DNA of 64,000 nt from Linnemannia elongata (taxonomy: Eukaryota > Mortierellomycota > Mortierellomycetes > Mortierellales > Mortierellaceae), in contig JAXBDG010000017.1 of assembly GCA_036320915.1 (NCBI GenBank), positions 310,001 to 374,000 of the forward strand. The letters are read 5' to 3'. The notes under the pieces are model-generated. The model did not search any database, had not been told where the DNA came from, and saw only the letters and a list, made by a program, of their open reading frames with translations. Positions 1-64,000 of this stretch are shown here, in pieces. Numbering within the stretch: the stretch's first letter is position 1; each line of letters starts with the position of its first letter. The translations under genes were made by a program, and so were the position numbers.

Positions 1-388
1 CTCCCCACTCTCTCCATCTTGTACAATGTTCCTTTCTCTTTTCTCTATAGTTGTCTTTGTGTTTTTTTTTTGCCTTGAATAAAAAATGACTTTCGTTGAT
101 ATGTAATATGGTGAGCTATCTATCAGCTGACAAGAGTCCACTTTCAATTGGCCTGGCTTGCCCAACCCCCTTTCGCCCAGTCAAAGAGCAAAGAGAGACA
201 GACGTTGGCCCTCCTCTTTCGCTCTTTGCTCTTGAACCTGCAGCGGCCTCCTGTCCATTATTTCATACAATCTCCTTGTTTCCTTCTTCACTTCTCCTTT
301 TTTCACACCATACACTACTTCTTTCCCTCTTCCTCCTCTTAACTACTTACGACATTGCTTGGTCATTAACAACAATAACAGCAACACA
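1..388. other. Upstream region of the GH95 gene
   Basis: No gene is seen here. The stretch is pyrimidine-rich towards its 3' end (about 280-345), as is common just upstream of fungal start codons. It probably holds the promoter and 5' leader of the glycosidase that starts at 389. Confidence 0.5.
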
Positions 389-3300
389 ATGCACACACCA
401 CAATCAACATGGATGGTGGCGCTCCTTGTTTGCATGCACCAAGTCCTTGCTCACTCTCAACAGCAACAACAACAACAACAGCCGTTACATGTTCCCTACG
501 AAAAACAACAAGGACCATTAGAAGAAGTTCCCTTCTTACCACCATCAATTCCACCAAAAGTAACCACTCCAGCGCACAACGAGCCTGATTCACAATGGCC
601 CCTGCACGGGTCAGGGACACTGTTTTCTCCTTCTTCAACGGTACCAAAAGAACCCCGCTTCCTGGGAGCCGCAGACCCACCAACCAATTCGACACTCCGC
701 CTGTGGTACCGTCGACCCGCCGATGCGTCCTCCTTAGAACAACAGGGCTTTCTAATCGGCAATGGGCGTACACAGACCATCTCCGGAGGAGCCGTCAATT
801 ATGAACGCCTCATCCTCAGCGAAGAATCCTGTTGGACCGGTGGACCTCACGAGTATTCGTCGTATTGGGGTGGGAATGTGCCCAGGGACCAGGCGGGTCC
901 GAAACAGGAAGCTTTGGCGAGGGTTCAACAGGCGCTGGCCGAGAAACGGATCTTGAAGCCGAGTGTACCGTTTTTGAAAGATGTTATGGGGGATGAGGGA
1001 GGGTTTGGAAGACATGTTGGGGCTGTTGGAGAGGTTACGGTGGAGGAGGTGGATTTGAGGGAGTCAGTGTGGGGGTATCGAAGGGAGGTGGATCTGGAGA
1101 GGGGGGTTGCAAGGGTGCAGTATTCCATTGGCAAGACCCTTTACTCGAGGTAATCATTCATGATTTGCTTGCTTGGCATTGATGTATACACATGCTTCTT
1201 GTTTTCTTTCTTCCTTGTGATCATGCCCTTATTCACTCCTCTGGTCCATTTCCATGTGGTAAATGACTCAATAGGGAGCAGTTTTGCAGTTATCCCGATG
1301 CGGTCTGCATCCTCCGAATCCAATCCTCAACACCCAAGACAATCAACATCAGAGTCTCTCTCTCCACCCCCCACAGCTCAACAACCGCAGAGTATACAAA
1401 CATCCACAACCGACTCGGTTTCAAATCACATCTAGACTCTAACAGCCTCACCATCGAAGCCCAGGTGGCCGTCAAGGCGGAGGGTGCCACGGGGATCTCG
1501 CTCGCAACCAGTCCACAGCAGATTGTCCTCATGGGATTCGATGCTGTTACGCTTTATTATACTTTTGGAACTGGATGGGCCGCGAGTGCGTTTCCAGAGT
1601 TCACGAATCTGGACCCGCATGAGCGGTTGATGGGTGTTCTGGATAAGGTTATTATAGGGTGGTATGGCGATTTGGTAGCCAAGCATTTGAGTGATTATGG
1701 AGGACTGTTTTCCAGGTTCCGAGTGGAGTTTGGGGAAGCCGGTCAGGACCAAGGGACTATCGGGAATACTCTGACGACGGACCAATTGGTGGCCAGAAGC
1801 GCGAGAGGGACTTTGCCCGCGGAGGAGGAGACGTACTTGGAGACGTTGTTGGTGCAATACAGTCGGTACTTGTTGATTGCCTCTTCCAGACCAGGCTCGT
1901 TGCCTGTGACAGGAAACGGCATTTGGGCCTCGAAAGATAACATCCATGCCACTCTCTCGTAAGTGCTGATTTCATTTTGGAAAGGGGAAAGAGACGTTTT
2001 GATCAGCAGCTAACTAACGACCATGATTTTCATGTGTTAGGTCGAAATTTGGGATGAATATCGATTTGCAGATGCAGTACTGGATGGCTGAGACGACCGA
2101 CCTGGGCGAGACCGTCACCCCCCTGATCGATTACATGGAACAGCTCCTTCAACCACGTGGTCAGGACACCGCTTCGCTTCTCTACAATGCCCGTGGATGG
2201 ACTACTCACCCCTTCTCCAACATATGGGCACATACCGGACCTCTTTCGGATACATCTGCCAAGGATACGTTTTATTTCCCAGCGGCGGCGGCATGGCTGT
2301 GTCAACATCTCTGGGATCGGTATCTTTATTCACAGGACGAAAAGTTTCTGAAGGATCGGGCTTACAAGCTGATGAAGGGGGCGTCCTTGTTCTGGATGGA
2401 TACTCTTGTCAAGGATCGTGGTAATGGGTCGCTTCTATCGTCCCCCTCGCAGTCGCCGGGACATGGACCCTTTACAGAGGGATCAGCGCTTGATCAGCAG
2501 CTGGTGTTTCAACTTTGGAACAGGACTTTGGAGGCGGCAACATCGGTGGTGAATGAGAAGGATAAGGCGTTTGTGCAGGAATTGACGGGGAAGTTGGCGA
2601 ATCTTTCTAGGGGGTTGAAAGTGGGGTCGTGGGGCCAGTTGCAGGAGTGGAATTTGGATTTAGATGAACCTGGGGAGAGGGTCGCGCATTTGGGGCCACT
2701 TTATGCTGTTTATCCTGGTGATCAGATTTACCTCCAAGAGCAGCAGCAAGGTTCGATGATGCAGGCAGATGGAGAGGAAGAGCCAACGATGCAGGAATTG
2801 GTGGAAGCTGCAAGAGTATCCCTCAGGAGTCGTGGTTCAGGATCCTTATCTGAAGGTGGCAACGGATACGAGCAAGGTTGGTCAAGAACCTGGCGAGCCG
2901 TGACATGGGCCCGCCTCAATGACGGTCACCAAGCCTACCAAGCGCTCTCCACATTCAAACACCAGAACCTTGTCTCTCCAAACCTACTCCCTCTCTCCCT
3001 TTCCGACCTCTCGGGCCATGTCGGATTCGGCGCCGCTGTGATCGAGATGATCGTCCAATCCCCCCATCCGGGAGACGTTAATGCTTTGCCCTGTTTTGAG
3101 GGCCTCCCTGAGCGATGGGCGAAGCAAGGGAGAGTTTTTGGGTACCGGACGAGGGATGGGCATGTTGTTGGCGTGGAGTGGAAAGATCGACGGGTGCGAA
3201 GCGTAGAAGTGTATGCGGCACTCAGGAAGGGACCTATCAATCTGAGGGTGGCGACTTTGATTTCTGAGGGTAAGGGAGTGGAGACGATTACGGTGATGAT

Positions 3301-3409
3301 GAAGGGGTCGAAGAAGCCGGTGCCGTTTGTGAAGGATGGAGACGTTTTGAAGTTTACTGTGAACAAGGGGTCTACGTATCTTGTTTCTGTTGATCTGGTG
3401 GAACAATGA
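389..3409 (+). CDS. Secreted glycoside hydrolase family 95 protein (alpha-L-fucosidase-like)
   Basis: Three exons, 389-1149, 1275-1958 and 2041-3409, give 937 residues; both introns are GT..AG and the phases close. The start at 389 gives an N-terminus with a hydrophobic stretch (WMVALLVCMHQVLAHS), a likely signal peptide, followed by a poly-Gln run. GH95 hallmarks are LWYRRPA..FLIGNGR, ERLILSEESCWTGGP, YSREQF.SYPDAV across the first junction, LQMQYWMAETTDLGE across the second, and the late GWSRTWRAVTWARLNDG block. GH95 enzymes are (alpha/alpha)6-barrel exo-glycosidases that remove terminal L-fucose or, in some clades, L-galactose from glycans. Two blocks that are usually NINxQMNYW and DGNFG read NIDLQMQYW and SGHVG here, so specificity or activity may differ. 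The protein probably acts outside the cell on plant, algal or fungal polysaccharide. Family call firm, substrate uncertain. Confidence 0.9.
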
Positions 3410-4487
3410 CAATGAATAAAAAATAAACGCGCCTTTGTTTCTGTGATTTTCTTTTTCACTGTTATCCAAATGAAGGAGTAAGCAAGGAAAAGGAATGAAA
3501 AAGGGAGGATACTCTGACAGCAAACAAGTAAGAAGGTCATGCACACATTCACATCCACGTACATGGACGACATAAATGCCTACTTTCACATTTTACGCTC
3601 TGTTTCTGTTGCGCAGGAAAGAGCAAGGATAAAAAAAAGTAAGAGATACGTTTGCCTGACGGTAAGCAAATGTACAGAACGAGCGTGAGCACCCATATAA
3701 AAACATCACGCGATGCTTCGCCATCCTTTTTTGATTTATCATTATTGACCAATGATGAAAAAGAAATTGAAGGCGAAACCACCTGACTCTCTACTGATCA
3801 AGCCTTTTCCTCTCTTGGGCCCCTCGGGTATTCATTAACGAAATGCAACATGTTGATTAGCTAGGCATGCGTACATTCTATCTACCCCTTATGTTTGAGC
3901 ATCACCTCCAATAATTGGTTGGCCCGCTCTGTCTGTCCATCGGTCTGAAGGTGAAAGGAGGTGGACATGCCCAGTTGGATGCCTATGAGAGTTGTTATAG
4001 TAGTTCAGTCCATACGCTAGTGAACTTTATGACACAGAGTGATATTTTGGAGGGCATCTCGTATAACCGCACATAGAAAGTGAACATGTCGGTTCCGAGG
4101 AAGGAGGCCATGCATGGCCCATTTTTACATCAGCAAGTTTGACAGGCAGGTGGGGGGGGTCTGCATACGATTGCATGGTATGGGTATAGAAAACCTTGAT
4201 CATCGGCTCAGGTGACTCCTTCATGCATGCATAAAATTCGCCTTCTGTTGTTGCGGCGACTTTGTTTTCACCGCGCCCCAATGGTTTGGATTGAGTTGAG
4301 CTTGTGTTTTTTTTTTCTACATGCAGTATAACAAAGAAGAATGATTGGTGCTTAAGGCGTCTTTTCGGGACTCATCCACAAGCAAAACATCGCATACACG
4401 CGTCCCGGAATGTGGCGCACTTGTTTTAATGGGCGTTATACCCGGTTCATTGATTTGTAAAGAGGAAAGCGCCGGCATATCGATTCC
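3410..4487. other. Intergenic region
   Basis: About 1.1 kb between two plus-strand genes. It holds the 3' flank of the GH95 gene and, at its right end, the promoter of the next gene. The open frames on either strand have no protein-like composition, and no RNA gene or repeat was recognised. Confidence 0.5.
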
Positions 4488-4496
4488 TATATAAGG
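4488..4496 (+). promoter_or_regulatory. TATA box of the gene starting at 4569
   Basis: TATATAAGG lies 73 bp before the ATG at 4569. This spacing fits a TATA-driven start near 4520 with a short 5' leader. It supports 4569 as the true start and argues against a hidden upstream exon. Confidence 0.6.
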
Positions 4497-4568
4497 CTCC
4501 ATCCATTTTTCTGTCATCTCCATCTCCTTTTTCTTCTCACATCTAAAAATTCAAGAATCCACCTTCTA

Positions 4569-5928
4569 ATGGTTTACATCCGTCCTTTCTGCATCACCTC
4601 GAACGGCAACACCCTCTACGCGGCCGTCGCCTTAAGCTACGGTGATACTGAACAAGTAATCCTTGCCCGGTCCAATGTCGCTCCGAGTTCCCTCGACGCT
4701 TTGACATGGACCGCCCTCGCTTCGACGTATCAAAAGACTCTCACTACCATTTCTGGCCCCGACATGGGCAAAAACGTCGTCTGCCATGTCGACAACCAAG
4801 GAGTGTTTACTCTCTTGTCCATGTTTTCCAAATCTCCCATAAGCCAGCCATCTGGTTATCAGTACAGTCCAGCCACCAATACCTGGACCAACATCACTAC
4901 GTCACCCGGTTACAAATGGGGCAACGCTTCAGGCAAGACCCTGTTCACTGTGAACGGCAGCTCGAGCACGCTGATGCACATCTACAAAGGGACTGCTCTG
5001 AACGGTAGCAACATAGCGGTTTACAACTCGAAAACGAGGATCATGGCCGAGGGTAGCACGCCCTGGGTGACTCGTGATTCGGTGGAGCAATACGCAGCGG
5101 CCAATGGTGTGATCTACATCACCTCGAGCGATCTTTCAACGGGTACGGCGTACCTCAATATTGGAGCTGTTAGCGCAAACGGAGCGCCTCCTGTTTCCAC
5201 CAAGATCGCCACGCTCGATGTCGGCTCTTGCTTTTTATATGGAAACAACTTTAAGACTGTCCTTCGTGAGGGCTTGTACTACTTGTACTGTGGGGTAAGC
5301 TAACGTGTGCTTGTTTTGCGAGGCGAGAGAGAGAGAGAGAAAGAGAGTCATCATCATATAACAGAAACCTTGGCTAATCGAGCGTGCACTAACACGTCTC
5401 TTCCATCTTGCCTACTAAAACAAATCACAGAGTTCAAATCAGTTGAGCTATCGTTGGTTCACGCATGACGGTACTACACAAAGTGCCTCGAGTCCAGTCA
5501 TTACCAATGCAGTGAACACTGCGCAAGGGTTTCTTCCTTTAGGGCCTGCAGGGAAGTCACCCACTTGGGCGTTCCTGTACGACCTTACGGCGCTCTATAG
5601 TGTCACCTTGACTGGCTCTCAGGCAGGCCAGTGGCGTAGAGCGAACTATAGTTTCAATATCTCGGGCACTATTCCGAAACCGAAGGCTGCATCTGTCGCA
5701 GGATCTATTCTGCTTGGCTCAGAAAATGGTTTTGAAGCTGGTGCCAATATTTTTTCGAGAGCTGTTGGAGGTATGGAAAGCCATGGAGGAATTGAAGCAG
5801 ATGGTCTGGGGTCTGGCGGATTGTCTACAGGCGCTCTGGCTGGTATCGTTGGCAGCGCGGTAGTGGCTCTTGGTGTGGTAGCATTGGGCGTTTGGCGCAG
5901 AAGAAAGGCTCAGCCAAAACAAGTTTAG
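4569..5928 (+). CDS. Orphan predicted surface protein with C-terminal membrane anchor
   Basis: Two exons, 4569-5294 and 5431-5928, with a GTAAGC..CACAG intron in phase 0, give 407 residues. The body is rich in Ser, Thr, Gly and Asn with several N-x-S/T sites (for example NIT, NGS, NIS), typical of a glycosylated extracellular beta-rich domain. Near the C-terminus a hydrophobic segment (LAGIVGSAVVALGVVALGVW) is followed by RRRK and a short tail, the layout of a single-pass membrane protein facing outward. No classical signal peptide is visible at the N-terminus (MVYIRPFCITSNGNTL), which is odd for such a protein. I do not recognise the family. A TATA box stands 73 bp upstream. Confidence 0.75.
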
Positions 5929-6559
5929 TTGCGTGATAGATAAGACGAAAGGTTACTTAAACACCCCCCCACCCCCCATAAAGTTGTCGGCCAAAAATTC
6001 GACTCTTCATTTACTATATTAGAATTTGAATGCTCCAGATGTTGTTTAATAGACATTTTAATGCTGTCATTTCCTGCTTCATTCTCGAGCTAGGGCGGCA
6101 TCACCGTCAAGGTTTTTGCCGGCGACATGTAAACCCGCATTTACAATCGTCTTCTGAAATCTGATTTGCACTTGGAGAAGGATAGAGAAAAAGAGCCATG
6201 AAGTGCAAGTGATCCAACCCCGAATACAAGGATCAACTTTCCGCGTTTTGGAAGCCACCTGTAAACAGGCCTATCATTCAGAAGTGCAAGGCAACTGCCG
6301 CCTTGGCCTTGGATTTAAGGCTACATGCTGGCCAGACTGTGTATTTGTGAACGTTTAAGAATCGTTGTGATGCCTCCGAGTAACTCTTCCTTATCTACGG
6401 GTACCTGAAACAGGACAAGATTTCTTTCAGATTGCGCAAGACAGTCCATAGTACTTTGGCGCGCGTCAGCTCATCGCCATCAGTGGTAACCAGGTTTGTT
6501 CATTTTATGTATCTAGTGAATTCTCAACTTGAGCTCATTAAGTTAACCCTCTTTTTTAT
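5929..6559. other. Intergenic region
   Basis: No supported gene. It includes a C-rich tract near 5960-5978. The right part (after about 6430) may hold more of the decayed gene that follows, but no frame stays open long enough to say. Confidence 0.4.
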
Positions 6560-8640
6560 TCGTGGAAATAGCGGCGGTGTCGATGGCGACAGCAAGGCCA
6601 ACAGCAGTAGTGGCGGGGGCCTTTAAGGGCTCCGCCGATGAATAAGGTTATTCCGCTTCTCCCAGTGGACTTGATCAGCACCAAGCAGGCGATTTGGCCT
6701 TTGTTGAGATCTTTCAGAGGGATCAAGTTGTGTGCGAGAGAGAGGAAGAATGTTGTCAATCAGAAGGCATGAGGACACCTCCACGTTACGGGACTGTTGA
6801 AGTCAATATCCCCTTTTACAGAAGAGTAAGTTACTTGATGTATCCTCTCAGTCTCTATCTTTCGTTTCTACTCCATCCTATTTTTTTTTTTCTTCTCTTC
6901 TCTATTTTCTCTCTCTTCTTCCCTTATCCCTTCTTCCACCTTCGTTTTTTCTCAATCTTGCTTTCTTTTTTTCCCTTTTTCTGTCTCGCTGATCACTCTT
7001 CTCTCTTCTCTTTTTCCCTGCGGTACTGATTGCTCGTTAAAGGTGATATCCATTTTCGCATCACGCGCCTCGTATAAAATATTTTGTTTTGGCCACTAAA
7101 CCCTGATTAGCCAGCTATTCAGGACAGCATTTTTGTTCCACACCCATGCAAACCCCGCTCACAGCTGGATTAGTGGTTAATTTTTTACATCATTTTGGTT
7201 GAAAGGGGCGCGTGATGGCATAGCTGATGTGACAGTTAATTCAAATTTCAGGAGTCTAGCACCGGACGTTGGGAGAGCTGCAAACAGAGTGGATCCCACA
7301 CCAACCTTCATGAGCATTGGCCCACTTTGACAGTTGTTCTGGAGCGTGTCTTTGCGAAGAGCCATTACGACATCGTGAATGAGGCGATTGCAGAAGAGAA
7401 CATGAAGGACCCTGTCGTACGGTACATCATGTCGATCATTGATTCGTAGTAAGTACATAACATACACCAACGTTCTATGTGCTTTTGAAGCGATTGGCCG
7501 ACTGGCTGACTGACTCTTTCTTCTTTCCGCATCATCTTTTAGCTCCCACTACTTTTCCTTTAACCAAACTGTCCCGGCCGACATCAACGAGAGGCAATGG
7601 TTTGTGGAACTGTGGTGCCTCATCAGGGGTGCAATGACCATGACACGACTTGAGACGCGGTACCTGGAGATCTTCATCACAGGAGCGCAGGAGCATAAGA
7701 ACTGGGCGCGGGATGATATAACGGAGGCCAAGCGGATAGGCCAGTTCGCCGATGGTGCCATAATGTGGGAAGGCAGCTAGCTTGGCCTATCGTAAACATC
7801 GAGCGTTCAAAACGCCAAAGCCGAGAAGTTGCGACAGGACGAAATTCAAGCCTGCCAGGGCTCTGAAGGATTCTTGGGTCAGTCAGGTGAAGGCCACCTC
7901 CAAGCACTCTATTCCTCGGCGCGGGATCGCTGTATTTGGATCTAGCTCGTTCAACGACGAGACTAAGTTCTAGCGCCTCGACTTCTGTGGTGTCTTTCGG
8001 CTTGTCGACTTTGACACGTTCTTCTTTACAAACGGCTAAACCCAAATCCTTGACCAAGATCAAAGCAGCACTCCAAATGCCACCAAGTTTCTCAATTCGT
8101 CCCATGCACCGCCCCAACAAACAGACAAAGCACATCCTAGAGGGAGGGCGACCGTGGCTAGAGCCACGGTCGTTCTACTTGAGAGAGAGGTTGGAGAAAA
8201 AAATGAGAAAAGAGACTGAAAAGATGAGTCTTGTCGAAGATATATTCTTTATTCCTATCTCAATCATGTCTTACCATATAGTTATCAATGCCTTACCTGT
8301 ACCGTGCAACAACAAGGACGGCTTCTCTCTCACAACGTCCTTACTCTCTCCATCCTTTCTTCCCTTCGTCTCCCTCTCCAAATTGAATTAAGTCCGTACT
8401 AGCTAACATCCACAATCTTTTATTTTTCTTCGCGCCTGATGTAGCGGCTGCTGAGGAGAGGAAAGAAAGACAATAGGGATATGAAGAAAGAGGGTCAGAG
8501 GGTAGCGATGCCCTGGGTGTGGTTATTTTTTTTTTTTTTGTTCTTTTTTGCTGAATTCGAATCCTTGACCAAGATCAAACCAGTACAAAAAAAAACAGCA
8601 CTCCAGATGCTGCCACGCTTCTCAATCCTCGAATCCACTT
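6560..8640 (+). pseudogene. Decayed member of an unrecognised repetitive gene family
   Basis: Protein-like segments run in plus orientation but in different frames and with internal stops. They are about 6639-6767 (NKVIPLLPVDLISTKQAIW..), about 7262-7448 (LTVVLERVFAKSHYDIVNEA..), about 7543-7780 (YFSFNQTVPADINERQWFVE..LEIFITGAQEHKNWARDDI) and about 7780-8035 (ALKDSWVSQVKAT..GIAVFGSSSFNDETKF). Several joins look like old introns (for example GTAAGTAC after 7448), but stops such as those at 7778 and 7971 break the frame. The sequence at 8044-8098 (ESLTKIK..ALQM-like) recurs at 8559-8628, so the 3' part is duplicated. The insertion of a pyrimidine-rich repeat at 6891-7079 adds to the damage. The composition suggests a lineage-specific family; its function is unknown to me. 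Confidence 0.6.
6891..7079. repeat. Pyrimidine-rich dispersed repeat, copy 1
   Basis: This shares a long alignable stretch with 8897-9101: a CT-rich tract, then CGCTGATCA, CCCTGCGGTACTGATT, GCATCACGCGCCTCG and TATAAAA. Two copies lie 2 kb apart in the same orientation. The end resembles a promoter (TATAAAA or GATAAAA after CGCGCCTCG), so this may be the duplicated promoter of the gene family whose remains surround it. Confidence 0.6.
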
Positions 8641-8799
8641 TATTGCTAAACCTGCGCGGATCAGCTCCATCCCTGCCGTACTCAAGGAAATATCTTTTTC
8701 TGGTTGGTCAGTGAAATAACTGACCGAGTATCAACTGTGCCCTATCACTTTCTAATCAAGGAGGCCTCAAGTAGAACGGTTACGGTACGGCCATGGTCG
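8149..8799. repeat. Segment bounded by imperfect inverted repeats
   Basis: The left end (8149-8185) carries a near-perfect palindrome, CGACCGTGGCT / AGCCACGGTCG with a 2-bp centre, followed by TTCTACTTGAG. The right end (8766-8799) carries the inverse, CTCAAGTAGAACG ... GGCCATGGTCG. The ends are therefore inverted repeats of about 34 bp with roughly 70% identity. No clear target duplication is seen. It could be a small non-autonomous DNA transposon or a chance remnant of duplication; it contains the second copy of the pseudogene 3' repeat. Confidence 0.35.
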
Positions 8800-8896
8800 T
8801 CTTTCTTTCAAAGGCAAATTTTGTTTGATTGTATTGCCTTAAAAATAGTCAGGCATTTCCGGCGTTCCCAATCAGTTTTATAATGTGGCACACTCT

Positions 8897-9101
8897 TCTT
8901 CTCTTCTCTATTCTCTTTCCTCTCCTCTTCTCTACTCTTTCTTTCTTTTTCTTTCCCCCTTCCTTCACTTTCGTTTCTTCTCTGTTCTTTCTTTCTTCTC
9001 TCTCTATCTCGCTGATCAATCTTCTCTCTTTTCTTTTCCCTGCGGTACTGATTAGTCTTTAAAAGTGCTGTCCATTTACGCATCACGCGCCTCGGATAAA
9101 A
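8897..9101. repeat. Pyrimidine-rich dispersed repeat, copy 2
   Basis: Direct-orientation partner of 6891-7079. It ends in GCGCCTCGGATAAAAG and is followed by about 165 bp that look like a fungal 5' leader (TCATACATTCAACACAC, CCCAACACAGCGTCACA) and an ATG at 9268 that is stopped at once (ATGTAA). This fits a promoter and leader left behind when the coding part decayed. Confidence 0.55.
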
Positions 9102-9475
9102 GCTTAAAGGATGAGTTCCTGCTATCCTATTTCTACTGCGTTTTGTGTTATCTCGACAGAACGCTTCTTTCTCCATTACTCCACCCAACCGCGGCCTGTA
9201 CTGCTCTTCATACATTCAACACACTTCTCCTTCGTCCATTGTCCACCTACCCAACACAGCGTCACAATGTAAACTAGCAAAAAAAAATAAAAGCGAGTCA
9301 TCCTCCGCAATAAAAGAAGAAATGATTGCGTCAAAAACAGATAAAAAAAAAATAGAAATTGCGATTAAGTTTTCGCGCAAAAGTTTGAAGGGGAAAAAAA
9401 AGTCATTCTGCAAGAAGGAACCACGAACATGCTTTATGTATGAAAAAAAATCATGAAGTATTTGGGGGTGCGCTT

Positions 9476-10281
9476 AGCGCACGAACTGCAACAATGTAAA
9501 TACCTCAAGTCGCCTCAGATACTTTACTATCTTCACTGGGCGTGATTCTTGGAGGATTTACGATTGGAAAGAACTTGCATTACCATTTGATGATCTCATT
9601 AGCGCTAGAAATAACCCTGTGTTTGATAACACCGAGTGCAATCTTATTGCACTATGTAGCCCACTCGCATTGAACTCCAGCTCAGGAGGCGAGAGGTCGC
9701 ACTGGGAAATGACGAAGGACTTCAGAATCGCATTGAATGACGCTCTAGAGAAAACAGCATTTATAGCTCTTGACGCTTTAAAAAAAGCTGATGAAAAAGT
9801 GACCAAAAATGCAGAGAGCGATGGGAAACCATCTTTTTACTATGCATGATCTCTACACCGCTGAACATCAGAAATATCCATATGAGCCATTTATAACAGG
9901 TGATCTCTTGGAACTGGCAGACAATCATGCCGGCAGCTGGGGTGAATAGTGAAAAGGTGCCAGTGAAAGATGGATATGGAAAAGAAAAGTGTTTTTATTA
10001 AGTTCGTAAATTAAAAATGGTAGCTGCCTAATTGCAGCACCTAACCTCAACAAGTGGGCCGTGGATGGTCATATGCTTTCTGTTTTGCTGACGAAGAACA
10101 TCACAACAGAGGGGATCTTGTAGGGAGTCTCCTTTGAATCATCAGAAGCAGGTAGAGGAGCAACCTTACACAAAGAAATACTTGCTTTGGCAAGAGATAT
10201 TGTTGACAATGCGCTCTCCTCAAAGCTCTCAGTAGAATAAAGAGCCGATCTCATCTCACTGGACATTCCGTGCATGGATGT
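9476..10281 (+). pseudogene. Frameshifted remnants of an unrecognised gene
   Basis: Protein-like fragments succeed each other in changing plus-strand frames. They are about 9496-9849 (RYFTIFTGRDSWRIYDWKEL.. to SDGKPSFYYA), about 9840-9948 (MHDLYTAEHQKYPYEP..GSW), a short piece near 9944-10000 (NSEKVPVKDGYGKEK), and about 10050-10240 (AVDGHMLSVLLTKNITTEG.. with internal stops). Single-base shifts separate neighbouring pieces, and no GT..AG pair of reasonable length repairs them. The fragments lead directly into the open frame at 10282, so the two may be one decayed gene whose 3' end is still open. Confidence 0.45.
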
Positions 10282-11202
10282 ATGGGCAATGTCAACAAAA
10301 ACATCTATGGGAGTGGCCCTAGTGATGTTTACGTCGAGATATCTCCGTATCACAAAGTCTTACATAATTCTCACACGCTCGGTTGCTGTGCTGGCTCTAA
10401 TTTTCTAGAATTGTTCAAACTTAGCTTTCTGAACGAAAAAGCCGCGGATGAGTTCATGAACTACAGCAATACCAAACACATTGAACAATACTGGCGAAAA
10501 GACAAAGATGAAACTAATTTCTTTACTGCAGAAATCAAAGGAAAGTTTCCTCTTGCCATTCCAACCGTGGCATGCTACGGACCAGGCAAAGACGACTGGG
10601 CCATTGTTATCCCCGATTACGATCCAGGCTATGCATTCAAATCGCCTAAGGTTCGCCTTCCGTACAATCGCATCATGCTGATTACAAGAGTTGTTTATTT
10701 CATCACCGTATCCACTTTGGAAACCCATTTGCCAAAGAAGGCAGTTGAGCCTATACAAAAGTTTCTTCTCAGTGTCATCCGCGATACCATGAAAGTTCTC
10801 AATCGAAATGGCATTTTGGCATTATTGGACAGAGCGAAAGTTGAGATGAAACAATTTCATGTAACACAAACTCAACATCTACACACCGCTGGTCATGGTC
10901 TGAACAAGAGTGAGATACAGCAAAGTATTACCAATGTAAGAACAGACATGCCAAGGAAAGCCATTCTATGGTGCAATTGCATGAGGCCTTACCCTCTTTT
11001 TTGTTTTTATTTCTTTTGGTATGTGTGTGCGTATGCGTTTGCTAATGCTTGCATTTTATCCCTCCTTGTTTAGACACATATGAAAGCCATTGGCCACCCT
11101 GACTCCCAGGAGCGAGCTGATCAATGGAATGATCTTATCGAGTCCAGAACGATTCCTTGTCCAAACGCCTTGGCTTACGGTACAGGTGTTCATCGAAGCT
11201 AG
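10282..11202 (+). CDS. Hypothetical protein, possibly the 3' part of a decayed gene
   Basis: Exons 10282-10935 and 11074-11202 join through a canonical intron (GTAAGA, branch-like GCTAAT, TTTAG) in phase 0 and give 260 residues. The composition is protein-like (FLELFKLSFLNEKAADEFMN, WAIVIPDYDPGYAFKSPKVR, LLSVIRDTMKVLNRNGI). I do not recognise a family. The ATG at 10282 is simply the first in frame. Fragments upstream suggest that the ancestral protein was longer, so this may be a surviving 3' part rather than a full gene. Confidence 0.45.
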
Positions 11203-11734
11203 TTCCTGTCTTGCAAGAAGGCGTGTAACCTTGTCCACGCGGCCATCAATTACAAGGGTCGATAATCACGGACCTCACTCAGCCGACAAAGAAAGGGCGA
11301 AGATAACTTCAGTGCTGATGCCCTCGATATCAAATAACCGTCTCGGTCCATCATTTGCTCTCCACATGCCTTTCATAGCAATCTTATTACTCTCATACTC
11401 TTATACGTAGCAAATAAAACATAGTTCTTTTGTTCTTCCTTTCTTCTTATCGTATACTCTGCTTTGCAAAACGATAAAGCCGAATGAGCATGATGGAACC
11501 CCATTGCTCCGACCAACCAAAAAAAAATCCCGTAGTTTTTCAACCATTCATTTCTACCCGGGATCTCGATCTAAAAAAAAGTATAATATAGATTTAGACA
11601 CAATATGATACACAACTTCAACATGTAATGAAAGAAAAAAAAAATGAACAAACGAACCTAGGGCGTCATCGTGGACACACTTCCAGTGGAAGGGTGGAGT
11701 GGAAAAAAGGAACGCACCCAAGCGGGTGTGTTTG
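11203..11734. other. Intergenic region
   Basis: No gene is seen. It contains short A-runs and the 3' flank of the tRNA-Val gene, which is transcribed leftwards. The last 40 bp next to the tRNA have no obvious function other than pol III termination. Confidence 0.4.
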
Positions 11735-11807
11735 TGTCTGCACCAGGTTTCGAACCTGGGACCTTGTCTTAGTGAGAGACATGTGATAACCACTACACCA
11801 TGCAGAC
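11735..11807 (-). tRNA. tRNA-Val (anticodon CAC)
   Basis: The minus strand folds into a standard cloverleaf of 73 nt. The acceptor stem is GTCTGCA/TGCAGAC with discriminator A. The D arm is GTGTAGTGGTTATCAC. The anticodon stem TGTCT/AGACA closes the loop CTCACTA, giving anticodon CAC for valine. The T arm is CCAGG TTCGAAA CCTGG. There is no intron. A cluster of retroelement insertions begins about 90 bp upstream of its 5' end. Confidence 0.95.
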
Positions 11808-11895
11808 TTAGTTGAAAGCGCTTTAAATTTTACATTATTATAAGAAATATAATTTACGCCACCAATTCTACCGCCACCAGTATATTAATCACGTG

Positions 11896-11974
11896 AATTT
11901 TGCCCGGTTGTCCTCCTGGAGTTGTTAACTAGAGAAATAAATCGCAAACAAAAAAAAAATTTTGCCCGGTTGTC
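11896..11974 (+). mobile_element. Very short 3' fragment of a LINE with target duplication
   Basis: A 45-bp piece (11913-11957) ending in a poly(A) tract is flanked by perfect 17-bp direct repeats, AATTTTGCCCGGTTGTC, at 11896-11912 and 11958-11974. The AGAGAAATAAA just before its tail also occurs just before the tail of the LINE fragments at 20442-20815 and 49714-50390. This is what target-primed reverse transcription leaves after extreme 5' truncation. Confidence 0.65.
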
Positions 11975-12009
11975 ATTTTTTTTTTTTTTTTTTTTTTTTT
12001 TTTGTGGGA

Positions 12010-12497
12010 ACCTGACCCCCATGGTGGGCGGGCGAGCCCACCATAATGGTAAAGCTTCCCCCTCTCAGCGCGAGGGTCGTGGGTTCAGACCTACGAAGAC
12101 ACGCTCAATTATGATTTGACGGTATTGCGCTAGCCTCCCTGCAATAGTATAGCTCAGCCACTTCCCTCTCCACAGTTAAATAGTCAGTTGTAGTCATCCT
12201 TAATAAAACGACTTTTCACCTCCTTATTTCCTTTCAGCTAGTCCCTGAGTATCAACATCCTTACCAACATCCTTAAGCTATTGCACTCCCCCTGTCCAGG
12301 AGGCCTGAGATGAAATAATTCTCAGACGCACAAAGTGCATGGACAGAGTGAGTATGCCCACTATATGGCTACGTTAACCTGGTGATGAGCCAGTCTGAAT
12401 GCCGTGTGGAGCCAGCCAAATCGGCGGACCGCTTAGATAAACCTTTCAGTGTTCTAGTACATTCTGTCGGGTAACCGGCTTCCTGCACAAGCATACT
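12010..12497 (+). mobile_element. SINE copy 1, 5' part
   Basis: This is the left part of a poly(A)-tailed short interspersed element whose right part lies at 20300-20425. The first 16 bp (ACCTGACCCCCATGGT, 12010-12025) are the target duplication, repeated at 20426-20441. The head from 12026 is tRNA-like. An anticodon-type hairpin CCCTC-TCAGCGC-GAGGG (12060-12076) is followed by a T-arm-type hairpin CGTGGG-TTCAGA-CCTACG (12078-12095). The body matches the full copy at 50407-50844 on the other strand, apart from about 155 bp (near 12139-12293) missing there. It breaks off at CATACT (12492-12497), where a Crypton has inserted. Confidence 0.8.
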
Positions 12498-13071
12498 GTC
12501 ACAAGGCGACCGAGTAGTCGCCTTGAAAATGTGGGGAACGAAACGATAGAACGAGGGAATGAGGGAACTACGATTTAGATAGCTCGGGAACAATATACAG
12601 TATCGGTATATGCATTTACAATTATAAAGGCTCACATGTTTTTTTGGAGAAATGATTGGCTTCGAGAATTCTGATACGTCGCCAATGGCATTTCTCCCAT
12701 TTGTGTGAGAAATTGAGAAATGACCAAAATACTTCCCAGTATGGCAAAAGCGAGCTCAGGCACCAGACAAGGGCATGCCAGAATTCCTCTTGCCTACCTC
12801 CTATGCCCATTAACAATACCAATACGCCCGCTTCTCTCTTTTCTTTTCTGTGCACTGTACTGTTCACTGTACACTCACTCTCCACCGAACGCAGTACCTA
12901 ATACCTACTCTTTAGCAGCATCAGTCTGTAGCAGCAATAGGCAGCGGCATTGCACTTGCTTTTTTGGCCAATCACTCTTTTACTTCTTAGCCATTTCATT
13001 ATTACCAAAAACAAAACAAAACAAAAAAAAGTATGATACACGATATTTTTATTATCATTGCCAGGTGGGGA

Positions 13072-16000
13072 CTAGCCGGCTTCTCCTCTTGCAGCCTTCT
13101 GGTCTCGGCAATAATTGATCAATTGGTTAACAGTCCATGAATGCACCTTGAACATTACATCGAGCTCCGAAATGGCCCTCTGGATGGAATCCTGTCGATT
13201 AAGGCTGTCATCTGCTGCTCTGAATTGCTCGGCTTGGTATTCGACCTCCTCAACCACTCGCTTTTTGTTGTTAAGTTGTTTCTGGTATTTCCTAGAGATG
13301 CCCAGTGATTTCTTTCCAGCCTTTTGTCGTTCTTGCTCGAACTTTTGATATTCTTCCCAGATAGCAGCCACGTTTCCAAGTCTGTAGTTGACTGAAACTG
13401 TGACGCCTCCAGTCGTTACACTGGTACTGGTAGTGGTGGCGGTCGTAGTAGTCGTAGTTGCAGTTGTCGTCATGGTCATGGATGACTGCTGCACAGGCAT
13501 AGGCACGCCTTGTAGAGGTATCCCCTGAGATTGGGACTGGGACTGAGACTGGGCAACTGGGGCCCATCTCGGAAGCCCCAATACTGTTACCGGTACCGGT
13601 GCTTGCGCAAGTCTTCGAGGATGAGAAGGACCGGGCTGCTCAGAATGAACCTGACAAGCAGTGGACACGGCTAGAGCGGGAGTGGATCCGAATGCGTACT
13701 GACATGAGGGTGCTGGATAAGGTTGTGACGAGAGCGCTGGGTATGATTGCCAGGGAGGGAGAACAGAACCAGAACCAAGGGCGGAGGGGCCGAGTCGGCT
13801 GATCAGATAATCCAACTTGGACTCGACACGGAAAATAGTATCCTTGAAATAGCTCATGCCACAGTCAAAGAGAGTATCCACATACATCATGGCTTGATCC
13901 AGGCGTTCAGCTGCTGTCCTTCGAAGCCCTTGCATCTCGCGCTCCATGTTCTCAAAACTCCCTGGTAGCCTCCCCATTATCTCCCCTTGCCGAACGAGAA
14001 CTCGTTGCTGGTCCTGTAGAACCATCTTCACATTGGGATGCATGTCCACCGGCAGCGCCACATCCTTCGAGCTCAACGCTGCCTCTACCTGCTCCTTAAA
14101 GGCCTGGAAAGCTGCCGTTTTGAACACTCCGAATGCAAGTAGAGGCGACTCCACATCGGTGAATCGGCACAGGTACTCTGCAGCATCCTGAAGGATCACT
14201 CGTCGTAGGCGAAGTAGTGCCTTTAAAAAGCATTGTTTCGCCAGGTCAGATTGTCGAGTGTTGGATGGGACAAAACCTCGGACGTTCGGATCGTACTGCA
14301 GCGGCAAGACATTGCTGAGTTGGGAAGGATCATTGGCGTTCCTCTCCTCCATTTCGTGTATGCACTCCTCTTGCCATTCATCGTACTCAGAGCTGCCTGG
14401 AGGTCCGAATGCGGTTTCGATGAAAGGAAATATTTGTCGTTGCAATTCCAAACTAGGCGAGATTTCGTTCCGCTTGAGATGGAAAGGTACTTGTCCACCC
14501 AGAAATCCAGCCATCTGAACCGCAAAAAGGTAAGAGGGGTCGTCATCGTAGTACTCGTCCAATTTGCTGTTCTGATGTACCCAACGACCTGCCTTCTTGA
14601 TATCCTCTCGCCTGATTCGTAACATCTTGGCCTCGCTTGCACCACTATGGCGGCCGGAATGAGTGATGTGACGGCACGATACGCGCTGACGTTTGAAACA
14701 GTCTCTTGTGGAGTCCGCTTGGCTTTCATATGATAGCTCGTCCTTCACGTTGGGCCAAGTGTGAACGAGCTTTGTACTGATCCAATCGGGATCATCAAAA
14801 TCCGGTGGGTTCTCATGTTTGACCTAAAGTCATATCCACAACGCGCGAATAGAAATGAGGACAAGAGTACTTGTCATAGTCAGACTTTATACATGCACTC
14901 AACACAACACAATACGTAAAAATGAAAAAAGGTAGGCGCTTCAAGCTTACATGGAACAGGTCATAGAAGTAGAACCCAAGCGCTCCAACACTGCAGCGAC
15001 GTACATCAGAATGTCTAGTAGAAACGCCATACAACATCTTGCCTGACGGGTTGGTTTTGCCCTTGTGAAAAGAGGTCATCAAGTAAACCAGGTTTTGAGT
15101 ACCGCCTACAACATTGAAGGCAGGATCCATAAAGATGTCTGAGTAGGAAATCCCTCGAAGGTCCTCGTCTCTCAGGAGCATGGCATGTCTTATCGCTAGC
15201 GAGAGATGTAATCTCATCGCAGGCGATGTTTCCGACACTGGCTGCTGCCATGCGTCTAAAAGACACCTACCAAGGTTACATGGGATACAAAATGTTGTTA
15301 GTTGCACTCAACATATTGCGCTTCCTGTTATTGCTCCTACATAATTTCAATGTTCTCTCTCGCTCGCTCTCGCACACACCTTATATGCTCGTCGATCGTG
15401 TATGTGTTTCTGACTGCACAGGAGGCAGACCAGTTGCGATGGTTGACCAATTCGCCGATCACAAGGTCGTTGTTGTATTTGCGGAGAGTCTCCTTGATCG
15501 CCGTACTCTTTCGTAGATGTGGCGCAGGGTTGGGATTGACGATACGATTACTTTGCCGTGTTTGCAAATGGATGATCGCTTTTAATGCCTGATCCATAGT
15601 CGATTTCTCGCATAGCACCTGCAGGACCTTGGACCCATCCTTCTCCTGCGGGACTTTTTCCAGGACTGGTGATAATATAGACAGACAATAAAGATTAGCA
15701 TATCATCCGCATCCGAACTCCACTGCACAACAATACCTGATACTCTTATTCATTCTATCCATCATTCCTAACAAATCCTGTAAAACTTACTTGTGCGCAG
15801 ATCAACTGGTCGACGATTTGCCTTATTGGTATTGGAATCCGACGCTACCAATGCAAGAGCCACCCTCACGTCTTTGGTGTCGTCAGCCTTGAAGACCTTG
15901 GGAATTTTCCTCTTAAACATGAAGTCCTTAAAAAACACAAGGACTTTCTCCTCGGAGACCTCATATCGGAAGTCTTTCTCGAACACGTACATCCTGTCAC

Positions 16001-17053
16001 AAAAGTCCTATGCGAGACATCATTCACGGATAGGAACCACTATACAACCAATGGGCATGAACAATAGTATTCAGTCATGATCTTTGGATGGGTGATGTTC
16101 TATGCTCTTACCTGGAAGAGTTTGAGATAGACTGAGTATGCCTCCTTAGTATTGCAAGCCAAGTTCTCGTTCTCGAAATTCATGCCCTGAAGGCGGAACA
16201 TCGTCCCTCTCTGGCGCAATTCGTGAGCCGCCGAACTGCTGCCTTGCGAACCTTCACCTCCTACGACAGCGTTGGTGTTGCGACATGTTGATAAAACTTT
16301 CATCAGCGCGGAAAACTCCTCTAGAGTAAAAAAGAACAGAGGCAGAAATGTTAAAGGATAGTCCATCAGAAAAGGCAGAAAAGGCAGAGAAAAGTATAAC
16401 TGTACAATACTACTACTAGTTTGGTTTAAACACATACGTTCTACCCGGGCGTTTAAACTCTGTCTCGGACGCCCTCGCGTTCTTTTTGGTGTCCGAGCTT
16501 GTAGACTCTGGTTCAACTCCGCTTCGGATGCCGATCCATCCGAAACGGCTTCTTCAAAAGTCGTTGCTGAAGCTAAGGTGTAGCACATAAGCGGGGGAGA
16601 GAGTGGACTCTAAATAAGGACTCTTTTCATCAAACGCCAACATCGACAATAAATCGGCGGTATCAAGCTAATACCTGTTATCCTGCGCTTGCGCTTCACT
16701 GAGTCCCCTGCTGCTGCTGCGACTGTGGACTGTACTGAGGAAGATGTGCAGTGCACTTGACTAAGTGGTTGTGGCTGCTGAGCTGGTGTACGCTTTGTAT
16801 GGTATAGTTGCTGCAATAGTGCTACTGCTTCCTGTACCTGTCGAACAGGCTCTTCCCGAGGTAGTTGTGTTTGCCTTTCCTGTGATTGTTGAAATAGTGC
16901 TAATGCTTCCTGCAATTGCTGAGCAGGCACAGGATCTTCTTGTGGTTGTCGAGTTATCGTTTCCTGCGGTAGTTGTATTAGCGCTTCTTGTGGTTGTGGT
17001 TGTTGAGATGTTGTTTGTCGTTTACGCGCGACTGAATTGTTTGCTGTCTTCAT
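13072..17053 (-). CDS. Crypton tyrosine recombinase (Ndc10-like domain, GCR1-like C-terminus)
   Basis: Seven exons (17053-16675, 16572-16438, 16320-16112, 16007-15791, 15665-15380, 15266-14951, 14823-13072) close in phase and give 1097 residues. After a Gln-rich N-terminus, a block that resembles the fungal NDC10_II/Crypton recombinase domain spans about residues 330-680. Candidate catalytic residues are Arg441 (MLLRDEDLR), Lys477 or Lys479 (HKGKTN), His569 and Arg572 (THSGRHSGA), Trp595 or His597 (GRWVH), and Tyr605 or Tyr606 (LDEYYDDDP). A Pro/Gln/Thr-rich stretch leads to a basic C-terminal segment (IWEEYQKFEQERQKAGKKS) that looks like a GCR1_C DNA-binding domain. The enzyme would cut and join DNA through a 3'-phosphotyrosine to move its element. 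No stop or frameshift is seen, so it may be active. Confidence 0.85.
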
Positions 17054-17100
17054 TTTTGTGTTGATTGATTCACAAATGAGTAACAAGCAACGGCATTGGC

Positions 17101-17104
17101 CTAG

Positions 17105-17139
<35 letters not shown>

Positions 17140-17151
17140 GCTGTTGTTGTT
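17101..17151. repeat. (TTG)n trinucleotide repeat
   Basis: A run of TTG triplets lies just upstream of the Crypton recombinase start, on the Crypton backbone. It is a simple repeat and probably polymorphic. Confidence 0.8.
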
Positions 17152-17496
17152 GGCGTTATTGTGTGTCAAGTATGTATGAGATAGAGATAGAGACAGAACA
17201 GAGGGAGCAAAGAGAAGGGACGAATGGAGGTTGTGTGAGCTTGCCAATGCGCAATGCGAGCATGTTGTGAATAAAAAAAAAAGCATCCGTATGACCCCCT
17301 CAATTGTAGCCTTGAAAACAGGGGAACGTTGACTCCCTCCCTCTAAATGCATATTCACCAGCCAATCAGATCTCTACAGCTGTGTATACCTTGGTATGGG
17401 TTGAGAAATGATCAAGCTTCATATGGAGGAAATAACCCATACCACAGGTATTGGGTTGAGAAATTTCTCAGTGTGACTGAGAAATTGACACACATA

Positions 17497-17604
17497 CAGT
17501 CGATTCGAGTTTTTGTCATTTTTTTGCCTTTTTGTCAAGAATATAAGGATCCGTGCAATGTCATTTGTCAATACCCTGTTTAATTTAAATCTTTTTATTC
17601 TATC
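17497..17604 (+). repeat. Left terminal inverted repeat of the pogo element
   Basis: 108 bp, identical to the reverse complement of 19993-20100. It is preceded by TA and starts CAGTCGATTCGAG. Confidence 0.95.
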
Positions 17605-17788
17605 CGATGTCTTCAGTCAGCTGACTACGGAGTGAACCCGCGTATTTGACATCACACCTCGTAATCTTGCAACATAACAGCATGGGAATGACATATCTTT
17701 CCTACTGTAGATAGCCTTTTGCACATCTTTCATCAATATCCCAGAAACAAAGACATCTCTGCTTCCTTACCATCTCTTTTCATTCATC

Positions 17789-19975
17789 ATGGAACACCTC
17801 AAACTTCTAACACCAAAGGAAGATGTACAAGACAGCAAAGGGCGACTCAGTTTGGAAGAGAGACGGGAGCGCCTTCAACAATGGCTTGCGCACCGTGATA
17901 TCGTCCGAGCTACAACTGGATCCGATCCCAATAAGGCATCATACGAGCGACACCATGGCTGGTCCCCTCATACCATCGATCGACTCATGAAGGATAAGGA
18001 GAGACTCGAGGCGATAAGACCCAACCAAGCCAATAGATGCCGCATTGACAAGCGTCCTTACCATGCTGTTGAGGCTGTATTGATTGATATGGTGGATGAC
18101 ATACGATCTCGTCAATTGTCAGTCGACACTGTCCTCTTAAGAGCGCTGGCGCATGATGTTTACACGATCCTGTGGAATCGGATGGGCTTTATGCCTTTTC
18201 CTCGTCCAGACTTTGGCAGTTCCTGGGTGGAGGGTTTTAAGAAGGCCTGGGGTTTGGATTACCATAGGATGCAGGGCGAGGCGGGTTCGGTGGATATGGA
18301 TGTGATCGCTGCCGGTGTTGATCGAGTCAAGGCCATCGCTGCCGAGTATTCACTGGACGATATTTACAATGCAGATGAGACTGGTCTTTTTCTGCAAACA
18401 ATGTCTCCATGGACGCTTGACTTTGATCGCCAACCCGGAACCAAGTCCGTTTCAACACGGGTCTCTATCTTATTTTGTGTGAATGCAACTGGCACAGATA
18501 AGAGGAAGCCGTTTGTTCTGAGTATGCATTCTTAAGGGATTTTGCTATTATAAACAAGATGGTTATAGTACCATTTGATACCAAGGTTCTAATTAATTAT
18601 TATTATTATTTTTTTAGGCCAGACTCTCCCACGTGGGTTCAAGACTGGAGCAGGCGCTCGTCTACGGGGTCAGGTCGACGTGTTGCCTTGGGTTCCAGGC
18701 CAAGATAATCAGGACGGATGGGGCAGCTGCTGGAAAGAGGATGACAAAGACAGGACCAGGAAGTCGAGGATGGTGCGCCCGGATTACATGACCGCAGGTG
18801 CTTTTTTGGCATGGCTGAAGCATACACAGCATGTCGTTGAAACGGAAACACCTGGCAGAAGGATCCTGTTGTTGGTTGACAACTATAGATCGCATACAGC
18901 AGCAATGCGATTTCCTCTGGACTTTCCTAATATTAGAGTCGAGGCATTGCCGGCCAACTCTACATCCGTTACTCAGCCGTTGGACGCTGGGATCATTGCG
19001 GTTTTTAAGCGGCGTTACCGTCACCATGTCGTCAGGCGCGCCTATGAAAATAGCTTGCTTGCAGAAGCTAGTGCTGATACAGGAAGTTCCTCAAGGGCGG
19101 TCAGGGTGTCTATGGCCAGGATCTCCAACTTTGAGGGTTGGCAGCTTGCCGCACAAGCCTGGAGCGAGGTTACGCCGAGGACCATCAGAGATTGCTTTGC
19201 ACATGTCCCTATACTGAGCGATAACCAGAGAGAGAAGCTGAGGGCGGGCAACGGAGTCGATCCAGATGTGCAGGAAGCCATTACGGATACGCGCGAGGAT
19301 ATTGCTGACCGAGCCTCAATGATGGACAGTAATCCAAGGATGGCTGTAGCGCTGCGCTTCCCTGACATATTTGAACCAGCAATCAATCAACCAACCAAGG
19401 CCAGCAACTGTATCCCAGCAACACATCCCGACAACACAAGGGACTACTACTCAAGGCTCAGTACGCTTCTGGATGGGTCGGCTCTTGTCAATGATATTAT
19501 CTATCAGCGAATGCAGGAACCTGAGTTTATGGAGTGCTTTAATGTGGATCCTAGAATGGTGTCGTTGGACGAGTTATTTACTAATGAGAATGACACGGAT
19601 GATGACGACTATGAGGATCCAATCATGGATGCGGATGATCTGTATGCTTCCGACAGCACAGATCAGTCGTTGCTGGAGTATGAGAAGAGTGGGACTTGGA
19701 GCGAGGGGATAGGCGTGGACGAGCGTATTGATATTTTACACCGGGCGGCTGAAGTTCTTCAGGATTACGAGTACAGCGATCTGCGACGCGACCTGGATGC
19801 TGCTGCAGCGAAACTAGTCACGCCTGCAGAGGGATTTGCGGAGCCAGGATTCGTGAGGAACTACAACAAAAGAGAGCGCGAGAGGATGGAGGAAGAGCGG
19901 TTGCTTGAGGAGGAGGATGCTAGAATCAAGAAGAAATACCCCCAAACACACTTTCCGTTACGCAGGTTCACATAG
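17789..19975 (+). CDS. pogo-type transposase with CENP-B-like DNA-binding region and DDE_1 domain
   Basis: Exons 17789-18521 and 18618-19975 (96-bp intron, phase 1) give 696 residues. The N-terminal part (about 15-165) is helical and basic, and fits the paired helix-turn-helix plus Tc5-type DNA-binding region of pogo transposases (LSLEERRERLQQW, SYERHHGWSPHTIDRL, SSWVEGFKKAWGL). The DDE_1 catalytic residues are all visible: Asp196 in YNADETGLF, Asp332 in LLLVDNYRSH and Asp367 in TQPLDAGII, a DD34D spacing. The acidic C-terminus (NENDTDDDDYEDP) is followed by a basic coiled stretch (NKRERERMEEERLLEEED). It would bind the inverted repeats, cut out the element and insert it at TA. No damage is seen. 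Confidence 0.93.
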
Positions 19976-19992
19976 TCAGCTGACTCAAAAAA

Positions 19993-20100
19993 GATAGAAT
20001 AAAAAGATTTAAATTAAACAGGGTATTGACAAATGACATTGCACGGATCCTTATATTCTTGACAAAAAGGCAAAAAAATGACAAAAACTCGAATCGACTG
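19993..20100 (-). repeat. Right terminal inverted repeat of the pogo element
   Basis: 108 bp, identical to the reverse complement of 17497-17604 and followed by TA. The repeat begins 17 bp after the transposase stop codon. Confidence 0.95.
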
Positions 20101-20299
20101 TACATGTACTTTAATAAAGTGAGTCAACTTCAACTAAGGGACTAACTATGGAAGGTGAATACTATTTGTACTGTTGTAAAGGTTTCTAGAGCTTTCTGTT
20201 AATGGTTGATTAGTAAGCACGGAAGGATCTCGAATATTGCTGGCGGTGAGAAGGATTGGTGGCGTCAGGTTGTCGTCATCTCAGAGTGAAACTCTGACA

Positions 20300-20441
20300 C
20301 ATACTAATATGCTTCTGTGCAAAGTACGCGCACCTAGTTTAGACTTAGATAACAAATATCGTGTACTGCACAAGATAGGCCAATTGTCAGAGGCAATTCT
20401 AGGAATAAAAAAAAAAAAAAAAAAAACCTGACCCCCATGGT
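20300..20441 (+). mobile_element. SINE copy 1, 3' part with poly(A) tail and target duplication
   Basis: This is the right part of the SINE cut by the Crypton. From CATACTAATATGCTTCTG onward it matches the 3' half of the full copy at 50407-50844 (reverse strand), including ACAAATATCGTGTACTGCAC and GGCAATTCTAGGAATAAA. It ends in a poly(A) tail (to 20425). The tail is followed by ACCTGACCCCCATGGT (20426-20441), the second copy of the 16-bp target duplication found at 12010-12025. Confidence 0.85.
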
Positions 20442-20815
20442 TACATCACGCGCGATGGTTTCTGCCCGTTTGGCGCTTCGCTAGCCACACATGAGGATCG
20501 GACATGCTCTGGAGCGACCAAGAATCCACGAGCAGCTGATGAACGGCTGTTGGAGAGCTTGTTGGGAAGGAGGAAATTGTCATTGAGGGAGAGGATGGGA
20601 GGAATCCCCTTCATTCGTATGTAGTTTTATTTTCTTCCGTTATTGCTGTGAAGAGCAGCGACAATTGTTGCGCAGAGCCAGGTCCCGGACCGGACTGTGA
20701 CTGACGGATGGTGCATTGAAGAGTTTGGTCTGTAGTCCCCTCTACTTCCAAATGCATCCTTTGTTCCATTTGTCAGAGAAATAAACTTGTGTGCAAAAAA
20801 AAAAAAAAAAAAATG
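20442..20815 (+). mobile_element. 5'-truncated LINE (non-LTR retrotransposon) 3' end, copy A
   Basis: From TTACATCAC to the poly(A) tract near 20796-20814 the sequence matches, in inverted orientation, the segment 49714 to about 50087. Shared blocks include GGCGCTTCGCTAGCCACACA, TGAGGATCGGA and AGAGAAATAAA before the tail. The fragment covers only the 3' untranslated region and perhaps the last codons. It was the insertion target of the SINE. Confidence 0.7.
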
Positions 20816-21307
20816 GTGCTGACTGGATTTCTAGTTTCATTTTAACTTCTTTTAAGCTGAAAAGACCAGCAACATAGAGTCAAGTTCCGGACTGGACTGT
20901 AACTGATGAGTGTATGTTTGAGACAGAAATAGAAAGCGCGCCACAGCTGTCGTTTTTCTTGCTGAAACAACTTTGCCTCATTTCCCCACGTTGTTCCTGG
21001 GCAACCAATCATGGACCATCATTTACTCACTCGCATAAAGAAAAAAAAGTGGAGAGGTAAAAGCAGCTTACGGTTGATAGCAATGTTTTACTCTGAAAGA
21101 CAACTATGGTACAGAGCGAAGGCTGGGATGTTGTTTCTGTGTGGATGAAAACACGCTGTTTTGGATTTTCGTGAGCGAGTGAGTTTCCAAAGTTGTTTCA
21201 TCTTTCCATTTCTTAGTATCGACCGATCGGTGTGCGTTCCTGAGCGTTTGATTTTTGATGTTTGATGTTTGATTTCCAGTCAGCCAGCAACACTAGCAGT
21301 GTCAGCA

Positions 21308-21345
<38 letters not shown>

Positions 21346-22526
21346 TCCTTCTCAGTCGCTTGGGAGCAAATGAAGCCACTCAAAATAAATGCAATGTTGC
21401 AAAATCATCATCGACTCACTATTATATTGAAAAAAAAAAGTGGTCCGATCCATACACTGTTGCAAACAGGCAGTCGGTCACAAAATTAAATGTTCGCAGG
21501 GGATTTGAACCATTTCTGCATGCTGTGCGCCATGGTCACAGCGGTCTTTTTACGCGACAAACGTTACGAAATCACGTGTTATCACTGCCGTTCTTGCGTT
21601 TACTCACGAAACTGAGCTTAGGAAATCTGAATCTGAAGAGCAGACGTGCGTCCGACCGATATTGATTGAGATAATCCCAAAAAAATACCCGTTTGACCGC
21701 TGGTGATGAGGCCGACGTCATATGCATGTCTGCTCAACGGTAACATTTTCTACATTCCGAATGGTATCGAAAGGTCCTAATTTGAGATCGATTGAACGTA
21801 AACTACCAGTCTTAAGGCTGGCCATTTTTTGTGTGGAAATTTCTCGCATTCTTATTCAACTATAAAAGTGTTAGAAATACGTTTTTATATGATGTGCAAG
21901 GAGAAAAGATGTAGGCGAACGCAACTGGCCTCCTGGGTGAAATTAAACATGTAGGCATTGAACAATGTGGCGTTGAGCTAACTTGAGTAGTATCGTTGCT
22001 ATCTCTTTAAAGTTATGACCTGGCCCTGTGGACTAACAAAACCTCTATCTAGGAGTTCCAGATAAAATGTTCAACTACTACGCCTGCTACTCAATATTGC
22101 ACACGGCTGGTGGCAGATCATTAGAGCGTCTTCGGACTGTGAAACCTGGGCTCCCCGTTCCCATGCTTTCCCGTGTGAAATCTTACAGTGCATATTGATT
22201 GTCTGCCTTGAGAAGCATTGACCTGGGGCGCAGGTGATAATATTGAGTTCGGGATCCAATTTAATCACCACTGGTATCCGCGCCTCCGTTCCCACACTAG
22301 ATATATTTAGCTGCTTCCTTTCCTAAGCCTGGTTCCCTCATTACACTCCCTGCCTTTCCGAGCCACCTTTTGTTCGTCTTACAACATCGTCATCCTTCAG
22401 GCGATCACTTTTTTCATCTTTCACTCTCGTTTCTTTTTGCTCTACCTCTCCCACTGTACCCTTTATTCCACCTTTTCGCCCTTCTCACACTCCGCCATTT
22501 AAGGCCATTTCTCTCACCCAATTAAC
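20816..22526. other. Intergenic region with transposon debris
   Basis: No gene is supported. Around 20866-20905 a weak repeat of the LINE 3' region occurs (AAGTTCCGGACTGGACTGTA compared with 20684-20703). A poly(T) run of about 36 bp lies at 21309-21344. The last 250 bp are CT-rich (TCATCTTTCACTCTCGTTTC), as expected for the leader of the F-box gene at 22527. Confidence 0.45.
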
Positions 22527-24089
22527 ATGTTATTCGACGCTCAGCCTACCCCAAACATTATCTTTGAGCTGCCACCAATCCTCGATGTAATCTGCAATCA
22601 GCTTGGCGTGGATGAAATTCAACGCTGCCGCCTCGTCTGCAAGATATGGTCAACGCTCTTTGAATCATATCGTTGGAAATATATCAGCCTCGATTCACTG
22701 AAACGTCCAAGTGCCAACCTCCTAGCAAAAAATTCTCATTGGATCTTCCGGCTGCATGCTTCCTTGAGAATCTTCATGGGTACTGATCAATCATCCTTCA
22801 CGAACCTACGTGAGCTGACCCTCTATGACGATGGGTCTATGAGGCTCTCCGAACGCGAATTTCGGCCAGATCAACCCGAGCAGGAACAAGGCTTAATTGT
22901 TGACCTAGAGGCACAAAATAGTGCAACATGTTTACTTCCCACCTGTCCATTGACCGCGATCACCAAGCTTGTGAATTTGAATCAGCGACTCCATACCCTT
23001 CGGATGCACGCTATACAAAGTCGTTTACAGCCTTTTGACTATGGCTTGCTTTCACGATTTGGAACACATCCGACACTAACGCACCTGACGCTCGCAGCTG
23101 TGGAAAAGCCGAACCAGGACGATATCTTCCTCATGCTGGCTATCCTCAAGAACTGTCCCTCATCACTCCGAAGTTTGTGTCTGCGCTGTAATTATTCAAG
23201 CAAGGATTCCCATGACCGGCTAGCGGAGTTGCATGCTGCGATATTGGAAAGAAAGCACCCCTGGAGAGTTTTCGAGTCCCTGGAGCATCTTGAGATTTCC
23301 TGGGATCCTGAAGGTTGCCAGTCGTGGGTACACTTGCCTATCCTCAGAAACTCCCCCAAGCTGACGCGCCTGTTTATAGGATCAGATAAACCAGCTGTTA
23401 TCGTCGCAGACTTCCACATTGGGGACATGCAGAAAGTTTTGCAGGCCACAAGGATATTTTGTCCCAACATCAGGCAACTCGGAGGGAGCTTTTCTGGTTA
23501 CCCTGACCTCGAAAACGACCTTGTTCGTTTAATCCAAGCCTATCCCAAGGGTCTCAAGTCACTTGATGTCGCCCTGAATATGTCTGTCCAAAATCTCTTC
23601 ATCCCTGCTCTATTACCGATCTCAGCCACAACCTTGGAGAGTCTACGCCTGACTGCTTTACAGATTGAGGTTGAGTCCGCAGATATTATTGTTCGTGTAT
23701 GGAAAGAATGTTCAAACTTGAGGGAATTGAGCTTCAGTTATGGACTCAGTTTGGACGAGTTATTGCAGAACCCTTGGGCATCACACCATCTTGAGATGTT
23801 ACATATCAAACTTTGCAAACCGGATTATCACTGGACGCCTTGGCTTGGCAATGACTTAATAGACGACGATCAATATCCAAAGCTAGCCACCGATATCTTG
23901 GAGCTCTACCGCAAGGTCAAAGCTCATTCAAAACCTGGGTTTTCCGCTCGTTTCCCTTGCCTTGGGTATAGGATGCCCCATGACGTCGCAATGGAGCTTA
24001 TAGGACATGAGATCACAGAACAACAGCTCTTGAGCATGGATCTTGGGTGGCCAAGCACGAAGGGCCAGTGTGACCCATGGGATGCATGA
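22527..24089 (+). CDS. F-box/LRR protein
   Basis: Single exon, 520 residues. The N-terminus (about 14-60) is an F-box: LPPILDVICNQLGVDEIQRCRLVCKIWSTLFESYRW. The rest consists of irregular leucine-rich repeats (LTHLTLAAVEKPNQDDIFLML, LRSLCLRCNYSS, LEHLEISWDP, LKSLDVALNM, LRELSFSYGL). F-box proteins of this type act as substrate receptors of SCF (Skp1-cullin-F-box) ubiquitin ligases: the F-box would bind Skp1 and the LRRs the target. The substrate is unknown. A CT-rich leader precedes the ATG. Large families of such genes are common in early-diverging fungi. Confidence 0.85.
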   Translation: MLFDAQPTPNIIFELPPILDVICNQLGVDEIQRCRLVCKIWSTLFESYRWKYISLDSLKRPSANLLAKNSHWIFRLHASLRIFMGTDQSSFTNLRELTLYDDGSMRLSEREFRPDQPEQEQGLIVDLEAQNSATCLLPTCPLTAITKLVNLNQRLHTLRMHAIQSRLQPFDYGLLSRFGTHPTLTHLTLAAVEKPNQDDIFLMLAILKNCPSSLRSLCLRCNYSSKDSHDRLAELHAAILERKHPWRVFESLEHLEISWDPEGCQSWVHLPILRNSPKLTRLFIGSDKPAVIVADFHIGDMQKVLQATRIFCPNIRQLGGSFSGYPDLENDLVRLIQAYPKGLKSLDVALNMSVQNLFIPALLPISATTLESLRLTALQIEVESADIIVRVWKECSNLRELSFSYGLSLDELLQNPWASHHLEMLHIKLCKPDYHWTPWLGNDLIDDDQYPKLATDILELYRKVKAHSKPGFSARFPCLGYRMPHDVAMELIGHEITEQQLLSMDLGWPSTKGQCDPWDA

Positions 24090-25812
24090 TTTTGAGATGG
24101 TCAAGCAGAATGAATGGTCCAAGATAAAAAAGGCCCTTAGAGAGGCTGTAGTTCAATACACACAATTATGAGTACGAATTCATGCATACAGAGTAAAGGT
24201 AGCTTGTGGCAGCCAAGCGTTCATAGCGACGTTGCTTTTTGATCCTTCGATGTCGGCTTTTCCTATCATGCTGAAGCAGAATTCAGTAAGCATTGGATTG
24301 TTCACCCATTAATAGGGAACGTGAGCTGGATTTACACCGTGGTGAGACAGGTTAGTTTTACCTTACTGATGAAATGTTGTTGCGATAGTAATTGACCTTG
24401 GCACGAGAAGAACCGTTCATGCGGATAATTGGTATTTGGGCCTGCCTAAGCGTGCAATGGCCCGAATCTATCATCCGTTGGGTTATGGCTAAACGCTTCT
24501 AAGTCAGAACCCGTGCTAGAACGCGACAATTACCCACCTTCTCCGATTTTTAGTTGAATACGAATAGATCTTCTGATCCTGAATAATACTACAAAGGGTT
24601 GATCTTGCGGAGCGGAAAGGCTCTATGAGGTTCCTGCTAATGTTAATTTCAAATATTGGAAGAGATAAAACCATTACAGGCGACTTTAATTGAACGGGGT
24701 ATTGCAAGCAGTAGAGTAGCCTTGTTGCTACGATCTGCTGAGATTAAGCCCATCTTTCTATAGATTTGTTCGAAAGAACAACGTCTCTCTTTTTTTTTCC
24801 CTTCAGGCGCTTCGGTTAGGGGCAGCTTAACATATGTCCTGGCGGCCGGGTTGTGCGCGGATAACCGCTTGAGGCCGCTCTTACGGTGATCCCCCTTCCC
24901 CAGCCTGAAGAAAGAAGAGAAAAAAAAAGTGAGTAATGATCAAAACAAATGCTCATTTGGCCGCCATCAGCTCCCATGGTCTCGCCGCCGTGTCTTCTCT
25001 ACAGCATCGTGGACATCATCCAAAAGCGCGCCCAGGGGCACTAGTTTTATAGCACGACATTTTTACACGGGTGGTGCACGTGGGAATGAAACTTGGTACC
25101 TTTTGTGTGTCGCATCTGATATATATTGGGCGGCAATACCTTATCTCATAAGCTACGGTCATACACAACTAAACCCACCGCATCCTGTCCAGAAAGAAGC
25201 GCGAGAGCAAAATTTTAATTTGGGGTGTGTGAGTGGGTGGCCCAGGGGAGCAGAGAAAGAGCCCACTACCACCCCGATGCAATCACAGATTCAAACCATG
25301 ATGCAGATCGAGTTGAGAGCAGATGGGGAAACAGAGTTGTTTGATCGCAAAGAGGGTTCTTTGTTGAGAGCACACGTCAAGATGGTTTGTGCACTGTTGT
25401 GACAACAAAGAAGAAAAAAACAAATAGAAGGGAAAGAGTGAGGAAGAGTGGGAAAAAAAGATATAGTTCGACAATGAACAGTTTTTTTTTCTTCTCTCTC
25501 CGTCTGTTTTCTTTCTCTTTTGTGTTCGATGTGTTACAAAAGAAAAGGCTAGCGTTTTTTTTTATGTGATTCTCCAATCAAGGTCTAGGCAACTCACAAC
25601 CCGTAATACCATTGCCACAACAGCTCACAAGAAAGTTAGGGATATGTAGTTTTTATATGCATTGATTTATTTTCTATGGAGTGTGATATGAGATGCGAGA
25701 TGATAAGTTATATACAGTAGCCAGGGAAGGGGTAGTTTACATAAAGGAGGAGGAAGGAGAAATTGTACAATGGAGGGAGAACAGTCGCTCTCTGGTCAAC
25801 AGAGAGTCAAAC
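24090..25812. other. Intergenic region
   Basis: No supported gene in about 1.7 kb between convergent genes. The open frame at 24929-25402 lacks a recognisable domain and has no coding-like repeats or conservation clue. A short dispersed repeat lies at 24201-24284. Confidence 0.5.
24201..24284 (+). repeat. Short dispersed repeat, copy 1
   Basis: AGCTTGTGG(C/T)AGCCA(A/C)GCGT, then TTCATA, ACGTT and CTTCGATGTC, ending in AGAATTC. It matches 47221-47305 in the same orientation. Both lie within about 300 bp downstream of an LRR-type gene, so the repeat may be a relic of a shared 3' flank or of a small element. Confidence 0.55.
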
Positions 25813-27084
25813 TTAACGCTCCCAGACGTTTTGGGTGTTGGTGCCCATCTTAAAGTCCTTCCAGGCAATCCACTGCTTAGAGGGAGTGGCATAGTCCTTG
25901 GTGCTGCCACCAAAGAAGGACGAGAACATAAACTTGACCAACCGGTCCTCACCGCCCTTGGCAGGGTCGTATCCGTTCTTGAGCAAGACCAGCTTGTCGG
26001 CCTGGACAACAGGTGCACCATCAAGGTAGACAGCCAGGTATCCATCACGGACGGCCTTGCCCTTGGAGTTGACGCGCACGACCTGGGTAATATTGTGCCA
26101 TTGGCCAGACTTGAACTGGAACTTGCCGCCGCGACCAATTGAGATGCCGTAGGTGGGGTTGCACTCGTTCCTGGCGCCGGGAGAGACCTTGACACCCATA
26201 CCGTTCAGGCAGCCACCGCCGTTTGCTGCGAGCTCGTGGGGGATCTCAGGGAGGTGGGAATCTTCCAACCAGCGCTTCTGGAGCTCAAAGATGGCCTCAG
26301 GGGAGCGCTTGTCGAGGCTGCGCTTGCACTTGCCGGGACCTTGGTTGGGGAAGTAGACAGACTTTGCGGCGTAGAGGTAGAGCTCGCCCATGCCGTCGGC
26401 GCGCCACATCATACGGGTTGAGAAACAGTTCTCGGCGGTTCCGCCGCCAGAGCAACCGGCGTTACAACCCAACTCGCTACCCATCAGGATACCAGGGAGT
26501 TTGCCGCCCTTGACCCATTTAAAGCCGGGCTCGAACATCATTTGGTACTCGAGGCGAATGTAGCGGCTCTTGGAACCAGTGAAGGCTGCGGGAGGGAGGG
26601 GAGTCGAGACAAAAGAGGCATGCTTGTCGCCGGAGTGAGAATAGGAACCGGCAGGGTAGAGAGAACGGAGGACATGCTCACCGCTTGCAAAGGGGGATGC
26701 AGAACCGGTCGAGGCAGCAGCAAGGATAGAGACGTCGCCAGCAGCAGCAGCGGCCTCAGTTTCAGCCTCGGCAGAGAAATCGAGGCGGCTAGGGCCGCTT
26801 CTCTTTTGCTTCTTCTTCTTGTTGCCACCTTTCTTGAGGGAAGACTCGAGGACGATATCAAACTCATCCTGTCCGGGGACAAGGGGCTTAGTGAGCGCAA
26901 GGGGTTTTGAGAGCTTTTGGAGCGTCGAGGGCATATCGGGGAGGGTCCAGCTGTAGACTTTGTCGGCTCCACCAGAGATGGTGACGCCTCCTGCTGGTGC
27001 TGGTGTCGGTTTTGCAAGGGATGTAGAAGGTGCATAGACTGTGAGAATCAGGGCAGCCTGAAGGAGGAGCGTATCGAATTTCAT
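25813..27084 (-). CDS. Secreted polysaccharide lyase family 14 protein
   Basis: Single exon, 423 residues. The N-terminus MKFDTLLLQAALILTVYAPSTSLA is a clear signal peptide, followed by a Pro/Ala region and a basic stretch (KKGGNKKKKQKR) that may be a processing site. The catalytic-type domain from about 130 to the end fits fungal PL14: SPFASGEHVLRSLYPAGSYS, YIRLEYQMMFEPGFKW, GGKLPGI, CFSTRMMWRADGMGELYLY, GISIGRGGKFQF, GQWHNITQVVRVN and DGYLAVYLDG. PL14 enzymes cleave uronic-acid polymers (alginate, glucuronan) by beta-elimination in a beta-jelly-roll fold. Glucuronan is a likely substrate in these fungi because their own walls contain glucuronic-acid polymers, but this is inference. Cysteine pairs (CNAGCSGG, ENCF) fit a secreted protein. 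Confidence 0.88.
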   Translation of the reverse strand: MKFDTLLLQAALILTVYAPSTSLAKPTPAPAGGVTISGGADKVYSWTLPDMPSTLQKLSKPLALTKPLVPGQDEFDIVLESSLKKGGNKKKKQKRSGPSRLDFSAEAETEAAAAAGDVSILAAASTGSASPFASGEHVLRSLYPAGSYSHSGDKHASFVSTPLPPAAFTGSKSRYIRLEYQMMFEPGFKWVKGGKLPGILMGSELGCNAGCSGGGTAENCFSTRMMWRADGMGELYLYAAKSVYFPNQGPGKCKRSLDKRSPEAIFELQKRWLEDSHLPEIPHELAANGGGCLNGMGVKVSPGARNECNPTYGISIGRGGKFQFKSGQWHNITQVVRVNSKGKAVRDGYLAVYLDGAPVVQADKLVLLKNGYDPAKGGEDRLVKFMFSSFFGGSTKDYATPSKQWIAWKDFKMGTNTQNVWER

Positions 27085-29806
27085 TCTTGGTGTGTATCTA
27101 TGCGTGTATGTATGTGTTTAGAAATCAAGGAGTCGGAAAGGAGAAATGACCGAGGTATATGTAGGAAGGCCGTTGATGTGGAGCGAGAAGAAATAAAAGA
27201 GGGGGTGGGAGCTCTAATATGTATGATACAAGGAGTAGGACGATTGGGGTACGAGTGTGGAAGTGGATGGATATGTAGAGGATGATGAAAGTGAGGGATG
27301 AGTGAGAGCAGCAGGCAGGCTGTTTGTTGCTGGTGGTTTGTTTGCTGTGTGATGAGACTGATAAGGAATAAAGAACAAAAAAAAAAAGGCGGTTCCTGGG
27401 TGGGGGTTTTGCTCCTTTTGTATGATTTTTTTTGCTCTTTTTGTCGTTCCATTGTTCCTTTTTCAGGCACCACTTGTTAGAGAAAAGAGCTAAAGCGGGG
27501 AGGGAGACAGAGGGAGAAGGGAGAGGAGTGCCCCGATTGAATGGGCAGGAAAGGGAAAGCAAAAAAACGGCAGAGAAAAGTATGAACCCAGCTCGCATCA
27601 AGTTTAAATGTCCACTCAGCGTAAGTCATCTCTTTTGACAAGCGAGGTTTGAACTTGCGCAATCAACCTTAATTACCTCGTAATGTCTGAATAATCATCA
27701 CTGAGTCCAAGTTGCGCCTCAATCAAATGGACGTTTTACCTTTTTCCCTTTTGACCCCCTGATCTGATCCATATTATCACATTCGAAGCAATAAATTAAT
27801 GTGAACCAGTGCATGTAAGGGTGGAGAGGACGGGAAGGAAGGACGATGGAGTGAAGGCTTTTGAATCGGTTAGTCCACCTGAACCAATTTTTCAATTTAT
27901 TGTTTTAATGAAGAAGGAAATGACCAATCCAGCGAGGGAGTGGAGGGTCTGTTGGGCTCCATCCCATTCGTCACTGATCAACACGGCCTGCCCTGAAATT
28001 AGGGTTTGTTCAATTTGTGTTTGAAATGAAGACCCCTGACCAATAAAGAAGAGGGCAACCTGGTGCCGAACATGGTGCCTGGATATGATAGCAACAGCAC
28101 ACATGGCAGGTAGCTTATAACACTTCACAGCACGTCAAGGTATCCCCCTACGATGGTCATTGCAAAATCGATGAACGGATGAACTAGACAAGAAGGAACA
28201 ACAAACCCCCTTATGATCCTTCATTGGCTACTCATTCTCAAAGTGATAATGGATGGACAATAGAAAGAAAACAAAAGGAAGGAAGAGGCACCACCTCGCT
28301 ACAAGATGGGTGGGGTTCCTGCCTTGCAGGCGGTTCAATATCATGTTTTCTTACTACAACAAAAAGCCCTGATGACTCTTCATTGGCTTGTATCGATATT
28401 AAGTGCTAATTGTCGGACATAAAGAAAATCAAGGGGAAGAGAAGCCACCTCTTTTGCGCCACCATCTACCTGCCAGATGGACAGGGTATCTTTCCTGCCT
28501 TACAGATTTTTCAATCGCACCATCTGCCTTCTAATCTCCATTTTACCAGAATCTGGCTCGGGCAGGGTGCACATGCATAAGGTTAATGAGCGCAAATTGC
28601 ACTCAGTCCACAGCAAACAGATACAAATAAGCCAACAGCCTTATCCTATGTTGCTGAAGTGGATGTGCCATCACGTAAGACCTATTAGCCTCGTGGACCA
28701 TATTCTGTAACACAAAGACCAGCGGCTGTTTTTCATTTACATCTGAAAGCGACGGACCCTTCCCTTTCTTCTGTCGTTTTACATGCCGTCTTCCCATTCT
28801 CAGCTTGTATTACCCCCCCCCCCCCCCCCCCCTGTCTACCTGTCTTGCATGACTAAATGTTTGATACTATTGCAATTTGTTTTTCATTTCTCATAAATAT
28901 TTAGTGCCAACTGCTGCCTTACATGCCCGATCGGCTTTTTTCTTGTTTTTTTGTCTTGTTCTTTTCTCAATTACCGAGCTTTTGTCATCCTACAAGTCAA
29001 CAGTGCACTCTACATATTCTGTATATGTGCCCACCGAGCTCATAAGCTCTCCTTCAGGCTTGAGACACTCCCAGACAACCACCTGTCGTCACATGAGTTG
29101 ACCTATGATTGCAGCCACGACAACAAACGCGCGTCTTCCTATCTTGTCTATTTCATAGAAAAAGAAGCGATGTACTAGAACATGAGCATACGAATAAGAC
29201 ACGGCGCCTTTCGCTCCCTCTTTCTCTCTCTCTCCACTGCGGAGGAAGATGATGATCATCCTTTGCTCTATTATTACTACGTCGAGAAAGTGAATACCCT
29301 GCCCCATTGTCCAGACCCTAGGGTTTCGTTGTTCGTGCAACCCTCACTCTCCTTTGCTCCCCATCCCTCTTAACCCTCAAAAATAGCTTCTCAACTACGG
29401 CTATTTTTGGTCCTTTCTTTCTGTCTCCTTCCTTCCACCTTCCACCGTGACCATAATGCAAACCCTACCACCACAATAAACAACAATATCCTTCCCCAGC
29501 GCGTTCACTCTCTTTTATTAGACTTTAGTTGTGTTGCGCCACCACCAGAAATAAACGACACAGACCGACTATTTAACTGCCACTCATTCCTCTCTCTGGC
29601 ACAAACACACACACACATTCATTTCTTTCTACAATCCCAATTGTTTGCTCATCACCATTCCTTTCCCTCCGTTCCTCCCTCTTTTCCTCCTTTCCCCATC
29701 CCCTACCCCGTTTCATTCCCAAACCTCCCCTGTCATCAAACAAAAAAAAGGCAACAAAAACACCCCTTCTCCCATCAACAACGTGTCCCATCGGTTGGCC
29801 ATCTCT

Positions 29807-29864
<58 letters not shown>

Positions 29865-29887
29865 TTCCTTTTTCCTACCAGACGGTA
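27085..29887. other. Intergenic region between divergent genes
   Basis: No gene is supported in about 2.8 kb. It should hold the promoters of the PL14 gene (leftwards) and the F-box gene at 29888 (rightwards). It includes a run of 20 C at 28813-28832 and strongly pyrimidine-rich DNA from 29340 to 29880. The open frames here are low-complexity. Confidence 0.5.
29813..29861. repeat. (CT)n microsatellite in the leader of the F-box gene
   Basis: About 24 CT units end 26 bp before the ATG at 29888. Pyrimidine-rich leaders are common for fungal promoters, and a pure run like this is likely to vary in length between strains. Confidence 0.9.
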
Positions 29888-31612
29888 ATGTTCTCCCGAG
29901 CGCTGTATCTAGTCTCGCGCTCGTTAGCCTCCCAGCTCCCTTCCCGCTCTGCCGACCACGGTGATGACGATTCAGACTTCGACGCCGATGTAGAAACACC
30001 ATTCGACTCCTTGGACCCAAACAGTGCTACAACACGCGCGCTGGTCCTACCCGAGATTCTAGAGCGTATAGGTCGTTACCTCGACCGACACAGTCTCTTC
30101 AACAGCCTTGTTGTCTCTCACCACTTTTACGAGTCCCTCCTCCCTGTCCTTTGGTTCTCTATCCAGCTCCGTGTCGCCCAACCATCCCCCAAGATTCTGG
30201 AACAATTGGAAAAGAACCTTTGGCGGATCCGGGATCTCACCATCGAAGACACTTCCACAGGTGTTGGAGACCAGGACGACAGTGGTGATGATGATGATGA
30301 CAACGAGGAAGAAGGTGGGAGGGAAACGAGAGGAGCAGCTTTCAGAGGATACCTTAACCGACTCAGATCGATCGAGATTCTAGCTCGGAACGACCTTTCG
30401 CTTTTACAGTACTTGACGCTCGATTGCGGTTTTCCTGCCAACAGCTCCAGTACCGCGGTCCATATGCTGAACAGCTGTCAAGGCAAGTTTTCAGGACTGA
30501 AACATCTGGATATCGGATTGCTCTCCAACACACGGGACAGGCGCTACATTTACCAAATCCTGGACTCTTATCCACTTCTGGAATCTCTACGCGTTGTCTG
30601 GTCGACACAGAGTCCGCTTTTGACCGAGGACCAAGGACCTCTTGGACAAGGGCAACAACAACCTGCAAAGCGAATATCGCTCCAACGACTCCATCTAGTC
30701 GGGTTACAGTGGCCAGAGCAGGACTTTTTTCGTCTGACACAACAATGTCCGCAGCTGGAGGAGCTGAAGATCATGGGGCCTTCCAAGGCGCGCTGGGACT
30801 GGAGCATCTCGACGATCGATCGTTTTGCAGAATTTTGTCCGCGCGTGACTCGGATACACATCGACCCGGGGTATGGTTCTGATTTTGAGGATGTGCTACT
30901 AGCCCGGATACTTGAGACCTTTCCAGGATTGAGATCATTCCGTGTACCTCGATGTGATCTTGGACCAGAAGCTTTCAAGGCGCTCAAGGATCGGATTGGG
31001 CAGTTGGAGGAGCTGAATGTGGCCTTTACACGGAAGCCGGGCGTCGACGGGAGGAAGCTCGTTCAATTGATGACCCGCGCCCATAATCTGCGCTACCTCG
31101 ACGCCTCCGGTGTCTCTCTCGATCCTTGGCTCTTTTATGTCACTCAACAACAGCAGCAGCAAGAGCCGGAGCAAGATATTCAGGAGGACTTACCGGAATG
31201 GGGTCGTATAAGACCGCAAATGGCTACATCAGCGACCTCCTGGGCGTGTCGCAGACTAGAAGTGATCTTGATCGGATTCGCAACGTTACATGTCAACACT
31301 CGCCAATGTCAAGCAATCTACGCCAACCTCAGTCATCTATCCAACCTCCGTCGAATCCACATCTTGCCGAACCATTTCCCGATCAACTTTGAATCGGGCC
31401 TTGAACAGCTGGCTACGTTGCGCCAATTGACCCACTTTGATGTCCATGGTACCGAAAAAGTCATCTCGGAGGATGTCATCAAGTGGATGGGTGCCACTTG
31501 GCCCAAATTGCAGGTGTTGAGGTTGTATATCGATGGCAAAGAGAAGCGGGCCCTTGTCAAGTCTTGGTTGCGCGATGTTGGGCGCGATGATGTCCGAGTT
31601 GAAACTGACTAG
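29888..31612 (+). CDS. F-box/LRR protein with acidic insert
   Basis: Single exon from the ATG at 29888, 574 residues. The in-frame extension further upstream runs through the CT microsatellite and is rejected as leader. After a Ser/Asp-rich N-terminus, an F-box lies at about 53-100 (LVLPEILERIGRYLDRHSLF, SLVVSHHFYESLLPVLW). An acidic stretch (DQDDSGDDDDDNEEEGG) follows, then irregular LRRs (LKHLDIGLLSNT, LESLRVVWSTQ, LQRLHLVGLQ, LEELKIMGPS, LRSFRVPRCDLG, LEELNVAFTRK, LRYLDASGVSL, LRRIHILPNH, LTHFDVHGTEKV). A Gln run (TQQQQQQQE) occurs near 415. It is a likely SCF substrate receptor with an unknown target. Confidence 0.85.
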   Translation: MFSRALYLVSRSLASQLPSRSADHGDDDSDFDADVETPFDSLDPNSATTRALVLPEILERIGRYLDRHSLFNSLVVSHHFYESLLPVLWFSIQLRVAQPSPKILEQLEKNLWRIRDLTIEDTSTGVGDQDDSGDDDDDNEEEGGRETRGAAFRGYLNRLRSIEILARNDLSLLQYLTLDCGFPANSSSTAVHMLNSCQGKFSGLKHLDIGLLSNTRDRRYIYQILDSYPLLESLRVVWSTQSPLLTEDQGPLGQGQQQPAKRISLQRLHLVGLQWPEQDFFRLTQQCPQLEELKIMGPSKARWDWSISTIDRFAEFCPRVTRIHIDPGYGSDFEDVLLARILETFPGLRSFRVPRCDLGPEAFKALKDRIGQLEELNVAFTRKPGVDGRKLVQLMTRAHNLRYLDASGVSLDPWLFYVTQQQQQQEPEQDIQEDLPEWGRIRPQMATSATSWACRRLEVILIGFATLHVNTRQCQAIYANLSHLSNLRRIHILPNHFPINFESGLEQLATLRQLTHFDVHGTEKVISEDVIKWMGATWPKLQVLRLYIDGKEKRALVKSWLRDVGRDDVRVETD

Positions 31613-32103
31613 TAATTAAACCGATTTTTTTTTTTTTGCTCTCCTCCTTGGTTCTCTTTCTGTGTTCAAAATAATCAACTTTTTTTTTTCTTGTTTGTCA
31701 CACTGCAATCTGACTTGTCACTGTCTCGAAAAAAGTGACACGGTGATGCTGCGGGGGGGGCGGTCTAGGCAGCAAGGCTATGCTTCGATGGGTTGTGATC
31801 CTCGTTTGCAGGTTAAGAGGGGTAGGACTGGCTCATTGTGCTTGTTCAATATCAAGTTAACCTTATGGGAACAATGTGCCAAAGAAATCCCAGCCTCCTT
31901 TCTCATTCTCTATATTATTCTTCCAATAGGAGGGAAGAATGAATTTGAAGACTTTTTTTGTTACATCCTTTTCATTTCATTCCATCTTCCTTACATCTTC
32001 CTTTTTCCTCATTCCTACATCGTTATCGCACCTTTCTACTGCGTCGCCACTACTGTCCTCGTCATCATCCTCGTCAACACTCGTCACCCCCTTTCTTGTG
32101 AAT

Positions 32104-33957
32104 ATGATGTCCCGGACACATCCCCTCGATTTACCTGAGATTCGCTCCAGAATAGCCAACAGTCTTGGTCGCAAAGACCTCGCGTTCTGTGCGCGTGTAT
32201 GTCAGGATTGGAACGATTCCTTTACTCCGCTACTCTACAACTCTATTATATTGTCGGACCATGGCCCCAGCTTGGAATCTGTTGAGAGAAACAAGCACCT
32301 TATACGACACCTGGTGATTCAGAGATCTATCTATGAAAAACTACCATTGACATCTTCAAGAGACCAAGTAGTTTCTAGCATCATGGCGAACTCGTCTCTG
32401 ACAACTCTTAACTTGGAGCACAACACAATCGGACCTGAAGGAGCTCAGGCACTGTTTAAGGCACTCAAGAGCAACTCGACTCTGACCACGTTGAACTTGA
32501 TCAACAGCAGAATCAGCTCCAACGGAAATCAGGCAATATTTAATGCACTCAAGACCAACTCAACTCTGACCACTTTGGACTTGGGATACAACTCGATCGG
32601 AGACAACGGAGCTCAGGCGTTGTCTGAAGCACTCAAGGACAATTCGGCTTTGACCACTTTGAACCTGGAGTACAACTCGATCGGACCCCAGGGAGCTCAG
32701 GCGCTATCCGAGGCACTCAAGAACAGCTCGTCTCTGACCACTCTGAACTTGGAAGACAACGAAATCGGACCCGAAGGAGCCCAGGCGCTATTCGAGGCAC
32801 TCAAGTGCAACTCGACTCTGACCACGTTGAATTTGGACAACAACAAAATTGGCCCCAACGGAACTCAGGCAATGTTTAAGGTACTCGAGACCAACTCAAG
32901 TCTGACCACTTTGGACTTGGGACACAACTCGATCGGAGACAACGGAGCTCAGGCGTTGTCTGAAGCACTCGAGGCCAACTCGACTCTGACCACTTTGAAC
33001 TTGAGCGATGGCAATATCGGACCCGACGGAGCTCAAGCGGTATCCAAGGTACTCAAGACTAACTCAGCTCTAACCACTTTGCATTTGTGGCGAAGCTCGA
33101 TCGGACCCGACGGAGCTCAGGCGCTGTCCGAGGCACTCAAGACCAACTCAACTCTGACCTCTTTGGACTTGGGCGATGGCAATATCGGACCCGACGGAGC
33201 TCAAGCGCTATCCAAGGCACTCAAGACCAACTCAGCTCTAACCACTTTGCATTTGTGGCGAAGCTCGATCGGACCCGACGGAGCTCAGGCGCTGTCCGAG
33301 GCACTCAAGACCAACTCAACTCTGACCTCTTTGGACTTGGGCGATGGCAATATCGGACCCGACGGAGCTCAAGCGCTATCCAAGGCACTCAAGACCAACT
33401 CGACTCTGACCTCTTTGAACTTGGAGTACAACTCGATTGGAGACAACGGCACTCAGGCATTGTCTGAGGCACTCAAGGCCAACTCGACTCTGACCATTTT
33501 GAACTTGCAGGACAACTCGATCACACCCAACGGAGCTCAGGCGCTGTCCGAGGCACTTAAGGATAACTCGACTCTGACCACTTTGAACTTGAAGTACAAC
33601 TCGATCGGACCCGACGGAGCTCAGGCACTGTCTGAGGCACTCAAGAACAACTCGACTCTGACCACTTTGAACTTGGGCGATGGCGAAATCGGACCCGACG
33701 GAGCTCAAGCGCTATCCGAGGCACTCAAGACCAACTCGACTTTGACCATTTTGCATTTGTGGCAAAACTCGATCGGACCCGACGGAACTCAGGCGCTATC
33801 TGAGGCACTCAAGACCAACTCAACTCTGACCACTTTGAACTTGGACGACAACTCGATCGGACCCGACGGAGCTCAGGCACTGTCCGAAGCACTCAAGACC
33901 AACTCGACTCTGACCACTTTGTACTTGGGGGGGGGGGGGGGGGGGGCAATTCAATAG
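32104..33957 (+). CDS. F-box-like LRR protein, copy 1, frame lost in a 20-G run
   Basis: Single exon, 617 residues from ATG 32104 (the frame is open further up to 31939, but that part aligns with the leader of the paralogs). An F-box-like start (HPLDLPEIRSRIANSLGRKD, ARVCQDWNDSFTPLLYN) precedes about 19 near-identical 28-residue LRRs of ribonuclease-inhibitor type (ALSEALKxNSTLTTL then NxIGPDGAQ). Two repeats (168 bp) are duplicated almost exactly at 33066-33233 and 33234-33401. A run of 20 G at 33927-33946 replaces the 6-7 G seen at this point in paralogs. The frame then ends at 33957 instead of matching the paralog end near 34037. This is either real or a sequencing or assembly error. It is a candidate SCF receptor or recognition protein. 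Confidence 0.8.
   Translation: MMSRTHPLDLPEIRSRIANSLGRKDLAFCARVCQDWNDSFTPLLYNSIILSDHGPSLESVERNKHLIRHLVIQRSIYEKLPLTSSRDQVVSSIMANSSLTTLNLEHNTIGPEGAQALFKALKSNSTLTTLNLINSRISSNGNQAIFNALKTNSTLTTLDLGYNSIGDNGAQALSEALKDNSALTTLNLEYNSIGPQGAQALSEALKNSSSLTTLNLEDNEIGPEGAQALFEALKCNSTLTTLNLDNNKIGPNGTQAMFKVLETNSSLTTLDLGHNSIGDNGAQALSEALEANSTLTTLNLSDGNIGPDGAQAVSKVLKTNSALTTLHLWRSSIGPDGAQALSEALKTNSTLTSLDLGDGNIGPDGAQALSKALKTNSALTTLHLWRSSIGPDGAQALSEALKTNSTLTSLDLGDGNIGPDGAQALSKALKTNSTLTSLNLEYNSIGDNGTQALSEALKANSTLTILNLQDNSITPNGAQALSEALKDNSTLTTLNLKYNSIGPDGAQALSEALKNNSTLTTLNLGDGEIGPDGAQALSEALKTNSTLTILHLWQNSIGPDGTQALSEALKTNSTLTTLNLDDNSIGPDGAQALSEALKTNSTLTTLYLGGGGGGAIQ
33927..33946. repeat. Poly(G) run of 20 inside an LRR gene
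   Basis: Twenty consecutive G in the codons for YLGG. The same site in paralogs reads TTGGGGGGC. The extra 14 bases shift the frame. Confidence 0.9.
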
Positions 33958-34037
33958 AACGCAACGGAACTCAAGCGCTATCTGAGGCACTTAAAACCAA
34001 CAAAACTGTGACCATTACGGGCGTCCTATTTCGGTGA

Positions 34038-35053
34038 CCGTTCATACTCTATCGAGAGTGATGAAGATAGTGAGAGCATATATATTTTATACCCATATCA
34101 ATGAAGATCCTACACCTTGCTGCTCCAAAAATACGACAGTATGAAGGGATCTCTTTATTCACAGGTATACGCTAGGTCAACATGACGATGGTTGAGCAAA
34201 GTCTCCAAAGAACATAGGATGGTCGTTTGCATTGCTAAAAGGGAGGGGGTTTTCTTGTCAAAACACATGGCGATATGAGGATGATTTTTGTTCTTGAGAA
34301 AAGGATGTCTCCTTTCCTTCCTAGTTCTTCCTTTCTTTTGATACCTCTCTGATGCTTTCGATGATTTGAAGGCACGGTGGTAAGGAAAGAAGACCTATCT
34401 GTACGAAAACAGAGCATCCGTTCTTCTTTCTTTACACGGTGAGTTGGTGGATGATCCGCTCGGCAGTCGATGAGAGTTTCTTTTTCTCTATTCTCTATTT
34501 GCGATAGAAACGTGATGTGTGGAGGGAGAGTGAGTGATAGAAATAGTGTGAAGAAGGGATAGAGTCGATTACGCCAATTTTTGATAACTGAAGAAACAGG
34601 AACGAACAGGGTGTAGCATAAACAAAGCCCTTATTTATTCTTGCAACTAGGCAAATTGTCAAATCATCTCTATTGACCTTAGGGGACACATATTCCATCG
34701 ACTGTACATATGTCGCCTTAACGAGGGCTGTCATTTGTCTCTACTGTTCGGGGGGCCTTGGCAGCAAGGCTCTACTTCGATGGGTTGTGATCCTCGCCTT
34801 CTGGTTAAGAGGGATAGAACTGGCCCACTGTGTTTGTTCAATATCATATTAAACCAATTGTAGCAATGAGCCAAAGCTCTTACAATTTAGTAGGGAAGAA
34901 AGAAATTGAAGAACATCCTTTTCATTTCATTCACTCTTCCTTCCATCGTCCTTTTCCTCATTCCTACCCTCATTATCGCACCTTTCTGCTGCCTCCCCAC
35001 TACTGTCCTCGTCAACATCCCCGTCAACACTCGTCACCCCCTTTCTTGTGAAT
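34038..35053. other. Intergenic region between the tandem LRR genes
   Basis: The 3' flank of copy 1 and the leader of copy 2, shared with the flanks at 36566-37320 and 31768-32103. No separate gene is seen. The leader of copy 2 is pyrimidine-rich (TTCCTCATTCCTACC). Confidence 0.6.
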
Positions 35054-36565
35054 ATGATGTCCCGGACACATCCCCTCGATTTACCTGAGATTCGCTCAAG
35101 AATAGCCAACAGTCTTGGTCGCAAAGACCTCGCGTCCTGTTCGCGTGTATGTCAGGATTGGAACGACTCCTTTACACCGCTACTCTACAACACTCTCATA
35201 TTGTCAAAACATGGCCCCAGCTTGGAATCTGTTGAAAGAAACAAGCACCTTATACGACACCTGGTGATTCAGAAGTGTGTCTATGAAAAACTACGATTGA
35301 CATCATCAAGACACCAAGTAGTTTCTAGCATCATGGCCAACTCGTCTCTGACCACTTTGGACTTGGGATACAATTCGATCGGATCTGACGGAGCTCAGGC
35401 GCTATCTGAGGCACTCAAGGACAATTCGGCTTTGACCACTTTGAACCTGGAGTACAACTCGATCGGACCACAGGGAGCTCAGGCGCTATTCGAGGCACTC
35501 AAGAACAACTCGTCTCTGACCACTCTGAACTTGGAAGACAACGAACTCGGACTCGAAGGAGCCCAGGCGCTATTCGAGGCACTCAATTGCAACTCGACTC
35601 TGACCACGTTGAATTTGGACAACAACAAAATTGGCCCCAACGGAACTCTGGCAATGTTTAAGGGACTCAAGACCAACTCGACTCTGACCACGTTGAACTT
35701 GGACGACAACAAAATTGGCCCCAACGGAGCTCAGGCACTGTCCGAATCGCTCAAGGCCAACTCGACACTGACCTCTTTGGACTTGGCGGGCAACTCCATC
35801 AGAAACAACGGAGCTCAGGCACTGTCCGAAGCACTCAAGGCCAACTCGACTCTGACCACTTTGAACTTGAACGACAACAAAATCGGACCCGAAGGAGCTC
35901 AGGCGCTGTCCGAGGCACTCAAGAACAACTCGACTCTGACCACTTTGAACTTGGATTTCAACTCGATCGGACCCTATGGAGCTAAGGTGCTGTCCGAGGC
36001 ACTCAAGACCAACTCGACTTTGGCCACTTTGGGCTTGTACAACAATTCGATCGGGTCCGATGGAGGGCAAGCGCTGTCTGAGGCACTCAAGACCAACTCG
36101 ACTCTGACCACTTTGTACTTGGGGGGCAACGCGATAGCAGTTAACGGAGCTCACGCGCTGTTTGAGGCACTCAAAAACAATTCGACCCTTGCCACTTTGG
36201 AGTTTACATGGAATTCGATCGGACCCGACGGAAGTCAGGCGCTGTTAGAGGCACTCAAAACCAACTCGACTCTAAACACTTTGTACTTGGGGGGGAACTC
36301 CATCGGACCCAACGGAACTCAGGCATTTTCTGAGGCACTCAAGATCAACTCGACTCTGACCACTTTGTACTTGGGGGGCAACTCCATCGGAAACAACGGA
36401 GCTCAGGCATTGTCTGAGGCACTCAAGAGCAACTCGACTTTGACCATGTTAGACTTGGAGGACAATACAATCGGACCCGACGGAATCCAGGTGCTGTCTG
36501 AGGCACTTAAAACTAACAGGACTGTGACCATTACGGGCGTACCGTCCATACCCTATCAAGAGTGA
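35054..36565 (+). CDS. F-box-like LRR protein, copy 2
   Basis: Single exon, 503 residues from ATG 35054. The N-terminal F-box-like region (RTHPLDLPEIRSRIANSLGR, SRVCQDWNDSFTPLLYN) is nearly identical to copy 1. It is followed by about 15 repeats of 28 residues (ALSEALKxNSTLTTL then NxIGPDGAQ) and a final TVTITG. LRR number and order differ from copy 1, so whole repeats have been gained or lost by recombination since the duplication. The frame is intact. Ribonuclease-inhibitor-type LRRs form an open horseshoe for protein binding. Together with the F-box this suggests a ubiquitin-ligase receptor; the target is unknown. Confidence 0.85.
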   Translation: MMSRTHPLDLPEIRSRIANSLGRKDLASCSRVCQDWNDSFTPLLYNTLILSKHGPSLESVERNKHLIRHLVIQKCVYEKLRLTSSRHQVVSSIMANSSLTTLDLGYNSIGSDGAQALSEALKDNSALTTLNLEYNSIGPQGAQALFEALKNNSSLTTLNLEDNELGLEGAQALFEALNCNSTLTTLNLDNNKIGPNGTLAMFKGLKTNSTLTTLNLDDNKIGPNGAQALSESLKANSTLTSLDLAGNSIRNNGAQALSEALKANSTLTTLNLNDNKIGPEGAQALSEALKNNSTLTTLNLDFNSIGPYGAKVLSEALKTNSTLATLGLYNNSIGSDGGQALSEALKTNSTLTTLYLGGNAIAVNGAHALFEALKNNSTLATLEFTWNSIGPDGSQALLEALKTNSTLNTLYLGGNSIGPNGTQAFSEALKINSTLTTLYLGGNSIGNNGAQALSEALKSNSTLTMLDLEDNTIGPDGIQVLSEALKTNRTVTITGVPSIPYQE

Positions 36566-37552
36566 TGAAGATAGTGAGAGTATATATATTCTATACCCAT
36601 ATCAATGAAGATCCTTCACCTACCGGACTGCTCCAAGAATACCACAATATGAGGGGATCTCCTGGTCTGCCGACGACCTTCTTTCTTTATTCATAGATAA
36701 ACATCAAGTCAACATAACGATGGTTGGACAGTGTCTCCAAAGAACACAAGCTGGTCGTTTTGCATTACTGAAAGGGAGGAGGTTTTCTTGTCATGACACA
36801 TTGGCGATATGAGGATATTTTTTTGTTCTTAACCAGAGGATTTCTCCTTTCCTTCCTAGTTCTTCCTTTCTTTTAATACCTCTCTGATGCTTTCGACGAT
36901 TTGAGGCCTGGTGGTAAGAAGACCTATTTGTACGAAACAAAAACCACCGTTCTCCTTTCTTTACACGGTGAGTCGGTAGACGAGCCGCTCGGCAGTCGAT
37001 GAGCGTTTCTTTTTCTCTTTTCTTTATTTGCGATAGAAACATGATGTGAAGGAGAGTGACGGATAGGGTGAAGAAGGGATAGAGTCGATTTACACCAATT
37101 TTTGATAACAGAGAGTCGAATAAACAGGAATGAAAAGGGTGTAGCTTAAAGCAAAGCCTTTATTTATCGAATTATTTACTCTTATTTATCGACTTATTTA
37201 TTCTTGCAAGTTGCAACTATTCAAATTTGTCACATCATCACTTTTGACCTTAGGGGATACATAATCAATCGATTGCACATCTGCCGCATTACAAACGGGG
37301 GCCATCAATTAGCCTGATATTGACAAAGAAAATCAGACGAAGTCATGGGGAACTAGAACGTGGCTGCGATGGCACCCCTCTCATCTTCTTGTTGACTCAG
37401 TTGGCCCTTGGTGTTTATTCAAAAAGCATATTAGCATGCTGCCTGAGTGCGTACTTTCGAAACTACAGCAAGAAAATAGAGGCAGCACAGCTCCATCTAA
37501 AGGCTATGGCTATGAAGTGAGAACTTCTAAAGATAAAGGGTGGGGTAGGAGA

Positions 37553-37590
<38 letters not shown>

Positions 37591-37870
37591 AGAAAGAAAG
37601 AGAGAGAGAGAGAGAGGAATGGAGAAATAGAAACAGAGGGTGCGTGTACGTGTCCAGATGACAGCATCGATGAGAAAGAGCAAGGAAGAGAGGATCCAGG
37701 TGGACCATGCATTTTTTTCCCATGTCCCATGTGTGCCTGAGATGGACTCTCTCTCAGCCTATCAAAGAGACTGCTTCTCAAAGCGGTCCTGTCACTTCAT
37801 TTTCACTGGCTCTTATTAGCCTGATATATATATTCTCACTGTCTCATCAATGTTGGTAGGGTACGGATGG
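36566..37870. other. Intergenic region between convergent LRR genes
   Basis: Shared LRR 3' flank, then about 500 bp of unique sequence with a poly(A)/(GA) tract at 37554-37616. Close to 37820-37850 the sequence ATATATATTCTCACTGTCTC is the inverse of the 3' flank of copy 2 (near 36564-36590). The two genes therefore face each other across an inverted duplication. Confidence 0.6.
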
Positions 37871-39529
37871 TCACCGAAACAGATCGCCCGTAATAGTCAC
37901 AGTCCGGTTGGTTTTGAGAGTCTCAGACAGCGCCCGAATTCCGTCGGGTCCGATCGCGTTATCGTCCAAGCTCAACACGGTCAAAGTCGAGTTGGTCCTG
38001 AGTGCCTCGGACAATGCCTGAGCTCCGTTGGGTCCGATGAAGTTGCTCGCCAAGTCCAAAGTGGTCAGAGTCGAGTTGGTCTTGAGCACTTCGGACAGCA
38101 CCTGAGCTCCTTTGTTTCCGAACCAGCTTCTTCGTAAGTTCAAAGTGGCCAGAGTCGAGTTGGTCTTGAGTGCTTCGGTCAGGGCCTGACCTCCCTCGGG
38201 TCCGATCTTCCATGTAAACTCCAAAGTGGTAAGGGTCGAATTGTTCTTGAGTGCCTCAAACAGCAACTGAGCCCCATTGGATCCGATGGAGTTACCCCCC
38301 AAGTACAAAGTGGTCAGAGTCGAGTTGGCCTTGAGTGCCTCAGACAGCGCCTGGGCTCCATCGGGTCCGATCAAATTGTTATGCAAGTTCAAAGTGGTCA
38401 GAGTCGAGTTGGTCTTGAGTGCTTCAGAAAATGCCTGAGCTCCGTTGTTTTCGATGGAGTTGCCCGACAAGTTCAAAGTAGTCAGAGTCAAGTTGGTCTT
38501 GAGTGCTTCAGACAGTGCCTGAGCTCCGTTGGGTCCGATGGAGTTGCCCGCCAAGTCTAAAGTGGTCAGAGTCGAGTTGGTTTTGAGGGCCTCAGACAGG
38601 GCCTGAGATCCATTGGGGCCGATCAAATTGTTGTACAAGCCCAAAGTGGTCAGAGTCGAGTTGTTCATGAGTGCCTCGGACAGTGCCTGAGCTCCATGGG
38701 GTCCGATCGAGTTGTACTCCAAGTTCAAAGTGGTCAGAGTCGAGTTGATCTTGAGTGCCTCACACAGCGCCTGGGCTCCGTCGGGTCCGATCGAGTTGTA
38801 ATTCAAGTTCAAAGTGGTCAGAGTCGAGTTGTCCTTGAGTGCCTCAGACAGTACCTGAGCTCCATGGGGTCCGATCGAGTTGTACTCCAAGTTCAAAGTG
38901 GTCAGAGTCGAGTTGATCTTGAGTGCCTCACACAGCGCCTGGGCTCCGTCGGGTGCGATGGAGTTGCCCGCCAAGTTCAAAATAGTCAGAGTCGAGTTGG
39001 TCTTGAGTGCTTCGGACAGTGCCTGAGCTCCGTTGGGTCCGATGGTGTTGCCCCCCAAGTCCAAAGTGGTCAGAGTCGAGTTGCCCTTGAGTGCCTCTGA
39101 CAGCGCCTGAGCTCCGTCGGGTCCGATCGAGCTCCTGGACAACCTTAACGTGGTCAGAGTTGAGTTGGTCCTGAGTGCCTCGGATAGCGCCTGAACTTCG
39201 TCGTATTGGATCGGGTAGCTGTCCAACTCCAAAGTGGCCAGAGTCGAGTTGGTCATGACGCTAGAAACTACTTTGTCTCGTGATGTCGATGGTAGTTTTC
39301 CATATGCAGAGTCCTGAATCGCCAGGTGTCGTATAAGATGCTTGTTTCTCTCAACAGATTCCATGCTGGGGCCATGTTTTGACAGTACGACAGAGTTGTA
39401 GAGTGGCGGTGTAAAGGAGTCACTCCAATCCTGGCATACACGCGCACATGACGCGAGGTCGCGGAGACGAAGACTGCTGGCAATCCTTGAACAAATCTCA
39501 GGTAAATCGAGGGGATGTGTCTGGAACAT
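37871..39529 (-). CDS. F-box-like LRR protein, copy 3 (inverted)
   Basis: Single exon, 552 residues from the ATG at 39529. The frame is open to an ATG at 39700, but that part is the pyrimidine-rich leader seen in paralogs. The F-box-like start (THPLDLPEICSRIASSLRLR, ARVCQDWSDSFTPPLYN) is followed by about 15 repeats of 28 residues, with some breaks of the pattern (EFTWKIGPEGGQ lacks residues). It is more diverged from copies 1 and 2 than they are from each other. It lies directly downstream of the Fanzor-type gene on the same strand, with the Fanzor stop only 178 bp from this ATG, so the Fanzor 3' end and this promoter must overlap. Confidence 0.83.
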   Translation of the reverse strand: MFQTHPLDLPEICSRIASSLRLRDLASCARVCQDWSDSFTPPLYNSVVLSKHGPSMESVERNKHLIRHLAIQDSAYGKLPSTSRDKVVSSVMTNSTLATLELDSYPIQYDEVQALSEALRTNSTLTTLRLSRSSIGPDGAQALSEALKGNSTLTTLDLGGNTIGPNGAQALSEALKTNSTLTILNLAGNSIAPDGAQALCEALKINSTLTTLNLEYNSIGPHGAQVLSEALKDNSTLTTLNLNYNSIGPDGAQALCEALKINSTLTTLNLEYNSIGPHGAQALSEALMNNSTLTTLGLYNNLIGPNGSQALSEALKTNSTLTTLDLAGNSIGPNGAQALSEALKTNLTLTTLNLSGNSIENNGAQAFSEALKTNSTLTTLNLHNNLIGPDGAQALSEALKANSTLTTLYLGGNSIGSNGAQLLFEALKNNSTLTTLEFTWKIGPEGGQALTEALKTNSTLATLNLRRSWFGNKGAQVLSEVLKTNSTLTTLDLASNFIGPNGAQALSEALRTNSTLTVLSLDDNAIGPDGIRALSETLKTNRTVTITGDLFR

Positions 39530-39706
39530 AGGAAGAGCGTAACAAGTGTCGACCGGGATGATGACGAGGACAGTTGTGATAAGCCAGCAGAAAGGTGCGA
39601 TAACGAGGTAGGAATGTGGAAAAGAAAGAGGTAAGAAGAAAGAATGTAATGAAAAGGATGGCAGTAATGTTCGACAGAGTCCCCTTTCGACTTGTGTCAT
39701 CCAGAA

Positions 39707-42700
39707 TCACAACTGCTCAGTTTCAACTAAACTGTCCCTTGGCGCATCACATGACGGGTGGCTTTGGGTGGAGGTTTTGATGTCCAGGTTAGGTACTCTG
39801 GCGGTCATAGTTGTCGTCGGGAGGGCGTAGGGACGGTACGGAGGAAGAGCCTTGTGGTCTGCTGAAAGGAGAATAGAAGTTCCAGAGATGAGAATATTGT
39901 TCGCAGCGTTCGCGTCACGCCCCATGGAACCTCGGCCGGCTTTTCTCCGAGGACACGTCGGGTTCTTGCACTCCACCGAACCGTTCAAACGCATGGTCTT
40001 GGTCTCACCATCCTTTGTCCTTGTTGCGCGAGAAAGCGAGATCGGAGCAAAGCAACAACTACATATCTTGGACGTCCTGTTTTCGTTGGTATGTCCGACA
40101 GGACATACCTGACGGTGTTGCTGAGTCATCTTGGATCCGCCCCTCTTGACATGGCCCTTTATCCGCGAACCAACAGCGGTTCCTGCCGCTCCATGTAATA
40201 CCACTGGGATGATATTTTTTTTTCGAGAGACCAAGCCTATACATCAACGCAGTAAAGGGGCGAACAGCATATGGTCAATAAAATGAACGTTATGCAAAAT
40301 CACTTTTTCATTACAACTAAACCCTTGAAACAAATAACGCGCTTACCTTTTTGCCCTGTGTCTGTTGTAAACTCTAACCCCTCAAAAGCCATGCGCTTGG
40401 ACTTGGTCGACATCGCCTCAAGGGAAAGATCAGCTGGGCTACCTGCTGATAGCTGAGTCTCCTGGACCATAACATCCTCCTCAAGCTCTGCACCCTTGAT
40501 TTTGCCGGTAGAACCAGTAACATCCTCGATAACATCTGAGGTAGCATCAAGTACGACGGTCTCAACCGTGTTGGTGATGGTAGTCCCAGGCTTCTCAGAT
40601 TCTTGTCGCTGTCGGCCCAGTGCGGCAACAGTTGCGGACTCTGCAAGTACCATGTCCTTGGCCTGCTGTCGTTGTCTTGCAGCAAGTGTGGTGTAGACCC
40701 TCCTCGTTGTTAGCTCCTGTGTACGGAGGTCGTGAATCCTCCATGGGGCATTCTCGAACTCCCTACACGGCTGACGCGACTGTCGACGGATCTCCTGTGA
40801 GGCTTCCACCTCATCCAAAGTCTCGGCAAAGTTAATCGATGAATTCGAAAGCGCCTTCAGGGCATCACGGGTCGATCTGGCCTCTGGGGTATGGGCTGCC
40901 AGTTTCTTTTGTCTTTTCTGTTGATTCTTGGTAGTGAGCGACAGGCTGTCGATCTGCTCTGCGGTAACAGTACGGACTGGAGGAATAGCTACGGTCGCCT
41001 GCTCCTGCTCCTCGCTCGATATTGGTGGCTCCAACTCATCCATCTCTAGTAAATGAGAACATGAAAAGAGATACTGTAAGTACCTCGCACTCTATCATTG
41101 GCCTTGTTAAAAATCAAACATGTAAAAACAAATTGCGAGAAAAAAACACTTACGTGCTAGTAGGTTGAATCTATTCTGGGTTTGTACGGTATACTGCCGT
41201 ATTGACTGAGTAACGCTGGTGAGCGTCGAGGTTACCGATGTGGTCATTTTGACGAGTCCAGGATCGTCCGCAGTAAATCCAATGCCCTTTGTCCTGTCCG
41301 ACTTTGCCGCATCCAAAGCGCAATTGATGTAGAGGCACTCTGTCGTGGCTTCTCCTGCTGGATGTGACCACGTGGGCCGAGCTTCATACTTAGGGCGGGT
41401 CGTAGATGGTGGATCGGTGCTCGGTTTGGTCTTTGCGATTCTCTGTAAGGCGTATCTGGTAGCCCTATCGAGTCGAAGGTCCTCGTCTTTTCTCATCCAA
41501 TCCATGAACGCAGCGTCTGCATTTTTTCTGGCCGCCTGAAGATCTGCCTCAGCCTGCTTCTCATTGGGCTTTTCTCGCTTCGGATTGATGCTCTGTGCTT
41601 CCTGTTCATTGAACTTGATGATTTCACGGACACGAACAGCCGCATTGTGTCTCGTGTTGTCAGCCACCAACCAAAGACGCCGCCTCTCTTTCTGCTCTCC
41701 CTCCAGGTTCTTGGAGATCTCGCTCATGTCAACTAATCGTTGTGTAGCCATTGCCTGAGTGATTCCGGTTCGATGCCCTTCTCGACCCCAATCAGTGCCA
41801 GCCCGCCTCTTTGTCATATCCTTCTTTTGTTCATCCAACATACTGATGACCGGTCCTCCTTGGCCTCTCTCCTGTCCTTCCGGGATAGCATCACCCAGCA
41901 CACGGACTGTATGGCGGTTGACAAAAGTTAGCCTGAAGAAAGTGAAAGGAGATGAGACTTGTTGTCAGAAACTTTTTTTTTTCTTGTGCATTGAAAACGT
42001 TAATGACAACCAAATATATGTTGCGTGGAATAGCAAGACAAATACTTACCGAAATGCAAAGCGCAACTTGTATTTACGGCATAGACCGTGGATCGCCTCG
42101 ATGTCGAAAAAGTTGTCGAATACATCCGTTTGGTTCTTGGTTGCTGTGATTACTGATGCGATGGGCTTGTGGCTCTTGTCATAGATATCAAAGTTGTTGG
42201 GAGCTTTCCAGCACAATGTCTCGTACAGCGCAGCCGCGCCAAGCGGAATGGGGTGCAACGATGCCACCGACGGCGCAGGGGCGAACCTTCTTGCGAATTG
42301 TCCGTATCCGGAGTACTGCAGAAAATGATTGGATATCAATACAATCCGTATCATGGTCGCTGCATTTGCGGTGGGAGGTGCAGTGCTGCCAGACGCGTTC
42401 GAAACTCGTTTGGGGGTATAGGGAGCCAACGACTTGACAATGTTCACCACTGCTGCACAGTCAGCGTCTGTGAACTCCTCTGGTCGGTGCGCCGTCCTTC
42501 GGACCCAAGCTGAGTTTAGACTGGGGACATCAAGGTTTGGAGACTCCAAAAGAATCTTAGTCACAGCCTGAACAGTTTTCAGGTGGGCTCGCGAGGGCTC
42601 TTTAGGTCGTGCTAAAGCCAAAGACAATTTTTAAGTATAACCAAACAGGTCAAGGTTAGTAAGTTCCTGTAATGTTGACACCATTAAGAACGTCTGTTCA

Positions 42701-45700
42701 TTTGTCCAAAATGCCGTAACATTAGTCCTCAGTTGGTTACCTGAAGTGCTTGTTTCTGCCTTCTGCTCCTCGTCCTCCGATTCCTCATCCACTTCATCCA
42801 AAGCTTCCTCGGTAGCCTCCAACATCAAGCGAGTCTCCTCCACTGTATCGGCATGGCCAAAGATCGATCCATTATCCACTTGTCGGTCCTTCTTCGGCTC
42901 CTTGGCGACATGGTCTCTCAGTAATGACATCAAGGCCTGAAATCGATCTGTTCCTGTTCTATCCTGAGCAGCAAGTTCTCCCAAGTTCTGTTGCAACTGC
43001 TCAGCCCGATCTTTCCATGCTTTGAATGTCATGGATCGCGAATTGTCCCTCTCTCTCTGCTCCATTTTCTTCTTGGCTAGGTCCCGTACTCTCGTGTAAT
43101 ACTTGAGCTCGCGCTCCGGAGCCAGCTGGAACCGTAGAGAAAACCTGAGGAGAAAGTCCAGCGCCTTGGAGAAAAGAGGGCCGCTCCAGAGGTTGGCGAT
43201 GTTGGTTGCAAACTCTACACGGTAGTCAGTAAATACTGTAGCGAGGCCGCTCATGGGGTGTGGTTGGCCGGGTTTCCATGAAGAATCGAGTGCGCTGAGC
43301 GGTGGACCCTCCAGTGACTTTGCCAACTCAGCCCAGAGTGGATGCTTTTTGTCGGAATCCGGGTCGAGCCCATGCGGGCTGAAAAACGAGGAGTATAAAA
43401 AGCCAAGATGATGATAGGAAAAGAGCTCCTGCAGATCTGAAATCCACCTTTGGTTGGGTCCCTTGGTGGAGGCGTCGATGTATTGTGAGAGGTGTGAGGG
43501 TAGTGGCGCAACAGCAACCGTTGGGGAACTGTTTGTCCTGAGTGTAAAAGTTGATGGAATAAGCGACGTGCATATGTTGAATGTCGGTTGTTGGAATTGC
43601 TTCCTAGTTCCTTGTGCTGGCGTTGTTGGGACTCTTGGATCTGGCACGGTGAAGGCATTCTGGGCCAACTATAGCAGTTAAAGAAAATCAATTGAAGAAT
43701 AAACAAGCGTTAGAGATTGATCGTGACCTACTTATATCAAAGTAATGTACAAGAAGAGCCATGAAACCATTTGACTTACCAGTAGCGTGGTTTTCCTTAC
43801 TAAGCACGCTAGCTCATCAACAGCATTCGTCAGGATTTCTTGCTTGCTTCTCAAAACATCGTACATCTTCTGAGCGGCCGTCATCTCCTTCCCGGGGTTG
43901 TCGTTGCTTTCCTGAACAACCACGGTCGTATGGTGCAACTCTTTCCTGATGATATCCTTCAGCGGAACGGTGACCGTCAGCAAACGTTTCTTCTCTCGCT
44001 CCCGAGCTTCTCGCTCAATCATCTCCGAAATCGCGGCCTCATCTTCGTCAGGCAGTAGGTCCCCCGAATTGTCAACCGCCAAACCAGCTGGATCGACTAA
44101 AGCCTCATTGAAATTTTCGATGTTGATGTCTGAGGTTTGGTGACTGGTAGAGGGATTTCTCTCGGGGTTTGGGCGACTGATAGCGGTATTCCATGCGTCG
44201 TTGAAATTGGTCCGAAGGCTGTTGTGGTACTGTTCCTGACGGTAGAGGGTGTCAAGCTGAGTCGTCAAGTTGTGCTTGCGAAAAGTGTCGGTGTTTGGAT
44301 AGGTAGACTTTACGATGTCGGTGGCTCGATCCACCAAACCCTGGGGGAGGGATGGCTTTCCACTGAGTGACTCCAGGGTTGCTGACTTCTTCTGCTCGCA
44401 ATAAACGTCCTCGAAAGTTTCCGTACGTTTCCGTTTCCGCCACAACCTGTCTACCTCCTTTTCAACCTCTTGCTTGGCTTTCTCATCGCTAGATCATTAA
44501 TAAAAAGGAGGATATAAATTGGTAAATATCTACATCAATGTGCCTAACGTGACATCTGCAAGCAAGAAGCATATTTAACACGAACTTACCATGCTCGCGC
44601 AAACGAGATCTTTAGCTTCTCCTCTGTCAGATGGGCCCTCGAATCGCGCGGGGCGTACTGTATGCGCCTTTTCGTTGCCCGAAACGTAGCCAGTGGAGGT
44701 CCTTGTATTGCAGACCCAGAAGCCGTAATGGACAAGGGAGGAGACCGCGCGTCTGAAGAGGAGCTTGAGGTGATAGTGGCCGTTGCGGCTGTTGAGGACC
44801 AAGGTGTATGTCTGGCTTTCTGCGACGAGGGGAGCGGTGGCCATTCGGATGATGATAGTGAGAGCACGTGTGTTGATAGCTCTATAGTTGAAGAAATTGA
44901 GTCTGTCCCCGACAGTGTTGGTGGCGAACGAAGGTGTGACTGGGCAGTCGACCATAGGGCAGAGGACCAAGAAGAGGATTGTGAAGATGGTGGGAACCCC
45001 GATGGACGCTGAGGAGAGGACTCTGACAAGACTTGATTGGACGAGGTCGTTGGAGTCATTATGACCTTTAGGACGGAATAAATCGAACCGCCATCAAGGG
45101 CCTGCTTCTTGTGGATCAAGGGTATGGTTCCACGACTCAGGTCGCAACTGTACTGGCGTGGCTGCTCTGTCGACGAAAAAATGATGATCGTGCACTTTAG
45201 ATGCCTCGCCAGAATCTCAAATGACATGGCGGTGCGTGGCCAGACAGTCGTAGTACGTTCTCCAGGCCCCACATGAAGGGATACGGGAAGCGTCTCAAGT
45301 CGTGTGGAGGGGTTGAGGAGATCATTCTTGAGGATGTGGGCGAGCGTTGAGAACGGACATGGGGTGGGAGTAACTTCCTCTTCCAAGTGTGAACGAACTA
45401 GAGCCTTCATGATGGAATCCACGCGTCCATTGAAGGACTTCTTGAAGAATGGGTCCTCGGCAACGCTCAAAACCTTCTCGCCGATGGCTGGGTCCTGCAG
45501 TCCAGTTCCTAGAGCCGTATTCATTGGATCCCATGCTGCGTCAACTGAATATCGAAAAGGTCCTGAGACGAACCAGCTCTATTTTCCAACAAGAATTTTA
45601 TTTAAAAAAAAAGAGAGACGGCTGGTCAATGCTCGTTGTTTCAGAGACAACGTTGGCAATAGCAAGAGCAGTACAGCAAAGGCAAAGAGCAAACAATAAG

Positions 45701-45743
45701 CAAGACATACGGTGTGGACGCCTGTCTGAGCATCGATTTCCAT
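39707..45743 (-). CDS. Large Fanzor (eukaryotic TnpB-like RNA-guided nuclease) protein
   Basis: Eight exons (45743-45711, 45578-44590, 44488-43780, 43668-42741, 42611-42050, 41932-41154, 41045-40347, 40236-39707) close in phase at all seven junctions and give 1742 residues. RuvC-I is Asp1297 in TADDPGLVKM. RuvC-II is Glu1618 in TNENRTSKICSCC, where the first zinc-ribbon CxxC begins (Cys1625, Cys1628). The second Cys pair is VECKNPTC. RuvC-III is Asp1674 in GRDANAANNI. The block VVLHGAAGTAVGSRIKGH before RuvC-II is typical of Fanzors. Fanzors are programmable DNA nucleases that use a guide RNA made from their own locus. Residues 12-183 form a separate domain (SLHVGPGERTT, AMSFEILARHLKCTIIIFSS), followed by a Ser/Thr/Pro-rich linker and long charged helices. 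Known Fanzors are mostly much shorter. No terminal repeats of a carrier element were found. Confidence 0.85.
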
Positions 45744-47009
45744 TTCAGTGCAAGTGTGCTCCTCCTAAAATGAGGTAGAGAGTTGAAGTAGAATGAACGA
45801 GGCGTGAATACGAGTCTGATAATGGCGGTTGACGATGTAAAACAACAAGAGGCGAGGCAAGCTCGTAGATCTGGATCTGTACCTGAAGTGTGGGCTTTAA
45901 TTGCAGGGAAAACTGGAGGAGGAAAGAGCGCGAGTGGAATGTTCGATAGGGAGCGAGTTATGGAAGAAGGGAAGAAAGAAAGGAAAACAAAGAAAAATTT
46001 TGGGGTGATGGTGGATATTGCCAAGAGGAGCACATTGATGGATGGATTGTTAAGCAAGAGGAGAGCGACTCGGCGATTTTGCGCTGATGAAAGGTTAACT
46101 GACAGGTCCACGTCTGATCAAATACATACAGTACTGTACTTGATGCCGAGCGTTGAACGTTTTATAAGCCTAAAATCCCCATCTATCTCTGTTTCTACGA
46201 AGACTCTTCTTTCGCCCTTATTTGTACATCAAAGAACTGTGGTGAGGTTTGAGCATCAGACTTTATTTGACTTTTGAGTATCGCGGTGGAACCTGGCAAC
46301 AAAATCTGGCGCGCTAGAAATATATGTATCTAGTAGTCTATATTACAACTGCACCAATGTATCCTGTTGTTCTTGCTATTTCTCCCGAGTTTGCTTGCTG
46401 CTCACTGCTTCGTTGAATGCTGCTTGTGCCTGACGTCGTATTACTCGCTTCTTTTAGTCAGTTCCTTTGCCTTTGTCCTTGGTAGGAGAAGACGGGGAGA
46501 CCATTGATGTGTATGCGTATGTGCGAGGAGGAAGTGAAGAGGAGGAGTAACGAGAAGTGAGAGGGAAAAGTCTTGTCGACAGGAGAATTGGTGAATGATG
46601 GGGGGAACGATTAAGGAGTGTGACCGTGGTGTACAGTCAGTGGTGTCGAGGTGAAGAGGTAAAGGTATGACTAGGTTTGATGAGAGGAGAAGGCTGAAGG
46701 GTTAGAAGAAAGAAAGAAAGAGGTGAATGGAATGGTATGGTGAATGGTCAAGGGATGCAAGATGCAAGTGAGAAAAAAAAGTGCCAAATTGCGTAGAAAA
46801 TAAGTGCTCGATTGTGTTTACTTTATTAGGTCCTGTCAGGTCCACTCTGCCTGTGGTTGGGCACGACTCATTCCCTAATAAGGGTTGATGTTGATACGAT
46901 TGGCCCTCAAAACCGTGACTGTTTTTTCATTTTCAGCGCTTGATTTTCCACGCCAGAAATTTTTACAAAGGCCACTACCCCTGTATTGGTATCGTGATGC
47001 ACGAGTATG

Positions 47010-47043
<34 letters not shown>

Positions 47044-47512
47044 ACTCACTCACTTGCAAAGTGCCTTTGCCATTGTCCCTTTGTTTTGCCATCGCTTATG
47101 CTAGTTTTACCAACTGTCGCCCAACTGCTTTGCTGCCTCGCCAGCATTTTTTTTTTTTAAACACTTTTTGCTTTATCTACTGTCACTTCTCCGATTTCCG
47201 GTTTGTTAACGGGGATAACTAGCTTGTGGTAGCCACGCGTTCATAACAACGTTACTTTTTGGTACTTCGATGTCACCCCTTTCAATCCTTGCTTCATTAG
47301 AATTCCTAGTCGCGCCGTCGATGCTCTGTTCATTTGTAGAAACCAAGGCTCCTTTATTAGTTTACTGAATTCCAATGTGGTAGAAGTGATATGAGTAGAT
47401 TTGAATGTATGGATAGAAGTTGGTGAAAAGGAAAATGTAAGGGTCTTTACTGATATGGGTATAAAACATATGGCTCTCACTATCGTCGTCGCTATAGGTA
47501 AGGTATGGAGAG
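45744..47512. other. Intergenic region upstream of the Fanzor gene
   Basis: No gene is supported. The first part should contain the promoter and leader of the Fanzor gene. A pure poly(A) run lies at about 47009-47040 and a short dispersed repeat at 47221-47305. I searched the ends for inverted repeats matching the region below 39707 and saw none. Confidence 0.45.
47221..47305 (+). repeat. Short dispersed repeat, copy 2
   Basis: Same-orientation match of 24201-24284 (AGCTTGTGGTAGCCACGCGT and onwards to AGAATTC). It lies about 210 bp beyond the stop codon of the LRR gene at 47513-48928. Confidence 0.55.
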
Positions 47513-48928
47513 TCACTTAAATCGGCTGCCCGCAATAGTCACAGTCCGGTTGGTTTTGAGAGTCTCAGTCAGCGCCCGAATTCCGTCGGGTCCGATCGCG
47601 TTGTCGTCCAAGTTCAACACGGTCAAAGTCGAGTTGCTCTTGAGTGCCTCAGACAATGCCTGAGCTCCGTTGTTTCCGATGGAGTTGGCCGCCAAGTTCA
47701 AAGTGGTCACAGTCGAGTTGACCTTGAGTGCTTGGGACAGTGCCTGAGCTCCGTTGTTTCCGATGGAGTTGCCCGCCAAGTCCAAAGTGGTCAGGGTCGA
47801 GTTGTTCTTGAGTGCCTCAGATAATGATTGAGCTCCGTCGGATCCGATCACGTTGTAGCGCAAGTGCAGAGTCGTCAGAGTCGAGTTGGCTTTGAGTGCC
47901 TCGGATAGCGCCTGAGCTCCGTTGCGCCCGATGGGGTTGCCCGTCAAGTCCAAAGTGGTCAGGGTCGAGTTGTTTTCGAGTGCTTCAGACAGCGCCTGAG
48001 TTCCATCGGGTCCGATCGAGTTGTCGTCCAAGTTCAAAGTGGTCAGAGTCGAGTTGTTCTTGAGTACCTTGGACAGCGCCTGAGCTCCGCCATCTGCAAT
48101 CGAGTTGTAGCGCAATTCCAAGGTGGTCAGAGTTGAGTTGATCTTGAGTGCCTCGAATAGCGCCTGAGCTCCGTCGGGTCTGATCGAGTTGTCGTCGAAG
48201 TTCAAAGCGGTCAGAGTTGAGTTGCCTCTGAGTGCCTCACACAGCGCCTGAGCTCCATTGCGTTCGATCGAGTTGCCCCCCAAGTACAAAGTGGTCAGAG
48301 TCGAATTGTCCTTGAGTGCCTCAGACAATGATTGAGCTCCGTTATCTCCGATCGAGTTGTATCCTAAGTCCAAACTGGTCAGAGTTGAGTTGGACTTGAG
48401 TCCCTTAAACATTGCCTGAGTTCCGTTGGGGCCAATTTTGTTGTCGCCCAAGTTCAACGTGGTCAGAGTCGAGTTGCACTTGAGTGCCTCGAATAGCGCC
48501 TGAGCTCCTTCGGGTCCGATTTCGTTGTCGTCCAAGTTCAAAGTGGTCAAAGTCGAGTTGTTCTTGAGTGCCTCACACAGCGCCTGAGCTCCGTCGTGTC
48601 CGATCGAGTTGCTAGCCAAGTGCAATTCGGTCAGAGACGAGTTGGCCATGATGCTAGAAACTACTTGGTGTCTTGATGATGTCAATCGTAATTTTTCATA
48701 GACACAAATCTGAATCACCAGGTGTCGTATAAGGTGCTTGTTTCTCTCAATAGATTCCATGCTGGGGCCATGTTTTGACAATATGATAGTGTTGTAGAGT
48801 AGCGGTGTAAAGGAGTCGTTCCAATCCTGACATACACGCGAACAGGACGCGAGGTCTTTGCGACCAAGACTGTTGGCTATTCTTGAGCGAATCTCAGGTA
48901 AATCGAGGGGATGTGTCCGGGACATCAT
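47513..48928 (-). CDS. F-box-like LRR protein, copy 4 (inverted)
   Basis: Single exon, 471 residues from the ATG at 48928. The in-frame extension to 49108 aligns with the non-coding leader of copies 1 and 2. The first 80 residues (RTHPLDLPEIRSRIANSLGR, SRVCQDWNDSFTPLLYN, GPSMESIERNKHLIRHL) are almost the same as in copies 1 and 2. About 13 repeats of 28 residues follow, ending in TVTIAG. Exposed positions of the repeats vary (NEIGPEG, NSIERNG, NPIGRNG, NVIGSDG). The gene lies on the same strand as copy 3 and on the other side of the Fanzor gene. Confidence 0.85.
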   Translation of the reverse strand: MMSRTHPLDLPEIRSRIANSLGRKDLASCSRVCQDWNDSFTPLLYNTIILSKHGPSMESIERNKHLIRHLVIQICVYEKLRLTSSRHQVVSSIMANSSLTELHLASNSIGHDGAQALCEALKNNSTLTTLNLDDNEIGPEGAQALFEALKCNSTLTTLNLGDNKIGPNGTQAMFKGLKSNSTLTSLDLGYNSIGDNGAQSLSEALKDNSTLTTLYLGGNSIERNGAQALCEALRGNSTLTALNFDDNSIRPDGAQALFEALKINSTLTTLELRYNSIADGGAQALSKVLKNNSTLTTLNLDDNSIGPDGTQALSEALENNSTLTTLDLTGNPIGRNGAQALSEALKANSTLTTLHLRYNVIGSDGAQSLSEALKNNSTLTTLDLAGNSIGNNGAQALSQALKVNSTVTTLNLAANSIGNNGAQALSEALKSNSTLTVLNLDDNAIGPDGIRALTETLKTNRTVTIAGSRFK

Positions 48929-49713
48929 ATTCACAAGAAAGGGGGTGACGAGTGTTGACGGGGATGATGACGAGGTCAGTAGTGAGGAGGCGACAGAAAG
49001 AGGTGATAATGAGGGTAGGAATGAGGAAAAGGAAGATGGAAGGAAAAAGGAATGAAATGAAATGAAACGGATGTTCAGAATGGTTACAAAAAAAGGTTTC
49101 AATTTCATTCTTCCCTACTATGAGAAGAGTAGAAGAGAGAAAGAGAAAGGGAGAAGGGGTAAGATTAAGAGGGCACTTGATTCTGTGTTGATGGCCCCCG
49201 GAATTAGAGTGGGCTGTGGTGGTGAGAAGAACAGGTTTAGTGAATAGGAGGGAGACAGAATTAGTACCTGGTACTCGGTAGAGTTACTGCGTCCAGCAAG
49301 CAATTGACTATATTTTCAGGGTACGTCTGTCGCGTTAGTGCAGGTATAGGAATAATGGCGCATTGGGGTCTGAAGACTGGTTTATGTGTATTTGTTTCTC
49401 TTCGTTTTTCACTTATGATGTACTCAGAGTCTCAAATACTCAAGCATCAGAAAGAACTAGCAGAGAGCCGGTCTGTCACCGATGTATGTTTTATACAACC
49501 TTGAAGAAAAATCAAAATTGCGATCTTTGGCCGCAAAAAAAAAAAGGATCTTCTCAAGAAGCTCCCAGATGCCACAGTTGGTCTCCAGGGACCAAAGTCA
49601 ACAATTGCCTAGAATCAACATAGTTCTTTCACATAGTCAAAATATTTTTTGTCGTCATGGTACATTATACGATTAAGAACCTAACGTGAAAGGAAAAAAA
49701 AATCACCAGGCAA
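48929..49713. other. Upstream region of LRR copy 4
   Basis: The promoter and pyrimidine-rich leader (seen as purines on this strand) of the LRR gene, shared with paralogs up to about 49110. The remaining 600 bp show no gene or repeat that I recognise. Confidence 0.5.
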
Positions 49714-50390
49714 TTTTTTTTTTTTTTTTTGCACACACTTTTATTTCTCTGACAAACAGAACAAAGGAGGCATTTGGAAGTAAAGGGGACGACAGACCAA
49801 ACTCTTCAATGCACCATCCGCCAGTCACAGTCCGGTCCGGAACCTGGCTCTGCGCGACAATTGTCGTTGGTTTTCATAGCAAAATGGAAGAAATAAAACT
49901 GGATACGAATAGAGGGGATTCTTCACATCCTCTCCATTCAATGACAACTTCCTCCTTCACAGCAAACTCTCCAATAGCCGCTCGTCAGCAGCGCGTGGAT
50001 CCTTGATCGCTCCAGGGTATTTCCGATCCTCATGTGTGGCTAGCGAAGCGCCACAAGGATAAAAACTATTACGTGTGATGTAACCGTATCCCTCACTCCA
50101 GTCGCCACGGGGGCCTGTGTATTTTGGAAGTCTTGTTCTTGGCAGAGATGCCTTGGGTCTGCTCCCACGCGATAGTCGCGGAGCATCGGGGTTTCCAGAT
50201 CCGCTCTGAGGCCTGCGTCTCCAGATAGCCAACAAATTTGTGGAGAACCGACTTGGCGATGGACTGTGGGTTCTGAAGACCGCGCACCATTCAGTCAACA
50301 TGCTCTTGGGGGTGATGCCGCGGAGTAGGTCCGATACGTTCCATTTGGGGTTCTCCTCACGATCAGGAGCAGGACTACCGCTGTGCACGG
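49714..50390 (-). mobile_element. LINE (non-LTR retrotransposon) 3' end, copy B
   Basis: Read on the minus strand, this runs from about 50390 (it continues beyond the SINE inserted at 50391-50860, perhaps to about 50930) to a poly(A) tail at 49730-49714. The 3' untranslated part matches copy A (20442-20815). Upstream lies a piece of coding sequence in two frames with one shift near 50290: NPKWNVSDLLRGITPKSMLT, then GLQNPQSIAKSVLHKFVGYL and ERIWKPRCSATIAWEQTQGI. The latter resembles the extreme C-terminus of a LINE ORF2 protein (IW.PRC...EWE). It is a dead 5'-truncated copy. Confidence 0.65.
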
Positions 50391-50860
50391 CTCGAGCGTG
50401 TTATCGTTTTTTTTTTTTTTTTATTCCTAGAATTGCCTCTGACAATTGGCCTATCTTGTGCAGTACACGATATTTGTTATCTAATGTCTAAACTAGGTGC
50501 GCGTACTTTGCACAGAAGCATTTTAGTATGCTTGTGCAGGAAGCCGGTTACCCGACAGAATGTACTAGAACACTGAAAGGTTTGTCTAAGCGGTCCGCCG
50601 ATTTGGCTGGCTCCACACGGCATTCAGACTGGCTCATCACCAGGTTAACGTAGCCATATAGTGGGCATACTCACTCTGTCCATGCACTTTGTGCGTCTGA
50701 GAATTATTTCATCTCAGGCCTCCTGGACAGGGGGAGGCTAGCGCAATACCGTCAAATCCTAATTGAGCGTGTCTTCGTAGGTCTGAACCCACGACCCTCG
50801 CGCTGAGAGGGGGAAGCTTTACCATTATGGTGGGCTCGCCCGCCCTCGAGCGTGTTATCG
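50391..50860 (-). mobile_element. SINE copy 2, complete, with 16-bp target duplication
   Basis: The element body is 50407-50844 (438 bp) on the minus strand, flanked by perfect repeats CTCGAGCGTGTTATCG at 50391-50406 and 50845-50860. Read on the minus strand it begins GGCGGGCGAGCCCACC, continues with the tRNA-like head (hairpins as in copy 1), and ends with AATTCTAGGAATAAA plus a poly(A) tail. It inserted into LINE copy B. It defines the ends of the SINE and shows that the pieces at 12026-12497 and 20306-20425 were once joined. Confidence 0.9.
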
Positions 50861-50992
50861 GCCGCGGGACGTAGGAACACAAAAAAAGCCCCATTTTTTT
50901 TTTAACGGCCATTTTTGGTGGCGTCAGGTAATAGCGAAGAAAACGTTTGATATAAAGATTGGATCTTGCAGCCTCGATTTCATCAAAACAAA

Positions 50993-51063
50993 GAAAGTGT
51001 AGTATATGGGTATCATTCCGGCCTTCCAAGCCTGAGAACCGGGTTCGAGTCCCGGCACTTTCA
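50993..51063 (+). tRNA. tRNA-Gly (anticodon TCC)
   Basis: Cloverleaf of 71 nt. The acceptor stem is GAAAGTG/CACTTTC with discriminator A. The D arm is GTATATGGGTATCAT. The anticodon arm CCGGC-CTTCCAA-GCCTG has one mismatch at 28-42 and gives anticodon TCC. The T arm is CCGGG-TTCGAGT-CCCGG. The 71-nt length and CTTCCAA loop are typical of tRNA-Gly. A LINE/SINE cluster ends about 60-130 bp upstream of it. Confidence 0.9.
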
Positions 51064-52751
51064 TTATCTTTTGCCCTTTCTTCTTCGTAGGGTTCGCTTT
51101 TGACCTCTCTGGAGGGCATTTTTTATCTCCGCGCTCTTTCTTTTGCACAAAGGGACGCGCCGGGATGGTGGAGTGAAAGGTTCCTGTCTCCTTCGCTGTC
51201 AGCGTGTTTTTTTTTGATCGCTTTCAGTCAAATTGACACGCCGTGTTTCACATCAGTACTCTTGCAAGTGTGATTAAGGATCTTCATTACTGGGAACGAT
51301 GGGGTCTTACTACGCGGATATAAAGTCCGTCAGGCATTTCTTGTGCTGTGTGTGTCATATGATTCGGTGGTGGTTGGGTATGGATATTACATTTGGCATG
51401 AGGTGGCAAATGAGTGTGTTGATGCTGATATGGAGGCTGATAAGGAGCTTTTGCAGTCGACCTTTCGTGGGTCATTCTTGGCGCGGAGCCAAGGTTTTGA
51501 TGGAGTCGTGGGAGGGGTGTGTTGATGTGCTATTAGTTGATATGAGTGAAGTCATTGTTTTGTGAACGGCGCGTAAAATTGTGTGAAAGGAATGAGGTAG
51601 AAAGGTGGCGCAAAAAAAACAAGTGGGAGGAAATAGGAGCGATCGCCTGCTTGCGTGTATGAAAAAGAAAAGAAGAAAAGGACTCGAAGGTCTTGCCTGT
51701 GACGAACAATGGTCGAAGCTGGAAAGAAGAAAAAAAATCGATTCATTGAATCCCATGTTCACTGGAGCTCGTACCTTCTTGTTAAATCAACACACACCGA
51801 CATAAGTAAAGCATCCTGCCAATGTAGAACCTTGACCTTCTTTTCTCCATTCAATCTATCTCTCCTTCTCAGTTGTTTTTCTCACCGCACGAGAAAGGGA
51901 TAGGTCGCTGATGACACGCTTATTAGTCTCATATCACCGATCATTGCCTTATCGTTTGGGCTGTGCGAGAATTCAGGGACTATCTATATCAGAGGAATGC
52001 AATTCGACGGAGAAGAAATGTACAAGAGGAGAGAAGGGTCAGAAGTTAGAGCAGGAAGGAAAACTGAACCAGAGAGGCAAAGAGCTGTAGGTATGAGCCA
52101 ATGGATGGTAAACTAAAAGTGCAAATGAGGCGAAGCAGGCAAGAACAAAAATGCAAAAAATAAAAAATAAAAAATGGGATGCGAAGGGACAGGTCCGAAC
52201 CTGTTGTACCCTCATTTTGCTGAAGTTGATCCTATTCAAAGTTTTCAAGAAAGAGTTTATACTTTGCTAACACATCCTTGCCATCAACTGTCATGAAAAC
52301 CTTTATGTATCGAATTGTTCACTAACGCCTGCGGTAAAAAGATAGCACGGAAGGCGCGGTGGTTTTGCAAAGAAAGGGAAGGAAAGGAAGGTGCGGCTGA
52401 AAAAAAAAAGCGCAGATTTTTTTTATCTCTCTGTCTCGTGGACACGGAAAAAGAGCGCCACCAAAAATTAAACATGGTCGGACTAAGAAACAAGCAAAAG
52501 GAGGGGTGAGAGTGACCTCGGCCTCATCTTGCTTCAGTTGAACCTTCCTCATCCCTTTTCAAGGACAAAGAATAAAAAACCACCCACTTCACTCTCTTCA
52601 GCTTAAAGTCGCCCTATTTGGCGATACCAGGATTCGTAACGAAGGTCAAAAATGTTTTTTTTGTTGATTCTGTTTGGTAATTTATTTCTACAGGGTAATA
52701 ATGTACAAGAAGAGAGTGGAGGAGAAGTAATAGTGTATATATATAATTGAT
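51064..52751. other. Intergenic region
   Basis: No gene is supported in about 1.7 kb. The sequence CCTCATTTTGCTGAAGTTGA (52210-52229) has a weak echo at 52524-52550 (CCTCATCTTGCTTCAGTTGA). The open frames are short and of low complexity. Confidence 0.45.
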
Positions 52752-55342
52752 TCAAGAAGAAAAAGCGGGATGGCCACCAAGCATCTGCTGCTCAAGACCG
52801 GCCATAGTAGTCGAGAAGGCAAGATCGGCCTTTGCAGCAGAAGACACAAACGGGTCGACATTGTGTTGCTGCAAACCACCAAGAAGAGGTCCCAAACTGA
52901 ACGGACTGCTCAAGGTAGGGCTCTCGGGTGAGAGGGGAGACATGGGCGACATGGGTGACAAGGCAGGAGGCGAGGCGGTCGAGCAAGTTGAGGAAGAGAA
53001 GGAGGAGTGGTACCGGTGGTAAGGGTGGTGGGGCTCTGTTGATAGGGGCTGAATCGCGGTCAGGGATTGGTAAGGGAACAAGAATGAGTGCTGCTGTGGT
53101 TGCTGTTGTTGGACGTTGTTCTGGCGGAGCCACATCATCTTGGGGTCGTTCTCTTGGATCTGCTGCATGATCTGGCGCTGCTGGTGGATCCATCGGGGGA
53201 GGAGTAGGGTCTGCTGCTCGCCAATGTAAGAGTGATCCTGCTCATAGTACATCAGCAGGCTTTGAAGCATCTCGTATGCCTCCTCCTTGGTGGGCACCTT
53301 GCGCATCTTCCCGTCAACGCTCATTCCGAATGCTGAGGTCGAAGGAGCACAAGCCGAAAGACCGTTGGTGGTCAGCTTGGGATCGAGGGTGGTGGCAAGG
53401 GGAGAGATGGTCCCCATGGTGGTTGCAGAGCTGGGTATATGGAGAGGGGGGAGTGTGCCAAAGAGATTGGGGTAAGAGTCCAGGATCGACTGAGGCGAGT
53501 GCTGATGCTGCAACTGAGGGGCGGTGGACTGGATGCTGAGGATGCTGCTGTCGTTATAGGGAGCTGCTGTAGATCCAGAGACAGACCGCCGAGAGCGCTT
53601 CTTGGGTGAAGGGGTCTCGCCAAACTCGTTAGTAGAATGGTACTCCTCATCGACATCATCCGCAATGTCGTCGTCGTTGTGTTCCTGCTTGACCTTGATG
53701 GCTGTATCCTTGAAAGAAAGTGCTGGAGTAGAGGCAGTCGAAGGAGAAGCGGAGCCTGACTGACGGTCCATCTCGACGATCCAACGGTAACGACCAAGAC
53801 GATCAGCAGCCCACTGGACACCAAGACGCCTCTTGAAGTGACGAAGCCAGCCAAAGGAGCAGCGCATACGACTGGCACTGGGGATGGACTGGGCTAACCG
53901 CAGGGCATGTGACTGAAGCTCTGCATCGTTGAGACGACGACCCTGGCTGTCGACACTGGCAGGACTCTTGAGAAACTCGACCATGGCTCGGTCGAGCTCA
54001 ACCGAGGCTGGCTCTCGCACGCGCTTGAGCTGACCCTCCCATCTTGTTCCAACTATAGAGTAATGAAAGAAACAGAAAAGGATTAATATAAGATTGAATT
54101 GGAATGAGATCTGGGTAACGGCAGTGAACCGAAGCGAGCCGAGTCAGGGACCGAGGAGGGGGACTGAGAGAGCAGTGAAATGTAATGATCCATCCCCCCA
54201 ACCCAACTCTCCTGCTCGGGTGGGCGTAAGAGGGCGGGAACAAATAAAAGAAAACCATAAAGTGGAAAAAGGGGAGAAGCGAGGGAAAAGAAGAAAGGAC
54301 ATCCGGAAAAGGAAAGGTTTGTTTGTCATCCGTGACAATGCAGGCACTCGTCGAACCTTCATATGATCGCGGCAAGAAGGTTGAATCCAATCCCGAGGGG
54401 AGTTACTGGCTTGTACACAAACAAACAAACAATTCATCTCCACAGTGAGTAGAGTGGAGAAAGAACGAGTGCACTATGCCCATTCAATTCCTTCTTACTC
54501 TCGCTCGCATCGCATCGCATCGCATCACTCTCTGTTTGTGTTCTTTTCCTTTTTTTTTGTGCTCACAGTCAACTCTTTTTTTTTGTTTCTTTGTGCTTTG
54601 ATGGGCATTGTCGTCATCACCTGACCCCCTCCTCCCTCCGCCAATACATCCACACCAATTGAACACACAACAACAAACAAACACAATTGGTGAAAAGGGA
54701 CATACCTTCGCCAAGCGCATCCTGAGCGGTGGAAGTAGATGAGCATGATCGATCGCTTGCAACACTGCTGCTTCGATCACGCTTACCATTGCTGCTGCTG
54801 CCACTGGCATTGATACTATTACTGCTTGAGGAGGTGGCGGTTGCTTTTTTGGCCTGGCTGCTCTCGGTAGCTTTTCTGCTGGCAGCCTTTGTTGTCGTTG
54901 CTGTTGCTGTCGTTGTGGTGTTGTTCTCGGAGCCTTTAGCGTTTGTTGCTGCATCTTTGGCCTTGTTCTTGTTTTTGTTTGGGCTGGCCCGGTATTTGTT
55001 AACACGACCAGTCTCCTTATTCCTGTCAAGGCAGTCCTCGGCCGAAGCGTGTGTGTTTGTCGCAATTTGTTGTCCAGCAGCATCTGTTGTTGTTGAAGAT
55101 CCGGTCAATCCGGTGAGGCTGTTTTGAACGGTCTGGTAGAGATCCTTGTGGCCAGCCATCAAGGAAGCACGCTGCTTGTGGAGGATGGAGTAGACGGTGA
55201 CTCGGGCGATCCGGAGGCCCCATGTTGCCTGGACCCAGTCACAGACCTCGGTGGGGCGTAGCTTGTGTGTGTCGGCCTGATGGATCAATTGACGCTTCTG
55301 CTCGCGGGTCAGGGATGTGTGCTTCTCTCCAAAAACGCCCAT
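52752..55342 (-). CDS. CENP-B/pogo-type DNA-binding protein without transposase domain
   Basis: Exons 55342-54706 and 54052-52752 (653-bp intron, GTATGT..TATAG, phase 1) give 645 residues. The N-terminus (about 8-55) is a helix-turn-helix of the CENP-B/Psq kind (SLTREQKRQLIHQADTHKLR, EVCDWVQATWGLRIARVTVY). After a long Lys/Ala/Thr/Ser-rich linker, a second DNA-binding unit of the Tc5/CENP-B type follows at about 220-300 (VELDRAMVEFLKSPAS, RMRCSFGWLRHFKRRLGVQW). The remaining half is Ser/Pro/Gln-rich with a basic motif (PSPKKRSRRS) and no DDE catalytic motifs. It is probably a transcription factor or centromere-binding-type protein derived from a transposase; the target is unknown. The long intron is unusual for this window. 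Confidence 0.8.
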
Positions 55343-57583
55343 TGTGTATAGTGTGGTGTGTGAAGGTGGGAGAGAGGGAAAAGAGAGAAAGGAAGAGAAA
55401 GTGTGTCTGATGTGTGAGGGATAAATAAGAAAAACGTGGAGATGTGGAGAGGAAAGCAAGTTTTAATGCTGTGTTCTGTGAGGACAGAGAAGCAGGAGTT
55501 TGAAAGCGGAATTAAAACAAGGGTGTGGAGAGTGATACAAGTTGAGTGGAGAAGTAGAAGTAACAAGAGGAAGGAAGCAAGTTTGTACAATGATAAAAGA
55601 AGACAACGAGTGAAAGGAAGATGAAGACAATGAAGATAAAGAGTGGGGAAAGAAGAAAGTGAAAGAAAAGAAGGAAAGGGGATGTCTTTTATGTATTTTT
55701 TTTCTCATTACAGTTATCTTCGTTGTGACCCTTCGTCTCTTTTGTTTGTGTTTGTGTTTTCCCTCGATTTCAATGGAACGAGTTCTTTTCCCCCTGACTT
55801 TTCTGAGCGTTGGTTTGTTTGTTGCCCATATTGCATGTAGCTCTCTGTTGGTATGTTGTTTTCATCTCTCCTTCCTTCACACATGTCAGCCAAGGAGAAT
55901 TTTCCCAATTGCCACCGCTCTAACATCGAAATATGGTCCCTGGCCATGTACTGTACTGTAAACAAAGATGTACCTCTCTCCCATTCCCACTCTCTTCCAC
56001 TTCTGTGTGCCCAGAAAACCCTGCAACTCTCCCACTCCATCTTTCCTTCGCTGCTCTCATTTTTTCTTTGCTTTTGTGTGATGCATATCCCATTCATGTT
56101 CCTCCACGCCCACGGAGTAAAATCGAAGAGAGGAGAGGAGAAAAAAGTATGGGATGACAAGGGAATGTCGATCGAACTGCCTTCTCTTCCCTTCCCACTC
56201 ATCCAGTCATCCAGACACCCAATCATCCAGTCACCCAGTCAAACCCAACCAGCCAGCTACAGTAGAAAAAGCCAAGCTCGACGAGTGGTTTGTGTCATCA
56301 CATAAAGGTTTTCTGCCCCAAATGAACCTTAGTTTTTTTTTTTTTTATCATCCACTCAATGCTCATTGAGGTATTAAGCAATTGAATCATCCTCCATCGC
56401 ACAATACGCCCATTTCTTGAGCGGGGAACCTTCACAAGCCTTGTCAGTCAGTCATGCTTGTCACGTAGCTTTTTTTGGATGGACTCAGCCAACATCGCAT
56501 CTTGATAATTTCGATCACTGTCGCCAGCCTGACCCTTTTTCATTTCAACGATTCTCCACTTGCCTTCGTTCCTATCATATGCCTGAGATTGAAACCTGCC
56601 AAACTTCTCCACGTCCTGTCTCACCACGGGTCAACTGCTCGTCCATTTTCCGGGTGCTTTGGTGTTTCCGAGCCATTCTTTGAGTGGCATAGTTTTCAAG
56701 CACTCTGCATCAACGAGTACCACGCTTCAACTCGCTGAAAGCGTCCGCCATGCTCGGCCGCAAATCCAATTAACAATGAACGTACCCCCGTAAAATGCAA
56801 AAATGAGTACAAGGAATATCAACATGCCATGTTTCGCTTTGCTTGCTTGCTTGTACACAAGTGTTTTCCCCCACCTTTTTCATTATTTTCTTTGAGTGAG
56901 GCTTGTCTTCACCTCCTTATGCTTGTTTTGCATACGATCAAAGCCCAAAGAAACGTCAAGCAATTGTTATTTATTTTTGTTTTCCTTCCTTTTTGTTTGT
57001 GTGTATGTGTATGTGCGACGGAAAAAAGCAAAAACAACATCCGATGCACCTCGTCTACGCCCAACCCTCCCCCCTTTTCACACTCACACGCAGGACATGT
57101 TGGTGAGATTTGTTTTGATCTTGCATTTTATTTTTTGATTCGTTACACACAGCCGGCATGTTTTTTGATGTTTTTTTTTTCTCGGAAACGAGCCGAAGAA
57201 CCAACCGGCTGGTCATTGTTTGATTTTAGAGTAAGGTATGAGGGGGACAAGGAGAGCGAGCGATAAGTTGTGAGAGGAATAGATTTCTTGAACCCTGAAA
57301 ATAGACTGAGAGGGATTAGAGAGAGAGTTAGTTGGGTTAGTCTTTCTGTCAGTTAAGCAAAGGGTGATTCAACCCGTACTGCCAACTGTTAACGAAAAAA
57401 CCCAACCGTCAAGCAAAAAAAAAGCCGCCGGATTATGGTTAATGGAGAAAAATAAAATGAGAGCTCCTTTATTCTACAAACTCTGGGATCTCGTTGGTTG
57501 AAATGATGATGGTGGGGCGGGCACATGGTTTCCCACCAATTGCCGTCCTGTATTGCATGGGCGCGCGCGCCTTTCATTTTATT

Positions 57584-57621
<38 letters not shown>

Positions 57622-58743
57622 CTGTACCAGATCGTGAGTACCATGAACACTTTAGCCCATTGTGCTACAGTACCAAGAGCGAGATCTGAAGATCGTTTTA
57701 GGCCATTCGTTGGGGAGAGAGGTGAAGGGGCAGGCACGAGCATGTGTAAACGACAAGAAGGGGAGGGAGAGGGTTGACTTTTTTGGGAGACATATTGCTT
57801 AAAGTGTACTACAGTTCAACCTGACTTCTCCACACACCTGAGGTTATTGAAGATGGTGGGTTCTGTACATGTACAAGGAGAGCAACTGTATCAGGTACCC
57901 CGCTCGAATAATAGTGTAAGCAGACGAACGACGAGGGAGACGCGGGAGTTTTGAGTGGTACGGCGGGCGTACAGATTCACCGAAAGAGAGGGAGCTTAAA
58001 GAATTACCTTCCCTCATGTCAGTCTGTCATCCAGTTAGGTCATCTAAGCACCCCCAACCATCTCTTTCTTTAACCAAGTGATCTTGCTTGACCAAGCAAA
58101 ACAATGTCGTTATTTCGCCCAGACGCATCAAGGCAAACAAAGGGGAGTAAAGGGGGGCGATGTCTTTGTAGAAGTTTGGGGATAGATGAATTGCGGCTGG
58201 TATTCTTCCGCCCATCCGCGGGTTGGGGCTGAGAACTGAAATAACAAAAAAAAAAGAAGGGTGGTAGATGGTTGAACCCCCTCGTTTTCCTTCCACCAAT
58301 GGCACTCCGAACGAACAGTGCACAGATGCATATTCGGCTTTTTTTTCTGCATTGCGTCGACAGTTCACATTCAATTATGAATACTCGTGGTCAATTAGGA
58401 ACTTTTTTCTTTCTTTCTGCTCATGGACGAAAAACGAAAGAAGGGCATTTGGACATGCTAACGTTCGATCTGTGCATTCCTCCCTTCGAAATCAGTGGTA
58501 CGTGCAAGATTGAGTCGATCCTCGCAATTTCACCATAGGTAATTGGGACAAACGTTTTCATTGTGAAGGATATGATACAACTTTTTATTCAAAGTAAAGA
58601 ATGAACAAAAAGTAAAGGTGAAGAAGGAAAAAAGTAGTTCGCTGTGTCGGTGCAAAAAGGAGTAAATGCAAGTGTGAATGAAAATGGAGTGAGGACTCTG
58701 CTAGAGTACTTTTTTTTTTTGGGAGTGAATGCAACAGAGGCAA
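55343..58743. other. Large intergenic region
   Basis: No gene is supported in 3.4 kb. It holds the promoter of the CENP-B-type gene on the left and the 3' flank of the ATPase gene on the right. A (GT)n microsatellite lies at 57587-57618. Open frames (for example 55714-56226 and 56829-57266) are low-complexity and frame-inconsistent. Confidence 0.5.
57587..57618. repeat. (GT)n microsatellite
   Basis: About 16 GT units in non-coding DNA. Confidence 0.9.
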
Positions 58744-61700
58744 TTACTTGGCCATGAAGGAGTCAACGCCGGTGGCCGAACGATCCAACTTGACCTCAGC
58801 AGTCTCCTGGAGGGACAACGGCTTCATGACATTGCGCTTGATCAGCTTGTAGATCTCGGCAAAGGCGATAAAGAGAACAAGGGCGCAGGCGACAAGACCC
58901 CACTCGTAAGACAAGCTCGAGTGCTTGAAGACATTGTGGTTGACACCAGGGATGTAGATGACGGGGAAGACAAGAAGGGAGCCGACAATGATCGAAACCC
59001 AGAGCATTTTGTTGTGCTTCAAGGTCGACAGGTTGGTGTAGGTCCAGCCGCGCTCGCGAAGGGAACGGCAGTTAATAGCGTGGGCGAGGATCAAGAAGGT
59101 CAGGGTGGCGTAGGCGGTGGCACGGGCCTTGAAGACACCCTCGCAGGCAGGCGAGTAGTGGGCGTTGCACTCGGATCCAAAGTTGTTGTTGTTCATGGCG
59201 ACAACAACGATGACAAAGTTCACGAAGGAGAGGATACCCATGGCGAGACCGTAGATGAAAGTGTCCATGATGACCTCGAACGAGAAGAGACCCTGCTTAG
59301 CGGAACGTGGGGGCTCACGCATGTTGGATTCACTTGAGGGTTCGAGACCGAGACCCATGGCGGGAGGGGAGGATGTGATCATGTTCAGGAAGAGAATTTC
59401 GACAGCGCTCATGGGGAAAACGGCTTTGCCATCGTCGTCCTTGAAGACAAGGCCAATGATCAAGACGACAATCTCGGCAACGTTGGCAGACATGAGATGC
59501 TGGACAAACTTTTGGATGTTGGCAAACATGCGACGGCCCTCGGCGACGGCCTGCACGATGGTGGCAAAGTTATCGTCGGTCAAGACAATATCAGCAGCCT
59601 GCTTGGCGACATCGGATCCAGACTGACCCATGGCAATACCGACGTTGGCGGCCTTGAGCGAAGGGGAGTCGTTAACACCGTCACCAGTCATGGCGGCAAA
59701 GAGGTTGCGACGATGGAGGGCAGCAATCATCTTGACTTTGGTGTCGGGCGAGCAGCGGGCAACGACACGGGGCAACTCGGCAAGGTTATCGATCTCCTCA
59801 TCGGTCATGGCGTCGAACTGACCAGCGGTCATAACCAAGGGGCTATTGGCGGAATCGAGATCCTCGGGGATAATGGCGACCTCCTTGGCAATGGCGGCAG
59901 CAGTCGAGGGATGATCACCGGTCAACATGTGGACACGAACACCGGCCTGGTAACAACTCAGCACGGCAGGGCGAGACTCTTCACGAGGGGGATCATAGAT
60001 ACCGACGAGGCCCAAGAAGACCATGTTGGTCTCGACTTCCTCACGGACCAAACCATGGACAAGGTCAACATTGGGGGCAGCCTTAAACTTACGGTAGGCG
60101 AGGGTCAAGACACGGAGACCCTTCGAGGCAAGAGTGTTCATTTTCTCGGTAATCATGGCCTCAAACTCGGCGCGACCATCGCCACCCTTCTCAGAGGCGA
60201 TAGGCCGCTCGTTGTCGCCATCGCGCCAGTAATTGCAGCAGCCAATAACACGCTCGGTGGCTCCCTTCATAAAGATCAAGTGCTCGCTAGGACCCATAGA
60301 GGACTCGGGGGTCTTGTAGAGGACGGACATGCGCTTGACAGAGGAATCAAAGGGGAACTCGGCGATCAGGTTAAAGCCCTTGACAACCAAGTCGGGCTTG
60401 GCAAGACCGGCCTTGTAGGCGAGGACCTGGAGGGCAATCTCTGTAGGATCACCAATGGCGGTCCACTCGCCGTGGGTCTCGGGGTGCTGGGTGCGACGGA
60501 GTTCAGACATGTTGCAGAGAGAGGCGGTCTGGATCATGCGGAGGTAATGGTTAGAGCCAGTACCAGCGGGGATCTGCTCATCCTGCTCATAGTGCTTGCC
60601 ATCAGTGGACTCGCCCTGGCGGAAGATATCACCCTCGGGGACGAAACCGGTACCGGTGATGCGGTAGAAACCATCGCTTGGGAACCACATGCGGACGGCA
60701 ACCATCTTGGATTGAGTCAAGGTACCGGTCTTGTCAGAACAAATGTTTGTGACGGCACCCAAACTCTCGAGGGAGGACAGACGACGGACAATGGCCTTGA
60801 CCTCAGCCATTCGAGAAACACCAAAGGCCATGGTCAGAGTAACAACAGCAACGAGACCCTCGGGGATGATGGCGATTGAGACAGAGATAGCATAGATGGC
60901 AACTTCCTTGGAGTACTTGAAATTATGGACAGCAAAGACGATGAGGACGAGGATAAGGGCAGCAAGGAAGACAAAGTAGGCCATCTTGTCGAGGCGCTTT
61001 TGGAGAGGAGTCTTTTCGTTGCTGTCGACGTTCATGAGGGTGGTAGCAATCTTTCCGATCTGAGTCTTCATTCCAGTGTTGGTAACAATACCCTTGGCGC
61101 GACCCTTGACGACGGTGGTCGAGGCAAAGACCATATTGAGACGGTCACCGAGGGCCTCGTCGGCGCTATCGATGTGCTCCAGGTTCTTCTGGACGGGGAG
61201 GGACTCTCCAGTAAGAAGAGCCTCGTCGGTCTCGAGGTTGAAGACCTCAAAGAGCCGGCAGTCGGCACCGATGACATCGCCGTCCTCAAAGATCATGATG
61301 TCGCCAGGGACAGCCTGGTTGTTAGGGATGGTGGTGCGAGTCTCATCGCGGATGACCTGGGAAGTGGGGGAGGACATGTTGCGGAGGGCCTCCATGGTCT
61401 GCTCGGCGTTGAACTCTTGCCAGAATCCGATGGCTGCGTTCATGACAATAATGAAGAGAATAACTCCTCCCTCAGCGTAATCTCCCGTTGCAAACGCCAA
61501 TGCCTATTTTTGATATTAAACAAAATGATTGGTCAGGTTCAGGTCAGACGCCACCAAGACAAATATACCCATAACTGCTCTGTTCCAGAGATTGCTTGTT
61601 GGGGGGGGGGGAAATAAAAGAGATAACTTACGGTGGCGATCAAGAGAATGAAGACGAGGGCATTGGCGACCTGGCGCCAGAGAACCTTGTACCATTTGAC

Positions 61701-61868
61701 TCCACCTTCGCCCTGGAGCTCGTTAGCACCATACTTCTTGAGACGGGCTGTAGCCTCGGAGGAGGAGAGACCCTCTGCGATACTGGTGCTGTAGTGTTGT
61801 GCGGTCTGCTCGACCGAGAAGGTGTGGAAAGGAGTCTCAGGCTCGATATCAACGACTTTTTTACCCAT
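58744..61868 (-). CDS. P-type ATPase, type IID (ENA-like Na+/K+ efflux pump)
   Basis: Exons 61868-61632 and 61503-58744 (128-bp intron, phase 0) give 998 residues. P-type landmarks are TGES (177-180, actuator), the PEGL turn of M4 (about 293), DKTGTLT with the phosphorylated Asp336, KGATERVIGCC (nucleotide-binding) and TGDGVNDSPSLK (hinge). An N-terminal cation-ATPase domain (EQTAQHYSTSIAEGLSSSEA) and six C-terminal membrane helices complete the pump. The EGGVILFIIVMNAAIGFWQE and ICSDKTGTLTQ contexts fit fungal ENA pumps, which export Na+ (and K+) at the plasma membrane for salt and alkaline tolerance. Type IIA Ca2+ pumps would carry a different M4 and M5-M6 set. The gene appears intact and single-copy here. 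Confidence 0.9.
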
Positions 61869-63432
61869 ATTCTTATGTGTGTAAGTAAAGGGAAAGTGGT
61901 AGAGAGTGAAGGAGTGAAGGAAGAGGATGTGATCTGTGAGAAAAAAAAATTGGAAAAAAAAAGAGTGTATATGACAACTGCTTTTTTTTTAACGTTGGGT
62001 GGAAAGAAGAGAGGACTGTTGGTGGTAGGACAAGGGAACAAAAAGGAAAGAGAAGAATAAAAAAAAGAAAGAAAGTGGAGGGAAGTGACGATGGAGGCAG
62101 GGTATTTAAGAAGATCGAAGAAGCTGGTTCCTGAGAACACGTTCCACTGGGGCCTTTGGTGGTAGGAAAAGGCAAAAGAAAAACATTGGGATCCAGGAAC
62201 ATTGTTGTTGATGTTGTTCGAGAGAAGGTTTTCCTCTTGGATGTTTGGAATGGAACTTGGAAAGAAAGCTTTGTTTCCCAAGTTCAGCGAACGGTCTTAT
62301 TTCATCATCATAGTCGTTGACTATAGTAGTGCTGAGGGGAGATTTGACTGGAGGGAGAGAAAGGCGACGAGACAGACGGAGAGACGGTCGGGCAGTTAGA
62401 CAGACACATCACGTCAGAAGGAGGGGAAGAGAAGCCCCAGAAAAGGAACCAGCGAATGAAAGTTCAGAAGACCGAAGGGGGGCGAAACATTTTGGAATCA
62501 AAGGAAAGACCCTCTCTTTTTAAACAGAAAAATATAACGATCTACGGAGTGGTTCGATCCCCGCTGCGAATTAGTATGAAAGGTGACAGCTAGACTCTTG
62601 CTAACAGTTGTGTCTTGGTTGTCTTGATTTCCAAACTGGTTTCATTGTCTCACAAGAAAAAAATAAAGACCGAGGGTCTATCAGCCTTCTAGATTTCTCA
62701 GGTGGACATCATCGGCGGCGATACTCTATCATTCATTCTCATACTGCGATCGAAGAGGATGAGGCCCCAGTTAATTGCTGCCCAGGGGTCAAGAAATACT
62801 GGAATCGCAAAAGGACAGGGCAAAAGGATTGAATAATCCCATGGGAACATTCTCGTACGTTGTTATTGACGCTCAGTTGAACTGGAGAATGGATTAGATC
62901 TTCCCATAATCACACAGAACACAAACAAGGTTGAAACCGAGGGAACTTCTTCTTCAATTCTCTGTTTCCTGGACTCGTTTGTCCAATTCTCCCTCCCATT
63001 GATACCTCAAGAGATGGCGGTGTGGGACATCAAAGCACTCAATCGTAACGCAGGTAACCGATTCATCTCCACAGTTGGCAAAGCACACGATGCAAAAAAA
63101 AAACGAGGTCGTTGGAGATTTATGTCTGCAACGACCAATTGGCCGTTTTTCAGGGTAAAATTGTCATGTGCAGATATATCTGGCCCACGTTCTCAGGCCC
63201 TGATGTCATTGCGAGCAGGCGGAGGCGATAAAAGATGATCCGATCCCTCTTTCTCAAGGTTTCCTTCAAAACGGCTGGTTTACTATCGTTATGATTATAT
63301 ATTTTTTTTTATTGTAAAGTTCACGGGAAGGGAAGGGAAGCAAAGTTAGCGTGAACGTTGTGCTACAATGAATTGGCGAGAAATTATATGCAAGGGTGTA
63401 TGGGTTTATTTGATATTCAAATGCTATGTAAT
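61869..63432. other. Intergenic region
   Basis: The promoter and CT-rich leader (GA-rich on this strand) of the ATPase gene, then about 1 kb without a supported gene. GGTTCGATCCC near 62555 resembles a pol III B box, but no cloverleaf forms around it. Confidence 0.5.
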
Positions 63433-64000
63433 TCAAGTGGCAGATGCAGTTTCCTTTTCTGGGGCTGCTTCTGACGTCGTTGTCTCCTCTTTCTTTTCAT
63501 CATCATCCTTCTTCACATCATCTGCCTCTGGTACCTCCTCCTCGTTGCTTTCGCTCTTTTGTGCTGCCTCGAAGATGCTCTGGATGTTGTACTTTTTCAA
63601 CTTTTCGTAATCCCTGACCACTCCCATGAAACAAATGCTCTACATGATGGCAATACACAAGTATGGGACCGAGTTAGCATACCATACCACAACATAATAA
63701 AAAGTAACCCAACACTGTATAAGGCACTGAAAACAATACCTTGATGACCTCGGCAAGGATGATATATTCGGGATCGTCCATCGAGACCGTGTGGTTCTGG
63801 CCTTGACCAGCCATACCAGCCAGCTTCTTCAAGAGTGCGTCGCGCTCGACCTTGTCGTTGTGTCGGATCTTGGGAATGATCTTGAACTATTATGAATGTG
63901 AATCAACGAAAAGAAAAAAGTGTTGGGGTCCTGTTCTTTCGGAGCAACCTGGATTTCGGTCGTGTGAAAAAAAAAAAATACGCCCGACCGAATCTTATCG
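63433..64000 (-). CDS. TAN1: TAN1/THUMPD1-like tRNA acetylation factor, 3' end only
   Basis: Three exons are visible: 64000-63982 (cut by the window edge), 63886-63740 and 63639-63433. The protein ends with a THUMP-type region, PKIRHNDKVERDALLKKLAG, then DDPEYIILAEVIKSICFMGV and VRDYEKLKKYNIQSI. This follows the pattern of human THUMPD1 and yeast Tan1. An acidic and basic low-complexity tail (KKDDDEKKEETTTSEAAPEK) closes the protein. Tan1 binds tRNA-Ser and tRNA-Leu and recruits the Kre33/NAT10 acetyltransferase to form N4-acetylcytidine at position 12. The N-terminal part lies beyond the right edge. Confidence 0.8.

Follow-up and report, generated by a model that had tools for sequence, protein, structure and literature searches.

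The minus strand of contig C9 of Linnemannia elongata carries a locus which a sequence-only reading had described as a single gene encoding a Fanzor nuclease of 1742 residues with a large N-terminal extension. Is so long a frame one gene, does its product belong among the Fanzors, and what kind of DNA carries it? The window, i.e. the whole stretch of 64,000 nucleotides analysed, corresponds to C9:310001-374000 in a 51-Mb genome of 32 contigs.

Results

Gene model

In the window copy, eight exons and seven introns gave a single frame of 1742 residues followed by one stop codon (Table 1). All seven introns are of the GT...AG type, have a length of 101-132 nt, and would introduce an in-frame stop if retained; less typical donors are present in intron 1 (GTATGT), intron 4 (GTAACC) and intron 7 (GTAAGC). 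The exon breaks were found at corresponding places in diverged subfamilies of the same genome, and giant relatives of 1730, 1797, 1678 and 1605 aa have been annotated by others. Because of these matching breaks and annotated relatives, the eight-exon model is no chance chain. The earlier claim that seven introns join in phase was thus upheld, and the gene was confirmed, at the level of its sequence, as real and as one frame. Its length is indeed unusual: according to PMC11423790, the majority of described Fanzor1s have 600-700 aa.

That the frame is an artefact, i.e. separate genes or a decayed copy reading through by chance, seems very improbable to us. The junctions are based on frame and homology, and one copy (L041) contains a stop and apparent frame breaks. 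Against this explanation stand, however, the seven in-phase junctions, the same exon layout in other subfamilies, the annotated relatives, and the fact that exons 2-8 of the window copy are all open and 99.8% identical (over 1726 codons) to those of copy L036 on C28.

Table 1. Coordinates of the gene, of the element that carries it and of related loci (positions in the window unless a contig is named)
Feature	Position	Strand	Basis
Exon 1	45711..45743	-	joined-frame model; ATG aligns with that of other subfamilies
Exon 2 (N-terminal part)	44590..45578	-	joined-frame model and genome search
Exon 3	43780..44488	-	joined-frame model and genome search
Exon 4	42741..43668	-	joined-frame model and genome search
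Exon 5	42050..42611	-	joined-frame model and genome search
Exon 6 with RuvC-I Asp1297 (codon 41263-41265)	41154..41932	-	frame model and subfamily alignment
Exon 7 (long RuvC-I to RuvC-II stretch)	40347..41045	-	joined-frame model and genome search
Exon 8 with RuvC-II Glu1618 (40082-40084), zinc ribbon and RuvC-III Asp1674 (39914-39916)	39707..40236	-	frame model, alignment, PDB profile
Stop codon, exon 8	39707-39709	-	
Mobile element, 7254 bp (left end GGCGTGGAAAATCAAG, right end GAGCAGTTGTGATTCTGG)	39701..46954	-	homology with C28 copies stops sharply, flanks differ
Left terminus	46939..46954	-	exact pattern 8 times in genome; reversed control 0
Target T-tract TTTCT beside left end (proposed TAM)	46955..46959	-	TTT(C/T)T at 8/8 exact left ends
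Shared non-coding 5' module	45756..46858	-	93-97% identity between subfamilies; substitutions even over codon positions
Right-end segment kept as nucleic acid (proposed to be the omega-RNA scaffold, the transposon end or both)	39701..39780	-	cross-frame subfamily alignment
Terminal hairpin CAGTTT-AGTTG-AAACTG	39718..39734	-	pair counts, moderate support
Right flank, predicted guide sequence	39681..39700	-	analogy with TnpB/Fanzor
Loci matching both ends, 1-7	window copy (C9), C28 twice, C7:477-483k, C5:717-723k, C7:491-497k, C10:1275-1281k		
Loci matching both ends, 8-13	C11:1094-1100k, C12:1701-1707k, C8:562-568k, C1:1561-1567k, C7:982-988k, C5:1430-1436k		

The giant family and its divergence

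A search of the genome with residues 1-960 and 961-1742 gave at least 13 loci with a match to the N-terminal exon as well as to the zinc-ribbon exon (Table 1), and more distant loci at least at C12:2837k, C4:1187k, C29:1202k, C7:1258k and C9:32k, plus fragments; these counts are lower bounds, as the best candidates were scored. Since twelve further loci also match both ends, the N-terminal part belongs stably to the giant family. In the databases, we found at least 10 related proteins, 12 in a second search (four common to both), and 5 for the N-terminal 600 residues. Among the matches listed, all relatives bearing a name came from Linnemannia, Mortierella or Haplosporangium; each search scored about 8000 candidates within a length range and does not prove absence elsewhere. 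Within one such set, the N-terminal part of about 600 residues had no match beyond these relatives. One database protein (P0019, 794 aa) matches the N-terminal part and has none of the three nuclease motifs. No paper pairing Fanzor with Mortierella or Linnemannia was found in the open-licence literature.

Proteins of different subfamilies are 50-55% identical; dS was saturated and not computable between the window copy and either L038 or L040, and reached 2.5 between L038 and L040. Within subfamilies, the L038/L039 pair gave dN 0.014 and dS 0.038 (dN/dS about 0.37), and the L040/L041 pair dN 0.017 and dS 0.048 (dN/dS about 0.36).

Nuclease motifs

Across four aligned subfamilies, the RuvC-I Asp, the Glu of NE(N/H)xTS, the four Cys of the C4 zinc ribbon and the RD that follows it were invariant, with a constant spacing of 56 from the RuvC-II Glu to the last Asp. 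The motifs of the window copy were located exactly where they had first been placed: D1297 (DPG), E1618 (NENRTSK), Cys 1625/1628 and 1656/1661, and D1674 (GRDANAANN). DPG is present in three of the four subfamilies, while L044 has DRG instead; the RuvC-II Glu occupies the relocated position in all four (in the window copy, E1618, six residues, then C1625). The window copy thereby carries the Fanzor fingerprint, DPG and relocated Glu, given in PMC10711439.

The Fanzor reading itself stood in part. The long protein, the intact RuvC triad with its zinc ribbon and the Fanzor arrangement were all recovered; a single site formed by the three acidic residues and the production of a guide RNA are predictions. 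PF07282 remained below its cut-off, and only the zinc-ribbon profile found a Fanzor in the PDB. This profile returned SpuFz1 first (E 7.6e-4) and PpFz1 second (E 0.22) among five rows, and hhalign aligned it with three zinc ribbons of the ordinary Fanzor type, also from this genome, with a probability of 76.6 and E 2.1e-5 (a single comparison). With profiles built from the whole protein, from its C-terminal half and from two inner regions, the PDB gave no Fanzor match; the assignment is therefore founded on the DPG Asp and the last ~130 residues. PF07282 (OrfB_Zn_ribbon / Cas12f1-like TNB) was below cut-off for the seven full relatives (best E 0.011, 16.4 bits vs 26.3), and at E 1 it gave a signal in three of these seven and in all six zinc-ribbon pieces (best 0.014). 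None of its 54 hits in the genome is among the 13 giant loci. Several groups of these ordinary matches have identical scores (e.g. six at 46.0 bits), which suggests that ordinary TnpB/Fanzor-type genes may have spread recently too. The seven long exon frames retrieved only weak, unrelated names from Pfam at E up to 1.

The D-to-[TS] spacing of the window copy is 323, outside the 125-275 residues from the RuvC-I Asp to [TS][TS] described for the Fanzor/TnpB motif in PMC3627910; in approximate models of L042 and L043, the Asp-to-Glu spacing is 213 and 186, within that range. We treated spacing as descriptive, and the protein is therefore classed as a giant variant of the Fanzor lineage and not as a standard Fanzor.

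Among 19 database proteins that were fetched, all three motifs were present in exact form in P0002, P0003 and P0010; their absence from many annotations probably reflects incomplete models or decay. An AlphaFold model of P0003 (1148 aa, 16 sequences) was of low confidence (mean pLDDT 40.7, pTM 0.24). Two domain assignments were rejected. Exons 4-5, considered as WED/REC, found no Fanzor in the PDB with profiles of the inner regions. An N-terminal OTU-like domain, likewise considered, had no Pfam match and nothing relevant in the PDB, and its predicted model was of low confidence.

The mobile element and its ends

The view of a lone gene proved incomplete, as comparison of the copies indicates that the gene is nearly the whole content of a mobile element. 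The common sequence of the window copy and two copies on C28, which are 99.86-99.97% identical, extends rightwards as far as ...GTGATTCTGG and ends 6 nt beyond the stop codon, where the flanks start to differ. On the left, the window copy and L037 start with GGCGTGGAAAATCAAGCG and both are 7254 bp long; in L036, about 6.9 kb (C28:2229044 and 2235920) separates the left-end match from the rest, which lies downstream, a gap that we read as a later insertion. Exact matches in the genome numbered 10 for the right-end pattern and 8 for the left-end pattern, and none for either reversed control. The exact right end was present in eight of the nine loci with the long 5' module (C11 is without it), and ten right flanks that were read included nine distinct sequences, those on C21 and C29 being alike. 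Copies so nearly identical, dispersed and differently flanked indicate that the element is recently active. Two other subfamilies have sharp ends as well, which lie beyond the last coding match by about 50 bp (C8 group) and about 290 bp (C12:2837k group) and have different terminal bases.

No terminal inverted repeats were detected: the two ends agree at 2 of 10 and at 4 of 20 bases, and the best local match was equalled in 258 of 300 shuffles. Helitrons are recognised by a TC left end, a CTRR right end and a Rep/helicase protein. This identity was rejected, since the left end GGCG does not fit and no helicase was matched in Pfam by the seven exon frames or the 7 full relatives, although the right end CTGG and the hairpin do fit.

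The shared 5' module of about 1.1 kb ends about 12 bp before the ATG. Two other subfamilies have it in four copies, at 93-97% identity to that of the window copy, and between L038 and L040 the sharing extends over most of exon 1. A coding function was rejected, because substitutions show no preference among codon positions. The simplest reading would be that 5' modules have been exchanged or converted. At C4:676088-676627, the left end and about 440 bp of the 5' module follow a T-tract, and no giant gene is listed at this place; the copy may be truncated or non-autonomous. Near the left end, L038 (400-850), L040 (220-810) and L041 (712-800) have inserts at one spot; that of L038 forms a long palindrome, and ends resembling TAGGCTCGCTTTCATCC are seen repeatedly. 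These inserts may represent a small inverted-repeat element that prefers this site.

Target site

The TTT(C/T)T that precedes all eight exact left ends occurs in the window before 33 of 7336 GG sites (0.45%) and before 0.86% of all positions. Filled sites have GG at both junctions. Empty-site relatives belong to two families, with five stretches related to the window flanks (two identical) and four to the L040 flanks (three nearly identical); they run through the joined flanks with neither duplication nor gap at the junction. They read TTCTGA (window-flank site) and TTTTTTATG (L040-flank site), with GA or TG where filled sites have GG. Since the empty relatives keep the T-rich part, it belongs to the target, and GG is found only in filled sites. 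A target duplication beyond a possible GG was absent from both empty-site families. A TTCTGG duplication was considered and rejected: in the window copy it is due to the target, which has this sequence, and it is absent from L037, L040 and L041.

Long leucine-rich-repeat frames are present to either side of the element, likewise on the minus strand (window 37871-39706 and 47513-49114), and its right end precedes the likely ATG (39529) of the former by 172 bp. Related upstream sequences on C9, C12 and C7 are the source of the empty sites.

The right end as nucleic acid

Between subfamilies, the last ~80 nt can be aligned, with the window copy reading GATGCG..AAGGGAC in a different frame from the C7 and C10 copies. 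Such cross-frame conservation would be expected of a guide-RNA scaffold or a transposon end. In four tails, 95.8% of the 24 cells of a six-pair hairpin are paired, and two pairs are changed on both sides; slid versions gave 31.6-54.2%. The support is moderate because 46-57 of 500 shuffles reach these values. The folding energy of the right end was ordinary (z -0.05, -0.06 and -1.18), and Rfam gave nothing above its cut-offs for the right end, with two sub-threshold matches.

Discussion

The giant protein resembles the Fanzor1 proteins SpuFz1 of Spizellomyces punctatus and PpFz1 of Parasitella parasitica in its DPG RuvC-I, the Glu six residues before a C4 zinc ribbon and the RD RuvC-III, and like Fanzor1 it is carried by mobile elements. 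It differs from Fanzor1 in its 1742 aa, the roughly 320 residues from the RuvC-I Asp to the RuvC-II Glu, the extra N-terminal part of ~600 residues and its PF07282 score. For SPu-1, TIRs of 33 bp and putative TA duplications are described (PMC3627910), whereas the giant element has neither. With Fanzor2 and IS607-type elements it shares the lack of a TIR and of a target duplication beyond a possible GG, and a right end directly beside the gene, and the GG at both junctions resembles the matching-dinucleotide recombination of IS607-type elements described in PMC10711439, where no Fanzor1 in IS607 elements is reported. In contrast to these elements, its protein is much longer, and no serine recombinase was recognised: TnpA had no Pfam match in the seven long exon frames or the 7 full relatives. 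Chimeric Fanzor1 elements of Dictyostelium and Polysphondylium (Sola2 type) and Mucor MCi-2 are similar to the giant elements in that members from one genome have one half of the element in common, the other half being different; in PMC3627910, a transposase coding sequence and flanking duplications of 4 bp or 11-12 bp are described for them. In the giant elements, by contrast, the shared part is the apparently non-coding 5' module.

We favour, with some confidence, the interpretation that the protein represents a giant branch of the Fanzor lineage, seen so far only in Mortierellales, and that it is the sole recognised gene of a mobile DNA element with a proposed role in RNA-guided cutting. 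The 3' end of the transcript would serve as the omega-RNA, with a scaffold of about the last 80 nt and the flanking DNA as the guide, and the T-tract would act as the TAM. The protein would cut an emptied or allelic site (TAM and flank), and repair from the filled copy would keep the element. Retention of an element by cutting of the emptied site has been proposed for TnpB. The N-terminal ~600 residues would be a co-inherited part, and strand exchange would be provided either by them or by a recombinase in trans. In favour of this interpretation as a whole we counted the invariant triad, Cys and RD with the constant Glu-Asp spacing, the zinc-ribbon comparisons, the dN/dS of the sister pairs, the near-identical copies with different flanks, the exact termini, the T-tract, the empty sites, the conservation of the right end and the hairpin. 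Against it we counted the sub-threshold PF07282 and Rfam matches, the profiles that found no Fanzor, the long D-to-[TS] spacing, the DRG of L044, the low-confidence models, the ordinary folding energy and the shuffles that reach the hairpin values.

Two other explanations concern the recombinase. In an IS607- or Crypton-like element with the recombinase encoded elsewhere, the giant protein would be a passenger or regulator whose RuvC binds nucleic acid without RNA-guided cutting, and the right end would be constrained only as a recombinase site. This would agree with the absence of TIRs, of a target duplication beyond GG and of a recognisable recombinase in the giant protein, and the terminal hairpin is also compatible with a transposase site; however, the three acidic residues and the Cys were kept across subfamilies with saturated synonymous divergence, and we consider such an element rather unlikely. 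Alternatively, the N-terminal part itself could be the recombinase, i.e. a transposase fused to a Fanzor in a one-protein autonomous element. The gene is the only long one found in the element, its N-terminal and C-terminal parts occur together at 13 loci, and the copies are recent, but neither Pfam nor the PDB gave a match to any recombinase, and the N-terminal AlphaFold model is of low confidence, which makes the fusion doubtful. Equally doubtful, though the most far-reaching, is a self-sufficient eukaryotic element in which one polypeptide would move the DNA through an N-terminal recombinase and guard the site by RNA-guided cutting, with the guide from the right-end flank and the T-tract as the TAM.

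As a candidate branch of the Fanzor lineage, the giant proteins enlarge its size about 2.5-fold, and their element ties a Fanzor-type protein to T-tract insertion without the usual duplication. Fanzor mining as described in PMC10711439 begins with PF07282, and such PF07282-first mining could easily miss the giant proteins. One culturable fungus offers at least 13 loci with copies that are nearly identical, with empty relatives and with predictions for the guides and the TAM, and the natural role of a Fanzor in transposition is therefore directly testable; as the protein fills almost all of the element, so are both cutting and movement.
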